DNA of 64,000 nt from Crambe crambe (lineage: Eukaryota > Porifera > Demospongiae > Poecilosclerida > Crambeidae). Positions 1-64,000 of this stretch are shown one piece after another. The translations under genes were made by a program, and so were the position numbers. The stretch is from positions 2,666,001 through 2,730,000 of the forward strand of contig OZ004582.1 in NCBI GenBank assembly GCA_963924555.1, written 5' to 3'. The stretch's first letter is position 1. Each line of letters opens with the position of its first letter. The notes under the pieces are model-generated. The model made no database searches, was not told the origin of the DNA, and was given only the letters and a program-made list of their open reading frames with translations.

Positions 1-448
1 GACTCCATATATCCTAACTCAATGTATGCAGAGAAAAAATTCATCTTCATACACCATCTCCCCCTGATCATAGTTGATCTCATTGTTCTTGCCTTTCCCA
101 TCATCTGATATGACATGTGGTGTCTCTGTTCTTTTTCTCTCTTGGTGTTCTTGGCTTTCCTGTTGCCAGCTAGCCTGTCTTAAGCTTTCTTCACGATTAG
201 ACTGCTGTCTCTGTGTTACTGTTCTTTGCTTTCTGGCATGTAGTCGATGTTCTCTGGTGCTCTTGGCTTTCCTGTAGCCTGGCTAATCGTGCCGAATGTA
301 CACTACCTTGTTGAAATGTTCACTTGTTGATCACGAATTCGCCTAGATTCACTGCCGCCTCTGTTGTTATGTCCGTTACTTTCTCTCTGTCTGGGTCCAT
401 TCACGCTTGAATAACAGCTAGTTAGGCGAGCGAGCGAGCCACACACTA
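1..448. other. No recognised gene
   Basis: The sequence is pyrimidine-rich with scattered CTTTC and CTGTC words. The reading frames are short and low in complexity, and I see no splice-bounded coding segment. It may be the upstream or intronic part of the gene that follows, but nothing shows that directly. Confidence 0.3.
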
Positions 449-1097
449 GTGAGATTCGCGATATATGAAGCTGTTGTGCCTACTCAGGCGGCTCAGGCTG
501 CTGTGACTGTTACTAGTAATCAGCAACCAATGGTGGCGAGTGGAGAAAGACCTCTCATGGTACAAATTATTCGTGGTAAGCCTGTTTCTGCAACCTCTGC
601 TGCTAGCCTGAGTTCTTGTCTTGTTACTAGGCCTAGAAAGGTGAGTGAACAGTCGAGTCTGAAGCAGATTACATAAAAGATAGGTAGAGGATATACAGTT
701 ATACCTTCATGGTTTCAATACAACTGGACTTATCAGGCCCTGCTCTACAGTGCTCACTAAGTTGATTATGGTGTGCTTTATTAGAAAAAACTCACCTATA
801 ATTATAATGCCATAGTCCAGGTATGGGTCTATACAGCTGTATGTGTATTTTCTTAGTGACTTGGCGATTAATTTTTTGTCCTAGGAACATCGTCCAATCT
901 CATATAAGATTAAGATTATTAACCCTCTCAGAAAGAGTGATGTCATTGTACGACAATTACATGACTGTAACACTCGATTTGAATCTGTTGTTATTTTACG
1001 AGCTAACTTAATTGAAATGTTAGGTGAACAAGTACCAAATACCTTGCTATTACACAATGAAATATTTCAATTCAAGCAATTTAAATCTCAAATTTGA
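449..1097 (+). CDS. Two-exon fragment of an uncharacterised conserved protein
   Basis: Two coding segments fit together. Exon 449-640 is open from a stop at 419 and ends at AG|GTGAGT. Exon 885-1097 follows TTTTTTGTCCTAG and ends at a TGA. The phase is 0 on both sides, so the join RPRK to EHRPISYKI stays in frame. Exon 2 contains NPLRKSDVIVRQLHDC and FESVVILRANLIEMLGEQVP. I recall similar N-terminal domains (INPLRKS, then SVVxLxAKLI) in uncharacterised, possibly transposon-derived sponge and cnidarian proteins, but cannot name the family. No ATG starts the frame at 449; the first in-frame ATG is near residue 28, so the true 5' end is unknown. The protein stops early after LLLHNEIFQFK and is probably truncated. 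Function is unknown. Confidence 0.4.
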
Positions 1098-1527
1098 ACC
1101 ATTACATAAATGAGTAGACTAGTTGGCATTTATTAATTCATTGCATGCATGCAAAAGTGTTTCTTACCAGTATAAAACAGAAGGCCAGCCAACAGCTCCA
1201 ACACTCTGCAGAATGAAAAATTTGATAGCGAAATAGGTTACAGCCATTGCAATTTACACAAGAGTATCTAGCAATTGTGACCGGTGACGCCTGTTGGTTA
1301 TGGTGTAGCTTATTAACACTTACGGGTGCAATAAAATATCTTAGCTAGGTTTGGCCTAAGGACTGTACGGCAACAGGAGAAGAGAGCGGGTTACGCTCGG
1401 GAAGCTTATGCCTTGTTTTTTAAATATAAATGTATATAATCAATTAAAGTGCATGTGGTGGATGGAGTGTTTTAACACATCACATGAGTGACCTTTAACC
1501 TAGCTTCATCAAAGAATTGTTAAATAT
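1098..1527. other. No recognised gene
   Basis: AT-rich intergenic or intronic sequence. I see no coding segment, repeat unit or RNA-like fold here. Confidence 0.3.
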
Positions 1528-1577
1528 AGGGGGGCAGAGCCCCCCCCCTTGAAAAATATTGGGGGGCTCCAGCCCCC
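1528..1577. repeat. Pair of GC hairpins
   Basis: Two adjacent inverted repeats lie in AT-rich sequence: GGGGGG-CAGAG-CCCCCC near 1529-1546 and GGGGGG-CTCCAG-CCCC near 1561-1576, separated by TTGAAAAATATT. Each can form a strong GC stem. Such hairpins occur near ends of some non-autonomous elements; no element boundary is visible here. Confidence 0.5.
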
Positions 1578-1699
1578 TCACGCCTATGTTATTCTTGAGC
1601 TGATATGCATTAAGTGTGCTGTACGTATGATAATTAAGCATGGACATAATTATTATAGAAAGCTGGAGGATAATACCATGTACCACTTTTTTTTATTTA

Positions 1700-2181
1700 T
1701 TAACCTAAATACGCCAGGGTGATGATGCAGCCCCTCCTGGCCAGGAGAATGATTGGGTTCTAATTGCCTCTAAATATCAATTAGCACTTGGAAATTTTCT
1801 CCTCCAGGCACCCCTGCTCCCATCACACCGAGGTCCTGCCGGCCTACCCCGGTGGAGATTTGTCCCAATGAGCCCCTATTATGGACAGCAGTGACTCTCG
1901 CGACTTGGCCCCGTGTGCACTTTGGGAGGGGTATGGGGTGGGGTTTGTGCTCCCAGTTAGCTTAGTTGCATGCACTAGGTTATGAGGCTGTTATGCTGAT
2001 CCTGGCTGGCCTGCTCCGCCCTGGCCACGCCCCTTGCTCTTAGCACTTATTTTTACTTGTTAGTGGAAATTTTCTCCCCCAATCATACTCTCCTTCCCAC
2101 TTATAATATCCTTTTCTCAATTTTAACTCATGATTGGTCCATTCTATAAAGCTAATTGGCTAGTAACCAGTCTTGCACCAG
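1700..2181. other. Probable non-coding 3' flank of the recombinase element
   Basis: This stretch lies directly downstream of the minus-strand recombinase remnant and is more GC-rich than its surroundings. A GGAAATTTTCTCC word occurs near 1791 and again near 2065. No reading frame is convincing. It may be the 3' end of the same element, but termini were not found. Confidence 0.3.
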
Positions 2182-2518
2182 CTATTTTGAGATTGCCGCT
2201 AGCTGTTCTCTTGGGGTCTTGATGTATAGTTGGTAGGCGCTACTTTGCCACCTGCCAAGCATTTTGATGGTGGCCTGCTTTTTCCAATGCCCTGTGTACT
2301 TGCTCAACAAATCTTAACCTCGTCAGGGGCCTTCCATCGAAAAATTGGCCTGTCTTCGAGCCCCTTGCCACTAGATACTCCAACACTGCTGTTACCAGAC
2401 ATAGGGGGCTTCCCACAAATACATCTACTCCTGGGTCTATCTTTGATGCTTTTACCGGATTTTCAGCATGCTTGGGGCCGAGGAGTCTGCATTGGTAAAA
2501 ATACAGCATTTCGTGCAT
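2182..2518 (-). pseudogene. Tyrosine recombinase remnant (DIRS/Crypton/XerD-like)
   Basis: The minus-strand frame carries SPLCLVTAVLEYLVARG, then FFDGRPLTRLRFV and ALEKAG, as in the catalytic domain of tyrosine recombinases used by DIRS-, Ngaro- and Crypton-type elements. In another frame follow TIKMLGRWQSSAYQLYI and KTPREQLAAISK with a stop at 2182. The tyrosine in QLYIKT is at the position of the nucleophile. The segment that normally lies between these blocks, with the H-x-x-R box (typically GHSFRIGAATTAA), is missing and the frame changes at about 2265. Roughly 25-30 codons therefore appear deleted. The N-terminal half of the enzyme is also absent. It cannot make an active recombinase. 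Confidence 0.75.
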
Positions 2519-3125
2519 CAGGAAAAATACAGGTATTGTGCAGGTTTACACACCTGATCTATACATTTCCTTCTAATTTACTTGCCATTTTTGTGGCAGT
2601 GTATATGGTAAATCGTGTATACTGAAATCCATGCAGACATAGCAGATTTCCTGCTGCAATGATTGTTCAATGCACATGACAATTCCTGTATTATTTTTAT
2701 GGCATTATTTTTGGTGAATTCTCTATACTGATATGCATGCAGATACAGCACATTTCCTGCACTCTGCATGTGTATTATAATTTGGTGAATACTGTGTACT
2801 GTGTACTGATAATTAGAGCAACGTGATTCCAATCGACTCTCGTCAGTCCTCTCCACAGTCCTCTTCTTGGTTGCCAGAACGACAACAGTGACTGCTTCTT
2901 CGACAATATTGGTAGCAAGGCAGGGTCCCAGTCTCAATGGCATCTCCCTTCCATCTGTTATACCCGGTTGGTAAGGCGGCCCTCCCGGATACAACAAAGT
3001 GTGCCTCTAGGTATATGTAATGAAATATAGAAAACTGCACAAAACTCAAAACTGAACTGGGCACAAATAATATCATAAATGTTTCCTGTGGTTCTATGTA
3101 CATCCTCTAAGGTCACAGAAAGTGA

Positions 3126-3482
3126 ACCGAGACCGTGCTGGCTGGCAGTACTGGTACCCCCGAGGTTATGGAGTATGAACCAAGACCCGACTGTCTATGG
3201 AAATTCTACCCAGTGGATGAGGCATGGCAGAAGGAGCTCTGGGTCTGAAATACTGTGGATAAAATGGTGTTGTACGAGGTGGTCCTGAAGTATGCCTTGC
3301 TTCTACAGGTCCATTGTCCACAGGAAGAACACCCTGCCATGCGTAGAGCCATCGTCAACCATATGAGAGCCATGGGTGACCAGCTGATTTTGCGCCAGGG
3401 TGTTGGAGTTGAGCAGTACATAGCTGAGAGCTCTGTGGAGAAAATAGTTCACTTGCTCACTTTTTGCTTCCCAAATATCTGA
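3126..3482 (+). pseudogene. Uncharacterised fragment, possibly OTU-like
   Basis: One frame is open from 3126 except for a TGA near 3246. It reads TPEVMEYEPRPDCLWKFYP before the stop and EEHPAMRRAIVNHMRAMGD with VGVEQYIAESSVE after it. The spacing H-x-x-x-R-x-x-x-V-x-x-M followed by QYI resembles the helix of OTU-type cysteine proteases that follows the catalytic cysteine. The D-G-x-C active-site block and the catalytic His are not seen, so this is only a resemblance. The composition favours real but decayed coding sequence. Function cannot be assigned. Confidence 0.25.
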
Positions 3483-3506
3483 TTTTTTCTTGGGGTTAGA
3501 ATATAT

Positions 3507-3712
3507 GTGATAGTATTTGAGAAAAGGGGTGCAAAACATTAAAAGCTTGTAAAGTTTACAAGCTACATATAAAATGTACAAGAGATGTAAAATTCAATAA
3601 GTATAACTCAGGAACAAAGTAGTGTATAAATTTGATTTAAAAGCTTTGTAAGATACAATAACTCCGTTTTGAATTTTTGCTCCATAAGACCCCTTTTCTC
3701 AAGTACTATCAC
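3507..3712. mobile_element. Small inverted-repeat (MITE-like) element
   Basis: 24-base inverted repeats at 3507-3530 and 3689-3712 match at 23 of 24 positions (GTGATAGTATTTGAG... against the reverse complement of ...CTCAAGTACTATCAC). Between them is AT-rich non-coding sequence containing a second palindrome, AGCTTGTAAA-G-TTTACAAGCT, near 3543-3563. Size (206 bases), termini and lack of coding fit a non-autonomous element. A target duplication is not evident. Confidence 0.55.
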
Positions 3713-4900
3713 CTGTAGACAAGCTGGACACACGTTGCCACAATCAAGACCTTCAGCTATATAGTCTAAGTGATGAAGCTTGTGCCTAAGGTATCTATGA
3801 TTAATTAACGTACATAAATTGATAGAACAACGGAAATAATTAAGTACCTGTATTCTTCAAAGTAATTGATTAAAGCAGAATAGACATCTCTTTTCTAATG
3901 GAAAGAACCACATGCCACTAAAAATATACCTTTAATAAATGAAATGGGCATCGAAATTTTGCAGAAATCTTTAATGGAAACCTGCGCTTCTAGAAGAAGA
4001 GCTTCAGCCCAATCAAATAGCGGGGATCAATGGGAGTAGCTGGCCATAAATCAGCTCTAGTGAGTGTTACGGCAAGAGGTTCACAGCCACATGATGCAAA
4101 TAGCAGTGTGTGTTCAATGCCTATTTAATTGCAATCAATTATAGCTATTACATGTAGCTAAACTTAGACTTACCACATTCATCAGTGCATTGAATTTGTA
4201 CTTGTTTCTTGGTACAGAGTGATCATACTGTACATAAAGACATAGTTTGTAAGTAATGACACCAAATATAACAGTGACATAGATGAACTTGACATACCTC
4301 CCATTTTTCTGCCACATGGAGAATATTCACATCATTGTGGCATTTCAAAGAAATAACATTATACAAGCAAGAGCTTCACATCGCAGGCAAACTTGAGAAA
4401 GTGGCATAGCGACTACTTCGGTGATAGCATCTCGTATTTGTTCCCCCATCCTGCAACAGATGCTTTAGATTCTAGTTCATAACTTGTTGGTTCAAAGATA
4501 TGGAAAATGTGCCACATGTCAGTTGCCAGATGCTGTGTTGCTGGCTCAATGAAGGAAGGTTTTTTTTTTCCCGTAGCAATTTATCTAGCTTGCAGGGCCC
4601 GGGCCAGCAGCCAGATCAGCAAGAGTTTAAAAGATTGGAACTATTCGAATCATTTCTGCTACGCGAGTTTCTTTCATCTATAATCACTAGTGACACGGAA
4701 AGTTCCTGAACCGGGTGACATTGATGTGGTAAACTAGGATGTATGCCAACTGCATGCACAAGAACATTAAAAACTGATTATTCTGACAGAAATAGACTAA
4801 GCAAGTAGTCTGACTGTGTCGGTGCTGAAATCTCAGGTGAACAAGACTTTCGTTCAGAATCGTGTTATTCTCATCCTCTGATACTGAAGACGTCTTCCCA
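3713..4900. other. No recognised gene
   Basis: AT-rich sequence with only short, low-scoring frames. A plus-strand frame at 4500-4709 has ordinary composition but no motif I recognise. Nothing else is supported. Confidence 0.25.
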
Positions 4901-5699
4901 TTAGAAGGGAGGAATTCCTGTAACAGTGTGGGGGGTGACACGATAGTTGAATAAAAATTTTGAGAGCCTTTCTTGGACAGAACATCCAGAAATTCGTCGA
5001 AGTGCTTGCTTAAAAGTTTGAACAGCTCTCTCTGCTAAGCTGTTTGTGGAAGGATGGTATGGCGCTGATGTTATGTGCCGAATACCATTTCGAGCCATAA
5101 AAGTCCTGAATTCAGCACTTGTGAATGTTGGTCCATTGTTACTGACAAGCGTTTGTGGAATTCCATGATTAGCAAAAATGATCCTCAACTTTTTAATTAT
5201 TTTTGAAGCTGTTATAGATGAACATCCATCCATTTTGAATAAGAATCCACAACTACGAGATACATTTCTCCAAGAAAAGGTCCTGCAAAATCAACATGGA
5301 TACGGGACCATGGTTGACTAGGCCATTCCCAAGGGTGGAGAGGTGCAACTGGTGACGAGATTCCTGGCAATTTTTGCACTTTTTGACCATGTCAAGTATG
5401 TTAGCATCCGCTGCGGGCAAGCGATTTCATTTTACTTGCTACTGGGTGTGTTTCATGCAATTGATCCAAAACTGCATTCCTGCCTTGCTGAGGAACCACA
5501 ACCCTCGATCCCCAAAGGATGCATCCATCTTGTACGGTGAGTTCCTGTGATTTGGGTTTAAATTCTTGAGAAAGTTTTGTGTCTGGCCATCCTGAGAGAA
5601 TATATCTTCGGACTTTTGCGAGAGTGGGGTCTTTGTTGATCCATGGCCTAGATTCACTTTTGACTTCAAATTTTTATGGAATTTACCAATAGCACTCAA
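4901..5699 (-). pseudogene. Ty3/gypsy pol remnant (zinc-binding region and integrase)
   Basis: Reading right to left, 5699-5439 resembles the segment before the integrase zinc finger, ending in a degenerate HETHPVASKMKSLAR. Then come a C-x-x-C relic (KKCKNCQ), HVDFAGPF with the first catalytic aspartate, VVVDSYSKWMDV, a frameshift near 5222, and LVSNNGPTFTS, where the usual second aspartate (S-D-N-G) is an asparagine. PYHPSTNSLAERAVQTFK keeps the catalytic glutamate. The frame ends at TGIPPF. Several frameshifts and the lost aspartate make it non-functional. The same subfamily occurs at 48.3-49.5 kb. No LTR is visible next to it. Confidence 0.85.
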
Positions 5700-5734
5700 A
5701 TGTATCTAAACATGGTGAATAACTAAACTGTTGT

Positions 5735-6360
5735 GGGGATTACTAGTATAATTATTGTAAATCTGTAATTTCATAGAAATCCCCCGATGGTACATGGTTT
5801 TCTAATGGAATTTGAAGCAGGGGTGGTTGGGCGTGTAAGCTTATCAAAGTGGATTGTAGGCAGCCTTTTGTCACATAGGCTCTAAGCTTATCAAAGTGGG
5901 TTGTAGGAGCTTGGCTCATCTAAGTGCATTGTGGTAAGCATTTATAGCTTTCTGTATGGAGCTTCCTGCCACTTACGTGACTCTGTCTCCCAGTGTATGT
6001 AGACTGCCTGACACAGCAAAATCTTCTAAAGATTTAGTCACTGTCACATTGCCTTAGTATCTTGTATGTCATGATGGTTTTTGAGATACTTAAATGGATT
6101 TCGATTATATATTGTATATCTGTAAAATTCCCCCGATGGTTTTCAAGATATGGTATTAACCCCTTAATGATTTAACAGAATTCAAAAAATTTCTGTTGTA
6201 CTAGTATATTGCATATCTTCATAGAAATCCCTCTGATGGTTTCTAAGATATTGTATTATTGTAATAACCCCTTTATGACTTAACGGAATTCAAAGAATTT
6301 CAAATATGTTGTATGGAATTACTAGTATGTCATATATATGTAATTTCATAGAAATCCCTT
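5735..6360. repeat. Degenerate tandem repeat, about 115 bases per unit
   Basis: Units contain CATAGAAATCCCCCGATGG followed by TTTCTAAGATATTGTATT, then AACCCCTTAATGA and GGAATTCAAA. Copies start near 5770, 6115, 6215 and 6340. Within the array, 5830-5945 holds a shorter repeat built on AAGCTTATCAAAGTGG. No coding potential is seen. Confidence 0.5.
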
Positions 6361-6963
6361 TATTTGGAGATACTATCCTATCCCCAATCAACTCAGTAGG
6401 TGGAGTAGACCCTCCCCTCCCACCGGAAGCCGCAGTCCGAGGATGGAGGAAGTCTGGGGCTAGCGGATCGGGCTTTGCCACTGCCACGGAGCTGTTGGCT
6501 CCTGTCTGCCCAATCTTTGGTTATTCTAGTGTGTGGCATGCCGAATCGCGGTCCGATATAAGGACACTAACTTAGATGATCCAATTATCAAACAGATCTC
6601 CCAGTTTGGAAATATAATTAAAAGTTTAAATCTAGTGTTCAGGGTTCCTGCAGATGTTGATAAATGTTTAATCGTAAAATTGTGACACGATTGTCTCGGA
6701 CGTTAGTCAGGCAATATGTTGCAAATAATATATTTTTTAAGTCTATGAATTCCAGTTTTTTGGCGATAAAACTCGAGCACAGATTGCCCTTGTATCTGTA
6801 GCGATTGCATGGCATCATATCTGGTCTCCCTCTGGTCGTATCTTTGAAAGGAGATTTGTACGAAATATGGACCTACGATGAGAAAGTCAACGGCTGGATG
6901 GTTTATTTTGAGTCAGATGAAGATGACCCCTGAGTCTGGAATTGAATCGTCATATCCTTCCTG
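6361..6963. other. No recognised gene
   Basis: A GC-richer patch at 6390-6560 is open on both strands (for example AAVRGWRKSGASGSGF on plus) but matches no family I know. The remainder is AT-rich. It could be an exon or repeat end; I cannot decide. Confidence 0.2.
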
Positions 6964-7348
6964 TACTACTCCAGGTAGGTCCAAATTGTGGGCTTACTGC
7001 ATAATACGAAATCACACAACGTTTCGAGGTTGGTAAAATCGAGGTCGCCAGACGTAAAAACCTTTAGGTACCGAATTGCAATCTGACAATATTCGTTGTT
7101 AGGTCTTGCCATCTGTGGACTTGTATATGCCGCTAGAATAAGTTTAAAGTCGCCCACTCGTCGTACATTTGGGCATAGTCCATTAATAAAACTTTTGGGT
7201 TTTTACTGTAGAATCCGAAAAATCGTGTTTTTTTTGCCAAGTACTTTAAAGCACAAGTTTTTCCGTACCCTTTTGGGCCTAGAAATGCGAAAAGTTTTCT
7301 TCCTTTGACTCGACGTCTTTGTTGAAGTTGGAATGTAGTTCTCCACAT
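6964..7348 (-). pseudogene. P-loop NTPase remnant
   Basis: The minus frame contains KLFAFLGPKGYGKTCALKYL, a clear Walker A motif (G-x-x-G-x-G-K-T) after a hydrophobic strand. KNPKVLLMDYAQMYDEW could be a later strand. A one-base frame change near 7145-7157 leads into FKLILAAYTSPQMARP and a tail ending in PTIWTYLE. The arrangement resembles small AAA-like or Crinkler-type NTPases, but this is only a guess. Without a joined frame and a clear Walker B box it is best called a decayed ATPase fragment. Neighbours are repeats, so it is not part of a recognisable gene. Confidence 0.5.
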
Positions 7349-7552
7349 TCAACTCCTGTTTTCTTACGTAGGACATCGACAGTAACTAAAAGGGGAAAAC
7401 ACAAACAAACAGGTTATTTATCAACTTTTGTTGTTTTTTTCAAGCCCGACCACATACCAAGTTACATACCAAGTAGAAAAAAAAACTGCAATTCAGCGCC
7501 TTCCTGAGGTACTTGAACACACTGAGACTTGAAGCAGAAATTTATATACCAC

Positions 7553-7604
7553 TTTAAGGACAAAGTCAAAAAATTAAGGACTGTCCTTCAGATTTAAGGA
7601 CGGC
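7553..7604. repeat. Dispersed repeat copy 1 (shared with 12,580-12,655)
   Basis: AGTCAAAAAATTAAGGACTG followed by TCCTTCAGATTTA occurs here and again near 12,616. Both copies are preceded by ACTTTAAGGACAAA; the second has about 16 extra bases between. AAGGAC is repeated within. It is a short dispersed element of unknown type. Confidence 0.6.
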
Positions 7605-7978
7605 TTACCCCATGTCTCTAACCCTAGCACATCAGTAGCTGAATCAGCTAGTCCTGTGACTGTATCTGCATACATTTAGCTAATCATTTTGACACGCGTA
7701 TGTGCAACTGTAGCCGAATCAGGCTAGTCAATCAGTACTAGATTGAAGTAGCTGTGGTTATAAAGTAGCATACAATTTACCAGTCTGGACTCAGGACTAC
7801 TCCCGCTACAGCAGAAATCCATATCTGGTAAAGGATCACTGCACGTACAATATCCCTAGCCATAATTATATGCAGCTTTTTGGGAAGATGGCAGTACTAG
7901 ACCGGGCAAACAGGCATGTAAAAGGTAAGTAGTCTAAACAAACAAACAGCAAGTCAAACGCTTGAATTATTTACATCA

Positions 7979-7987
<9 letters not shown>
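7605..7987. other. No recognised gene
   Basis: AT-rich sequence with TAGCT-type words. No frame or repeat of note. Confidence 0.25.
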
Positions 7988-8012
<25 letters not shown>

Positions 8013-8014
8013 GG
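7988..8014. repeat. Poly(G) tract, 27 bases
   Basis: An uninterrupted run of 27 guanines preceded by TTTTTTTTC. It is one of several G or C homopolymers in the window and could form G-quadruplexes. Frames crossing it are artefacts. Confidence 0.9.
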
Positions 8015-8576
8015 TGAGGAACGGAATAACCTGTCGCATGCATAATTTACCTGCAGTAGCCCCTGTAGATGCCGTAGTTGGTTTGGCCGTATTTCTAGTC
8101 GCCATACTTCCAGTTTGCTGTATATCCCTTTCAATCCGTTTTGGTCTAGGGCCAGACATGTATTAGAGATAGTGCCATAATTGGACACCTCAGGGGACAG
8201 AAGTGATGGCAGACCCTGTGCATGTGGTGGGGAAAGGGACCTTATTTGGACATGTGTGATATCTTGAGAACTATAGGGTGTTTGAACTATTGAAACCACT
8301 ATGACTGAGCTTCCACAGTAGTTTTAACTTGTACTTCAAAACAAGAAGCAGCCCCAGGTGCCAAATTAATAATCTTTCATCAATGAACAACCTCAATGAC
8401 AGAAGGATTGAATTTTGCTGTGATTAACTTATCGTTCCTGCCCCCCCTCCCCCCAATAAATTTCCTATCCCTACTCCACTGGATATATGTTTCGTCAATG
8501 TGCAAAAATTCAGGGTAATGGCAGTGATTGTGGGCTATATGAAGGGAGGAGGGTGGGGCAGCTGGAGGTGTAGGGG
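8015..8576. other. No recognised gene
   Basis: Minus-strand frames extend from the poly(G) tract but have no known motif. A short C-run lies near 8440. Nothing further is supported. Confidence 0.25.
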
Positions 8577-8857
8577 CTAGGGGCTTGGCTAAGGCTAAGG
8601 CAAAGGTAAGGGCTAGGGCTAGGCTAGGGCTAGGCTAAGGCTAGGGGTAGGGCTAGGGCTAGGTAGGCTAAGGCTAGGGGTTGGGGTGCAATAAATTTTT
8701 TTACTGTATAAGTTGTCTTTGGTAGTAACTAGCTATTTCAACTTTGAGAGGGCTAGGGCTAGGCTAGGGCTGCTAAGCTAGGGTTAGGGGTTAGGGTGCA
8801 ATAAATTTTATTACTGTATAAGTTGTCTTTGGTAGTAACTAGCCATTTCAACTTGAG
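8577..8857. repeat. Telomere-like TAGGG-type repeats with a duplicated unit
   Basis: Imperfect GGGCTA, GGCTAA and GGGTTA units run from about 8577 to 8690 and again from 8750 to 8800. Each block ends in GGGTGCAATAAATTTT followed by TACTGTATAAGTTGTC and TTTGGTAGTAACTAGC. The second copy (about 8751-8857) is a duplication of the first. The motif resembles variant telomere repeats, giving an interstitial telomere-like site or a minisatellite. Confidence 0.7.
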
Positions 8858-9314
8858 TAAATAAATCTATGTAAATAATCCCTCATAACTATTTCATTTG
8901 TTTTTTTCTTTGAGAGCATGGCCTGAAACTGCTTATCCACTATTTTTTGTTATGCCAATAATCCATTAGCTAGCCGGTTATAGGTGAAGTAATGAACCAA
9001 GTTTATTTTTGAGTTAACAACCTCTGACATCACAGCTTTTTCATGACCAGATTTTTTTCCATCATTGTAACGATCTGAAGTCCGTGATAGTGGATGAATT
9101 AAATCCATCTTGCAGTATATATGATCATGACATGTTGTAAGTAAATGGCTTGGACATTAATACTGGGCTCAGTTTCTTCACATGCTTAACTTACAATAAT
9201 ATAATTGTTATCTGAACAAGCTCTGCTACATCAACAGATTATGATTGCATGTTGGAACAATGCCTGGTTCAGGCTTCTCAAAGCATCCACGCCTTTCTCC
9301 CCACCTATGATCCA
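8858..9314. other. No recognised gene
   Basis: AT-rich spacer between the TAGGG repeats and a gypsy fragment. No motif seen. Confidence 0.25.
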
Positions 9315-10043
9315 TTAAAGATTTACCATAGTTGGACCTGCCTGTTGATTCAGCATTGTCTCCCACACTTGGTGAATTAGCTGTGCAACGTCAGCAGGGA
9401 GGCCATCATTCGCTGTCTTAACAGATTGTGGTAGTTGACTGAGTGTATCAGCGTTGTTAAGCGTTTTCCCAGCTTTGTACCTGATGCTATAACGATACAA
9501 TGACAAGGTGAGTGCCCATCTTTGGATAACGGTTGGTGGTCGGACTGAATGATGAAATGGCGACCATAAATGTAGTTATGGAATTTCCCAACTCCAAACA
9601 AAATGGCTAGACCTTCCTTTTCTAGCTGAAAATAACGTTTTTCAGCTGCATTAAGAGTACGTGAGACATAATTATGCGATTGGTCGTTCTTCTCCATCAG
9701 GCATTATGTGGGATAATACGGCTCCAAGACCGTAAGCTGAGTGGTTTCGAACTATCATAATGAATAAGTAATGAATTGGTCAGTAAAGCCTCCTTTGCCA
9801 GCTGAAAAGCTCCTTCCTGCAAACCCAAGTAGCTCTTTTACACAAGAGACTATATAACGGTTTAAGCTGAGCGGACAGATTGGGCAAAAATTTGCTATAA
9901 TAAGTTATCATGCCTAAGAATGAACAGAGTTCAGAAACATTCCTAGGATGAGGGGCTTCTCTGATTGCCTTAACTTTTTCTTGTGTTGGATGCAATCCCT
10001 TTGCATCAATTATATGGCCAAGGTACTCAATTTTATCAAGCAT
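9315..10043 (-). pseudogene. Ty3/gypsy pol remnant (reverse transcriptase end and RNase H)
   Basis: From the right: PPFMLDKIEYLGHIIDAKGL is the palm/thumb region of a gypsy reverse transcriptase, followed by SFLGMITYYSKFLPNLS. Then GLGAVLSHIMPDGEERP begins RNase H, a frame change gives YVSRTLNAAEKRYFQLEKEG and FIIQSDHQPLS, and after another frame change LYRYSIRYKAGKTLNNADTL closes the domain near 9400. At least three frameshifts are visible and neither polymerase catalytic block nor integrase is present. The right end borders a GGACC-rich repeat, so the element was cut or invaded there. Confidence 0.85.
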
Positions 10044-10052
10044 GAATGGGGG

Positions 10053-10340
10053 GGCTGTCATGGAAAAAATGGACCCCTGGTCCAATTTTTTTCAGGAAAA
10101 AATGATCCTGGGGGCCATTTTTTCCTGAATAATGTGGACCTATCTAGAAAAAAGTGGACTGGTGCTAGGTCCACTTTTAGGGAAAAGTGGACCTGATGTA
10201 TAGCCAGCTAGTTGGACTAGCTAAGCCTATCAGTAGAAAAGTGAACTGATACTAGGTGATAGCAGAGGGAAAATGGACCTGATGTACAATTGGACCAAGC
10301 TTTGTACTAAGTCTAGTTTTTACAGTGGATCCACTTTTTG
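10053..10340. repeat. GGTCC/GGACC-rich repeat block
   Basis: Short units such as AAAATGGACCTG and AGGTCCACTTTT recur in both orientations, including the palindromic GAAAAAATGGACC-CCT-GGTCCAATTTTTTTC segment near 10,061. The block abuts the broken end of the gypsy pol and may be a non-autonomous insertion. No coding. Confidence 0.5.
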
Positions 10341-10442
10341 GTCGAGGAAACAAATTTCATAAAATAATTAGCTATAATAATGATTTAATTGTATATAGCT
10401 AGAAACAAGTGCAAATACATTGTCATTATAGTTCTGTGTATT

Positions 10443-10990
10443 CTAGCTATTGCAGATTGGGCAATACCACTCAATAGATGAAATATCATTTGGAAGAGAT
10501 ACACACTCTTCATGGTACCATTCCTGACACTGATCACATCTTGCCATCCTAGAAACCATCAAAGGAGGAATGGACTGTAGACACTGTCTTTCAAACATTG
10601 TGCATGGAAATTGAGTGATGCATCTTTTGTTGATGCAGTCCAGAAGATGGCTTCTAAAAGTATGTTGGTTATATAGAAGATGTACTGGATCGAATCCTGT
10701 GCACAGTGTTGTTGCAAATGCTATCGCAAATAAACCGCAATCACTTCCTCCCCTTTGAGATTGAACTGGAGGAAAATTCAGCGTGATTTCCTTGGTATCA
10801 GAAAAAATCATTGCACATATTTCTTGTATTGCTCGTGATGATATGTTTCCACTTGGAATACTGTCGTATACTTTAATATGACTTGATATGCACCCGATAT
10901 TTGTCACAGTTATTCAGTGATTCGGTCCAAATTTTTCGTGACAGGGCATATAACTTGGTTTCATAATGAAGCTGCAGTTATAATAGCTAT
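10443..10990 (-). pseudogene. Ulp1-type cysteine protease joined to a PHD finger
   Basis: The minus frame has VQSQRGGSDCGLFAIAFAT, the Q and C blocks of Ulp1/SENP (C48) proteases, then a linker and MARCDQCQEWYHEECVSLP with SSIEWYCPICNS, the cysteine/histidine pattern of a PHD zinc finger, ending at a stop at 10,443. Just upstream the same frame reads GPNH, where the catalytic histidine codon (10,917-10,919) is followed by TGA (10,914-10,916) in the place where the family has tryptophan (H-W). One nonsense change therefore cuts the catalytic domain. Family enzymes cleave SUMO-like proteins; fusions with PHD occur in transposon-linked genes of sponges and cnidarians, by my recall. The N-terminus is lost in AT-rich sequence. 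Confidence 0.75.
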
Positions 10991-10999
10991 GAATTTTTT

Positions 11000-12091
11000 A
11001 TTTCTAAATTTTTTGCATTCACTTGTTTCCATTCTTTTTGTATTTCATTCTGTTCAGGGAAGAGAGTATGACCATGATCATCTGCAGTGTAATGGAGTAC
11101 TGAAAGGAGTGAACATTTTAAAGTGCAACAGCATTAGCTAATATTACGTATGTGATCACTGAAATAATTATTGAGATGGTACATATGTCTTAGTTTATTT
11201 GGTGTAGTGATTATAATTATAGTGGATGCCATCAAATGGCCACACCCTTGTGCAGGTGTATCATGAGGAGAAATGCTAATTCTATGAGGTAATATCGCGA
11301 TGTTTATTGCAATAATAATTTTAATCAGTCAGTCTGCAAATTTATAAAGCAATTGGTATAATGAACTGAAATACTGAAATGCCAGGTTTACGCTTGCCTG
11401 GCGCCTTGAGATGTTTTTCTGTTTCATGGGATAATTTAGATGAAAGATTAATGAGTTTTTGTAATGCTGCTGTTTGACTTACCTGCGTCCACTTTCTAAG
11501 TATGGTAGTGGAAGTGCACTGGAAAAGAGAAGTAGCTGAGCTATGTAGGTGGAATAAGTGATTGTAATAATTATTTTGACTTACACGATGCATGCCAATA
11601 ATTCAATTCTGCAATTTCATAAGGTGATAAAATAGTATCATAGGTATTTCATACTCACGAGGGAAGAGCAATTTGGGCATGAATCGTTGCCTCCCCTCCC
11701 CCTCCTACGCCCTCGGTAGGGGGGAAGGGATATGGCAAAGGCACTGGATTGAGTAGAATAACAGTGTTACATTTGGTGATGTGTGCAGATACCTGCATTA
11801 CCAGTGGAAGGGGTAGGGTTTGTTATGTGCTCTTTAGAAATTTTTTACATTTTGGGGGAGGGGGGGGGGCAGGTGGTGGCACTGGATTTGTATCAGTATT
11901 TGGGATACTTGGGCGAAAGGTGGGAGGGGGAGCAGGATATGGCAATGGCACTTAAGAATGTTACATTAATTTGAGTATGTAATACAGTATTACCGGTCCC
12001 TGTTGGGGGGGGGGGGGGGGGGGCAGGTGGTGGCACTGCATTTTTGCAATAATTCATAACATAACCTATTTATTATCTTCCTCTTATGTAG
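11000..12091. other. Intergenic; includes G-rich repeats
   Basis: No gene is supported. Between 11,690 and 12,030 lie G-runs (including about 18 G near 12,006-12,023) and a repeated GGGCAGGTGGTGGCACTG at about 11,867 and 12,022. The rest is AT-rich. Confidence 0.4.
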
Positions 12092-12181
12092 GTACGTAGT
12101 GCTGATGATCAACAATTAAAGAAATTAGTTCAATATCAAACTTTACAACAACAGCAATGTAAATGGGAGCTTGAAATCAAA
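12092..12181 (+). CDS. Possible single exon, glutamine-rich
   Basis: A 90-base open segment is bounded by TCTTATGTAG| and |GTTTGT and holds 30 codons in phase 0. It reads VRSADDQQLKKLVQYQTL followed by QQQQCKWELEIK, which would be a polar helical stretch. The splice-like borders and phase favour an exon, but flanking exons were not found and a chance match cannot be excluded. Confidence 0.3.
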
Positions 12182-12998
12182 GTTTGTAGGCTCCAACTTT
12201 TCTAAAAATGCTTTAAGGACACAAACCATATCCATTAATAATTCAATCATCACGCCCCTAATTGACATAACCACGCCCCAACCACACCCATATTAATGGA
12301 ATAAATTGTGTGTTACAATTTTATACAATTTGAATAATAACAATGACTTATAAGTTGGTACGTGGCATTGCCTAGAATTTTTTACTAGAGGGCTTCCCCC
12401 AGATGCATGGCCGTACCAGTACAAATGAATGAGCTTGCTCCGGCTCTGGCAGTGCATACACAACACTGACATCACAGCTATAAATAGAGCAGCTGATCTT
12501 GCACATGCCAAGCAGAGCCTGAATTATAATGTGCTGTAACTACAACTTCAAGCTTACAGTTTTGAGTTTTCATATCTAGACAACTTTAAGGACAAACAAT
12601 AGGGCAGTAGCAAGTCAAAAAATTAAGGACTGTCCTTCAGATTTAAAGCCTATGAAAGTTCACACTGACAGGTTGGAGGCACTGGCATGGTAAAGTGAGC
12701 CAACTGTACAGAGCTAAGTACTGACTATGTGTAGGATGAGAATCTGTACTGAGGAATGACTGAAACACAAGAAATAGATATCAAAGCTGAACAGCTCTAT
12801 CTAGCGCGCACCTACATGGCCCCGCCCTTAAAATGGCGAAGAAAGATTAGCTAGTGCTCCATAATCACCGAATTGTGAAATGGGACTGTAGTGAAAACTA
12901 ATAGCAAAAGATCAGCCTCTAGGTGCCGCTCTAACAGATGGCCCAACAGAATTCTGATGACTATAGCCAGTTAGTCAGTAAGTCAATCTTATTTATTA
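12182..12998. other. Intergenic; second copy of a dispersed repeat
   Basis: Contains the second copy (about 12,580-12,650) of the AAGGAC-type repeat seen at 7,553. CACGCCCC words occur near 12,250. No gene recognised. Confidence 0.4.
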
Positions 12999-13165
12999 TC
13001 TATATAATAATGTGCTTGTCAGTGTGTACATACGCACTACGTCACATTACTTGCATCACAGTTAAAAATTGAGAAGAAAAAAAATCTGATTGAGTTGGGG
13101 GTCAAACCCGAGTCCTCAAGACTCGCAAGCCAACACACTACCGCCTGACTACAATGGCAACGCTA
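12999..13165 (-). mobile_element. tRNA-derived SINE-like copy
   Basis: On the minus strand, about 13,160-13,095, TAGTCAGGCGGTAGTGTG resembles a polymerase III A box and GACTCGGGTTTGACCCC a B box, spaced as in tRNA-derived SINEs. It ends in TTATTATATAGA, a tail shared with the next copy. The tRNA-like part does not fold into a full cloverleaf as far as I can see, so it is not called a tRNA gene. Confidence 0.55.
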
Positions 13166-13499
13166 GCAATAGTTGATTTTAAAGGATATATAAAGGATAT
13201 TGCAGGCTGTTTTTTTGTTTTTGACTGAATTGTCTCAAACTGACTATCTCTTCTCAGTAAGTGGTATGGGCCCACAGTTGAGAGTTGATTTGATTCCAGG
13301 TACCTGGGTGGACTGGTGGCATGGTGTTAGATGGATAGTCAGACTCGGTACAGGTTAAAATCAAAATATTTGCACAATTAAATTTCGCTTAAAGTTTGCA
13401 CATTACAATCGGTAGAACAACTGAATCTGACATGATAATGCCCTTGCATTTCTTGCAGAAATAGACCTTTACCTGACTTGCATAACTTGTATACCCTTC

Positions 13500-13790
13500 A
13501 CATACGTATGTCACTGGTAGGACTCGATTTCATGGTCTCCTGATTACAAGCCCAGATTGCAAGCCACTCACTGCCAGTGAGTGGACACACACATTTGTGT
13601 GTAGAGTTTTTGCGGGCGCAAGCATGCGCAGAGTTTCTGCGGGTACTCGCTAGTCTATATAATAATGTGCTAGTCAGTGCGTACGTACGCAGGTAATGCA
13701 TCACAGTTAAAAATTGCCCATGTCCCTATGCTCGGCGCACCAGCACACTACCACACGACTACTACAGCTAGGCTGTAAGTAATTGATTTT
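13500..13790 (-). mobile_element. Further tRNA-derived SINE-like sequence
   Basis: Minus-strand 13,600-13,500 has CACTGGCAGTGAGTGGC (A-box-like) and ATGAAATCGAGTCC (B-box-like). Next to it, 13,654-13,775 repeats the tail of the previous copy (TCTATATAATAATGTGCT, GTCAGTGCGTACGTACGC and CATCACAGTTAAAAATTG) and a second A-box-like TAGTCGTGTGGTAGTGTG. These appear to be two degenerate SINE copies in tandem. Confidence 0.5.
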
Positions 13791-14241
13791 TAAATGATTT
13801 TATACATCGTTACATATAATATCATAGCTAACTACTAGCAGAAAAAGCAAGTAGTTGAATTTTGTATTATTTTTGTAAGGGAGAAGATCATGAGATAGAT
13901 TCAAATTGTCCTAAAACTCTGGTTTGTAGCTATAAAGAATGTGACAATTTCATTTCATATGAATACTTGTATTTCATATAGGAAACTCTGATGTCCATTA
14001 ATACACAAACACCAATCTCTTCAAAAGAAAACGTTGGCTTAATTTTTCTCACTGCTTAACTCTTCAATGAATGGTTTTTGGTTTTTTAATAGGAAATACC
14101 AACACAATCAGTTAGTAAAGGGAAACAACCACTTAATAAAGCTCCTTTTAGAAAAAAGGTATTTTATTTTTTTTCTTTATAGCATAACTGTGATTCTTTT
14201 GTATAATATAGTTATTAACCCCAAAATCATCTTCGATAAGC
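13791..14241. other. No recognised gene
   Basis: AT-rich spacer. A short plus frame (14,067 on) is low in complexity and not supported. Confidence 0.25.
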
Positions 14242-14454
14242 ATAGGAAAAGCAGAAAATTGGTTGGATGATTTCCATATTCCTGAAAGGCCTTCATTCAG
14301 CATTGCAGTACAGCAGTCTATTGATTCAGGAGTGATCTCATCCAAGGCGCGATCCGAGATAGTGCGTGTTCTCCGAACTCTTATGTTACAAAAAACACAG
14401 CGTCCCAACCATGTCCAATACGAGACTGTGTGCCGGAGACTAGTAATTAGATAG
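14242..14454 (+). pseudogene. SAMD3-like C-terminal domain fragment
   Basis: The frame reads AENWLDDFHIPERPSFSIAV, then VISSKARSEIVRVLRTLML and RPNHVQYETVCRRLVIR before a stop. The order W-x-D-x-F-x-I-P, then I-V-R-x-L, then R-P-x-x-x-Q-Y-E-x-V-C-x-x-L matches my memory of the region after the SAM domain in SAMD3-like proteins of invertebrates, which normally continues with Y-P-x-L-x-D and KFKNxR. That continuation is replaced by a stop. Probably one exon of a broken host-type gene or retrocopy. Confidence 0.45.
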
Positions 14455-14479
14455 GCCATCAGCATTCCCATGAGCAGTA

Positions 14480-15490
14480 GTTGGCCTAAATTCGATGGTA
14501 TAGTTGTACGCTGCCAGCAGAATGGCTCACCGTTGAAGACATGCTGCAGCTAGAGGAGGAATACCCAGTATCGCCGTTGACGGTTTGTGGTCAGCTACGA
14601 GTGAAACTTCTTTACTCCAAATATCAAGGATAAAGCCTCTTTTTCAACTTGCGAGTAATTGCGTTTGCTCTGAGGCGAAGGCAATTGGGCGTTCGCTGCC
14701 ATCAGGCATAAGGTGAGAAATGACCGCACCAATGCCATATGCAGACAAGAACATGTGAGGACACCAACTTATCCTTGGCAGACTTGAAGGCTTGTTCACA
14801 TTCCGGTGACCATTTCTATCGGTTATCTTTACAGAGAAGTCTATTCAACGGATGCAGTATGGAAGCCAGGTTAGGGATAAATCGTCCATAATAATTCAAT
14901 AATCCCAAGAATTGAGCTCTTGCACGTTTTTCGGAGCTGGTGCACCGGTAATTGCCTGAAGTTTACTTTGTGTTGCATGAATCCTGTCTGCATCAATTTT
15001 ATGTCCGAGGTATTCAACACTGGAACACATAAACTTGTACTTTGCCCTTTTTAGACAAACACCGTGTTTCTGTAGACGTTACAGCACTTTTTCCAGATTT
15101 TGCAGGTGTTTCTCAGTGGTTGATCCAGTGATAAGAATGTCATCGATGTAGCAGATGACTCCATCCAGGCCTTGCAAAATAGTATCCATAGTCTTCTGGA
15201 ATAAGGCAGGAGCCGACGCTATCCCAAAAGAGAGACGAGTGTAATGGTACAAACCTTGATGCGTATTTATGGTCACATATTTCTGTGAATCCTTTTCTAA
15301 AACCAGCTGATTGTACGCATGAGATAAGTCAAGGAAAGGGTAGCAAATAAATCTTCCGGTCGAGGTAAGGGATATTGCTCTACATCCATTTGAGGGTTAA
15401 CGGTGACCTTGTAGTCTCCACAGATTCTTACCATGTGATCTTTCTTTGGTACTGCTACTATGGGAGCAGCCCATTCAGGGTGGGGCTAAC
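14480..15490 (-). pseudogene. Ty3/gypsy reverse transcriptase and RNase H remnant
   Basis: Right to left: [57 protein letters not shown], then IASAPALFQKTMDTILQGLD and VICYIDDILITG with the catalytic D-D pair, KYKFMCSSVEYLGHKIDADR, and an RNase H start (YGIGAVISHLMPDGSERPIA). Frameshifts occur at about 15,340, 15,080, 14,930 and 14,680. The polymerase motif YIDD is intact, but the frame is broken on both sides. The right edge meets an opposite-strand gypsy fragment at about 15,495. Confidence 0.9.
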
Positions 15491-15506
15491 GCCCACATTC
15501 CAGAAG

Positions 15507-16452
15507 TTCACAATGCAGAAGAAATGTTTTCGGTGTGGTAAACCCGGGCATGAGGGGAAAGACTGCAAGTTCCGTGAGGCTAAATGTCATCAGTGTGGCC
15601 ATATTTGATCTGACGAACTGGGAAACATCCCTCATTTGGAAAGAAATCAGGGCCTTGGACACAATACGTAGAGACGTCCACTTTCAACAGTGCTGGTGAC
15701 CAGGGAGATATGGGTCTCTTCTTTTTGGGGACAAATTCTCACAACCCATTCGGGCGGAGCTACTCATTGAGGGTAAACCTGTGGTGATGGATGTTGACAC
15801 TGCAGTTTCCTTGTTATCTGAATACAGTGGATTTTCAGCTGAGTTGTCCATAGATTTCAGATATAGGAGTGTCTTAGCAGTTTACATACGAATTCAAATT
15901 TCTGAACTTGGTAGCTATTTTTTAGGAGTTAGAGATGCCCAGAGCCTACTCTGAAGACCTTAGATGGAGGTCTGTGTGGATGGCGATAGTGAGAGAAGTA
16001 GTTAAAGTTAGCCATGGCTAAAAAGCTACTTGGAGCCAAAATTGTACTTTGACCTGTAACCAAAACCACAATGGTGGTTTATCACAATAACATTATGACA
16101 CTGGGGGACAAATGAACGTGTTAGGAGAACTACCTGTGACTGTACAGTGTGACCAACAACCTCCAAAGAAATTAGTGATTGTGAAGGGGAATGGTCCCAG
16201 TTTGATTGGCCGTGATTAGTTACACCATGTTCGGCTCGATTGGAAGGTGATTGCTACTGTCTCTCTGTCTCGGAACCCTCAGGAAAGACTTCAGGGGGTG
16301 TTAGACAAGTTTGATGAGGTATTTTCCGAAGGTCTTGGCACAATCGAACCGTTTCGAGCGAAATTGATGGTGTCGAAAGATGCTTCCCCCAAGTTTTACA
16401 AGCCAAGGTCCGTACCATTTGCAATCCGGGATGCTGTTGCTGGAGATCCTTG
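15507..16452 (+). pseudogene. Ty3/gypsy gag end, protease and start of reverse transcriptase
   Basis: Plus strand: KKCFRCGKPGHEGKDC is a CCHC zinc knuckle, followed by a second partial one (CHQCGHI). After gaps, IRAELLIEGKPVVMDVDTA places the protease active site, here D-T-A where D-T-G is expected. PKKLVIVKGNGPSLIGRD is followed by a stop and then LDKFDEVFSEGLGTIEPF, VSKDASPKFYKPRSVPFA and RDAV, the entry to the reverse transcriptase. It ends abruptly at about 16,450 against a reverse-strand gag fragment. Multiple stops show decay. Confidence 0.85.
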
Positions 16453-16845
16453 ACATTACGATTAGCAGCTTCATTCCTTGTGCGAGTTTAGTGGCATCCT
16501 CCAAGGTAAGTGCACTCTTTGACAGCAAGGTTGTCTGTGTCCGGCCATCCTTTGGACCACACACTAGCCTATCCCGAATGGCATCATCGAAAAACGTACC
16601 GAAGTCAAAGCTTAGCGAGAGGTGACGAAAGTCAGCTATGGACTCGCCTGAGCGCTGGCTTCTTTGATAAAATTTGAATCTCTCTGCAATGATTAAAGGC
16701 TTCGGGTTGAAATGGCCCTTCAGAGTTCATCGAAGGTTTTGTTCTGTGCAAGTTTGGGGCCCGTCAGGCTCCTGAACAAGCTGTAATACTTACGGCCAAT
16801 GAAAGTGAGCAAAACTTTGACTTTCTTATCTGTTGTATTTATCCG
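16453..16845 (-). pseudogene. Gypsy gag fragment
   Basis: The minus strand, in shifting frames, gives SFIGRKYYSLFRSLTGPK, LAQNKTFDEL, QRDSNFIKEASAQAS and, nearer 16,450, VCGPKDGRTQTTLLSKSALT with LEDATKLAQGM. This is the capsid-like gag segment that precedes the zinc knuckles in the gypsy subfamily present here (RDRLVCG, then LLSE, then A-x-x-x-A-Q-x-M). Several frameshifts. It abuts the plus-strand pol fragment, so two copies were joined in opposite orientation. Confidence 0.65.
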
Positions 16846-16847
16846 GA

Positions 16848-16869
16848 CCCCCCCCCCCCCCCCCCCCCC
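16848..16869. repeat. Poly(C) tract, 22 bases
   Basis: Uninterrupted cytosines next to the broken gag, followed by further C-rich sequence (GGGCCCCCCCGG near 16,877). Confidence 0.9.
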
Positions 16870-17137
16870 ACATGTTGGGCCCCCCCGGTCCTAAACTTCG
16901 GAATATTCGTTCCCCATTAAATAATATGCCCCCCCTCTAGCTCTCACGCGCGTGATCCTCAGAGCAGCTGCGCGCGAGACTACAGCTGCGTACTGCTTTT
17001 TTTTCTGCTGCACCAGATCATGTCTTCTTCAGCAAGTGAGATGGTAGACTTAGTTATTAATAAAGCATTGCTATAGACTTCGCTACTTATCAGTTGTACA
17101 TATTGCAGATCACAAGCATCAGATGCTCGACCTTGCC

Positions 17138-18530
17138 ATAGAGTATAAAGTGAGTAGCACATATCCAGATGGAATGACCAAGGACAAGAAGCGTGCTGTT
17201 AGGAAAAGAGCACAATGTATTGACATCATTGGAGGAGAAGCATTTTTAAGGAAGAAGAAAGGGAATGTAATTAATTAATTTTTTTGTAGATCGTTAATAC
17301 CTAGTCTACTAGTGTGGCTTGACTGATTAGTGTGTACTCTGCTACCTACTATAGGTTAAAGTTATAACAGACACACAGGAGCAGAGACGTATCCTTAAAT
17401 CTTGTCATTCAGATCCTACTTCAGGACATTTTGGTATGACAAAGACATGGCATCGAGTGTCTGAAAGGTTCTACTGGAAAGGTATGAGCCAGCAAGTTCG
17501 TGAGGTTGAGCATTGTGATAAATGTTTGAGAATGAATAAGAAAATTGACACTATCAGGCCCGAGCTACATCCAGTTCCAGTGAAGTCACCCTGGTATCAT
17601 CTAGGAATTGATTTTATCGGACCAATCTCTCCTCTTTCGGCATCTGGAAACAGTTCTGACTATTTCACTAAATTTGCTTTTGCTAGAGCCCATCCATGGG
17701 ATTACCATCTGTTATAACGACCGACCAAGGAAAGGAGTTTAATAATACCTTGAATTCAGAATTAATGAAAGCTCTCAATATTGAGCATAGGTTAACTACA
17801 CCATACCATCCACAAGCAAATGGACTAGTGGAAAGATACAATCAAACTATAGTCAATTCTCTAGCCAAATTTGTGCAAGATAACCGTGAGACATGGGATG
17901 AAAATTTGGATGCAGTAGTATACAGTTATAACACAGCCATTCAGGTTAGTGAAATTTTATCTGGTGATGGTAATTATATCTATTTATGTGTGTATTCAGG
18001 AATCCACTAAATTTTCTCCTTTCAAAGCCATGTTTGGTAGAGCAGCTAGATTGCCAGTTGATATTAATTCTAGCAATGATGACCCAGAAGCAAGATTGAT
18101 GAAGTATGAAGAAATAAAAGGAAATGATGAGTTAATGCTAAATGAGAGGGAGCATATGAAATAGATTATTAAAACTAATATTGAAAAAGCTCAGAAAAAA
18201 CAAAAGGAACGTTATGATAAAATTCATGGTGCTTCTTCATGTTTTAGCACTGGTTCTCTGGTACTGAAGAAAGACTTCACTCACAAGAAGAAAAAAGGTG
18301 GAAAATTAGATTATCGCTGGACTGGTCCATATACCATTGTTGCTTCCCTTGGAAAGGGTCTCTTTCGACTGTGCAGTTGAGACAATGTCAGAGAGTAGCT
18401 ACCTACATAAATGTAGTTATAGCTTTCTAGATTATTTTCTGCTTTTCTGTTGTAGATTGTGTCAAGAGTGAATGGATTCCACCTGAAGAAATACTATCAA
18501 GCCAGTGAATCCATCTTCATCAGAGGAGTT
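17138..18530 (+). pseudogene. Ginger/GIN1-type integrase (DDE transposase) with introns
   Basis: KVSSTYPDGMTKDKKRAVRK is the N-terminal part. After a short intron (acceptor CTACTATAG near 17,353) come an HHCC zinc-binding domain (SCHSDPTSGHFGMTKTW, VEHCDKCLRMNK) and WYHLGIDFIGPISP with the first Asp. A gap and frame change lie near 17,690. Then GLPSVITTDQGKEFNNTLNS (second Asp), TTPYHPQANGLVERYNQT (Glu), WDENLDAVVYSYNTAIQ, an intron, ESTKFSPFKAMFGRAARLPV and a C-terminal domain (TGPYTIVASLGKG, VSRVNGFHLKKYY). Intron-bearing integrases of this kind are Ginger transposases or domesticated GIN1/KRBA2 relatives. The missing piece between the two Asp blocks and a stop near 18,165 indicate decay. 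Confidence 0.75.
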
Positions 18531-18616
18531 TAGTTTCCATAGGAACAAGACACTGAGTCCATTGGTAACAGACGAAATTAATTGTGAATTGTACCATGCA
18601 TATTATATAATAGAAA

Positions 18617-18691
18617 ATGTCTTCAGAAAGTGATGATGATGACTTCATTTCCAAGAAACCAAAATTGGAGTCTGACGTTGATGAATTGGAG
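18617..18691 (+). CDS. Possible first exon, acidic nuclear-type peptide
   Basis: ATG opens 25 codons reading MSSESDDDDFISKKPKLES and DVDELE, then |GTTAGT as a donor. It has the look of a start exon with a small KKPK basic patch. The following exon is uncertain; one option starts after ATTGCAG near 18,724. It sits just after the integrase gene and could be a separate gene in the same element. Confidence 0.35.
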
Positions 18692-20121
18692 GTTAGTGCA
18701 TTTTAATGCTTACTGCACATTGCAGTCAACTGTTTGCCATCAAATCTTCATGTTTGTAGGTTTCCTCTCTACTATACGGTGTAGCACTCCATTGAAGGAA
18801 GGCACACCTCTTCAGTTTCATGCAAGTTCTCCTATTAATTCTTCTGTATCAGGTTATAGATATAGCAACAGGTATATAGGCACATTACCATTATTATTGT
18901 GCAGATGTCAGCAGTGAACACCAGATAAAAGAATTTACAATGTTTTTGAAAGGAATGGATACAGATCATTTAATGTCAAAGTTTTTGTCTATCCAGCAAA
19001 CCCCAAAAATTGCACACTTCCTGGGTGTGTGAAAGTAGATGGGGCCTGGCTGTTGGGGGTTGTGGGGGTAATGGATCTACCACTGGTGCTAGTGAAGATA
19101 TCCAGCTGGGGGTATTCCCGCTCAAGACACGCGCTAAAAGCGTGCACACCCTTGGCGCCTGTGCTTAAAACTTTGCCAGTAGTTAGAGAAATAGTTCATC
19201 TTTTGATTTATATATATATTTTAAATTGACATGATTGACAAAAATTGAAATAATAATGTTCGCCGCGTTATGCCCGATTTTCCTGTACCCGGTCACATAT
19301 GATGGAAAAGCTTCGTTCACTTTTGAAATAAATTTTGTTATGATGTATAAACTTTTTAAGGGCCCTGACATGTAGTGGAGCAAAAATTTAAAAGAAAGAC
19401 TGGGGCGGACGATTATTCAACGGGTGATCAAAAATAGGTAACGGTGGTCGATTATTGGTTCTTTAGTCCTGTTTTCACTCCATAGCTTGTAAGTTTTTCC
19501 CATACATTTTTCAATGCAGCCATTTTCTTAGACTCTGTTTACATTTTTACTACCGTAGATTTTCCATGTCATTAATACAGTCAATTTAAGTTGCAGTTGA
19601 AATTTGATGCCTTACGCTAAGTATGATTTGCTTGCTGTTGAAATGCTTATACATGCCACTCGTATAGCTGACAGAGCGGGAACAGACAGACAGACAGACA
19701 AAGAGACAGATTGGGGAGGGGGGATTCGCCTCCTTAAAGTTATGGATATACACCCCAATTTATCAAGGGGAACCCATTAATTTTAGAGAAAAGCTAGCTA
19801 TCTAAATCAACAATTTGAGCATGGGGTTGAGTTTCAAACTTGCTTGAGGTAGCACCTTCGCTGCTGTTTTCTGACTGAGAATTAATACTATAATAAGTAC
19901 TGAGAAGAACTTTCATGTGGGGAGCAGGGAAGTATTTACAGCTGCACTCACCCACTTGAGAATTTATGAGAAACAATGTACTTATTCACCATTATTTCTA
20001 TAGAAACTTCTGGAACATATTAGCTACAGGTGCTTGCTGACCTAGCTACCCACAAAATTGACTAAGCACAAAACAGCTTAATGCAGCGCTACATTATACC
20101 ACACTCAATTATACATAATAG
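18692..20121. other. No firm gene; microsatellite and shared motif
   Basis: Contains CCGGTCACATATGATG at about 19,295, also present near 25,785, and a (CAGA)n microsatellite at 19,683-19,712. Frames such as 19,029-19,229 lack recognisable motifs. Confidence 0.35.
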
Positions 20122-20335
20122 ATGATGAAAATACCCCTCCAAATCCCAAGAAGCCTAAAGGAGCGTAAGGCACAGGAAAGAAAAAGGAGCTTAAAGACAC
20201 AGGAAAGAAAAAGGAGCTTAAAGACACAGGAAAGAAAAAGGAGCTTAAAGACACAGGAAAAAAAAAAAAAAAGAAGCATAAAAACACAGCAAAGAAAAAG
20301 AAAGGTGATGAAGCTGGTTCCACGTATTTTTGATT
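20122..20335 (+). CDS. Lysine-rich fragment containing a 27-base minisatellite
   Basis: A 27-base unit (AGGAAAGAAAAAGGAGCTTA then AAGACAC) repeats about 3.5 times at 20,175-20,262. Since 27 is a multiple of three every frame stays open; the most protein-like frame encodes DENTPPNPKKPKG upstream and then GKKKELKDT repeats, with one stop before the array. It may be an exon of the KDZ-like gene just downstream, or simply a repeat. Biological function is unknown. Confidence 0.35.
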
Positions 20336-20683
20336 TGGTCTTACAGGTTGTGCGCTCTAAGGAAACTTAATTACCATTGGAGCAGTCGAGTCAATCAGCA
20401 CATCAAAATCATTAATACCCATGGTATCAGCACTCCTAATACTGAGTCCATCACTCCTATTGATGCTGAGTCAGAGTCAAGCATGAATATATCAGAAACT
20501 GGCAAGTTAATTCAGCCTCCTTAATACATACCACACCCATACAATAATTCTAGAAGCTTCCACTAGCAAAGTCCAGTAATTTTACTAATTCCTATTTTAT
20601 TTCGTTAATTCCCTTCATCTTGAGGTTCAATTAATGGACTTTGATTATTGGCTTAAAAAGGCCAGCAATAAATTCTCCAACAG

Positions 20684-20929
20684 TTGTCCTTTTCTTATAA
20701 TCAGAATTCTTACACCCATCCTCAACCTCATTCCAGTTCTGTGCCCATGCAAAATTTCCAGTCTTCCAGATCGCCCCCATTTCAATCGCCTAGTTTTCAG
20801 TTTAACCATGACCTCCAACCAGCTTATGCATTCCAGTCACCTGGTCAAAACTGTGATGTCCACCCCCTTTCCGGTCTCCTGTCCATATTTCATACGATTC
20901 AGACACATTCGTCATATACTACAGATTGA
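20684..20929 (+). CDS. Possible exon, Pro/Ser/Gln-rich
   Basis: The frame reads QQLSFSYNQNSYTHPQPHSS, then VPMQNFQSSRSPPFQSPSF and QFNHDLQPAYAFQSPGQN. It is open from a stop near 20,670. This is the composition of a disordered region, unlike random shadows nearby. Located between the lysine-rich segment and the KDZ-like exons, it may belong to that gene. No domain recognised. Confidence 0.35.
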   Translation: MSFSYNQNSYTHPQPHSSSVPMQNFQSSRSPPFQSPSFQFNHDLQPAYAFQSPGQNCDVHPLSGLLSIFHTIQTHSSYTTD

Positions 20930-21294
20930 CAACAAAATGAGAAAATTCCTCTACATATGCGGGAAAATGTGAACACTCTACCTTAAACCACTACTGATCC
21001 AGTTGAGAAACTATACCCTAATGGGAAAAGTATGAACACTCTACCCTCAAATAAGGATAAACTTATCCCCAGTGATCAGGTGAATGCAAAGCAGGAGCAT
21101 TGGCATGTAAGATAGCTAGGGAGGCTATATTTGGAAGTGATGTGATGCGGCAGTGGACTCCAATTTCATATCCATACAGTCCTCACTAAACAAGCACCAA
21201 ATTTGACTCTAAGTCGATAGCTTTCGTGCCTTTTAAGCGATCTTCCAGAGCCATGGCAATGGGTAACATGAGCTAATTCTATAATCTTTTACAG

Positions 21295-22036
21295 TGAATG
21301 TGGTATTACTGATAGAAATGGCCTGGACAGGCGACGTCTTGAAGAAGCACACTTGAAACTGTGCATACTGGATATTTATAAGCGATATCCAAAAGCCTTT
21401 CCACGGTATTTGATTTCTTCAAATCTTCAGCAGACTCTTGATGACATCACTCCAACTTATTATGAAGCATTCACCTCAAAATATGCTGGTTAGTTAAGGA
21501 ATCTATTTGAGGGGGGGGAGTGCAGTTGCCCACATTTTATGATTTTGCTCTTATTGCATTATGCTCCTACCCTGGATGTGAAAATGTCCTAGTGATTGAT
21601 GGGAACATGGCTTACCAGGGGCAATCAAGACAGGCTGCCAACTAACACCAGCATACAGGTCAAAATTCTGCTTTGATCATTCACCAAGAGTGGGGAAAAT
21701 GACAGGAAGTGAGCAACGGCAAAACCCACCAGAAGAGAATGTTGGCCACATTGATAAGTGGTGCCTGGAAAATTGTGACCCTCACCTTTTCCGTGATCTT
21801 GACAAAGTAAGTGTTAGTACTGAAAGTTATCTATTAGTATCGTACTTATGTATAATAATTATGCTATGATTTCAGGTTGATACTGAAGTTTGTGAGCAAA
21901 CTTTTTCCTGGTTGTCTCGCTATGGAAAAATGACAAGGAGAATGAATAGAAGTACTTTTCTCTTCTTTCTTCTGTACATGTGTGACTTACATAATGAGAG
22001 AGAACAGAAGAAGTTGTTGAGAGGACATTATATGTG
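21295..22036 (+). pseudogene. KDZ-like (Kyakuja-Dileera-Zisupton) transposase C-terminal exons
   Basis: Exon 21,295-21,488 reads ECGITDRNGLDRRRLEEAH, ILDIYKRYPKAFPRY and TYYEAFTSKYAG between a TTTTACAG acceptor and |GTTAGT. The next, about 21,560-21,806, has YPGCENVLVIDGNMAYQG, then in a shifted frame LPGAIKTGCQLTPAYRSKFC and ENCDPHLFRDLDK|GTAAG. The last, 21,876-22,036, reads VDTEVCEQTFSWLSRYGKMT, RRMNRSTFLFFLLYMCDLHN and a stop. Conserved D in VIDGNM and E in T-E-x-C-E-Q are typical of KDZ-type DDE transposases and their CxC-cluster relatives, by my recall. The frameshift near 21,612 marks it as decayed. Confidence 0.6.
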
Positions 22037-22099
22037 ACTATAGCTATCAATTGTATACACAATAAGGCAGAGAATAATATGGGAGTGGTTATACAGCAT

Positions 22100-23235
22100 T
22101 GTCTCCTGGCCAGTAGGACATCCTGTAACATCTCAGAACGTGTTATACCTGTCTCTTGGCCAGTGGGAAGTCCTGGGATGTCCCAGAACATGTTTGACCT
22201 GGGATCATAGTCTGGATGTCCTGGGACATCCCAGGACATGTTAGACCTGGGATCATAGTCTCCTAGGCAGTGGGAAGTCCTGGGATGTCCCGGGACATTG
22301 AAAGTCCCTGGATGTCCTGGGACATCCCAGGACATGTTAGACCTGGGATCATAGTCTCCCAGGCAGTGGGAAGTCCTGGGACATCCCAGGACATGTTAGA
22401 CCTGGGATCGTAGTCCAGTGGGAAGTCCTGGAGTGTCCTGGGACATCCCAGGACATGTTAGACCTGGGATTGTAGTCTCCCAGGCAGTGGGAAGTCCCGG
22501 GATGTCCTGGGACATCCCAGGACATGTTAGACCTGGAATCGTAGTCTCAGTGGGAAGTCCTGGAGTGTCCTGGGACATCCTAGACCTGGGATCATAGTCT
22601 CCTGGGCAGTGGGAAGTCCTGGGATGTCCTGGGACATTGAAAGTCCCGGGATGTCCTGGGATCGTAGTCTCCCAGGCAATGGGAAGTCCTGGAGTGTCCT
22701 GAGACATCCCAGGACATGTTAGACCTGGGATCGTAGTCTCCCAGGCAATGGGAAGTCCTGGAGTGTCCTGAGACATCCCAGGACATGTTAGACCTGGGAT
22801 CGTAGTCTCCCAGGCAGTGGGAAGTCCTGGAGTGTCCTGAGACATCCCAGGACATGTTAGACCTGGGATCGTAGGCTAGACCTGGGATCGTAGTCTCCTA
22901 GCCAGTGGGAAGTCCTGGAATGTCCTGGGATGTCCTAGCTAGGACACCCCAGGACATCTCCTGGCTAGTGGGAAGTCCAGTGGAAAGTCCTGGAATGTCC
23001 TGGGACATGTTTGACCTGGGATTATAGTCTCCCAGGCTGTGGGAAGTCCTGGGACATCCAGGGGTCTCCTGGCCAGTGAGATGTCCTTGTATATAGGATA
23101 CCTTGGGGTAGTCCATGTGACATCCCTGTGGTGGCCTATGAGGACATACCGGGAATTATGGGGAGGGTAATACTTTGGGATAGATGTTACTGGTAGGGAC
23201 AGTCCGTGGCAGTCCTGGACCATACTGCTCAACCT
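22100..23235. repeat. Palindromic minisatellite (units about 65-75 bases)
   Basis: At least a dozen units of the type CCTGGGATCGTAGTCTCC, AGGCAGTGGGAAGTCCTGG, then TGTCCTGGGACATCCCAGGA and CATGTTAGA. The core holds overlapping dyads: GGGATGTCC-TG-GGACATCCC and TGTCCTGGGA-CA-TCCCAGGACA. Units vary in length and some omit the dyad. The minus strand has no stops over long stretches (for example 22,396-22,845, with repeated TCPGMSQDTPGLP), but this follows from the repeat and is not evidence of a gene. It lies between the KDZ-like exons and the GQN gene. Confidence 0.9.
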
Positions 23236-23240
23236 GTGGG

Positions 23241-25706
23241 CAAGTGACGGCTTAGACCTGGTGGGTGGGGCCGACCGAAAAGCTCTGGACGGCCTCGTTG
23301 CCGATTACTTTGACCTGGGAAGTCAGGAACCGGATATGGATGGATGTAAGACATCCACGACCCTCCCACTTCATGAATCATTCAATTTTGTATTATAGGC
23401 GAAGATGATGAAGGCTTTGGAGGCCACCTCAGAGAATACAATGAGGATGAAGATGGTACAATAATAATAATAATAACAACAACAACTATCTATGACCACC
23501 CTGACATCTCCACATCTTCAATCAGAGCCCTTTGTTCCTTCGTCCTTGCCCTCTCCTCCAGCATCGCAGCCTTCTCATCCAGTCACAGTGTCGCAGGTCT
23601 GTCATCCTCCCACACTACTCCATCCTCTTCTCAGTCGTCCCTGCCGACTCCCAATAATAAGCGATACACCACACCACACGAGAGACTAGCAGAGTTATTC
23701 AGTAGTAATGGATGTGGCTGCAAGTTGAATAACCGAAATGGTACAAAAGGGCCATGCTACACTTTGTTTAGCTACCAACATTACCTGGATGTACTAGATC
23801 AGTGCTGCACCCTCACACGATGAGTTGGACCTAGTCGTCTTAGGGCAGATCATGGCAGGGATAGACGATAGTTGTGACGTGGGGTCAACGTCCAGGCACC
23901 CACTTACTTCTCGGCAGCGGACCAGAGTCTCCTTCTACCACCATGGAGTTAGGATCTGCAAGAAAACATTCCTAGCACTGCATGGCATTGGTAAAAATAA
24001 AAAAAAACACGACCAAAAAATTAGTTAATTGTACGCAAAGATTACTCACCGCTAACCTTTTTAGGAAAGGATAGGTTCCATGCATTGAAGTCCCATTATG
24101 CGGCAACTGGTCTCACCCTGCGACAGCATGGTAACCACCGACGGCTCCCTTACAATGCCCTTTCCTTTCGTGATGTGGAGAATGTCAAGAAGTTTTTGAA
24201 GGAATATGCAGAAAACTTCGCCATACTTCTCCCTGGCCGGATTCCTGGGTATAAGTGGGATGACCTCCAGCACTACCAAGAAGGTATCACACATTATTAA
24301 TGCAGGACTCAACAATCATGACCTTTGTACCTTTGTATCATTGACTCAGTCTGTCTGGGTGATCTACAAGCTTGCTTGTGAGGAGGCTGGCTTGCGATTT
24401 GCAGCCTACAACACTTTTTGCACACTTTGGAGGACTCTGGTACCTCATATCACTGTGATGAAACCGATGAGTGATCTTTGTTGGGTGTGCCAGCAAAATT
24501 CCACAGCTTTGATGAGGGCTGCCAACACACCTGAGAGTGAGAAGTCAGAGGTAAGAACTATTATTTTAAAGTGATAATAATAAATTATTTCCCTCAAATC
24601 AACATCAGATTGTGAAGCAAGCCCAGGACCATCTTGAGCTGGCTACCAAGGCAAGGAGCTACTTAAAACATCAGGTGGAGATATCCAAACTTGCCATCAA
24701 GCAGCTGTTCACAGACAAGGAATTGCCAGTACCCACAATCAATGCCAGCCTGTTGCCTCTTAGCCACGACGTAACAGTTCATTACAGTTTCGATATGGCA
24801 CAGCAGGTTTGAACACAGAAAATTAATACTTAGATATTTCTTTAACTGAAGTCACTACATGTACTCAGGTCCACTATCCTTATGACCCTCAGCAGCCTGG
24901 CCCCATCTATTTTCTCACGCCTCGCAAATGTGGGATCTTTGGGGTCTGTTATGAGGCTATACCTCGGCAGGTGGGCACTGATAAGAATTAAAACGACAAA
25001 GTAATCTATATCATTGTACACACCATTGATGAGGGCATGAACATTGGCAAAGGGGGCAACTGCATCATCAGTCTCCTGCATCATTTCTTGGCCACGCACA
25101 ACCTTGGGAAGGAAATCTCTGTATACATGCCGATAACTGCTCAGGCCAAAACAAAAACCGCTTCATGATGCAATATCTTGCATGGAGGGTTTTGGCTGGG
25201 CTAAATCGGCATATAGAGATTTCTTTCTCATTGTTGGGCACACCAAGTTTGCACCAGACTCGTGTTTTGGGCTGCTAAAGCAAGCTTACCGGCGGACAAA
25301 AGTGGGCTGCCTCGATGACATCGTCCGTTTGGTCGAAACCTCTGCTGTGGTGAACAATGCCCAGCTTGTTGGGAGGGAGGACGGGACGGTGATAGTACAT
25401 CAGTACAACTGGGCAGAATATTTTGCCAAGTACTTCAAACGGCAAGGGCTGGCAGGCATAAAATCCTTTCACCACTTGGTGTTTTCATGCGAGCACCCTG
25501 GACAAGTGAAAGTAAGTACATCAACTGACTCACCAGTCAAGACCCTCACCATCCTTACCAAGGAGCATATGAGTTGGACTCCATCTACATCAGAGCTCCC
25601 CCCTGAAATCAAGCCCCCTGGTCTTTCTCAAGAGCGTAAAGAGGGTGAATGTTTCAAGTCATTGCTCAAAGGCTTTTCATCGCTCGAGTCTCAAACTTTG
25701 TGGTAG
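23241..25706 (+). pseudogene. Multi-exon GQN-family (DUF7869-like) putative transposase, decayed
   Basis: Exons by splice sites and frame: to 23,345; 23,399-23,823; about 23,826-23,990; 24,065-24,283; 24,350-24,550; 24,609-24,806; 24,869-24,970; about 24,997-25,706. Order: acidic N-terminus (ADRKALDGLVADYFDLG; EDDEGFGGHL), Ser-rich part, SFYHHGVRICKKTFLALHGI, RFHALKSHYAATGLTLRQHG, AILLPGRIPGYKWDDLQ, VMKPMSDLCWVCQQNSTALM, VHYSFDMAQQV, QQPGPIYFLTPRKCGIFGV, HADNCSGQNKN, LIVGHTKFAPDSCFGLLKQ. Probable DDE-like residues are the Asp of FDMAQQ, of ADNC and of APDSCFG. I recall this family as common in invertebrates and believe it corresponds to Pfam DUF7869. Frameshifts lie near 23,822, 24,270, 25,160 (about four bases lost) and 25,217. 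No terminal repeats were found. Confidence 0.75.
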
Positions 25707-25764
25707 CGATCCTGAGGTATGATAGATCCTAAATAGAGGAAAAAAAGAATTTTGAAAAAAACGT

Positions 25765-25801
25765 GTTTAGGCAGATTTTCCTAAAACCGGTCACATATGA
25801 T
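25765..25801 (+). repeat. Shared motif copy (second of two, direct orientation)
   Basis: CAGATTTTCCTAAAA followed by CCGGTCACATATGATG. The first copy is at about 19,277-19,311 (GATTTTCCTGTA, then CCCGGTCACATATGATG), same strand. It lies at the broken left end of the gypsy pol and just after the GQN gene. Confidence 0.6.
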
Positions 25802-25837
25802 GATAATAGCCAGTTTGCTAGAATGGCTATGTCTGTT

Positions 25838-27653
25838 CACTTGGGTTTGGCTTCTTATTATAGACGCTTCATAGCTGATTTTGCTAAAGTTGCCAGTCCA
25901 TTACATGCCTTAACCAAGAAGAATGTTGAGTTTCTATGGACCCCAGAATGTAGGAAAGCTTTTGAACAGCTGAAAAAGGCTCTTGTGACAGCTCCTGTAT
26001 TGTCGTACCCAATCTTTGGTCCAGATCAAGAGTTTATTTTGGAAACCGATGCTAGTGGGGTTGGCCTGGGAGCAGTATTGTCTCAGAAACAAGATGGTCA
26101 TATTCATCCCATTGCTTATGCCTCACGCACTTTGGATGTCCATGAAAAAAAATATGGAATAACGGAATTGGAGACAGTGTGGGCAGTCAAATATTTTCGA
26201 CCATACATTTTAGGTCATCGTACAACAGTGTACACTGACCATGCTGCATGTACATCCCTTCTCAATACTCCACATCCATCAGGGAAACTAGCTAGGTGGG
26301 CACTCGCCATTCAAGAGATGAACTTGGTAATCAAGCATAAATCTGGAAAACAGATGCTCTTTCTAGAAGTCCTATTGCCACTGTGTGTGCTGTTGGTGCA
26401 TCAACCACACTTCCTGAGGATGATGAAAATGACATGCTTACTCCAAAACTCGGTCAGATTCAAACAGCCCAACGAGAAGATACTTCACTGTGTCTCATTT
26501 GTGAGTATCTCGAACACAATGCCCTCCCAATTGATGAGAAAGATGCTAAAAGATTAGTGTTAGAGAGCCGTTACTATGTCATTTTGCAGGAAGCTCACTC
26601 TGGTAGTTTAGCTGGACACTTTGCTTTCAAGAAGGTGTATAACCGTGTGCGTCGTTATTATTGGTGGAGAGGGATGCGTGCTGATGTCTACCACTATTGT
26701 AGAAGATGTCTTGTCTGCGCCAGCCGCAAAGGTACAGGAAAGCCTATTCGACCTCCTTTGTCCCCAATCCCAGTAGGTGGTCCATTCCACAGAGTAGGTG
26801 TGGATGTGCTCCAGCTTCCCTTGACTACTTTGGCAATCGCTATGTTGTCTGTTTTCTTGACTACCTTACGAAATGGGTAGAAGCTTTTGCCATACCACAC
26901 CAACGTGCAGAGACAATTGCTAGACTCTTTGTTGAGAATGTTGTCTGTCGTCACGGTATACCTGAAGAGTACAAACTTTATGTCTGATCTCATCCAGGGT
27001 ATATGTGACCAGCTTGGTGTGAAAAGGTGAACACATTTGGCTATCACCCACAGACAGATGGCCTTGTTGAGAAATTTAATTCTACTCTCATTGAGATGGT
27101 TTCTAAATGCTGTAAAGTGGCTAACCATGATTGGGATCAATACCTTCCACATTTGCTGTTTGCATATCGGTCTTCAGTACAAGAATCAACTAGAGAATCA
27201 CCATTTTTCTTGCTCTATGGCAGAGATCCACGTTTGCCTACGGAGACTACTCTGAGTCAACCTGTTTCTCCTTATACTGTTGATTTGGAAGACTATCGAA
27301 GTGACCTAGCAAGTAGGATGACACAAGCTTGGGCTATCGCAAAAGAAAAGATTAACGGTGCTCAGCAAGCCCAGAAGATTCAGTTCGACAAAACAGCCAA
27401 GGAGCCTAAATTATCACATGGTGACAGAGTAATGGTTTACATGCCAGCAGAAGCTCAAGGCAAGACGAGAAAGTTGGCTAGACCATTTCATGGCCCGTAT
27501 CGGATCTTATCCCTTACTTCTACTAATGCTGAAGTTGTCTTGGTGGAGAAACCCAGTGAGCCATCAATATTTGTGGCCTTGAATAGGATTCGCCTTTGTT
27601 ATCCTGAAATGGAGGATACTGCCTGGACAGGACCTAAACAAAGGAAGAAATAA
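25838..27653 (+). pseudogene. Ty3/gypsy pol: RNase H and integrase
   Basis: HLGLASYYRRFIADFAKVAS is the end of the reverse transcriptase; FILETDASGVGLGAVLSQK and TVYTDHAACTSLLN are RNase H blocks. After a frame change near 26,350: HSGSLAGHFAFKKVYNRVRR and CRRCLVCASRKGTGKP (zinc domain), HRVGVDVLQLPLT (first Asp), NRYVVCFLDYLTKWVEAFAI, then HGIPEE. There the second catalytic Asp block is missing (about 26,965). The frame resumes with FMSDLIQGICDQLGVKR, FGYHPQTDGLVEKFNSTLIE (Glu) and a C-terminal domain to a stop at 27,651. The upstream half of pol is absent. Lost Asp and frameshifts make it inactive, though long frames suggest moderate age. Confidence 0.9.
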
Positions 27654-27764
27654 GATCACAGTCTAAAAAGTAACTTAGTGTTTTATGAACAAACATCACA
27701 CTCGTTTGTTGTATCATTATTTTACTCATGCATACTATACAGTCGAGGACGACTTCAAGCTCCA

Positions 27765-27890
27765 TAGGGGGAAATGTAATGACACTAACATTAACATTAT
27801 TCATTATTCATTACATCATTATCACACATGCGCACTATGATACACACCTTCCATCTGAAATTTGAAATTAGTATTAGTCACGGTACATAG
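27765..27890 (+). repeat. Polypurine tract and candidate 3' LTR start
   Basis: AGGGGGAAA is directly followed by TGTAATGACAC at 27,775, about 120 bases after the pol stop, which is the usual position of a polypurine tract and 3' LTR. The LTR must end before about 27,915, where HECT coding resumes; CGGTACA ending at 27,887 is one possible terminus. With no 5' LTR for comparison the boundary is unproven. Confidence 0.5.
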
Positions 27891-27914
27891 TAGTAGCTAA
27901 ATTACACCTTTGCA

Positions 27915-29264
27915 GTTGGAAATATAATACTAATTGCTTCTTCTGTTCTGTTGTTTGACTTATCAAGAGAATACTGAATCACAAATGCATCCTGTAAGTA
28001 TTCGACTGTGACATCAAATAGGGGAGAATAGGCTAATAATGCCCTCATTTTGTCATCATGAAGGCACAATAATCGTTTGACTTAAAGAGTTTCCAGAAAA
28101 CCTTTTCGTAACTGCTCCAGCTCGTCATGAGGAGAGAATAGAATGTATAATATTGCTTGCATCGAATGCAAATCTTCTGTTGTGTTGACTTCTGTAATAG
28201 TTATGTATATGTATGTATGTATCTATGTATGTATGTATGTATGTACACACAATTTCACTAGTGTAGTGCACGGATACCTTCTTCAAGCACTGCCTTACTT
28301 CAAAGTCAGTTATATCATTTGTATCAACTGGACTTGCACCAAGGCAGTGGCAATCATTTTCCCAATGACTAAAAATTTGCCGTGTACTAAAGCATCGACA
28401 TTGTGTAGTGGTACAACATAGTCTGGAAAACCACTGAGCAATCCATTCACGAGTAGTTAAAAAAAACTCACGCCTGGGTCCTCCATCATCAACAGCAAAC
28501 TCACTACTTTCAATATCTTAGTGACATTAAATGTATCCTGTCTCATATATTCAAAGACATGACTACGTCGTACATGGATTCTCTGTACATCCTCGTCATC
28601 TGCTGAAGTAATAACCACGTGTTGATGCTGTTTTAGGGCATGTTTCAGGGAAATAAGGTCAACTTTAACCTCTCTTGTGTTCTCATTAGAATGCGTTATG
28701 GGCACTTTAATTTTTTTATGCTCCATCACAGTGGTTACCACTAAAAGATGAACCTCCTCAATTGAAAAAAAAAGTGTTGTGATTCTTATAGGGCCTAAGG
28801 TTCGATGTACCTAAATTTGAGTATCTAAGATTAAAATGAGACCTGTCTATAGGAGTAGTGCAATTGACACAAGGAAGGTCATCATCATCACTGTCATCAT
28901 CTGTATCAGATATATCAAAGGACGACTCTACTGGAAGTGCAAAGGTCACTCATGATGATCAGTGGTATTATGCAAGCCAGCAGTTATCATACGGAGGGTT
29001 AAATTTGACACGGGAAAAGTTTTGGTATTGAGTCTATTTTAAAAATTTGTAAGGCGACATCTCAACCCACATAATAAGATCCACAGTAAACCCTGGGCCA
29101 ATAGTATACATGTACCTGTAGAGTTTGTCTCTGTGGTGGATGCATGAATTATCAAGTGATTTGGGTTCAGAATTTTGGACAATTGGAGCCGGTGATGCAC
29201 TATTCACTTGTTGGTTTTTACCATCATCTTCATCATCATCACCAGCACCATCTTCATCACTTTC
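27915..29264 (-). pseudogene. HECT-domain (E3 ligase-like) gene remnant
   Basis: Right to left: an acidic exon from 29,264 (GAAAGTGATGAAG after TTAATTTCAG) to a donor near 29,112, SDTDDDSDDDDLPCVNC (28,949 on), VDLISLKHALKQHQHVVITS and IHVRRSHVFEYMRQDTFNV, then after a frameshift FAVDDGGPRREFF, the hallmark at the start of HECT domains, GFPDYVVPLHNVDALVHGK with FLVIGKMIATALVQ, and a later piece MRALLAYSPLFDVTVEYL. The catalytic cysteine lobe is not seen. HECT enzymes transfer ubiquitin to substrates; this layout recalls G2E3-like HECT genes that have multiplied in sponges. Frame changes near 28,500, 28,435 and 28,300 show it is broken. Its end borders the candidate LTR at 27.8 kb. Confidence 0.7.
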
Positions 29265-29462
29265 CTGAAATTAACACACTTGCATAATGTTACTTGCATA
29301 ATTATTCATCTGGTAATGGTCGTCACACTCATTTATGTAATTCATCTATTGAATGAGTACTTATGAAGAAATATTCTCTGCTAGGCAACTCATTCTCACT
29401 GTGCCTTTTCGCTCTAATCGAATCGCCAAGTCGCCCTGGATGCTTGACCATACCCACGATGG

Positions 29463-31178
29463 TTGAATCATTAGCTTTCCACAAGAAGAGAAGAGCTGTT
29501 GTGCGGACTTCTATCACCAAACTGGAGACTAAGCTGGCTGATCTTGAGTCTGTTCGGGATAGTCCTACACTACACTGTTGGAGAACGTGCGGAGCTTGGC
29601 TGACAAATTGAAGATGTTGAAGCAAGACTTCAAGAATCATCAGCTAGCAATCATTGATCAAACTGATGGCGAAGAAGCTCTAGCTGAGGAGCAGCGAGCA
29701 CTTGATGATAATGATGATATTGTATCAGCCCTCAACATACGTATCCAACATTTGCTATCGCATGCTACACCCACTAGGATACCAGAATCCATCAGGATAG
29801 CTGGTAGGCAACTCGCCATGTTACAGACAGACCTTGGGTCAATCAGCGATACTGTGGCTGACCTGGAAGACACTGAAGATGACTTCGAGTGTACCCTTGA
29901 GGAGTACATTTGATTGCCTCCTAGCTATCAAGAAGCGTCTCCGTTCCATTAACTCATCCTCACGCTCAGCTACAAGTGGACCATGTCGACGAAGCTTCCC
30001 AAACTCGAGCTGCCAAGTTTCCATGGAGACATACTACTATGGAAAAACTTCTGGGAGCAGTTTTGTGTGTCAGTGCACGATCGAGCAACCATCTCAAAGG
30101 AAGAAAAGCTGCAAAACGCCATCAAGGACAAGACGGCAAAGAACTTGATAGCTGGCCTCACGAAGTCGAGTGGTCACTACGACGAAGCAGTTAAGTGTCT
30201 ACAAGAGCGATACGACCGTCCACGCCAGATTCACCAGACACACGTCCGATGCATCGTTGAGGCTCCGTCACTCAAAGATGGCACGGGCAAGGAGATACGT
30301 GCACTCCATGACATCATAGTGCAGCATCTCAGAGCCCTGAAGGCACTTGGGCATAAACTTTCATAACTTCTCTCCTGGAGATGAAGCTGGACTCTACCAC
30401 AATGTTTGAATGGCAGAGACACAGTCAGGAGCATGCTGACGTCCCAGACTACCAGGAACTCCTTGACTTTCTCAACTTGAGAGCACAGGCATCTGAAGCT
30501 TCCACTGAGAAGAAACGTGCCACCGTTTACTTCGCTGGCCATCCGCACTTCCTCTACCGAAATGTGTGTCTCCTGTGGCAAGGAGAAACATCCGTTGTAC
30601 ATGTGCAACAAGTTTCGCTCGCTTTCTCACAGCAACAAGATGGAGTTGGTTCATGCTAACAACTACCGTCTTAATTGTTTACGGCCAGGTCATTTTGCCA
30701 ACAAATGCAAGTCTTTGAGTCATTGTAAACAATGTCAACAACCGCATCACACCCTGCTTCACGCAGACAGTAGGGATCGAGAAGATGCATCCAGGCAGAA
30801 CCCCCTGCCAATTCGTCTGAAATGACTACTGCTTCACTACATGTATCGGTACGTTCCAACATTCTGTTAATGACATGCCAGGTCATGGTCAAGTCTCTGC
30901 AAGGAATGGTCAAAGCTCGTGCGCTGTTGGACACTGGGTCCTCAGTCTCTTTCGTGTCGGAACGTCTTGCACAAGCACTTCGTTTACGTCTACATAGCCA
31001 GAATGCAAGAATATGTGGCATTGCCGGTCTACAACATAGCAATGGGAAGCAATCAGTCACTCAGTTCATCGTGTCTTCTACATGCTCACCTGGTAGAAAG
31101 CACAGCATCAGTGCATTCATCGTTCCTCAGATCACTGGTGACCTACCACTGTGTACTATTCCCCCCGACCCAGGTTAG
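29463..31178 (+). pseudogene. BEL/Pao retrotransposon gag-like region and protease
   Basis: A coiled-coil N-terminus (LADKLKMLKQDFKNHQLAII; VSALNIRIQHLLSHATP) is followed by KLPKLELPSFHGDILLWKNF, the DUF1759 block of BEL/Pao polyproteins, then KCLQERYDRPRQIHQTHVR. Zinc-knuckle cysteines appear in CLRPGHFANKCKSLSHCKQC. The protease has ARALLDTGSSVSFVSERLA with the D-T-G active site (DUF1758 type) and ends at FIVPQITGDLPLCTIPPDP. Frame changes occur near 29,577, 29,913, 30,366 and 30,540. The element stops at about 31,178 where a reverse-strand gypsy begins, so its polymerase is missing here. An RNase H piece of a BEL/Pao element is at 50.6 kb. Confidence 0.85.
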
Positions 31179-31185
31179 GCACATT

Positions 31186-32340
31186 GTGTAATCTTCACCA
31201 ATTTTTCCAAGACCCTGGAATAGCTTCCCAAATCTTCCTCGTACATCTACTCCATTGCAATAATTGGCCTCCATTATGTTCACAAGTTTTAGGGCAGTGA
31301 TGGCCGGCAATCCCAGTAAGTTATTCCTTAAACCTCGGACAACAAAGATTATTTGATGGGAAGAGGAATCTTTGTGAGTGAGTAGGGCTGAGAATTGGCC
31401 TATAACTTCCAGTGATTCTCGTGTTGGTCCACTAAGAACTTTGGTTGTTTCTTGCAGGGTTATTTCAGGGAGAGTCTTGTAGGTTTCCTCCATAATTGCT
31501 GTAACCTCTGCCCCAGTATCCAGTTTGAAGTCTACAGCTGTATTCTTACAATGTCAAGGTAAGCAGTGTCCATATTCATCTCATTAGTGGCTGCTGCTTG
31601 TGTTTTTGAGAAACATCTGGCTCCAAGTGACCTTTACGATTGCACTTATAGCAGGTTGCATTCATGGCAGGACATTTGTCTCCAGGCACATGTTTATCAT
31701 GACCACATCTTGTACATTTTGATGTTCTAGCACGGGCTCCACCACCTCGGCCACTTCGACCTTTGTTGACCTCATCAATAGTGATTGGGTCTTTCTTGCT
31801 GCCTTCTTGTAGAAAGGCCTGTTGCTCTGTTACCGCTTCCTTCTGTCTTATGGCTTTCTTGGCTTTTTCTAGAGTTAGAGTGGCATCCATTTGTAGTTTT
31901 TCAGAGAGTGCCACATCTCTGATGCCTACCACTAAGCGGTCTCGCAACATTTCTTGTTTAAGGGTTCCATACTCACAATTCTCAATTAGTTCATAGAGTG
32001 TTGTAATGTATTGCTCAGAAGATTCACCCTCTCTCTGATCTCTGCGGTTGAATTTTGCCCTCTCATATATAGTATTTTTCCTAACTTGGAAATAATCATC
32101 AAATTTCTCCATGACTGTATCATACATTTTCCGTCCCTCTGCTGTGATGTTTGTAGAGCTGAGGACAGCATCAGCTTCCTCTCCCATACAGTATAGCAAT
32201 GTACTGACTTGTCTGAGGTTGTCTTGGCTGGCTAAATTGGAGGCTTGTCGGTATTGTTCAAATCGCCTCTTCCATTTCGCCCAGTTGTCAGGATTTTTGA
32301 AGTCAAAGGGTTCTGGAGCAGGTAAGCGAAGTTCAGCCAT
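31186..32340 (-). pseudogene. Ty3/gypsy gag and protease, 5' end of an element
   Basis: Gag starts at ATG 32,340 and runs 254 codons without break: ELRLPAPEPFDFKNPDNWAK, WKRRFEQYRQASNLASQ, then DRLVVGIRDVALSEKLQ, TLEKAKKAIRQKE and a zinc-binding segment (CTRCGHDKHVPGDKC; CYKCNRKGH). After a frame change near 31,580 the protease frame has AVDFKLDTGAEVTAIMEE (D-T-G) and LLGLPAITALKLV. It reaches FGKLFQGLGKIGEDYTM, the start of the polymerase region, and is cut at about 31,186 against BEL/Pao sequence. Because gag is uninterrupted and the LTR and primer site are present, this is one of the youngest retroelements in the window. Confidence 0.85.
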
Positions 32341-32360
32341 CTATCCCACTTCTGACACCA
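32341..32360 (-). other. Primer-binding site
   Basis: Minus-strand TGGTGTCAGAAGTGGGATAG. TGGTGTCAGAAGTGGGA is the common primer site complementary to the 3' end of a leucine tRNA (family knowledge). It sits directly between the LTR and the gag ATG. Confidence 0.8.
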
Positions 32361-32603
32361 TGTAAAAGTATGAAATACTAATGGACAAATCAGTTAACTC
32401 TCAACTATGAGCAGCTGCTCTATCACGAGACTCACATACAAAATGACATAACTATAGGATGATACAATGTCATGTATAATAACTAATGGAAATACACAAC
32501 TAAACATAATACTGTCACAGTAACTAACTACACAGTTTTACCAAGCAGTACTCAAATAGTTATTAATGGTAACTGATCTACAAAAAACATCAAGGTCATG
32601 ACA
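32361..32603 (-). repeat. Probable 5' LTR of the gypsy element
   Basis: On the minus strand the segment starts TGTCATGACCTTGATG at 32,603 and ends CTTTTACA at 32,361, next to the primer site. The TG...CA borders and 243-base length are ordinary for gypsy elements. The partner LTR is gone with the 3' half, so the outer border is inferred from TGTCATGA alone. Confidence 0.65.
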
Positions 32604-32993
32604 TAATATGCATTAAGGTATTTTCTGTGGAGTCGAAGACTATAAAGCAGTATTTGGTAAAAATAGCGATGCTATCTTTATCGGACCCATATCAATTCCT
32701 CCCCCATTTTTTGTTTGTTTTTACATGCCTGGATGACATGCCCCCAGATGCACCACATGGACTTACATGCCTGCCCCAGATGCACCACATGCCTTTATTT
32801 TATGTTCTATTAATGCACACAACATCCATGCATTATTATTTGTGTTGTATGTCTTGTCTGTGTTGTATGTTGTGTCGGACATGAATCCAGTCATACCTCC
32901 ACGTGGTGTCCGAAGGTAACAGCCTAGATGGCTGGCTAACATGGCTGGTATTTTAAATCACCCATTCAACAGTAGAAATACACTGATTATATG
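32604..32993. other. No recognised gene
   Basis: Spacer between the LTR and the TIR element. A short direct repeat, CCCCAGATGCACCACATG, occurs near 32,742 and 32,772. Confidence 0.4.
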
Positions 32994-33025
32994 AATTGAA
33001 GGGCTCGGAAACATAGTGGTCTAAC
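32994..33025 (+). repeat. Left terminal inverted repeat
   Basis: AATTGAAGGG, CTCGGAAA, CATAGTGGTCTAAC in order. It matches the reverse complement of 35,598-35,629 at 28 of 32 positions. Confidence 0.8.
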
Positions 33026-33306
33026 CAACACATTGTATAAAACTAGAAACAAGTAAATTAAATTTTAAAAATCACTGTAAAATCTGGTTTATGTTTTGTC
33101 AAACAATTTTATATAACATGTCAAAGCATTTTGAAATGATCAGTTAAACAATTCGTAAAATGGTCTGACCGTTTGAGGCTTCAGTATCGAACTATGTATA
33201 GTAGAAAAATGTGTATGTACGAATGAGATTTGTTTGAGTATAATGAGAGTTGTTTGAGCATAATGAGAGTAATGAGAGTTGTACATACGAATGTAAGAGA
33301 GTGAGG

Positions 33307-35370
33307 TTATTCTGTGTCAGATTGTTCAGATTCTTCACTGCACTGATCAACACTCCCAGATAGGCTCTCGTAAAAAGCATGATGCACTGGTGGCAAATAA
33401 GGTAGCAAAGAATGAAGATCATCTAATTTCCTTTGTTTTATTTTTCGAGGAGCAGTATATAGCAAAGGAATGGGTCGGGCCATAGATGCTGGTCTACCTC
33501 TCTTACGACGAAGATCAACAACTTTCCAGCTTTCCAACTCATTAAGACTGTACTTGTATGAGAATTGGTATGGTTTTTCAGAACTAACACGTATCCAGTG
33601 CATGGCTAGCCAATTGACTTTACAATGATCATTATTCCACTTCCGATTGACAATGTTAGGTTTTAGACTCTTCAATGCCACAAAATCTTTTCTGTTCATC
33701 ACGTGTACTGAAAAAGGATTTTTACGACGAGCATGTTCAACAAGTGAATACCACTCATCTGGAATGTAGATAAGACTGATGTCTTCTCTTCGCACACTCA
33801 ATACTGCCAAAATCCCTATCATTTGGAAGATACGAGTGGCCAGATATCATGAATTTTTGTTCCACTACCCTGATAGGTAGGTACATACAAGAAACAATGT
33901 GAAGCCATAAGAGAACAAGGTAAATATTTCGATTCTGGCCACCACAGCTGTCACTGTATGTGATCAATGTTGTAGTTTCTGGTTTCATTCTGCCATTTTT
34001 AAACATTTCCTCTAGGTGCCGCAAGATGCATGATCCGATTTCACATGAACCCCTGCCTGCAACTCCCTCATGCCACATGTGCATGCAAGCTCGACCACTC
34101 TCTCCCTCATGTATTCCAAGGTTATAGGTCCAGAGCTGCCGTTTATAAAAAACAATATTAGTAGAGATAGATGGGGTTGGAAGCGTCTGTTCCAAATCAA
34201 AAGTTATCATTGCAACTGTTGGATCAGACTTAGCGAGAGCCATATCTTCTTTGAGCTGCTGATAAGCTCTTTCAGCTTTTGTCTGATGCAGCATAAGCTC
34301 ACCCTTGCGCTGTGCCTTGATAGTTTCATCAGTTGCAGCTTCAATCTGTATCCTTAACTCGTCACACGTCTTGCAGGTATCCGACTTTGGTCTGCATAAG
34401 AGGATGGGATTTTTATGCACATTGCTATAGAAGTAATCACAATGAAACCTCAACAAACAAAATATGATTTTTATCATGCTGCTATGGTAGCAGATTTGTA
34501 TCATGAATAAGACGAAGAGGTTTCATTGTACTAAATTATTATTATTATTACATTCCAAAGGATAAGTTGAATGATTCATTGAATACTTTACGATAGATCC
34601 ATTCAGATACTGGTCTAAACTCCTCTCTTTCACTTTGCTCCTTATAAAGGGAATACATTTTTGACACAGATAACTCAGGACAAAGGTAGCTTCTGTTCGG
34701 GTTATCTGCACGAGAATAATGGGAATGATACTTGGGGAAACTTTCTATATGCTGTTTCACTCGGTTTATGTCAGCTTCTGAAGTTTTGTTAGCAGGTTCA
34801 TGACGACCTCGTTGATCCATATGAGGTGATCCACCTTCCCTCACTTGTGATTTTAATGCTCGATCTAAACGTCCATTCGAAATTCCATGGGTACGTAAGA
34901 AAATAGTTTTACATACGTGAATAGAAATTCCTTCACGATTCAAATAAAAAATCCTGCTGTATTGACGTCTTGATGCTGAGGAAGTATATCTTCGCTTAGC
35001 TTCCACCACCTTCACACATCCACATAGGTAACTATTCTGAGTATTGAAATCTCCAGTCGCCCAGAAACCATCAAACAAAGCTTTTCTCTGCTGCTCACTC
35101 ACTTTATCACAGCACTTTAACGTACATGAGCAATCACTGCTATCAAATTTTCGTTCACTAACCTATAAGAACATTAACGACTAAAATATGGCTCCTTGGT
35201 TAGCTAGCTAAACTTACTTGTTTCTTTTTAGCACTTTCATAGGCTTGTCCCAAGTTTCTCAAACGCTTCCTTTTGTTAGCAGCCCATCGAGATGGCGTTC
35301 TTAACCTCTTTCTGCTGGTTTTAGCAACAGTTACAGCTGATTCGGCTTCGCTTGCGCTGCTGGTCTCCAT
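33307..35370 (-). pseudogene. GQN-family (DUF7869-like) putative transposase, one frameshift
   Basis: Exon 1, 35,370-35,218, starts METSSASEAESAV and has a basic segment (WAANKRKRLRNLG), donor GTAAGTTT. Exon 2, 35,162-34,552, has a cysteine cluster (DSSDCSCTLKCCDKV), LCGCVKVVEAKRRYTSS, ICVCKT-like HVCKTIFLRTHGIS and YLCPELSVSKMYSLYKEQ. Exon 3 from 34,391 begins PKSDTCKTCDELRIQIEA and carries VAMITFDLEQTLPTPSI, TTLITYSDSCGGQNRNIY, QKFMISGHSYLPNDRDFGSI. Splice phases agree at both joins. A one-base change near 33,800 shifts into EDISLIYIPDEWYSLVEHA, open to a stop at 33,307. Expected length about 615 residues. The motifs F-D-x-E-Q, D-S-C-G-G-Q-N and G-H-S-x-x-x-N-D-R-D-F-G suggest a DDE/RNase-H-like active site. 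Apart from the frameshift it appears complete. Confidence 0.8.
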
Positions 35371-35597
35371 CTTTTAACACCAATAACACCTGATTCTCGA
35401 GCACATGTTTTTACGCACGCGCGATGTGGGTTGGACCAGTTTCGCGCTTGAAAAAACGCAATGTTTCAATGAAGCAAAGATATTCATTGGCCCTAAGATG
35501 CGTATGTATTATAATTTTGCGAATAGATGAAACAGTTAGCAAAAATTAACATGAATTAGATGATAACTCTTAGAACTCCATTTTTATGAATATGCAT

Positions 35598-35629
35598 GTT
35601 AGACCACTATGATTCTCAACCCTTCAATT
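35598..35629 (-). repeat. Right terminal inverted repeat
   Basis: GTTAGACCACTATG, ATTCTCAA, CCCTTCAATT on the plus strand; the inverted partner of 32,994-33,025. Confidence 0.8.
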
Positions 35630-35859
35630 GCAGGTTGTGTGATTCTCTTAGGAGCTAGAGTTAAAATTGACTGTCGATATTGATGAACTATACATATTCT
35701 GATTTGGTTTTTTGGTTGTTGTTTTGTTTTATTTTGCTGTTTTTTTGTGTTGTTGTTTTAATTTACTCAATTAAATTTCTCAAACCACACATGTAGCTAC
35801 ATAAGTTGCACCTGCTATGGAATAGCGACTGTTAACTATCTTATGTATTGATAACTCAG

Positions 35860-36130
35860 TCAGTAATGTAGATAATGTCTGTAACGTTAGTAAGGCAGGT
35901 AATACCTGTAATGTCAGTAAGGCAGGTAATGTATGTCAGTAATATATGTAAGGCAGGGTAGCTAATGTCCATGATGTCAGAATGCCTCTAATATCAGTAA
36001 GGCAGGAATGCCTGTAGTGCCATAATTATCAGTAATAATATAATTAATGCCTGTAATGTGATATAGCTAACACCTGTAAAGCAGGTAGCTAATGTTTGTA
36101 TTGCCTGTATGTATTATCTTGCAGGCCAGG
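35860..36130. repeat. Degenerate GTAAGGCAGGTAATG repeat
   Basis: Short units of GTCAGTAAGGCAGGTAATG and CCTGTAATG type recur about ten times with variable spacing. Low-order minisatellite; no coding. Confidence 0.6.
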
Positions 36131-36414
36131 AGTCGGAGTTGCTATACTTGCTATGCCAGGTTATTAGCTATGCGCATAGCTACCTGAACATCTTAATGAA
36201 AAAATGTGATGTTACATAATTAGTCAATATAATAACTATAACAGTTTAATTAATAGATCAATATATACAATGAGAAATCTTAGATAAATATCTCTTAATA
36301 CTGTTAAGATCACGAGCAAGCAAAGGAAATTGAACTGATGTGCACTCCTGTGCAAGATTATATGACTTAGTGTAGAAATTATAAATATTATCAATGCCAT
36401 GGACGACACAGTAC

Positions 36415-36665
36415 ATAACGGTCAGTGTATATTCCCGCCATTCAATATATGCGATCGAGCGCGGCGAAGCTGCGCTCGATCACATTGTTGGCTATGAATC
36501 ACAATTTAGGTTTAAATTTTCAATTTTTGAATAAATTTTGAATCACATTTCTATTTTGAATCACTTTTAATTGTTTCAATTTCTCAATTTTCGAATCAAT
36601 TTGATTCGATATATAGAAATAGCCAACAATGCGATTGAGATTGGTCAGTGTATATTCAGGCATTC
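36415..36665. repeat. Hairpin and duplicated flank
   Basis: GATCGAGCGC-GGCGAAGCT-GCGCTCGATC (about 36,453-36,481) is a ten-base-arm hairpin, GC-rich within AT-rich sequence. CATTGTTGGCTAT near 36,483 is inverted as ATAGCCAACAATG near 36,618. GGTCAGTGTATATTC occurs on both sides (about 36,420 and 36,644). Together these look like a small inverted-repeat element. Confidence 0.5.
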
Positions 36666-36975
36666 CATTATTGATTTAATAGTAAACTTCTTTTTGTCCC
36701 TCTACAAATCAATTCAATTTTCAATTTTTCAATTTTTAATTTTTGATTAAAATTTTCTTATGTTTCAATATAATAAGCTAGTGTTTCAATTTATATTTCT
36801 TTGTCATTAAACAATATTATACTGCACATATTGAGCATGCGCAGTAGAGTATACGGTGATCTGATAGCTATATAGCTGTTTCTATCCAGTAAGTATAGCG
36901 GTGGTATCAATCTTTTATGGCTGAAGGTCTTCTTTCACAATGAAGAGTGGCAGACATTTGTCTATAGTGTGTCCA

Positions 36976-37003
36976 CCCCCCCCCCCCCCCCCCCCCCCCC
37001 CCC
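36976..37003. repeat. Poly(C) tract, 28 bases
   Basis: Uninterrupted cytosines in otherwise AT-rich sequence. Confidence 0.9.
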
Positions 37004-37193
37004 GTCGCCACTACACCAGACTACCCCACCCAGTGGTGAACAATGTGCAATTGACTGCTACATGGCTATTAATACAGCTACACTGAATGGCTATTAAAAT
37101 TTATAATACAGCTTGGCTACACTGAATGGTTGGATGTCTGCACATGTCATGACCACGTTACGTCAGTGCCTCCAAGTGTACGGTTTTCATATA

Positions 37194-38472
37194 CAGTGCC
37201 ACAGGCTTAAAGAGTAGAACTTTTGTATTTTTCATGTTTCTGTGTTCCAGAGTTTATATTTTCTAAGCCACAGGTCAGAGGGGTCTGAAAATCAGCTATC
37301 ACTCTCACTACATTACAAATATCAATGTTGAAAATGAAACCATATTGTTTATAAACAACTGCACGCGAAGGTACCTAAAACGGGCGTGGGATTCACTTTT
37401 TTTAGCTCATAATTTCTATAATTCATTTAGTTAAGGTCTACAATCTTGAACATTTCTTCCACTAGCATTAGTATCACCTCTACAGTTCTGTTTGCCATCC
37501 TAGCACAAGGTAAGTTTTCACAATATTCAGTAGAAGCTGTTTTTCTTCATATTTTTAGGTCCTAATGTGTTTAGATCATATTTTGTCCAAATATTGTAGT
37601 TAAGATTCATTATTTGAACACATCGCTCCAAAAATCGAGTTCCATCCTTCAACGGTTTCTGCGTTACAGCTGTGTTTGTCGCTAGACTGGAGTAAAAGCT
37701 CGGATTCAGCAACAAATTGTGACGTCACAAGCACCACGTGCCGGCCTCGCTAATTTAGTGCCATTTTCCCGCTGTAAGTTTGCAGACCTGTAGAAAGAAA
37801 ATACAAGTTGCAGACCCCTGTCTTAGCTAAAAAAACTTGCTAACATGTCGACTGCCATCGTTTTACAGATCTCTAGCTGCATGTAAGGCTACAGTGGGAA
37901 AATGGCGGCAAACTAACTAGGCCACGTGGTGCTTGTGACGTCACAGATTCGTTGCTCGATCTCCAGTCTAGCGACGAACACAGCTGTAACGCAGAAACCG
38001 TTGAAGGATGGAACTCGATTTTTGGAGGGATGTAAACTGGACACTAGCTGGATATGCTTTTCAAATAATGAGTCTTAACTACAATATTTGGACAAGATAT
38101 GATCTAAACACATTAGGACCTAAAAATATGAAGAAATTACCTTGTGCTAGGATGGCAAACAGAACTGTAGAGGTGATACTAATGCTAGTGGAAGAAATGT
38201 TCAAGATTGTAGACCTTAACTAAATGAATTATAGAAATTATGAGCTAAAAAAAGTGAATCCCACACCCGTTTTAGGTACCTTCGCGTGCAGTTGTTTATA
38301 AACAATACGGTTTCATTTTCAACATTGATATTAGTAATGTAGTGAGAGTGATAGCTGATTTATATTCTTGCTGAGTTTCAGACCCCTCTGTCCTGTAGCT
38401 TAGAAAATATAAACTCTGGAACACAGAAACATGAAAAATACAAAAGTTCTACTCTTTAAGCCTGTGGCACTG
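37194..38472. mobile_element. Foldback element with about 580-base inverted arms
   Basis: The left arm (37,194 to about 37,770) and right arm (about 37,890 to 38,472) are inverted copies: both outer ends read CAGTGCCACAGGCTTAAAGA, and long blocks such as CTGCACGCGAAGGTACCTAA and GGATGGAACTCGA-type sequence are nearly identical. Differences are a roughly 28-base insertion near 37,515 and a small rearrangement near 37,615. The central spacer is about 110 bases. Both arms keep an open stretch encoding QIMNLNYNIWTKYDLNTLGP or a close variant, which may be relic coding from the parent element. Long-TIR or foldback DNA elements have this form. No target duplication was recognised. Confidence 0.8.
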
Positions 38473-39074
38473 TGCAAGTATGCAAATCTTCCTCAAAATA
38501 TGCAATATTGGGCAAAAAATTCCACTGTGGTATACTATGATGAATGATAATTGTATGTCTGATTCTTCGGACTAAAAATTCTAGCTAGTTAAACTTTAAT
38601 ATCCGAGGTACACTAAAATATGCAGTATCTTAGTATTTATTTATTTGGTTGCTACTTGGAGGCTCTGCACGTTGATCATAATCACACAGCAGATGCATAA
38701 ATTCCAACGAGCCACACCCCTGTACTATGTATGGCAGTGGCTCTACCTATATGCTCCCATGGTGATGTAATCAGCTTAAATGGGGTTGATTTCCCCATCC
38801 ATGAAGTATGCAGAGGTCCCGATGTCACAATTTGACCTTCCTAGCATCAAAACTACACTCCCTGTGAGCGAAAATCTGATTTCCATCATTGTGGTGAAAA
38901 AAATCACTACATAATGTGATGTGATCATAAAGCAAGCCATTTAATTAAATGCTTGTAGCTATACACTCATTGAGGCTGAAGTTGAAGTGTTGTAATAACG
39001 AAATCATGCAATGTAACAGACAAGTTAATTAAGCAAAATACTTGTGGTAATACTTTTATGGAACAGATAAAATA
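38473..39074. other. No recognised gene
   Basis: AT-rich spacer without clear repeats or coding segments. Confidence 0.3.
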
Positions 39075-39420
39075 TTATGATGACATGGAATTTTGTAAAC
39101 GTTTACTCAAGTCTATTAAAAATATAATTCCTTGACAAAGTAAAGAAGAGTCAACAATGGTATGAAAAAACTCCGTGAAGTCTGGATATTGTTCATGAAA
39201 TTTTGCTTCTCTTTCAGCCACTAAATTAGGATGGCTTCTTAGAGGATCTTCACCAAATGATGTAAAGTTGGTAATGTGTCCTCCTAGGGCCTCAAACTGT
39301 TGCACGACCACGACTTTGACCTGTAATACATTATTGGGAAGAGGTGGAATGGGATGGTCATTCCATGAATGCACAGCTAAAGCAGTGCCAACTGCTGAAA
39401 CCCTAACACAGAACCATGAA
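39075..39420 (-). CDS. Hypothetical protein fragment
   Basis: The minus frame is open from 39,572, but the part that looks protein-like is RVSAVGTALAVHSWNDHPIP followed by VVVVQQFEALGGHITNFTSF, GEDPLRSHPNLVAERE and YPDFTEFFHTIVDSSL. Acidic and aromatic residues are spaced as in a real domain, and S-W-N-x-H-x-I-P faintly resembles integrase-like transposon proteins I have seen in cnidarians and sponges. I cannot assign it. Upstream residues (39,430-39,572) include a GAGAGA run and are doubtful. Confidence 0.3.
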
Positions 39421-40365
39421 ATGCAAAACTTTTGATGTGAACAGTCCATATCAATTTCTCCTCTTCTCGAGAATTGATCTCGACCCAAATTCTCTCTACA
39501 CAATGATTCTAGATTGAGGGAGAGAGAGAGAGAGCATTTAAAGAAGAAAAGGTCAAAGTTCGACCCCCACATGGATGGATATGTATTGTTTCCTAATATG
39601 TACCAAGGTGGTTTGTGATCTTACCTGTTTTGATGTGCTCTGCAAATGTAGAGCACGGCTTTGTATTGCCTCTTAGATGAGCCAGTTGCTCTTGAACAAA
39701 AAGCATTAGGGTCCATTCTCGTCCCTGATCAACCCTAAGTTATGCATATAAGTACTTACATGAAAAATTCAGAATAAATTTCAACACAATTTTTGATGGG
39801 CATGGTGATAAATCCCACAATTTTTCCACTTTAGCCATCAATCCCACAGATATGAGTCACTCCAAACATCACTAATGATCTATGTGTAATTTATGGCCGA
39901 AATAGTTGGCATGATAAGGTACAGGGTTCATTAGTCTTGCAGTATTGTTTCGTCGAGCATGACTATATCCAGGTTAGAGCATGCGAAGCACATAATGTGA
40001 ATTTCAGAATAACTAGCTAGTACCATGTAATCCAAAGCAGATTTGATTCCTGAAATAGTGTATTAGCCATAGCTAGCTTGTAAAATTTTAACAGGCCCAA
40101 ATAACTTTTGACAAAATTATTTTAAAAGCCAAAATACACACCCTTTCAGAGAATTCTTGGAGTAATTATGGTGAGGATGTACTGCATAGTGCACCATAAT
40201 TTGAGTCTTTCAAGTGCCACCTGCATTCTGGGCCCATGGCTATAGATGGTTCAATTTCAGTATCAGAGAAGTTTAGCAAAATTCAATCTGCAGTGTATAG
40301 CCAGCTAGCTAGCTACTTCCATAAAATTGGTATGAAATGTAGTGTGACCTGTTACACCCTAAATT
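39421..40365. other. No recognised gene
   Basis: A (GA)n run at about 39,518-39,534; otherwise AT-rich sequence without support for coding. Confidence 0.3.
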
Positions 40366-40590
40366 GTGAAGGTGGATCCAGCAAATGTATGGTTGAGGGA
40401 TGGTGTGGATGGTACTGCCTACTTTCCTGAGCAAGATGGGACTTTAAATTTAGACGCGATTGACAGATTTACCTCCCTAGAAGTGGAAGGAGGGCGCAGC
40501 AAGTTCCACATCTGTAGCTGTAGAATTGCAACAAGACCAATGTTTAAGTCAGTGACAGCCTGGTGGTTTGGTCTCAGAAAGTGCCTATAG
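40366..40590 (+). CDS. Hypothetical exon
   Basis: The frame reads KVDPANVWLRDGVDGTAYFP, EQDGTLNLDAIDRFTSLEVE and GGRSKFHICSCRI. Balanced composition with regular Asp/Gly turns is more protein-like than nearby frames. No family recognised and no firm splice sites. Confidence 0.3.
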   Translation: MKVDPANVWLRDGVDGTAYFPEQDGTLNLDAIDRFTSLEVEGGRSKFHICSCRIATRPMFKSVTAWWFGLRKCL

Positions 40591-41224
40591 CTCATTTTGC
40601 CCATGACTGAGAGTAATCTAGTTAAGTATCATTGATCTCCTTAATATTTTATCTTATTGTCGTATCTTTGTTCAGCAAACTTACTTTTACTTGGGCTAAA
40701 TTTGCTGTTTATTGTCCGGCATTATATTCAATATCACTCTTGGATAACCAAGCGGCCTCTACACTTGAATTTGAAGGGTAGCTATAATAGCTACCAATAT
40801 ATTTTTTCCTGAAATCCCTAGCACCTCATCAAAATGAACATGTAAATAATAATTGGAGGTTGGAGGTGCCCATAGAGCTAGCTAAGGGAGCTAGATTTCT
40901 TCGAATCACTGTATCTGCATGTCATACTATAGTTATGAAAGCAGAAATGAATAAGAAAACAAGGGGAAAGCCAGTGTTTGAGACCACCAGCACCTACTTT
41001 GTAAGAAAATGTTGGATGCTACCAACCGGAGTTCAGAATACCATACACATTTCCACCCCATTACTTGAAACATCACTCCTTAAATTTCATGATGAATTAA
41101 TATGAAGTCATAGAATTTGCTTGCTAGCAAGTAATCAGCATCCAGTTTCACAGAAGTGGCAGAAGTTTTTCAATCAGCTCAGACAACAAAGAATTCACTC
41201 ATATCACTGCTCAGTTGTAAAAAC
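40591..41224. other. No recognised gene
   Basis: A plus frame at 40,860-41,105 (ELAKGARFLRITVSACHTIV) has no known motif. Nothing else is supported. Confidence 0.25.
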
Positions 41225-41660
41225 AGCCATGAGTTCCTCAACTAGAAAGATAGATCATGAAGTGCAGATGATTTGTACTGATACTGATGACTAAGCATAC
41301 CTTAAATAATAGTCATGGGTCCTTAATCAACCAAAACAATGCTCACTACGAATAGAGATATAGATCATCAAGTGCAGATATGGTTTGTACTAGCATAGAG
41401 GGTACTGGTGACCATTGGAACAGAACGCACCTTATCTTTTTGGAGAGTAATGGCCATAGGTCCTTAATCAACTCCTCTTCTAGAAAACAATGCTCCTCAA
41501 CTAGGAATAGAGATATAGATCATCAAGTACAGATATAGCATAGAGGGTACTGGTGACCATTGGAACAGAATGCACCATATCTTTTTGGAGAGTAATGGCC
41601 ATGGGTCCTTAATCAACTCCTCTTCTAGAAAACAATGTTTCTCAACTAGGAATATAGTTG
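41225..41660. repeat. Tandem repeat, about 146 bases per unit
   Basis: Units include GTACTGGTGACCATTGGAAC, TTTTTGGAGAGTAATGGCCA, GGTCCTTAATCAACTCCTC and CTCAACTAGGAATAGAGATA. Two full copies (about 41,402-41,546 and 41,547-41,660 on) are near identical; degenerate copies lie at 41,233-41,400. Confidence 0.75.
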
Positions 41661-41689
41661 TACGGTCCTACAGAAATCAGTGTAAAAAT

Positions 41690-41990
41690 AGGAATTTTCC
41701 CTACAGTTACGCTAGGGGAAATTTTAAGTGACTTCTGCCTACAGTTACTCTAGGGGAAATTTTAAGTGCAACCTACAGTTACTCAAGGGACACTTTTACA
41801 CTGGTGTAAAACTTCCCGTTATTAATAGTCTTTTTAATTTATGTGGGGAGATTTTACACTACTTCAGTATTAGTAAATAATGAAGGGACTACCTCATACT
41901 TCATTACTGGCAAGTAATAGAAGGGCTAACTCGTGTAAAATCTTCCCTGATATATACGCTATGGGGGAAAATTGCACTACTTTCATGGAT
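41690..41990. repeat. Short repeats of ACAGTTACTCTAGGGGAAA type
   Basis: CTACAGTTACTCTAGGGGAA followed by ATTTTAAGTG recurs at 41,702, 41,738 and 41,771, then degenerate inverted forms (TTTACACTGGTGTAAAACTT, a palindrome near 41,793). Likely a small element with internal repeats. Confidence 0.5.
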
Positions 41991-42249
41991 GCTCTTCCCT
42001 TATAGTTAAATATAAAATACCTAAGCAGCAAGAGTTTTACAAGTGACCTTTGACCCCACTTAAAATTTATAGTTGAACATTTTTTTAAAATTTATTTATG
42101 TATTTTTATTTATATAATGCTTTATAGTATAGGAACATGGACACAAATAATGATAGCTACAGGTTGATGAAGAGAGAAAATTATCCCTGAAGTGGTTCCA
42201 TAAAAAGTTCACTAGATTATGCGACAAAAAACTGAGCAGGTCAAAATCC

Positions 42250-42650
42250 TTGACAGATTTGAAATTGATACTGCAAAGAGGATGTCCTAAAGCTCAAATA
42301 CTTACATAAGAGGAAGCATATTCAGTGCCAACAGGCGACTCTTATAGTCGGATTTGAAGTCATTGAGTATAACTAGATGAGGTCTCCACTAAACCGAACA
42401 ATAAAGCAGCTGTGAACGTACCAGACTTATATACAATACTTTTTTCTCACGAATGTTCATAGATTCTGAAAAAGTACTTCTAAGAAGACCTAACACACGA
42501 AAGGCTTGAGCTGTGATGTACCTGTAGTGCTCATTGAATGACAGATCAGATGATATAATGATTCCAAGGTCTTTATAGGTGTTATAAAGCATTGCTGCTG
42601 ATAACGATGCTCCATGATTAGTGGCTACTGGAGAGTAACTCTCTAAATAT
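42250..42650 (-). pseudogene. LINE reverse transcriptase C-terminal fragment
   Basis: The minus frame reads YKDLGIIISSDLSFNEHYRY, ITAQAFRVLGLLRSTFSES and KVLYISLVRSQLLYCSV, the stretch after the polymerase core in Jockey/CR1-like LINE proteins (L-G-V-x-x-S-x-D-L-x-W-x-x-H, then L-x-R-S-x-L-x-Y-C). A stop follows, then WRPHLVILNDFKSDYKSRLL, with an apparent deletion, and further stops. No endonuclease or 3' tail seen. Confidence 0.8.
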
Positions 42651-42860
42651 GAAATGAATGACTGCGCATATACCAGGCTCTAATGTGCACAGGAAGGCCG
42701 GGGGTGGGGCTGATACACGTGGGAATTTTGGGGGTAGTTTCAACGAACGAAGAAGATGAATGTACTGAAGGTGTTCTTTTTGATTTTACTGCTTGGGGGC
42801 AACTATGGTCTGTTCTGCTTTTTTTGTACCTATTTGCCCCTACTTGCCCCTCTCTTCTCT

Positions 42861-44800
42861 TACAGAGAGAATACTCTGGCATATCAAGTGTTCTTGTTGG
42901 ACTCGTGCTGGAAGTAAGATTAATTAGGGATATGACTGATCTTGGAAAACCAATCCATTGTATTCTTCAGGAGAAATATGGATTTCGATTCAGGTCATCT
43001 GACACACTAGCTATATAGCTATAATTGACCACAAGTAGCTACTTATTGTAACTTATGCCTGTAGATAGCTGTTTTGTGGTACATATACATGTATAATTAT
43101 CATAATCATCATTCACATTATGCCACAGAAAATGCATGAAGTTTCTTGAAGAGATCAGTTTCATAAGGTATAGCTATAGCTACAGTCTTAATGAATAATT
43201 TTTTGCACATCTTATAGCATTTGGCAGGGAATCCTTGATTCATATCAGAGGCTTGAACATGTTGCTATCAATAATGTCAGCTAATGAAGATGATTCATGT
43301 CCACTAAGAAAGGATTGTACATTCCATTTTATCCTTAAATGTCCATCTGGAGAAACTCAATCTCTCTCCATGGAATACAATACTTATACACCCACCAGTG
43401 CATTGTTTGAGGAAGTAGCAAAAGCTACTGGCATTCCAATTGAGCACAAAATGCTACTTGAGACCTGATATTCAATTAGACAAATTCAATTTAAAGAATG
43501 GATGTACCATTCACCTCTTCATCAAAGGTCGTGGTGGAGGTGGAGGTAGTGGAGGATCAGGCTCAGAGACAGGTATGCTATACACACCTGCAGTATACCT
43601 AAGATGCTTATTCTCTAAATCTATAGCTATATGATCATCTCCAAGCATCGTTTGTTAGCATTTTCCACCATTGCATGCATGCAGATTCAGAAGGGGAACT
43701 TATGGACGAGTGCATATCCTGTGGTGATTCTGCTGAGCAACATTGCAAGATATATATGCCAGATGCAAAGCTTGCAATGAACAGTGGCATAAGCATCTGA
43801 AGAGGAAAGATCATGAGACACAGGTAACTGCATGCAAATCAAAATGCAGGATGATAAGAACTCCACAGCTTTATTCATTATTATAATGATTATTCTTTAA
43901 TAAAATTATATATGGCAGATCATTAAATCCAAGAAGAGTACTACAGACTCAAGTCTTGATGAGAGTCAGTTTGATGATATCTTAATTCTTCGGCTATGGA
44001 CGATTCCTCTATGCTTATTGCTACCTTGGCTGAAAAATTTGGACTTACTTCTTTCGAACCATTTCAGAAAAAAATTATTGATGCATGTCTTGAAGGCAAA
44101 GATACTCTTGTTATTTACCCAACAGGAAGTGGAAAAAGTCTGTTTTCAATTCCCCCCGGTGTATCAAAACAAAAAAAGGCTGTGATTATAACACCAACAA
44201 TCAGTCTGATGCAAGAATAGTAGTGGTATACCATCAGTCTATCTTGGTTCAGCTCCTTTTTGTTACACCTGAGTGGATGGCAAAGCCTACAAGTCTACTA
44301 AAATTGCAGTCATTAGTACGATCTGATAAATTATCACTATTGGCTCACTTATTCACTGAATGGAAAGATTTTCGTGGTGCCTTTGATAACTTGGTAACAC
44401 TGAAATCGGATTTCCCGTCTATCCCCATTATGGCTACTGTAACTCCTGATGTGCAAGAGAGTATTGAGTCAGTGCTTAGAAACCCAGTTATTAAGAAAAC
44501 TTCAATGAACCGCAAAAAAAAAAACGCTTAATGTTGAAGAGTTACTTCCAAATAATTCCGTTTCTCAGCCTATGCAATTTTCTAAAAGAGTAGCAGAAAT
44601 CATTAGTGATGCTTCTTCTATAGTGTGCACTGATTTTATTGCTGATATAGGCCCACTTGGTGAAGTAGGAATTGACACCATGATGCAGACATGAATCGTA
44701 TCTGAAGTGGAAATCTGGAGAGGTACAACTCATTGTGGCCACAAGAGCATTTGGTATGGGTATAGACAAACCACATAATCATCAGAAGTTATGTTGTACT
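42861..44800 (+). pseudogene. Ubiquitin-like/B-box/RecQ-type helicase gene, broken
   Basis: Probable exons: 42,861-42,992 (acceptor TTCTCTTACAG; EYSGISSVLVGLVLEVRL); a ubiquitin-like domain at 43,300-43,572 (CTFHFILKCPSGETQSLSME, KATGIPIEHKMLLE, then TIHLFIKGRGGGGGSGGSGS) before |GTATGC; a zinc domain at 43,683-43,831 (CISCGDSAEQHC ... CNEQWHKHLKRKDHETQ) before |GTAACT; and the helicase, 43,920-44,800: FGLTSFEPFQKKIIDACLEG, LVIYPTGSGKSLF (Walker A), VIITPTISLMQE, LLFVTPEWMA, HLFTEWKDFRGAF and VATRAFGMGIDKP. The DEAH box before HLFTEW is lost (S-L-L-A-H). At least four frame changes. Helicases of this type unwind DNA; this copy cannot. Confidence 0.75.
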
Positions 44801-45048
44801 ACACAGGTTAGTTGTGATTGTGATAACAACAGACAGTGACTATTCATTTTATTTTGATTGTATAGTACTTACAGAAAAGGCTATCTCCACCCCAAGTTTG
44901 TAGTGAATAGCGCTGTGCGCATTTGCTCAAGGATCAAACTGGATTGATAATATTGATGCCACTTAGAACTAGATGTCTGCACACATGTGTACATGTATAT
45001 TGGGTAAAGGCCCCCGATTAGGTAAAGGGCTTTACAAGTGAATAAGTA

Positions 45049-45500
45049 TTGTTCAATGTCCACTACCTCCCCCAAGTTGGCACTACTGGTGCCTACTTAA
45101 GGAGCTTCGGTGTCCATAACAGTCACGAGGTTTTGGGCCACATTTTTGATCCGGGTGTAATGATGGCCCTGGGTGCCACGGGGTGGTTGGGTGCGGCCAA
45201 CGCGGCTCCAGGGGGGCAGGTTGGCTGGGTGGGTGTCGCAGCCAGTGTTCAGGCAAACAACGCCCCCGCTATAGGGGCAAGCTAAGAAGGTGTGGTCTCA
45301 CCACTAAGTTGCTCTCCTGTTATTGAGGGCTCACGCTCGATATCCAGGGTTCCTGGCGTAGTCTAATCAGGGTCACTTTCATAGTACATTTCAGGTCAAA
45401 CAACGCCCCCTCTATAGGGGCAAGCTAAGAAGATGTGGTCTCACCACTAGGCATGCGGGTTCACACCACCCATAGTGAGTTGCTCTGAGGGCTCACGCTC
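45049..45500. repeat. GC-rich segment with a duplicated unit of about 140 bases
   Basis: CAAACAACGCCCCC, CTATAGGGGCAAGCTAAGAA and TGTGGTCTCACCACTA occur at about 45,255 and 45,395; GAGGGCTCACGCTCGATATC follows in both at about 45,325 and 45,487. The open frame at 45,049-45,285 (SFGVHNSHEVLGHIFDPGVM) is Gly/Ala-rich and not assigned. Confidence 0.6.
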
Positions 45501-46083
45501 GATATCCAGGGTTCCTCATCAACATAGCAATACTCTATCGGGTGAGCTTGTTTTGGCCTCTGATTCCGTGAATTTTATGGTTTGTTTGTGGTTAACGAAG
45601 AGCCACAGAGCTAGAATTTGCTCCAGTGTTAGATCACATGCACTGCTCTTAAAGTTTGAATTCTTAACTCCATTAAACAAGCCAATGCTGTCCAAAAGGA
45701 AAAATCTAGTCTCTAGATTGGTAGCACTGTACTTCATCAAAACTCTGTGGGGATGAAGTATGTAGGGGTCAATGCGAGGCAATTGCTAGTAGTTTTGGCT
45801 CCCTACACGTACTTTTTGTGCCACTGTTGCCTATGGGCATCCCTACACCACTTTTTCTTTAGAATAAAGTTTTTTGATATTACATGTCCTGAGAGACCTC
45901 AGCTGTGCATCTAGTACTTCCCAGTTACATCGAGGATAAGTTACAGACAAGTTATCCTTAGGGTAAGGCGGATGGCAAAGGCTTGTAGCACAAACCACTG
46001 GCATAGAAAGGCGTAGAATCAGTGGCAGACTGTTTTTATCTATGTATAGTCCTGACGCTTGATTAGCAAAACTGTGCATTACC

Positions 46084-46196
46084 CAAGGATTTGCATGAGA
46101 AATTCGGTTTTTCGATAGAGTATAGTGACAAATGCCTGGTTACCATCTCGTCCTGCTCGTCCAAGTTCTTGAACCCAAGAAAGCATGCTCTCTGCT
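46084..46196 (-). pseudogene. RecQ helicase motif VI fragment, inverted relative to 44 kb
   Basis: The minus frame reads ESMLSWVQELGRAGRDGNQA followed by FVTILYRKTEFLM, the arginine-finger motif VI of RecQ-type helicases (Q-x-x-G-R-A-G-R-D-G). On the plus strand at 44.8 kb the helicase breaks off just before this block. The two parts are about 1.3 kb apart and in opposite orientation, which suggests an inversion of the gene's 3' part. Further minus-strand sequence to 45,843 is open (QASGLYIDKNSLPLILRLSM) but unassigned. Confidence 0.65.
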
Positions 46197-46521
46197 CAAT
46201 AGGTACTTTATGGCATTCTTCTTCCTTGGTATTTCTTGTATGTCTGTAGATGCCACTTCGGCCAAGTGGCCCTTTGCCACATAGGCAATGATATTGATTT
46301 GTCCCCTACATACAAAACCACAGTATCAGTACCTTAGGCCTTTACTAGCAGGTACAAAATTTGGCATTAGTGGGACTAATTCCTATATGGCCACATCAGT
46401 ATGCACCTTAGGCCATAGGTAACATTTATTAGCAGAAAGAAAATTTAGTGTTTGTCAACTCATATTCATTTTAATGCATTGAATGTACTCTGGAAAATAA
46501 TCCCCCTTTAAGACAACTTAC

Positions 46522-47485
46522 ATAAGCCTTTTCATACAGCTTGACATACCCTGCTGTACCGCATTGATAAATAACTAGCATTAATCCACTTGTTAGCTAC
46601 TTACTTTTTTTCTCCTGTGGATTAAGTCTAAAACTTCCCTAGGCGCCCCCACTGACAGAATCCCCCTAAAAAGCCAAATATTTACTAGCAACACAAATCC
46701 TTCACATTCATACCACAATTTCTTGAAGGCTCTCCACAAACTATGGACAGACAAATAAGTTTGTTATAATACAAAGATATATACATATGAACTAGAGAGA
46801 GAAACATACACTTTTTTGTTCCTCCAAGTTGCCTGGGAACTAGGATGGATGAGATGAAGAGGCCATTAGATGGAAAGGTTACAGTACAAAAATAGACATA
46901 CTTTTGCTCTCTTGGAGGAGGAGGAGGAGGAAGCAGAGTCATTTTCTTCCTGCAATAGTCAATGAATAAGGTCGCTGTAACAAGTGGCAAGTAAATAATG
47001 TGACCAGACCAAAGCCAGATGACATAGTACCTTTAATGTTGCAATTTCTTTCTTTAATCTTCCTGTAAGTTCCACAAAGCGAGTGAGCTCACTCAAAGGT
47101 TTAAGTTAAACACAAAATAATGTGTGGGCAGAGAGTGGTAGAGAACTGTTAATTATAGGAAAACATAGCAAAGATTTACCTTCGCTGGCAGAGGTAAATT
47201 TTCCTGATCCTGATCCGATACACAAGCCAGGTAGGGGGGGGGGATTAAACAAATTGATTTCACTTGAAGTAAAGAATATACTAACCTCTTTTAAAGGCTT
47301 TGCACTATGAAGATAAAGAAACCATGTAGTCAATGTGAACAATCATGCATGAAAACACTCACCTTCGCTTTTGTGCTTCTCCTGGTGACTAAATAGTAAA
47401 GTAAAAGCATATCATAGCTCATAATAGCAACTCACATAATCGCAGTGTACCCACAGGTCTTTAACCTTATCCTGGTCAATTGAAA
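46522..47485 (-). CDS. Chain of micro-exons of an unidentified gene
   Basis: Minus-strand segments with AG/GT borders: 47,485-47,436 (SIDQDKVKDLWVHCDY), 47,388-47,363, 47,304-47,286, 47,209-47,180, 47,091-47,031 (ELTRFVELTGRLKKEIATLK), 46,949-46,902 (EENDSASSSSSSSKRAK), 46,832-46,812, 46,740-46,714 (FVESLQEIV), 46,665-46,605 (SVGAPREVLDLIHRRKK) and 46,553-46,522 (YVKLYEKAY). Each is 19-61 bases and most introns are 50-110 bases. Sequences look helical, partly coiled-coil, with a Ser run. Phases agree for several joins but not all (46,714 to 46,665 needs another solution), so some borders are wrong. I recognise no family. Upstream, 47,930-47,709 could hold an earlier Ser/Arg-rich exon. Confidence 0.45.
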
Positions 47486-48318
47486 CTGCGGTAAAAATAT
47501 GACACACTAAGTAAAAAAGTCCAATAAATTTTTAAATAAACACTTGAATAACTCTTTACTTAACCAACCTGAAAAGGACTGTATAACAAATTACAGCTAA
47601 GCCCTAGCCCCAAGGGTGGCATTCCCTTTCCAGAGAAGGATGGCTAATCTCTGGAAAAGGTGGTTGGTACAATCAGAAGTTGATGGACAGACCTCTCTAG
47701 TTACAGAGTCCATTAGCCCTAGGGCTATTCAGTGACCATAGAGTATGGTCACGGCATACAGGAGCAGAGTGGCAGACACGAACAGGTGGCAGAGATGGCG
47801 CAGAGTCACGGGCAAATGCTGAAGACCGAAATGCTGAACTAGACCTTTGGAACCCATGTCTGGTGGTTTGAGAGTTTAGTGTGCTTGTACTAACATTAAT
47901 TTTGTGCCCATAAAATAGGAAAACTCGCACAGATCAGCACAAAATTCGTTACTCGCATCAACTCCACATCAACCGCTCTCTCTGAAGCTTAAGATGAACT
48001 TATTCAAAATTTGGGGTAAAGCAAACTTAGTCAGCAAGTTTCATAGTCATAACTTGTACGTGGACCCTCACTAATCCGGATCCCGTTCATCCGAAACCTC
48101 GCAAATCCGAACACCAAGACCAAGGAAAAAATAATTACAATTTGGGTTCAAGGGTCATATTTGGCGCATGGGTGTACCAGATAAGCTCTAGAAATTGATT
48201 TCTAGCTATGATTTGTGTCCCAGGAGGCTGCTACGAAGGAAGAGAGCCCACAGCACTGCATACTAAGAAGAAATCAAGGTACAGCTACCATACCCTATGC
48301 ATCGAACAGGCTCTGGTC
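47486..48318. other. No firm gene
   Basis: A minus-strand frame at 47,697-47,930 (RSSSAFRSSAFARDSAPSLP) might be an exon of the micro-exon gene; an AG|GTTGG site lies near 47,567. The rest is unassigned. Confidence 0.25.
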
Positions 48319-49500
48319 TCAAGCAGGAGGAAGTCTGGAACGAGTTGAACGTCGAGGCCTTGGAGGACTCGGTGGATCTCCATTTGGAGGGTTGGTATTT
48401 GGTGGAGTATTGGGAGTGGTCTCGATTTGAGTATTCGGAGTCGGAGGATTGGGAGTGTTCTCGATTTGATTGTTCAGGGTTGGAGGATTGGGAATGTTCT
48501 CAATCTGATTGTTCGGGGTCGGAAGATTGGGAGCGTTCTCTATTTGAGTATTCGGGGTCGGAGGATTGGGAGTGTTTGTGATTGGAGGATCTCCAAGATT
48601 AGGATCATCAATCTCAGGTTGTTCCAACGACATATCCATGTCTTCATCCAACAGATCGGTTTCACTGACCCTTGTTGACAGATCCTCTCCATTACCATAA
48701 CGCTTCCGCACATGGTCGACAAGTCTGCGCAGGACCCGCTCATCACTCAATTTGACTTTGAATGACAGTGGCCCTATACACTCCCTCCCCCATTTGGAAG
48801 GAACGAGCCTTAGCATGTACATCGTGGTATGCCCGTTGCTTTTCCTGTCGTTGTTGCACTTTAGACCATATGTTAAGGTTAAGCAAATCCAACCGAGATC
48901 TCAGAGTTCGTTTCATGAGGAGTTCAGCTGGTGATATTCCTGTGACAGAGTGTGGTGTGATACGGTACTGGAAAAGGAATCGGGACAGTTTGCATTCCAA
49001 AGTCCCTTCTTTGTTCTTTCTCAAACCCTTAAAGGTTTGCACCGCCCTCTCTGCCAGGCCATTGGATGAGGGGTGGTACGGTGCACTAGTGATGTGGTGG
49101 ATTCCATTCTCTTGCATAAAGTTTTGAAATTCAGCACTGGTGAACGATGTGCCGTTATCACTAACGACAGTTTGCGGTAGCCCATGTGTTGCAAAAATCG
49201 ATCTTAGCTTCTCAATGGTTACTGCCGATGATGTACAAGATGTAATATGGACCTCCAACCATTTTGAAAAGGCGTCCACCACCACCAAGAATGTCTTTCC
49301 CATGAACAGTCCTGCGTACAGTCTCGACCATGCTTGCTTCAGAAATTCCCAAGGATGCAGTGGGGCAACTGCTGGCAATGGACGAGACAGCTGACAGGGT
49401 TCACACTCTTTGATCTTCTCTTCAATGGCCTGATCTAGCTTCGGCCACCACACATAGCCCCGGGCCAAGCTTTTCATCCGACTGACTCATGAAGTAAATC
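48319..49500 (-). pseudogene. Ty3/gypsy integrase with a Pro/Asn repeat tail
   Basis: The frame from 49,477 reads MKSLARGYVWWPKLDQAIEE, CEPCQLSRPLPAVAPLHPWE, FLVVVDAFSKWLEVH, TVVSDNGTSFTSAEFQNFMQ (second Asp) and APYHPSSNGLAERAVQTFKG (Glu). The first Asp, in HIDFAGP of relatives, is replaced (LYAGLFMG). After a frame change near 48,790: GPLSFKVKLSDERVLRRLVD, DHVRKRYGNG and an acidic linker. The C-terminus is four to five copies of a roughly 16-residue unit (NPPTPNTQIEN) from a 48-base DNA repeat at about 48,411-48,590, and ends PRRSTRSRLPPA. One frame change and the lost Asp are the only visible defects downstream of 49,477. Confidence 0.85.
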
Positions 49501-50642
49501 GAGGTGTCGTCATCCTTGTGGCGGGATGATAACTCTGGATCCACTCCACTCTTGGCTAGGATTGCCATCATAAAGTCAGTGAAAAATAATAGTTTGTAGC
49601 TAGCTAGCTACCCCGTGTGAAGACCTCATAGCTAGATGCAGAATGTCCACTTCAGCCAAAAAATATTGCAGTAGCTATATAGCACAGCTTCCTTTTCAGG
49701 GAAACAGGAGAATTTATATGGAACAGCCACTTATTGAACTAGTCATCCAATATAAAAAGTCTGGTATATAAACCCCCTTAGCTAGGAACTGACTATGAAA
49801 ATCACATTAGTGAAGTCTCTACTGATCTGGACTATTGAGTCTCAAACCCTAGACTCACTTTCACAAGTGTACTGCATAATACTTATTAGCTCTTTTAACC
49901 ACAAATGTACTCAAAGGCAGTGATCTCGCACATGGAGAGAAGGCAGTGAGAGATCATGGAATCAAGAAAGCAATGCTGCAGCAAAATAATTGTGAGTTCC
50001 TTTCGACTGTGATCACTGGTTTCACTGCATGCTTTCAGCATGCCTTCGCTGTGACTACTGCCTTCAACACTACTTTCTTCACTGCATGGGAGCTCTTGAT
50101 CAGCACCGTCACTGTTAAATTTTTATACCTGCACTGGAATCACTGCCTCTTCACATCACTGCTTTCCAGCCTTCAAGCTAGGGTGACTAAGTGTGGAGCA
50201 TCTTCTCAGTATTGTATTATGGAGAGATGATTATCCTCTTTATTGCATAGCTTGTCCTTCGTAACTATTTCAGAGTCAATGGTTAATTCCACTGTAGCTA
50301 TATATGAAGATTAACTCGTCTGTGACTGAAGCTAACTATGGAGATTGCACTGCATGCTGCAGCCATGGAGAGCTGTAGAGCTGGTAGTAGTAATTATATT
50401 CTGTGGCATTATGCATACATGCATCACTGTCAAAGTCATACATGCGAGAACATACAGTACAATTTAACTGCACCCAACACAAAAGTTTTAGTCTGAAATG
50501 TCTTTAAAAGGGCAGTGATGGAGAAACTCCAGCCAACATGCAGAGTGATGTCAGTGTCCCCATGAAGTCACTGAGTCATGCAAGCTTTTCAATTCTAGAG
50601 CACAATCATCAGGCATGACGTTCCTGTCGGCAGCCAAGTCAA
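49501..50642. other. No recognised gene
   Basis: AT-rich with TAGCTAGC words near 49,603 and many CACTGC words between 49,990 and 50,160. No domain or clear repeat unit. Confidence 0.3.
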
Positions 50643-51060
50643 CTAGAGCAGTGCAAGTCCTCTAGAAGGAAGGTTTTCTTTCCCAGCACAGTGTTCCCAA
50701 GAGCTCCCCTCGGTCAACCTGAGGATTTCACTCACCCGATTCTGCACGAATGGTCGCCACTGAAGTGCTACTTGGGAGTCACTATAGTACCTTGGGAGAT
50801 CCAACTTCAAGCAGGAAAAGAGGGCACTCATGGTTGTGGACATGAGTCGGGCCAGTAGGAGGGCAGATAGCAACTCAAAATTGTTTGGCTTCATATGGGT
50901 GCCACTCGAGTTTTCGCAACGACAAACTGCACACACAGCAGCATAGGCCTTCTTTGATGCATCACAAAAGCCGCACAGGTGGCAGGATTCCACTTGGCCA
51001 TTCACACTGTCGAAATACGCTCCTCTTTGTAGGCTCCAGTGTAGAAACGTAGTCTACAGC
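50643..51060 (-). pseudogene. BEL/Pao RNase H fragment
   Basis: The minus frame reads [55 protein letters not shown] and [20 protein letters not shown], the H-G-F-x-D-A-S and Y-S-D-S blocks of Pao RNase H, with [11 protein letters not shown] close to its end. The usual H before G-F is a C here. After 50,643 the frame stops. It matches the class of the gag/protease at 29.5-31.2 kb, but the two are 19 kb apart and in opposite orientation, so they need not be one element. Confidence 0.8.
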
Positions 51061-51292
51061 AAGGCAATCCAGCTAGTTTCTTTCCTAAAAGAGCTAGACC
51101 AGAAGGTAAATATTGCTAGCTATAGTAAGTTTGGCTTAATTATGATCCTCACAATAATTTATGGCTCAAGCTATAGCTATGTTGTAATTTATTTATTTAT
51201 TTATATAGATGAAGTTGAATGTCTGGAGCTAAATATCAAATTCTAACTAAAGGAGATCCTCCACTTAAGATAATCCTGCAAATTTCCAAAAT

Positions 51293-51516
51293 AGACGTTT
51301 TCAACCGGGATGGGTGGAGCAGTACCAGTGGATATGGTATTCAATTAAAGTTGATGGTATTCTTTGTGGACCATGTTTTGTGTTTAGCAACTGCCCTGCG
51401 CATTCTAATACTGAGTTTCTTACTGTGCCATTTAAGGATTGGAAGAATGCTTCAGGGATTACCCGTGGTGCATTAAATAGGCATGCTCACACCTCCAATG
51501 TGTTGAAAAATCAGTG
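51293..51516 (+). pseudogene. TTF-type zinc finger (hAT/ZMYM-like) fragment
   Basis: RRFQPGWVEQYQWIWYSIK is followed by GILCGPCFVFS, SNTEFLTVPFKDWKNASGIT and GALNRHAHTSNVLKNQ before a stop. The order R-R-F-x-P-x-W, then C-x-x-C, then D-W-K-N-A, then H-x-x-S is that of the TTF-type zinc finger at the N-terminus of many hAT transposases and ZMYM1-like proteins. No dimerisation or DDE domain follows in this window. Confidence 0.7.
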
Positions 51517-52210
51517 AATTTTGTTGCCATTAGAGAAAAGAAGCAGCCATCAGTTATGTCTCTATTAAATCATACATATAATGTCCCAAAGCCCTAGCTT
51601 CAGTTCCCACCATTAATCCCCTGGATCCCTATGCACCAGGATCACTCTACTAGTCTCTACCAATCCCAGGTTCCCTATACCAGTCCCCTGGATCCCTATA
51701 TTATATAAATATCCTTATATGATCATCTCAATAAAATGAACTGATCAATACTATTGTTATGTGTTATGTGTAAAAATTGATGCAGACTGCAATGATTAAA
51801 TGTGTTCTGAGATGATTAACTTTGTGAACAGTTAATCTTTGCCCAGAGATTTGCTCAAATTTCTGGGTGAGAGTGTTTTTTGGGGTGTCTTGGCAGGGGA
51901 TTTTGCTGTGTCTTGCCTTCGAGGTGACTTCACAGGACTAGGCCTTACTTGTTGGTCACCACCACGCTTCACTCCAATTATGCTGATCGAAATAGCAATC
52001 AGTTAACATGTCAACAACAATTGTTACTTACGGTTTCAATTCTGCCTGAGACAGATAATTCCGATACTCTGATAATGATATGTTGTATTTGGCCAATTTT
52101 TGGGAGAACTAATTTTTTCACTTTTACTCTCAGGGATATTTTTCTTAGTAAATTCATATTGCTACAATTAGAATATTAGCAAGTCAACATTTGCAAATAG
52201 TAAAGCTTAC
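51517..52210. other. Mostly non-coding; possible exon of the DUF3987 gene
   Basis: Between 52,166 and 52,048 on minus, a segment bounded by TTCTAATTGTAG and |GTAAGTAAC is open in one frame and might be a downstream exon of the neighbouring gene. 51,590-51,720 repeats CCCTGGATCCCTAT three times. Confidence 0.3.
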
Positions 52211-53209
52211 GGCTTGTGCTCCCTTGTGTGCTAATTCAAGTAATTTTCCCAAGCCTTCATGCTGTAGCTTTTGAAATGCCCTCAAAGCTCCCTGCTTGTT
52301 GCCTTTGTTTCTGAACTTCTTCAATGATAAAAGGTGACTTAAGTAGAGAGTTCTACCAGGTAGAGATAGACAGAAAGCTCCAGTACTAGTTCCTGTATCA
52401 TCTTGTGATTCATCTGTTGTAAGGTCGACTACACAAGGTGTAAATTCGCTGCAGGTAAAGGTTGGACTCCTTGGTCCATGGAAAACAAAACATGGAGGAC
52501 TGTTGCTAACCTAAGGACTTGTCCTCAATTATCAATAAATAATTTGGCTTTGGAAAGGGATGTAATAATTAATACCTTATAGTCAATATACTCTACAAGC
52601 TTACTAATTTTGTGAATGAATTCATTATCGACTTCACCCAAGGAGTCAAATTTCTGGTAAAGAGGGTTGAAAAGCCAAAGGAACCTATGAGAGAGGCCCT
52701 TCTCTGAATTTGTAGGTACTTCTATTAGAGATCTTGCAACTCCTGGTTGTGTAAATCCTCCAACAGTAAGATTAGTAGATTTCATTTTGAAGTTAGCTAA
52801 CTAAATAGAGCAAAATCGTTAAATTGAGTGAGGTTGAGCACACACCGTCAGAATCAATGTACCTGTGTCACGTCGCCATGGATGACCATTATATAGCTGA
52901 AGAAAAACAGCTAATTCATGTGAGTCCATTAGACCTCGACCACGATAAAGGTTTATTTGAGTTTAAAAAGCTGACAGACCAAATAAACGACACGAGTTTT
53001 CACGATGCCCCCATTTTTTCAAACGAGGCATCATCAAATACCCATGAAGGATCATCATCCTTTATGTTGCAATTGGTGCGAACATTAATCAAAATAGAAT
53101 ATATATGCCGGAACAGGGTTGATTTCCCGCTGCCAGTTGGCATAGCAACTGTCAGCCAAAGCAAAACAGGCTCAGTCCAATTGGTTTCAGGAACATAAAA
53201 CATAGCCAC
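52211..53209 (-). pseudogene. DUF3987-type P-loop gene fragment
   Basis: Exon 53,209-52,863: EPVLLWLTVAMPTGSGKSTL (Walker A), WVFDDASFEKMGA, then with frame changes QINLYRGRGLMDSHELAVFL and QLYNGHPWRRDT. Exon 52,796-52,576: ANFKMKSTNLTVGGFTQPGV, ARSLIEVPTNSEKGLSHRFL, SLGEVDNEFIHKISKLVEY. Exon 52,510-52,211: 100 codons including GAFCLSLPGRTLYLSHLLSL and FQKLQHEGLGKLLELAHKGA. Splice phases 1/1 and 0/0 agree. The Walker A, then LxxHELAxFLxxxN, then GFTQPxVARSLIE pattern is how I recall DUF3987, a helicase/primase-like ATPase family. A stop and frameshift in the first exon (near 52,990) indicate decay. Its role in animals is unknown to me. Confidence 0.6.
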
Positions 53210-54190
53210 TTAAAACTGCACTTGCAGGTAGATTCAAAGCCCTACCAACTTGTTCACAGCCCTATGATATTTTAGCCACATTAGCTATAACTCAATTGTC
53301 TAGCTAACTTAACTTACATCTTTTAGTGACTTTGGAAACACTTTTGCAGTCTTTTCCTAGTTACTCTCAACTTCTCCCAGCTCTCAGGAGTTCCCATTTT
53401 TTGCATACAAAGCATGCACATGACATCAGCACATCAATATCATGTGCATTGCACATGACTAAGCACAGTTGGTAGATGTCAACTAACTTGTAAAATGCTG
53501 CAAGAAGCTAGTAGTGTCTGTGAGGATCCTTCTGTACTTAGAAGGCTTACCTTTGCAGCAAGTATTCTGCTTGGAATGCTAAACACTTCTCGATATATCT
53601 CCAAGGCAAAACAGCAATTGCAAAACAATAGCCATCTTGAGTATGGGTTAGCCTTTGGAGCTAACCACATCCTATTTTCATTGAATTTCATGAAAATCTG
53701 GTGCATACGCAAGCAGCCCTATTCCCCCCCCCCCCTCACCTCGAAAAAAAGGGCCTGGGTACGAGGCTACATGTCAAACCAACCACACAAAGCATCATGC
53801 TTATGATAACAGCCTGACACCTGGCCATAATTTATGACAAACTATACTTTGTGGGGATGTCCGGTCAATATCACAGTATTGCAAACATGTAACACTGATA
53901 TAAAATATAGCAACTATGCACTCTGAAAACAGCCCATTTCTCTGTAGAAGCATAGTTCATGTCCTATGCTGACTTCATTTTCATAGGTCACAAGTGCTCG
54001 TACAGTGGGTGCAGCAAAGTTGTGATGGCAACATGAAAAATAGGAGAGATGTTTGTGCAGTTACTGAAGCAGGGTTCTCAAAATATGAAAATCTTCCAGG
54101 AGCAATAAAAACTGGGTGCCAGCAAACTCCTAGTCAAAGTTTTGTAATGATCATTCCCCTAGAGTGAGAACTATGAACCTGGAAGATCCC
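53210..54190. other. Unassigned; dispersed repeat near 53,730
   Basis: A C-run followed by CTCGAAAAAAAGGGCCTGGG and TACGAGGCT at 53,723-53,773 resembles a short repeat that I recall from invertebrate genomes (AGCCTCGT...CCAGG). Other frames here have no motif. Confidence 0.3.
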
Positions 54191-54196
54191 CAGGCA

Positions 54197-54502
54197 TTGC
54201 AAAAAGACATTATAGCAGATAACCAACAAGAAACAAACCAGAAGTGGAACATATTATCAGGTATACTATAGCCATGGACTTCCATTATACATAATTATGT
54301 AATTAAATTTTTGGTTTTGTGGCTTTCCAGTGAAGATAAGTGCACTTGGGAACCAGCATCCACACTACATCAACATCTGATTAAAGAATTTGAAGATGGT
54401 TGCTGTTCCAATCAAGTTATCAGTACAGCTGTAGAAGCTAGATATGGAACTATCAGTCACAAGCTGGTGGTTGACACAAGAACTGTAGAAGTGAAATTCT
54501 AG
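54197..54502 (+). pseudogene. Chromodomain C-terminal exon
   Basis: After TGGCTTTCCAG at 54,330 the frame reads SEDKCTWEPASTLHQHLIKE and FEDGC, the C-terminal half of a chromodomain (T-W-E-P-x-x-x-L, then L-I-x-E-F-E). Just upstream, about 54,215-54,259, RNKPEVEHIIR could be its N-terminal strand before a |GTATAC donor. The middle (Y-L-V-K-W) is missing. The continuation to the stop at 54,500 is unassigned. It may come from a chromodomain protein or a chromovirus-like integrase tail. Confidence 0.55.
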
Positions 54503-55009
54503 TTCCCCCACTTAGACATCCCAAGAGTACCTTGTACTGTCAATGGCACCACTGGACATACATGCCTCATTGAAAATGAGTCATGACCTGAGAGTCAGCT
54601 CGCTTGCTGAACTAGTATATCACATGCAAATTCTGTTAAGTCATTATGGTAATAATATATCAAAAACCATCAGGGGGATCCCCACTACACATGCGAAGTT
54701 TATAGAATTCCCTGACATGATATATAATCATAGGGAGCATGTGCACCCCATCATCAGCGCTCAAAAGTGAAGCAAGCTATAGCTTTTTTAGATGTGGGTC
54801 ATCCTTAGCTGCTGAAGTAGAGTTATGCAAGTTCAGCCAGGCAGCTACATACAGAGGAAGCTGTAATGCAACACACTTATATAAGCCTAGCAGATAATCT
54901 GCATGACACAGAATGCATCACACCTTGAAATAACACTCGCACCCTTTTATCATAAAGCAACTACATTGAGAAAGAATACACATGTATGAATTAATTAATC
55001 ATAATCTCT
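54503..55009. other. No gene; copy of a dispersed repeat
   Basis: GAGTTATGCAAGTTCAGCCA followed by GGCAGCTACA at 54,822-54,851, and AGCCTAGCAGATAATC at 54,884, both recur in the 62.8-63.3 kb block. No gene recognised. Confidence 0.4.
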
Positions 55010-55530
55010 GCATGTACATGAAACCTTTTCTCGTAAAGAAGTACGGAGTCCTTTCCCTCGAAAAATTAAAAGGGCTTGGCTCCCCATCAGCGAAGATGGT
55101 TAATTGGACAGTGCACTGCCTTTTCTCCAAGCCTGAGACAGTTTTGTCACCCTTATCAGCATAAGTTGGCCCATCAGAAAAGCAAAAAGTTTGGGTTTAG
55201 CTAGCACATTGATTGCCATTATAGCTAACTTGACGAATAGCTGGTTTCTGGGCAATATTGGTCGACCATCTAAAACTGATTTTGTGTTGGGCTTTGAATC
55301 TGTCAAACCATCCATTACAAAAAGCAAACTGGATCCATTTCAGTTAATAGATCCTTTCACTTTCACACCTTGAACTAGCTAGATAATCTAATAAATTTTA
55401 TACTCACCTTTTTTTCTCACTCGAGCTTAGGATAGGCTGCTCTCCTATGGTGCTTAAGATATTTACTCCTTTCTTCAGTTTTCCTTCATCCTTGGCCCAT
55501 CTCAAGATAGTTTTTGTGTTCATTTTGAGG
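55010..55530 (-). pseudogene. pogo/Tigger-like transposase fragment
   Basis: From 55,522, MNTKTILRWAKDEGKLKKGV and STIGEQPILSSSEKKG end at |GTGAGT. After an intron (acceptor TAGTTCAAG near 55,370), in one frame: NGWFDRFKAQHKISFRWSTN, IAQKPA, then DGPTYADKGDKTVSGLEKRQ and CTVQLTIFADGEP. W-F-x-R-F-K-x-x-H is the CENP-B-type DNA-binding helix, and K-R-Q-x-T-x-Q-x-T-I-F-A-D-G is a block of pogo/Tigger DDE domains. A stop near 55,205 and the loss of the DDE first-Asp region show decay. It ends near 55,010. Confidence 0.65.
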
Positions 55531-55878
55531 CTCTATAAAAAAAATTTTCTCGATAAAATTTTACTACTTCCAACTTATATTCTCTGCTGTAGCTTTTCCT
55601 TTTCTAGCTAGCTCTAGCTCTGCGATCAGAGCAACTGCATGCTCATGTGTATTTACAATTTGCCACGCCCTTGATTGAATGCACTTAATATAAGGTAGTG
55701 AAGATGAACAACGTTTATGCGCTTGATACAAAATGATGCACTTATTATCGAAGTGTGCTTAATAACCCGACTCTGCGGTAGCTCACTAGTGGAGCTGACC
55801 TATCAGATTTAGTATGACATCATCTGTGCATTTACTGATTGGTCCATCTCAATTCATACCATCTTTACTTACTGATAA
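55531..55878. other. No recognised gene
   Basis: Short spacer between the pogo fragment and the CACTA-like element; no motif. Confidence 0.3.
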
Positions 55879-56302
55879 GGCACTAGTACACAGGTAATCG
55901 TTCTATGGAATCAATTCTACGATTCCATTCATGATTCATAGATTGATTCTATAGCTGATTTTTTTCTGACTAATCATCTGTCGGATCAATGAATGATTTG
56001 ATTTCCAAATCAGATGTGAAATCAATGCATAATTTTACACTACAAAATCAATTATCTGATATACATGGCTGATTCCATTTATGATTTTATAGTTGATTTT
56101 TCTATTTTTCAAAATCAGTGAATCAGTATTTGATTTCATTCGTGATTTCAGAATCCACACTGAAGCACAGAACCTCTCTATTTTAATTGTGATAGAGGAT
56201 TAAAAAGGTGACATTCATGATCTTGCAGTACATGTGTAAGCAAACTCAGTGAATATTTCTTTAAAGGAGTATAATTGGGTGTTTGATAACCTTATGATTA
56301 GT

Positions 56303-57130
56303 TTATAAGTATGAAACACCCACCCTAACCTTCGTGATGGTGAGAAATAATACTGTACGTACATACATGAAAATAGAAATGTCTGTTGAGCACATATTAT
56401 ATGTAGATGTAGATGATGGCATTCTCTCCACTCTTACTTTATAAGCTCTGATACCAAGTAGAAAGGTACTGCCACTCCATACAAATGACATAAAGGGTCC
56501 GGTCTGTTCATTCTGAACTTCAGCCATGTAACATATGCTAGGTAATGAGTTATTATTCACCACAGTAGTGGCAGTGAAATACCTCACAATTCCAAAATAA
56601 GGAGTGAGCTCACCTTCTATGTCCACAAACATTGCCTTCACAACATTTCCACGATCAGTTGAGTTAAAATTGCTACTGCACATCTGCCAAACTTGTTTAT
56701 TCGTGGCTTTATATATTCTAAATCACTTTCATAGAGATCTTCAAAAAAATACCTTAACTCAGCTAGAAAATGTGGCTTGCATCTAGTATTCTTTTTGCAT
56801 GGATGCTTGAATTCCATAGGCCAGTCAACAACATAGCCTCTATCCAAATCTCGTTGTATCTCAAATCTATCTCTATCCGATTGATAGAAGAGATAGCACC
56901 CAATATGTTTGTGGGTATGGGAAATCATCATCCATTGGAGAAGTAATGAAATCCATCAGTGCATGTGGAATGTCAGCTCGGGGCATAATATCAGAGTTTG
57001 TAAAAGCTGAATCTCTTGCAAACCTATTTGCCACTTAAAATGGGGAGGACCTAAATCAGTTACAATCTCTGGCAGGTGGAGGCTCATGTGATAGTTCACA
57101 GATAGAGACCACTTGCCATACACTCTGCGA
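56303..57130 (-). pseudogene. Transposase-like C-terminal region
   Basis: From an acceptor at about 57,158 (TGGTTACAG): VAYEHHRLFRRVYGKWSLSV, NYHMSLHLPEIVTDLGPPHF, a broken stretch, CKPHFLAELRYFFEDLYESD, then GELTPYFGIVRYFTATTVV, ICYMAEVQNEQTGPF and FLLGIRAYKVRVERMP. The order Y-G-x-x-x-x-x-x-N-Y-H-x-x-x-H-x-P-E, then G-x-x-x-Y-F, then F-x-x-x-x-x-x-x-x-R resembles the C-terminal half of TNP2/DUF4218-type transposon proteins, by my recall. Stops near 56,966 and frame changes near 56,690 show decay. The catalytic N-terminal half is not seen here. Confidence 0.45.
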
Positions 57131-57229
57131 AACAAGCGATGATGTTCATAAGCAACCTGTAACCATGATGGTTACGATTTCAGACAACAACACCAAGCAT
57201 TTATATTATTGTACTAATAAACAATACTT

Positions 57230-57848
57230 ATGAAGACTGTCCTGCAAGATGTATTTGATGGAGAGCTAAGTGAAGAACTGAAAGATTTATATGTAAGATA
57301 GTTAACTAATGTTTTAGGTGCCCTCAGAAAAGGATATTATGAAAAGGTTAAGAGGCTTTTATGCTACGAGACGCAATACTCAAGTTGACAAAGAGAGACA
57401 TAAGAAGAGAAAGCTCATGATGAAGGCGAACAAAAGAACTCTTGTAAGTTCGGGTTAATTACCTATTGCTCAAACAATGCAATTAGCTAGCTATTGATGA
57501 ATAGCAATAAACTCATTTATAATTATAGGTTCCTATCAATGATGTGTCACCACCAAACTCCAGTGATGAACGGGAAATACTACCTGGAAAGAGCAAGAAA
57601 GGAGAAAAAAAGGGATATGGTGATCGAGCATGTGCCAATTTTTGGGTGACAGTTATTATCATAACTGGCTATGTCTTTCTATAGCATAAGCATGAAAGAA
57701 GTCATCAGGTACGTAGTGACTATAGATAATTATCATCACCTCTGCTGTTTGATGACCCTAGCTCCCCTAACACCATACTTGCAAGAAATAGCAATGATGA
57801 TGATTATGATGATGATGAAACACAGCTACCATGTGGCTATAGTCATCG
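57230..57848 (+). CDS. Multi-exon gene of unknown function within the CACTA-like element
   Basis: Exon 57,230-57,292 starts with ATG: MKTVLQDVFDGELSEELKDL, then |GTAAGA. Exon 57,318-57,443: VPSEKDIMKRLRGFYATRRN, then KKRKLMMKANKRTL |GTAAGT. Exon from 57,539: VPINDVSPPNSSDEREILPG, KSKKGEKKGYGDRA. A small exon near 57,688-57,709 (KHERSHQ) and one near 57,745-57,849 (LFDDPSSPNTILARNSNDDD, DETQLPCGYSH |GTAAGT). The first joins are all phase 0. Basic and acidic stretches suggest a nuclear protein. Good splice sites and a start codon favour a real gene that may continue to the right. It diverges from the transposase-like gene. Confidence 0.45.
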
Positions 57849-58257
57849 TAAGTATAGACTGTACAGTTGCTACATGTCTAACAGAATTGCTAAATAAAGT
57901 TACCTTATTATATATATGTATCATCTGAACTGACACCTGAACACCATGCACACACCTACATGTTATATAAACACTACAGTATTGTGTTATTGTTCACATT
58001 TATTATTGTACAGATACATGACTGTAATTAATGATTCTATATTAGATTTTACAGTGTAAGAAATCATGAAATGATTGTATACATGATTTTACATCAAATC
58101 ATTTTGATAATCAAGTAGTGATTCCACAGCTGATTACTCAGTGATTCCACACATAAAAAATTCTGTTAAATCATAGCTCAGATTCATAGAAGATTATCTG
58201 TGAAGAATCATATAAAAATCAGACAAATATTTTATAGAGAAAAAACCTGTGGTACAC

Positions 58258-58927
58258 TCACTGGTTCCTGCATGAACATGCATAATGGATGAAAGGTTTG
58301 TGGTCTGCACTACAATCATTCACACTTCTGATTCCTGCTGAATCATTCCAGCATTTTCTCAGTGAACCAGCTGCTGTGTTGTCTGGCTTGGAGATTTAAA
58401 AGCAATTGAAGATGCTACACTTTCAGAGTGCATGAAGGAAACATGGAGCGTTGGAACATTGAGATACCACTTCAAGTGTAGGAGTGAAATAGTCAGCACA
58501 GGCAAAGAGACGACACATTTCATTTGCATCTACTGCTTGCAGTTCCATGAGGTCATTCATACTCTGTTCAGCTTCCATACAAAGATGTATGCATTCTTTC
58601 CAACCAGCCCATTCACCTCTTCCCAGGTTAGATTGAAAATCACATTTTGCATGCGAGGATCGAGATGGGATCTCATGTGAACCGAGTCCCACTACAGAGA
58701 TTGCTAGAAAGAAATACCGATTTCCTGACAATTTGACTGCGGATGTGCAAAGACAAGCTTACTGAAGACAGCAAGGGGTCGCAAGGATGTGAAATGATTG
58801 GCCGCTTAGAAGGGATCAATGACTTGGCAGCAAAGGAAACCTTGTATGCAAAGTTATTTTTGAGACAGGTGGTAATAACTCCAAGGCTAAGAGAATTCAG
58901 AGGAATTTTGGTGCTTCAGAGTTAATA
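58258..58927. other. No firm gene
   Basis: Both strands are open over 58,423-58,731 (minus: ELQAVDANEMCRLFACADYF; plus: RYHFKCRSEIVSTGKETTHF) and neither has a known motif. Left undecided. Confidence 0.25.
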
Positions 58928-59311
58928 TTAATCTTTTATCTTCATGTAGGAATGCTGATCAAGAGCGAGCAGCTGTTTTCTGTGACCTCTGTGAATGAGA
59001 ACTAGAGCATGGGTTGATGACACTTCACCAAGTTCACAAAAAGCTGATACAGTTCGATCAATCACCAGATCAGAGCCTTGCACAGAAGCATCTAGATCAA
59101 TTGTGGCAATGTCATTGCAAATGAATTTTAATGCCGTCTTCAATATCTGTGTTTTCTCATCTCCAAACTGAAGGTTAGCACGATACTCGAGCACATCTCT
59201 CCTCTTCTCTGACATTGTGTCATTGTATTTCTCTTGGAGCTTATTCTTTTGAATCAAATCCAAGCATGTTTGCATCAGAACCACTCTGTGTGGTTGAAAA
59301 GCCACACCCAC
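58928..59311 (-). CDS. Hypothetical protein fragment
   Basis: A 127-codon minus frame includes LDLIQKNKLQEKYNDTMSEK, RRDVLEYRANLQFGDEKTQI and FICNDIATIDLDASVQGSDL. Charged and helical with no known motif. It could be an exon; borders are not determined. Confidence 0.3.
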   Translation of the reverse strand: MGVAFQPHRVVLMQTCLDLIQKNKLQEKYNDTMSEKRRDVLEYRANLQFGDEKTQILKTALKFICNDIATIDLDASVQGSDLVIDRTVSAFCELGEVSSTHALVLIHRGHRKQLLALDQHSYMKIKD

Positions 59312-60389
59312 TTCTCATGCTCTTTACTACACTCTTTTTCACGAAAATAAATATTGCATGTATCTAGCTAGCTGAATAACAGATTTATGGTTTCTAACCC
59401 AACATGAATTGAACAATGATGAGATAAAAATTAATGCTACAATGAAGTCAGTTACCAGTGCTTTGAAAATTCCGAATTTTTGCTTCAGAGTAATACTCTA
59501 TTTGTTGATTCAGGTCAGCCAGAGAAAAGTAGTTATTTAACTTACCAATTTAATGAGTCCGACCAATTCAGTGAATTGTTGAAAGGATTTGAGGATAAAT
59601 AGGAAGTTATTTTTAGCACCTTGTATGGCTGATAGACTGACCTTAAGAAAAGAGAATGATGCAAATGAGTTGAAAGAACCAAAATCTCAGGAAGTCATGA
59701 ACAATTTTTGGCGCTAAATATTATTCTTGTTCACAATCTTTTCTTCATCAATGTCTCATTCCATTTCTTATTATAGAATGTGGAGGGAAGTGGGTCCTGT
59801 CCAAGCCTGGTGTGATGATAGCGGGCTTGCTATATTGTGACATTTACCATGAATCAGGTATGTTATCACAGAACGTCCGTACTGAAATTGTTTAGACTTT
59901 GGCTACCTCAATTTGGAGGAACACACATTTTCTGTCATAAGAGGCATACAAGAAAATATGTATGGATCCTTATCACTAACTTGGCAGATGATGCTCCTAG
60001 CTCCTTATGTGACTAATTTTTTGTTCTTGTTTGTTCTATTTTTTTTTTTTTTTTTAATAAAAATGTTTATTTTTTCAGAATATAAAATTAATTTCATCCA
60101 GGGATATTAATTCAAATCCAGGGAAAAAATATCCCAGATCTAGAGAAGTATCTTTTGGGGGGTTGGTAAGTATGGATGTAGATGTCACCCTACAAGATAA
60201 GACGAGGTCAAGCCCAAATTTTTGAGGCCTCATAAAAAAGTCCAAGACAGAAGGTTGAAGAAGACTATGGAATAACCTCTAAGTGGGCTGCACAAGAATT
60301 CTGATCAGAGAAGGATCTAAAGGACCACCTTCTTCAAGTGCAGCATGAAGCTGACGAATGTCATAACCACTTTGCATGTTCATAAATGG
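59312..60389. other. No recognised gene
   Basis: AT-rich, with an oligo(T) run at 60,041-60,056. The minus frame at 60,279-60,503 is opposite the helicase fragment and is a shadow. Confidence 0.3.
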
Positions 60390-60960
60390 TGTCAGAGGAA
60401 CTGACAAATTGTTTCCCATTGAAGCTCTTAAACAGTTCATGGACGGGACATCTGATGATTTGACATGTGCAGTTGCTGCACCTACTGGTTTGGCTGCCTT
60501 CAATATTTGTGGAGATAATACTTCAATTGCCTATAGAACATGCACTCTTCAAGAATGTGTTCTGTATCTGAACTCTTTCGTGATCATAAGAACTCAGACA
60601 TGTATCCTGTCTGTCTTTTCCCCACTGCAGGATTAGAAGCAGTGCTGAAACTAGCTATCGGTGCACGTGTTGTAACATTGACATTGAGACAGGTTTGGTC
60701 AATGTAGCCATTGGCACAGTTCAGCAAGATGTATCTGTTCAATTTGACACATCAATGATCCATGTGATATTGAAAAGGTTAAGACAGAGTCATGGTGATG
60801 AAAAATTACTTGGTGCTACCGTGAACAATTTCCTTGCCTATGCAGTTACAATTCACAAATCCCAAGGTTTCATAGACTTATCAAGCAAAGTATTTGCTGA
60901 TGGCTGATAGTATGGCTTACATGGCACTCTCAAGGGTGAAATTGCTTCTTGCTCTGGACA
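60390..60960 (+). pseudogene. PIF1-type helicase remnant (Helitron-like or host)
   Basis: Plus strand: RGTDKLFPIEALKQFMDGTS (a degenerate Walker A region), LTCAVAAPTGLAAFNICGDN (motif Ia), then near 60,640 LEAVLKLAIGARV with, after a frame change, NIDIETGLVNVAIGTVQQD (motif IV-type region), YAVTIHKSQG (motif V) and DLSSKVFADG. The part between Ia and IV, with motifs II and III, is missing. MAYMALSRVK follows in another frame near 60,912. PIF1 helicases occur in Helitrons and as host enzymes; no Rep domain or Helitron end was recognised, so the source is open. Confidence 0.75.
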
Positions 60961-61835
60961 AAGACTCAATCGGTCAATTGGAAAAGCATCATGGAAATCA
61001 ATAGAGCTTTGTATGATGTGCCAGCACCAAGAACTCACTCCAAGAATTTTCAGTTGACAACCCTGCAAAGGTATGGCCTTTCATATCTCATTGGCAGCGC
61101 AACTCGAGAGGCACAAGCATAGAAACTATTCAGTACATGCATGATTGTATAGTACATATCAGAAGCTGTTCTCAGTTTAGATACACCAATACATACAGGG
61201 CTGTGGAATGAACAAGACTGGTGTGTGTGGCACTGATATTGAATTACTAACCCTTGCCCACTTACTAAAAACATGCATATCTTCTTATGACACACAAAGA
61301 GACACCTGGGATACCTAGCAGTATAGATACGACAGTGAAAACAGACTTAGCATGTATCTAAGACACCCACAAGCTCACTATGAGCTGTTGAACCTTAAAA
61401 AAAAATTCAAACCCAATAAACCAGATGAAAAGAAAGCAAACCATAGTAATGGTAACAGTGATAATAGCATTCCCACAAGTAATCTATAGATAGAAGAGTG
61501 GCAAAGTGTACTAAATGTTATCATTGCAAAATGGATTAAGTCAGAGTGGTGCCAGTGTAATTCTGACATGTCTAGATAAGATACAGCAGATGGTAATTGT
61601 TTGTTTTGTTGTCCTTTTGGCTAGGGGTATTTCTCTTCCAAGAGCATGCTCGTCTAAATTATATGCAGAAATAAGCGCTTGCACTCGTTTGTAAAAATGT
61701 CGATTAACTGGCCCTAGTGCCAGTGCTCTCAAAAACGAGTCTTCGTGGATTTTTTCTTGTTTGGACTGCGAACTTGAGGGAATGTTATGCACTTCAGAAC
61801 CTGGCCCCCCCAGATGTTTAGACTTATGGTTTTGG
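60961..61835. other. No firm gene
   Basis: A minus-strand frame (61,541-61,780) reads KIHEDSFLRALALGPVNRHF and YKRVQALISAYNLDEHALG, protein-like but unassigned. Otherwise non-coding. Confidence 0.3.
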
Positions 61836-61863
61836 CCCCCCCCCCCCCCCCCCCCCCCCCCCC
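61836..61863. repeat. Poly(C) tract, 28 bases
   Basis: Uninterrupted cytosines; a second C-run (CCCCCCCCCC) lies near 61,991. Confidence 0.9.
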
Positions 61864-62869
61864 ACTGCAACAGTTTAAGTGACTAACTTAGCCTCAGCAG
61901 CAGCTTGATTGCTATAACTTGTTTGTGTTGACTGAATTTTGACTCTTGTTTTATTGTTGGTACACATGATGCAATGGGGGTTTGGGGTTGGCCCCCCCCC
62001 AGGTAAATTTATGTTCCTCAGCCTATGCTTTTGCCATTTGTGATCAGATCAAAATTCCTGAAGAATTTCAGTTGTTGCAGAAAAAAGCTCTGCTGCCTTT
62101 GCAAGATCTAGCTGTGTGCATCAGATAAAAAAAATTCACAACCTCCTATGCTTCAACAGACCTTGAGGCAGCCAAATCATCACTTGCCACACGAGTATAC
62201 TTTACAACTTACCAGTGATTTGTTGATCTATTCTAGTGACCAAACTCTCTGACAGTGAGGGGAAAGCTACACAGAGTACACACTAATCTCACTCGTTGCA
62301 TTGCTTGAGAAAGCCTTTCACAGCTCACAAGGTGCTTCAGCTGGTGCTTTAGCTTCTGTTGAGTGAGGATGGCCCAGCTGGCATCATCTGGTACTCTGGT
62401 AGCATAAAAAACTTCTCTCTCTTCTCGAAGCTCGAAGACACGTGGTGTAATTGGAAATTGCGCAATGATGCTGACTCAACAGGATGTGCAGCTAATACTA
62501 CGACAATGATGTGCTTTAATAGAGCTACATTTAATGGTTGACGATCGACGCTTACTTTTAGGAGATTGTTCTTCTCCAGTCTCGCGGTTAAAAATAGCAC
62601 GAGCAAAAAGTATATTTCCTCCACTCCAAGCTGAAGCATGTAAGCTATAGCAGAGAAGACAATGTTCCATAGAGAACATGCTCATCCTCCAGGATGATTA
62701 ACCGAAAGAGGCTTCATCATCTACACTCATAGGCTTGGGCAGAGAACAAGAATGAAGAAAGTCACCAGGATCAATGGCTGCACACTTGATATAGATTATA
62801 TCGCGTAGTCATATTATGTCAATGTACTTGTTACGAGTATATAAGCTTTAATCAATGCATTTAGATGAG
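61864..62869. other. No recognised gene
   Basis: Short frames on both strands between 62,349 and 62,685 lack motifs (minus: FNRETGEEQSPKSKRRSSTI). Nothing supported. Confidence 0.25.
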
Positions 62870-63290
62870 CCTAGCAGATAATCCTCGGTGTCTACAATCT
62901 GTACAAGTCGAGCTCACTCGCACAGAGAATGAACCAACTATGTAATAATCTACCTACTGAGCATGTGGGCAGTTAGATACTGATTTGCTGGTATTACAAT
63001 ATGCAGACTGGCCAGGAACGTTACAATTGTAGTTGCACATACCAGAGTTTATAGCTGTCGGAGTTAATGTGCCAAGTGTTACAATTCCTAGATCAAGGCG
63101 TGACAGACAGACAAATAGGTTACCATAACCTTTACGATACCAGCCAATCAGACAGAGTGGTATCTAATCCATCGTGTACCCACTGAGCATGTGGAGTGCC
63201 TTTAGGCAGAGCTTGACTTGTATGGCATTTCTGATTGTAGGCACCGAGGATTATGTAGCTACCTGGCTGAACTTGCATAACTCTACTACG
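62870..63290. repeat. Inverted-repeat block related to 54.8 kb
   Basis: ATAATCCTCGGTG near 62,879 with TCTACAATC is inverted near 63,235-63,256 (GATTGTAGGCACCGAGGATT). ACTGAGCATGTGG occurs directly at 62,957 and 63,181. The right end (63,257-63,286) is the reverse complement of GAGTTATGCAAGTTCAGCCA found at 54,822. This fits a small dispersed element with several partial copies. Confidence 0.5.
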
Positions 63291-63852
63291 GCAGCTAAAC
63301 ATCTATTTAGCTACTGGATTTTTTCCCCATTATTTTCCAACTCGTGACAGGTACATTTCATAATATGACTATGTATGTAACAGGGATTGGAAGCATAATT
63401 GAAAGCACTGATGCACTCCGTTGCGCTGATAATTAATCAGTTTGGGTGTCGTGCGTATCAAGTGTGCAGCCATTCATCCCGGTGACTGTCTTCTTCATTT
63501 CTGCACCTTTTTGTGGAGGAATAATAAATCATCGAGCTATGGATATACCGAGGAATGAAGTAAGGGTTGCACCACCACCGTGGATATTTTTAAAACTGTC
63601 TAATTCATCAGCGCTTAAAAACACCAGTCTGTGTTTCCGATCATGGTAATAACAAACTGCTTAATGAATTTGCATGTGTTGTGGGGATATAAAGTGAGCC
63701 GACTCTTGGTCCAAAATGCCCCAGGCATGCTAATCAGGTCAGGCTTAATTTGCGTGTGTGAAATTTTACTGACCGTGCCCACTCTATAACCACACCCAAT
63801 CAGCCTCACCATGTAGTTCAATGATTGCTCAAAGCATGGAGTCGTCTTTCGA
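63291..63852. other. No recognised gene
   Basis: Spacer before the gag fragment. Frames such as 63,446-63,649 have no known motif. Confidence 0.25.
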
Positions 63853-64000
63853 ATGAAGTTTGCTGGCTCTAGCTCAAGTGTTAATGGGAAATCTCCAGAC
63901 AACACCAAGAAACTTCCTTGTTATCGCTGTGGTCGCAACCATCCTGGAGTCCCTTGTAAATTCAAAGAGGCCACTTGCCATCGCTGCGGCAAGGTTGGTC
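63853..64000 (+). CDS. Gypsy-type gag zinc knuckles (partial, runs off the window)
   Basis: The frame reads MKFAGSSSSVNGKSPDNTKK, LPCYRCGRNHPGVPCKFKEA and TCHRCGKVG up to the last base. Two CxxC zinc knuckles of the same style as at 15.5 kb (C-x-x-C-G, then K-F-x-E-A-x-C-H-x-C-G) mark the end of a Ty3/gypsy gag. The protease and pol would follow outside. Whether this copy is intact cannot be judged here. Confidence 0.8.
   Translation, partial: MKFAGSSSSVNGKSPDNTKKLPCYRCGRNHPGVPCKFKEATCHRCGKVG

Follow-up and report, generated by a model that had tools for sequence, protein, structure and literature searches.

The window, a 64,000-nucleotide stretch of Crambe crambe DNA (contig OZ004582.1, positions 2,666,001 to 2,730,000), contains a DNA transposon of 2,628 bp at 32998-35625, which starts with GAAGGG and ends with CCCTTC; these boundaries were set by comparison of copies (Table 1). 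A sequence-only reading of this DNA had described inverted termini of 32 bases. The inverted match is indeed present (32994-33025 against 35598-35629, 28/32 identical), but the outermost AATT on each side proved to be the target duplication rather than part of a terminus. The true termini are 28 bp each and are identical at 24/28 positions.

Between the termini lies a gene on the minus strand with three exons and two GT-AG introns (55 and 160 nt). Its splice sites were read off the sequence alone, and the introns are in phases 0 and 2; the earlier reading had noted that the splice phases agree. The further claim that the gene carries a single frameshift also held: we found one in exon 3, and the exon-3 frame is unbroken in a second copy of the element on contig C8. 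No other gene was recognised in the window family, in line with the earlier description of this gene as the only one in the element. Similarly, the frame encoding the DUF7869 protein was the only ATG frame of at least 150 amino acids at the loci of three related families (C, D, and E).

Table 1. Features of the transposon, in window coordinates.
Feature	Position	Strand	Basis
Left target-site duplication, AATT	32994..32997	.	one AATT in empty sites L081-L084
Left terminal inverted repeat, 28 bp, GAAGGG...TCTAAC	32998..33025	+	inverted-end comparison
Exon 3, holds DUF7869-type region; one frameshift near 33.77 kb	33307..34391	-	reading frames and C8 copy
NDRDFG motif, third near-invariant Asp	33806..33823	-	alignment
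YSDSCGGQN motif, second near-invariant Asp	33932..33958	-	alignment
MWHEG motif, near-invariant Glu between first and second Asp (Glu codon 34067-34069)	34064..34078	-	alignment
FDLEQ motif, first near-invariant Asp	34187..34201	-	alignment
Intron 2, 160 nt, GT-AG, phase 2	34392..34551	-	splice reading
Exon 2	34552..35162	-	splice reading
Intron 1, 55 nt, GT-AG, phase 0	35163..35217	-	splice reading
Exon 1, ATG start	35218..35370	-	splice reading
Right terminal inverted repeat, 28 bp	35598..35625	-	inverted-end comparison
Right target-site duplication, AATT	35626..35629	.	copy comparison and empty sites

A DNA search of the sponge's own genome (143 Mb, 119 contigs) brought up the C8 copy along with deleted derivatives and a second family (B), 66% identical. 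The C8 copy is 99.9% identical to the window element, which lies on contig C3; two substitutions and a single-base indel separate the two. The gene is thus uninterrupted in at least one copy. The C3 and C8 copies have different flanks and different target duplications (AATT and ATTT, respectively), and near-identical pairs at separate sites were also found in families B and F. These pairs indicate recent movement in all three families, and the window element is recently mobile.

A left-end-shortened, deleted derivative of the window family was seen on contig C4 (39,409 bp; for example at L004-L006 and L009-L011). It recurs with an exact spacing of 4,265 bp in at least three head-to-tail units, and the parts scanned contained no Rfam family.

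Further, more distant members were recovered when the genome was searched with the protein. The Pfam profile PF25273 (DUF7869) gave 47 matches, 46 of them above cut-off and several from one gene, while 14 control genomes gave none. Six families in addition to that of the window, seven in all (A-G), encode a DUF7869 protein in this genome. Their elements range from 2,423 to 4,654 bp, those of families A-F being 2.4-2.7 kb long and those of family G 4.65 kb; the termini measure ~28-38 bp. No terminus pair was found within the flanking DNA examined at six DUF7869-encoding loci (L003, L023, L024, L026, L027, and L080), of which L003 had one end only. As a separate observation, 18 of the 47 profile matches, many of them fragmentary, fall on contig C3 (9.7 of 143 Mb), which is possibly a repeat-rich region. 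One such fragment lies in the window itself (25114-25239, plus strand; E 7e-4, slightly below cut-off) and is probably the relic of another element.

We also searched the whole genome with a pattern of the termini, allowing up to two mismatches, and obtained 16 matches as against 7 with the reversed control. Ten of the 16 were at protein-encoding copies or relics and five were elsewhere; the remaining one, at C21:5001482, fell on a left-end fragment of the window family. Dispersal of the termini apart from the gene, which the sequence-only reading had named as a finding that would count against it, therefore showed no sign.

Target duplications were surveyed at those loci, part of the 47 profile matches, where flanking DNA was examined. 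Thirteen elements had both termini, and 12 of these were bordered by a perfect 4-bp duplication that in every case had the form A[AT][AT]T (AWWT), a class accounting for 3.2% of all 4-mers in the window. The tally was AATT 2, ATTT 4, AAAT 1, and ATAT 5. In family A the duplications were AATT (window) and ATTT (C8); family B had ATTT and AATT, family C ATTT and AAAT, family D ATAT twice, family E ATAT, and family F ATTT and ATAT. Family G had ATAT on contig C3; its copy on contig C1 has an altered left end and no duplication. In none of the nine elements compared did the duplication reach five bases. The search for additional copies that the earlier reading had advised thus produced more elements with both termini and a duplication of constant length.

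Empty sites were identified for three insertions, namely those of the window, of C8, and of family F on contig C18. The window element is inserted in a repeat (flanks 32848-32997 and 35630-35775), and six other places in the genome span the joint of the two flanks. Of the five examined, all near-full-length repeats, four have a single AATT and the fifth is deleted across the joint. One empty copy is 99% identical to the flanking repeat of the window. For the C8 insertion, both relatives (2/2) have a single ATTT, and the family F insertion lies within a multicopy repeat of ~320 bp in which all three copies examined have a single ATTT. Since 12 of the 13 two-ended elements have a perfect AWWT duplication and the pre-insertion site is found elsewhere, the inverted-end architecture exceeds what would be expected by chance. 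The ~320-bp repeat (C18:1062240 region, L076:751-3516, with ~39 other scored places) itself has inverted ends beginning GTGGTCTGGTGACATA and copies of 90-98% identity, and it has the look of a non-autonomous transposon that was amplified recently.

To what protein family does the gene belong? With the spliced protein of the C8 copy as query, 627 proteins were found at E <= 0.001 among 5,966 candidates, and the family D protein found 251 among 4,472. Beetles, an aphid, a leafhopper, bivalves, and an acorn worm are named as sources among the best 120 listed of each search. Where the proteins are named at all, they are mostly "uncharacterised" or "hypothetical", and Pfam classes the domain as one of unknown function. 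Relatives 50-55% identical to the window protein match PF25273 above cut-off with E values down to 1e-11 (P0002, P0003, and P0009 above cut-off; P0042 and P0049 below). The proteins of families C, D, and E also exceed the cut-off (4e-22 to 8e-21), and 60 of 74 aligned members match at E <= 10. When the window family's exons 2 and 3 were scanned separately, neither matched PF25273 at E <= 0.1. The earlier assignment to a DUF7869-like protein is borne out through direct similarity to relatives that pass the cut-off.

Conserved residues were counted in an alignment of 234 rows, made up of listed proteins of 300-760 amino acids, some of them near-duplicates, and ten rows from the sponge's own genome (the row for L080 being empty). 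The three motifs in which the earlier reading had placed the catalytic acids, F-D-x-E-Q, Y-S-D-S-C-G-G-Q-N, and N-D-R-D-F-G, all carry a near-invariant aspartate: the first (FDxxQ) is kept in 229/231 rows, the second (SDxCGGQN) in 230/230, and the third (before xxFG) in 225/227. Near-invariance extends to a DxCxxC...H set (225/226, 225/226, 226/227, and 230/232) and to cysteines in the N-terminal half. Four comparisons of coding sequences gave pN of 0.28-0.36 against pS of 0.75-0.80. This difference indicates purifying selection on the genes, although pS is saturated.

Between the first and second aspartates, the glutamate of MWHE is kept in 230/231 rows. With it as a fourth near-invariant acid, the order becomes D-E-D-D, an order reminiscent of RNase H active sites.

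Above cut-off, the window exons, their relatives, and the proteins of families C-E matched none of Pfam's DDE or RNase H families, and none was present among the 25 listed of 31 Pfam families that matched the 74 aligned members. Family E gave a weak match to DDE_Tnp_ISAZ013 below cut-off (E 0.052). Each profile search of solved structures returned a single weak and unrelated match (E 0.04 in one, 0.023 in the other), a scan of seven proteins against NCBIfam returned no match, PHROGs yielded weak matches alone, to families of unknown function, and scans of viral contigs found no relative. No Sola family was among the matches of the scans. In alignment A2 (74 members), five members weakly matched RFX_DNA_binding and five Pox_D5 (best E 0.0078 and 1.3e-4), and both were absent when ten alignment members were re-scanned. 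For the window family, Chou-Fasman propensities, a crude measure, placed strands before the first and second aspartates and a helix following the third; for family D they gave a strand before the first aspartate only and no clear helix following the third. Such a predicted pattern would be consistent with an RNase H-like fold for the window family, and partly so for family D, and does not amount to proof.

Relatives also occur in bacteria. A scan of prokaryote genomes gave 57 pattern matches, 11 of which (L093-L103) are bacterial insertion sequences that encode relatives; in the best segment, these share 28-41% identity with the protein of family D. Carriers include Candidatus Thiomargarita nelsonii and the isolate Desulfocicer vacuolatum DSM 3385, in which an intact frame of 657 amino acids lies on a contig of 147,846 bp. 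Within the order of Desulfocicer the family was found in 7 of 389 genomes, four of which were already among the carriers from the prokaryote scan; the three additional genomes (L110-L112) showed neither an end pair nor a perfect duplication. At three of the 11 bacterial loci there is a perfect 4-bp AWWT duplication (L094, AAAT; L096, AATT; L103, ATTT). By eye, imperfect AWWT sequences are present on both sides at L093 and L100 (one mismatch each) and L095 (two mismatches). No AWWT duplication was found at L097, L098, L099, L101, or L102, of which L098 and L099 do have inverted ends. The search for termini and duplications gave no usable result at the bacterial loci L097, L101, L102, L110-L112, and L114. 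At L095 (2809-4782), the bacterial element adjoins frames that by eye resemble integrase-type transposases of another insertion sequence.

The ends of animal and bacterial elements were compared for families A-F and six bacterial elements, family G being left out. Over 144 pairs the mean identity was 13.8/34 as compared to 9.1 in shuffles; 37 pairs had p <= 0.01 and the best reached 21/34. This similarity is supportive only, because the two ends of an element are not independent. A terminal core, CCTTAGGG, occurs at the same end offset (24-31) in family D and L094, with variants at the matching offset in family C (CTTTAGGG) and L096 (CCTTCGGG). The core is absent from families A, B, E, and F and from the bacterial element L103.

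Taken at face value, a gene between inverted repeats could simply be a host gene flanked by such repeats by chance, or the two copies could be a duplication made in assembly. We regard this explanation as practically negligible: it is refuted by the empty sites and by two copies with differing flanks and duplications, and elements of like architecture exist in the other families. A subtler alternative is that the DUF7869 protein is a passenger or accessory protein, with a different transposase recognising the termini and mobilising the elements in trans. The lack of any DDE family match above cut-off in the Pfam scans would fit this idea. It is nevertheless very improbable, as no gene but the one for this protein was recognised in the window family, its frame is the only ATG frame of at least 150 amino acids at the loci of families C, D, and E, its coding sequences are under purifying selection, its carboxylates are near-invariant across the family, and it is found within inverted termini in seven animal families as well as in bacteria.

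Another possibility accepts that these are DUF7869 transposons but assigns them to a superfamily absent from the catalogues, with the AWWT likeness to Sola2 arising by convergence. Consistent with this, our literature search turned up no link of DUF7869 or the GGQN motif to transposons, and the probable identity with Sola2 is argued here from described properties. On the other hand, the length and sequence of the duplication, the three aspartates, the element size, the terminus length, and the presence in bacteria all match what is described for Sola or Sola2 in the published accounts, and cataloguers would hardly be likely to miss a family so abundant (627 and 251 proteins) with such clear termini. 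We therefore consider an uncatalogued superfamily unlikely. We give slightly less credence still to a broader form of the idea, in which DUF7869 would define an uncatalogued superfamily of DDD transposases extending across bacteria and animals, some animal and bacterial members of which keep an A-rich tract followed by a CCTTAGGG-like core (offset 24-31 from the end) and the AWWT choice; the fourth near-invariant acid would then give a D-E-D-D order resembling that of RNase H.

Our preferred reading, which we hold to be distinctly probable, is that the window contains a cut-and-paste DNA transposon of the autonomous type, most likely a Sola2 element of the Sola superfamily, whose sole recognised gene encodes a DUF7869 transposase. 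The superfamily was reportedly defined in a 2009 paper by Bao. The earlier proposal that the protein is the transposase is supported by its being the product of the only recognised gene within inverted termini, by the 4-bp duplication, by the empty sites, and by the several related families. DUF7869 is very probably a transposase of the DDD cut-and-paste type.

A plausible mechanism would run as follows. The N-terminal half of the transposase, with its conserved cysteines, may bind the inverted ends of ~28-38 bp. Both ends would then be cut by a DDD site in an RNase H-like domain, formed by the aspartates of FDxxQ, SDxCGGQN, and DxxFG, and joined, with a stagger of 4 bp, to an AWWT target; repair by the host would then leave the 4-bp duplication. 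Because its gene is frameshifted, the window copy itself would depend on enzyme supplied from another copy.

We found no paper that connects DUF7869 or the GGQN motif with a transposon, in a literature search whose scope left out most subscription papers, preprints, and Repbase; by these searches, the explicit equation of DUF7869 with an AWWT-duplicating transposase was not found in the literature covered. On the evidence presented here, hundreds of DUF7869 proteins would be transposases or transposase-derived, and labelling them as such would make for cleaner gene annotation. The element, recently mobile and of known ends and target, could also be tested as a tool, and its bacterial relatives, some of which have related ends, would make a simple setting in which to study the mechanism.

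Among known transposons, piggyBac and Kolobok resemble these elements in having a 4-bp duplication and inverted termini. The duplication made by both is TTAA, a sequence seen in none of our 12 duplications, and neither family appeared in the Pfam scans (in one of which 25 of 31 families were listed). PF25273, which is matched by the relatives of the window protein and by families C, D, and E, is itself entered in Pfam as a domain of unknown function.

The closest agreement is with Sola. Sola2-type elements are described as making AT-rich 4-bp AWWT duplications (PMC3627910), and Sola elements as having a DDD transposase, 4-bp duplications, a length of mostly 2-9 kb, termini of 11-1124 bp, and a distribution over bacteria and metazoans (PMC10741241). 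As set against these descriptions, the elements reported here have a 4-bp target duplication in 12 of 13 cases, AWWT in all 12, and three near-invariant aspartates at the sequence level. Their inverted termini (~28-38 bp) and lengths (2,423-4,654 bp) fall inside the described ranges, and 11 bacterial loci accompany the animal ones. The particular Sola2 elements described in PMC3627910 include one 888-amino-acid transposase and elements with a 7-kb part in common, have termini of 12-21 bp, and carry Fanzor1. They differ in these respects from ours, which are 2.4-4.65 kb long and have longer termini of ~28-38 bp. The suggestion that the locus defines a new transposon group, if none had been described, thus most likely does not stand, since the properties match those given for Sola2 in PMC3627910 and PMC10741241. 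Judged by published description, the group is most likely Sola2, which has already been described.
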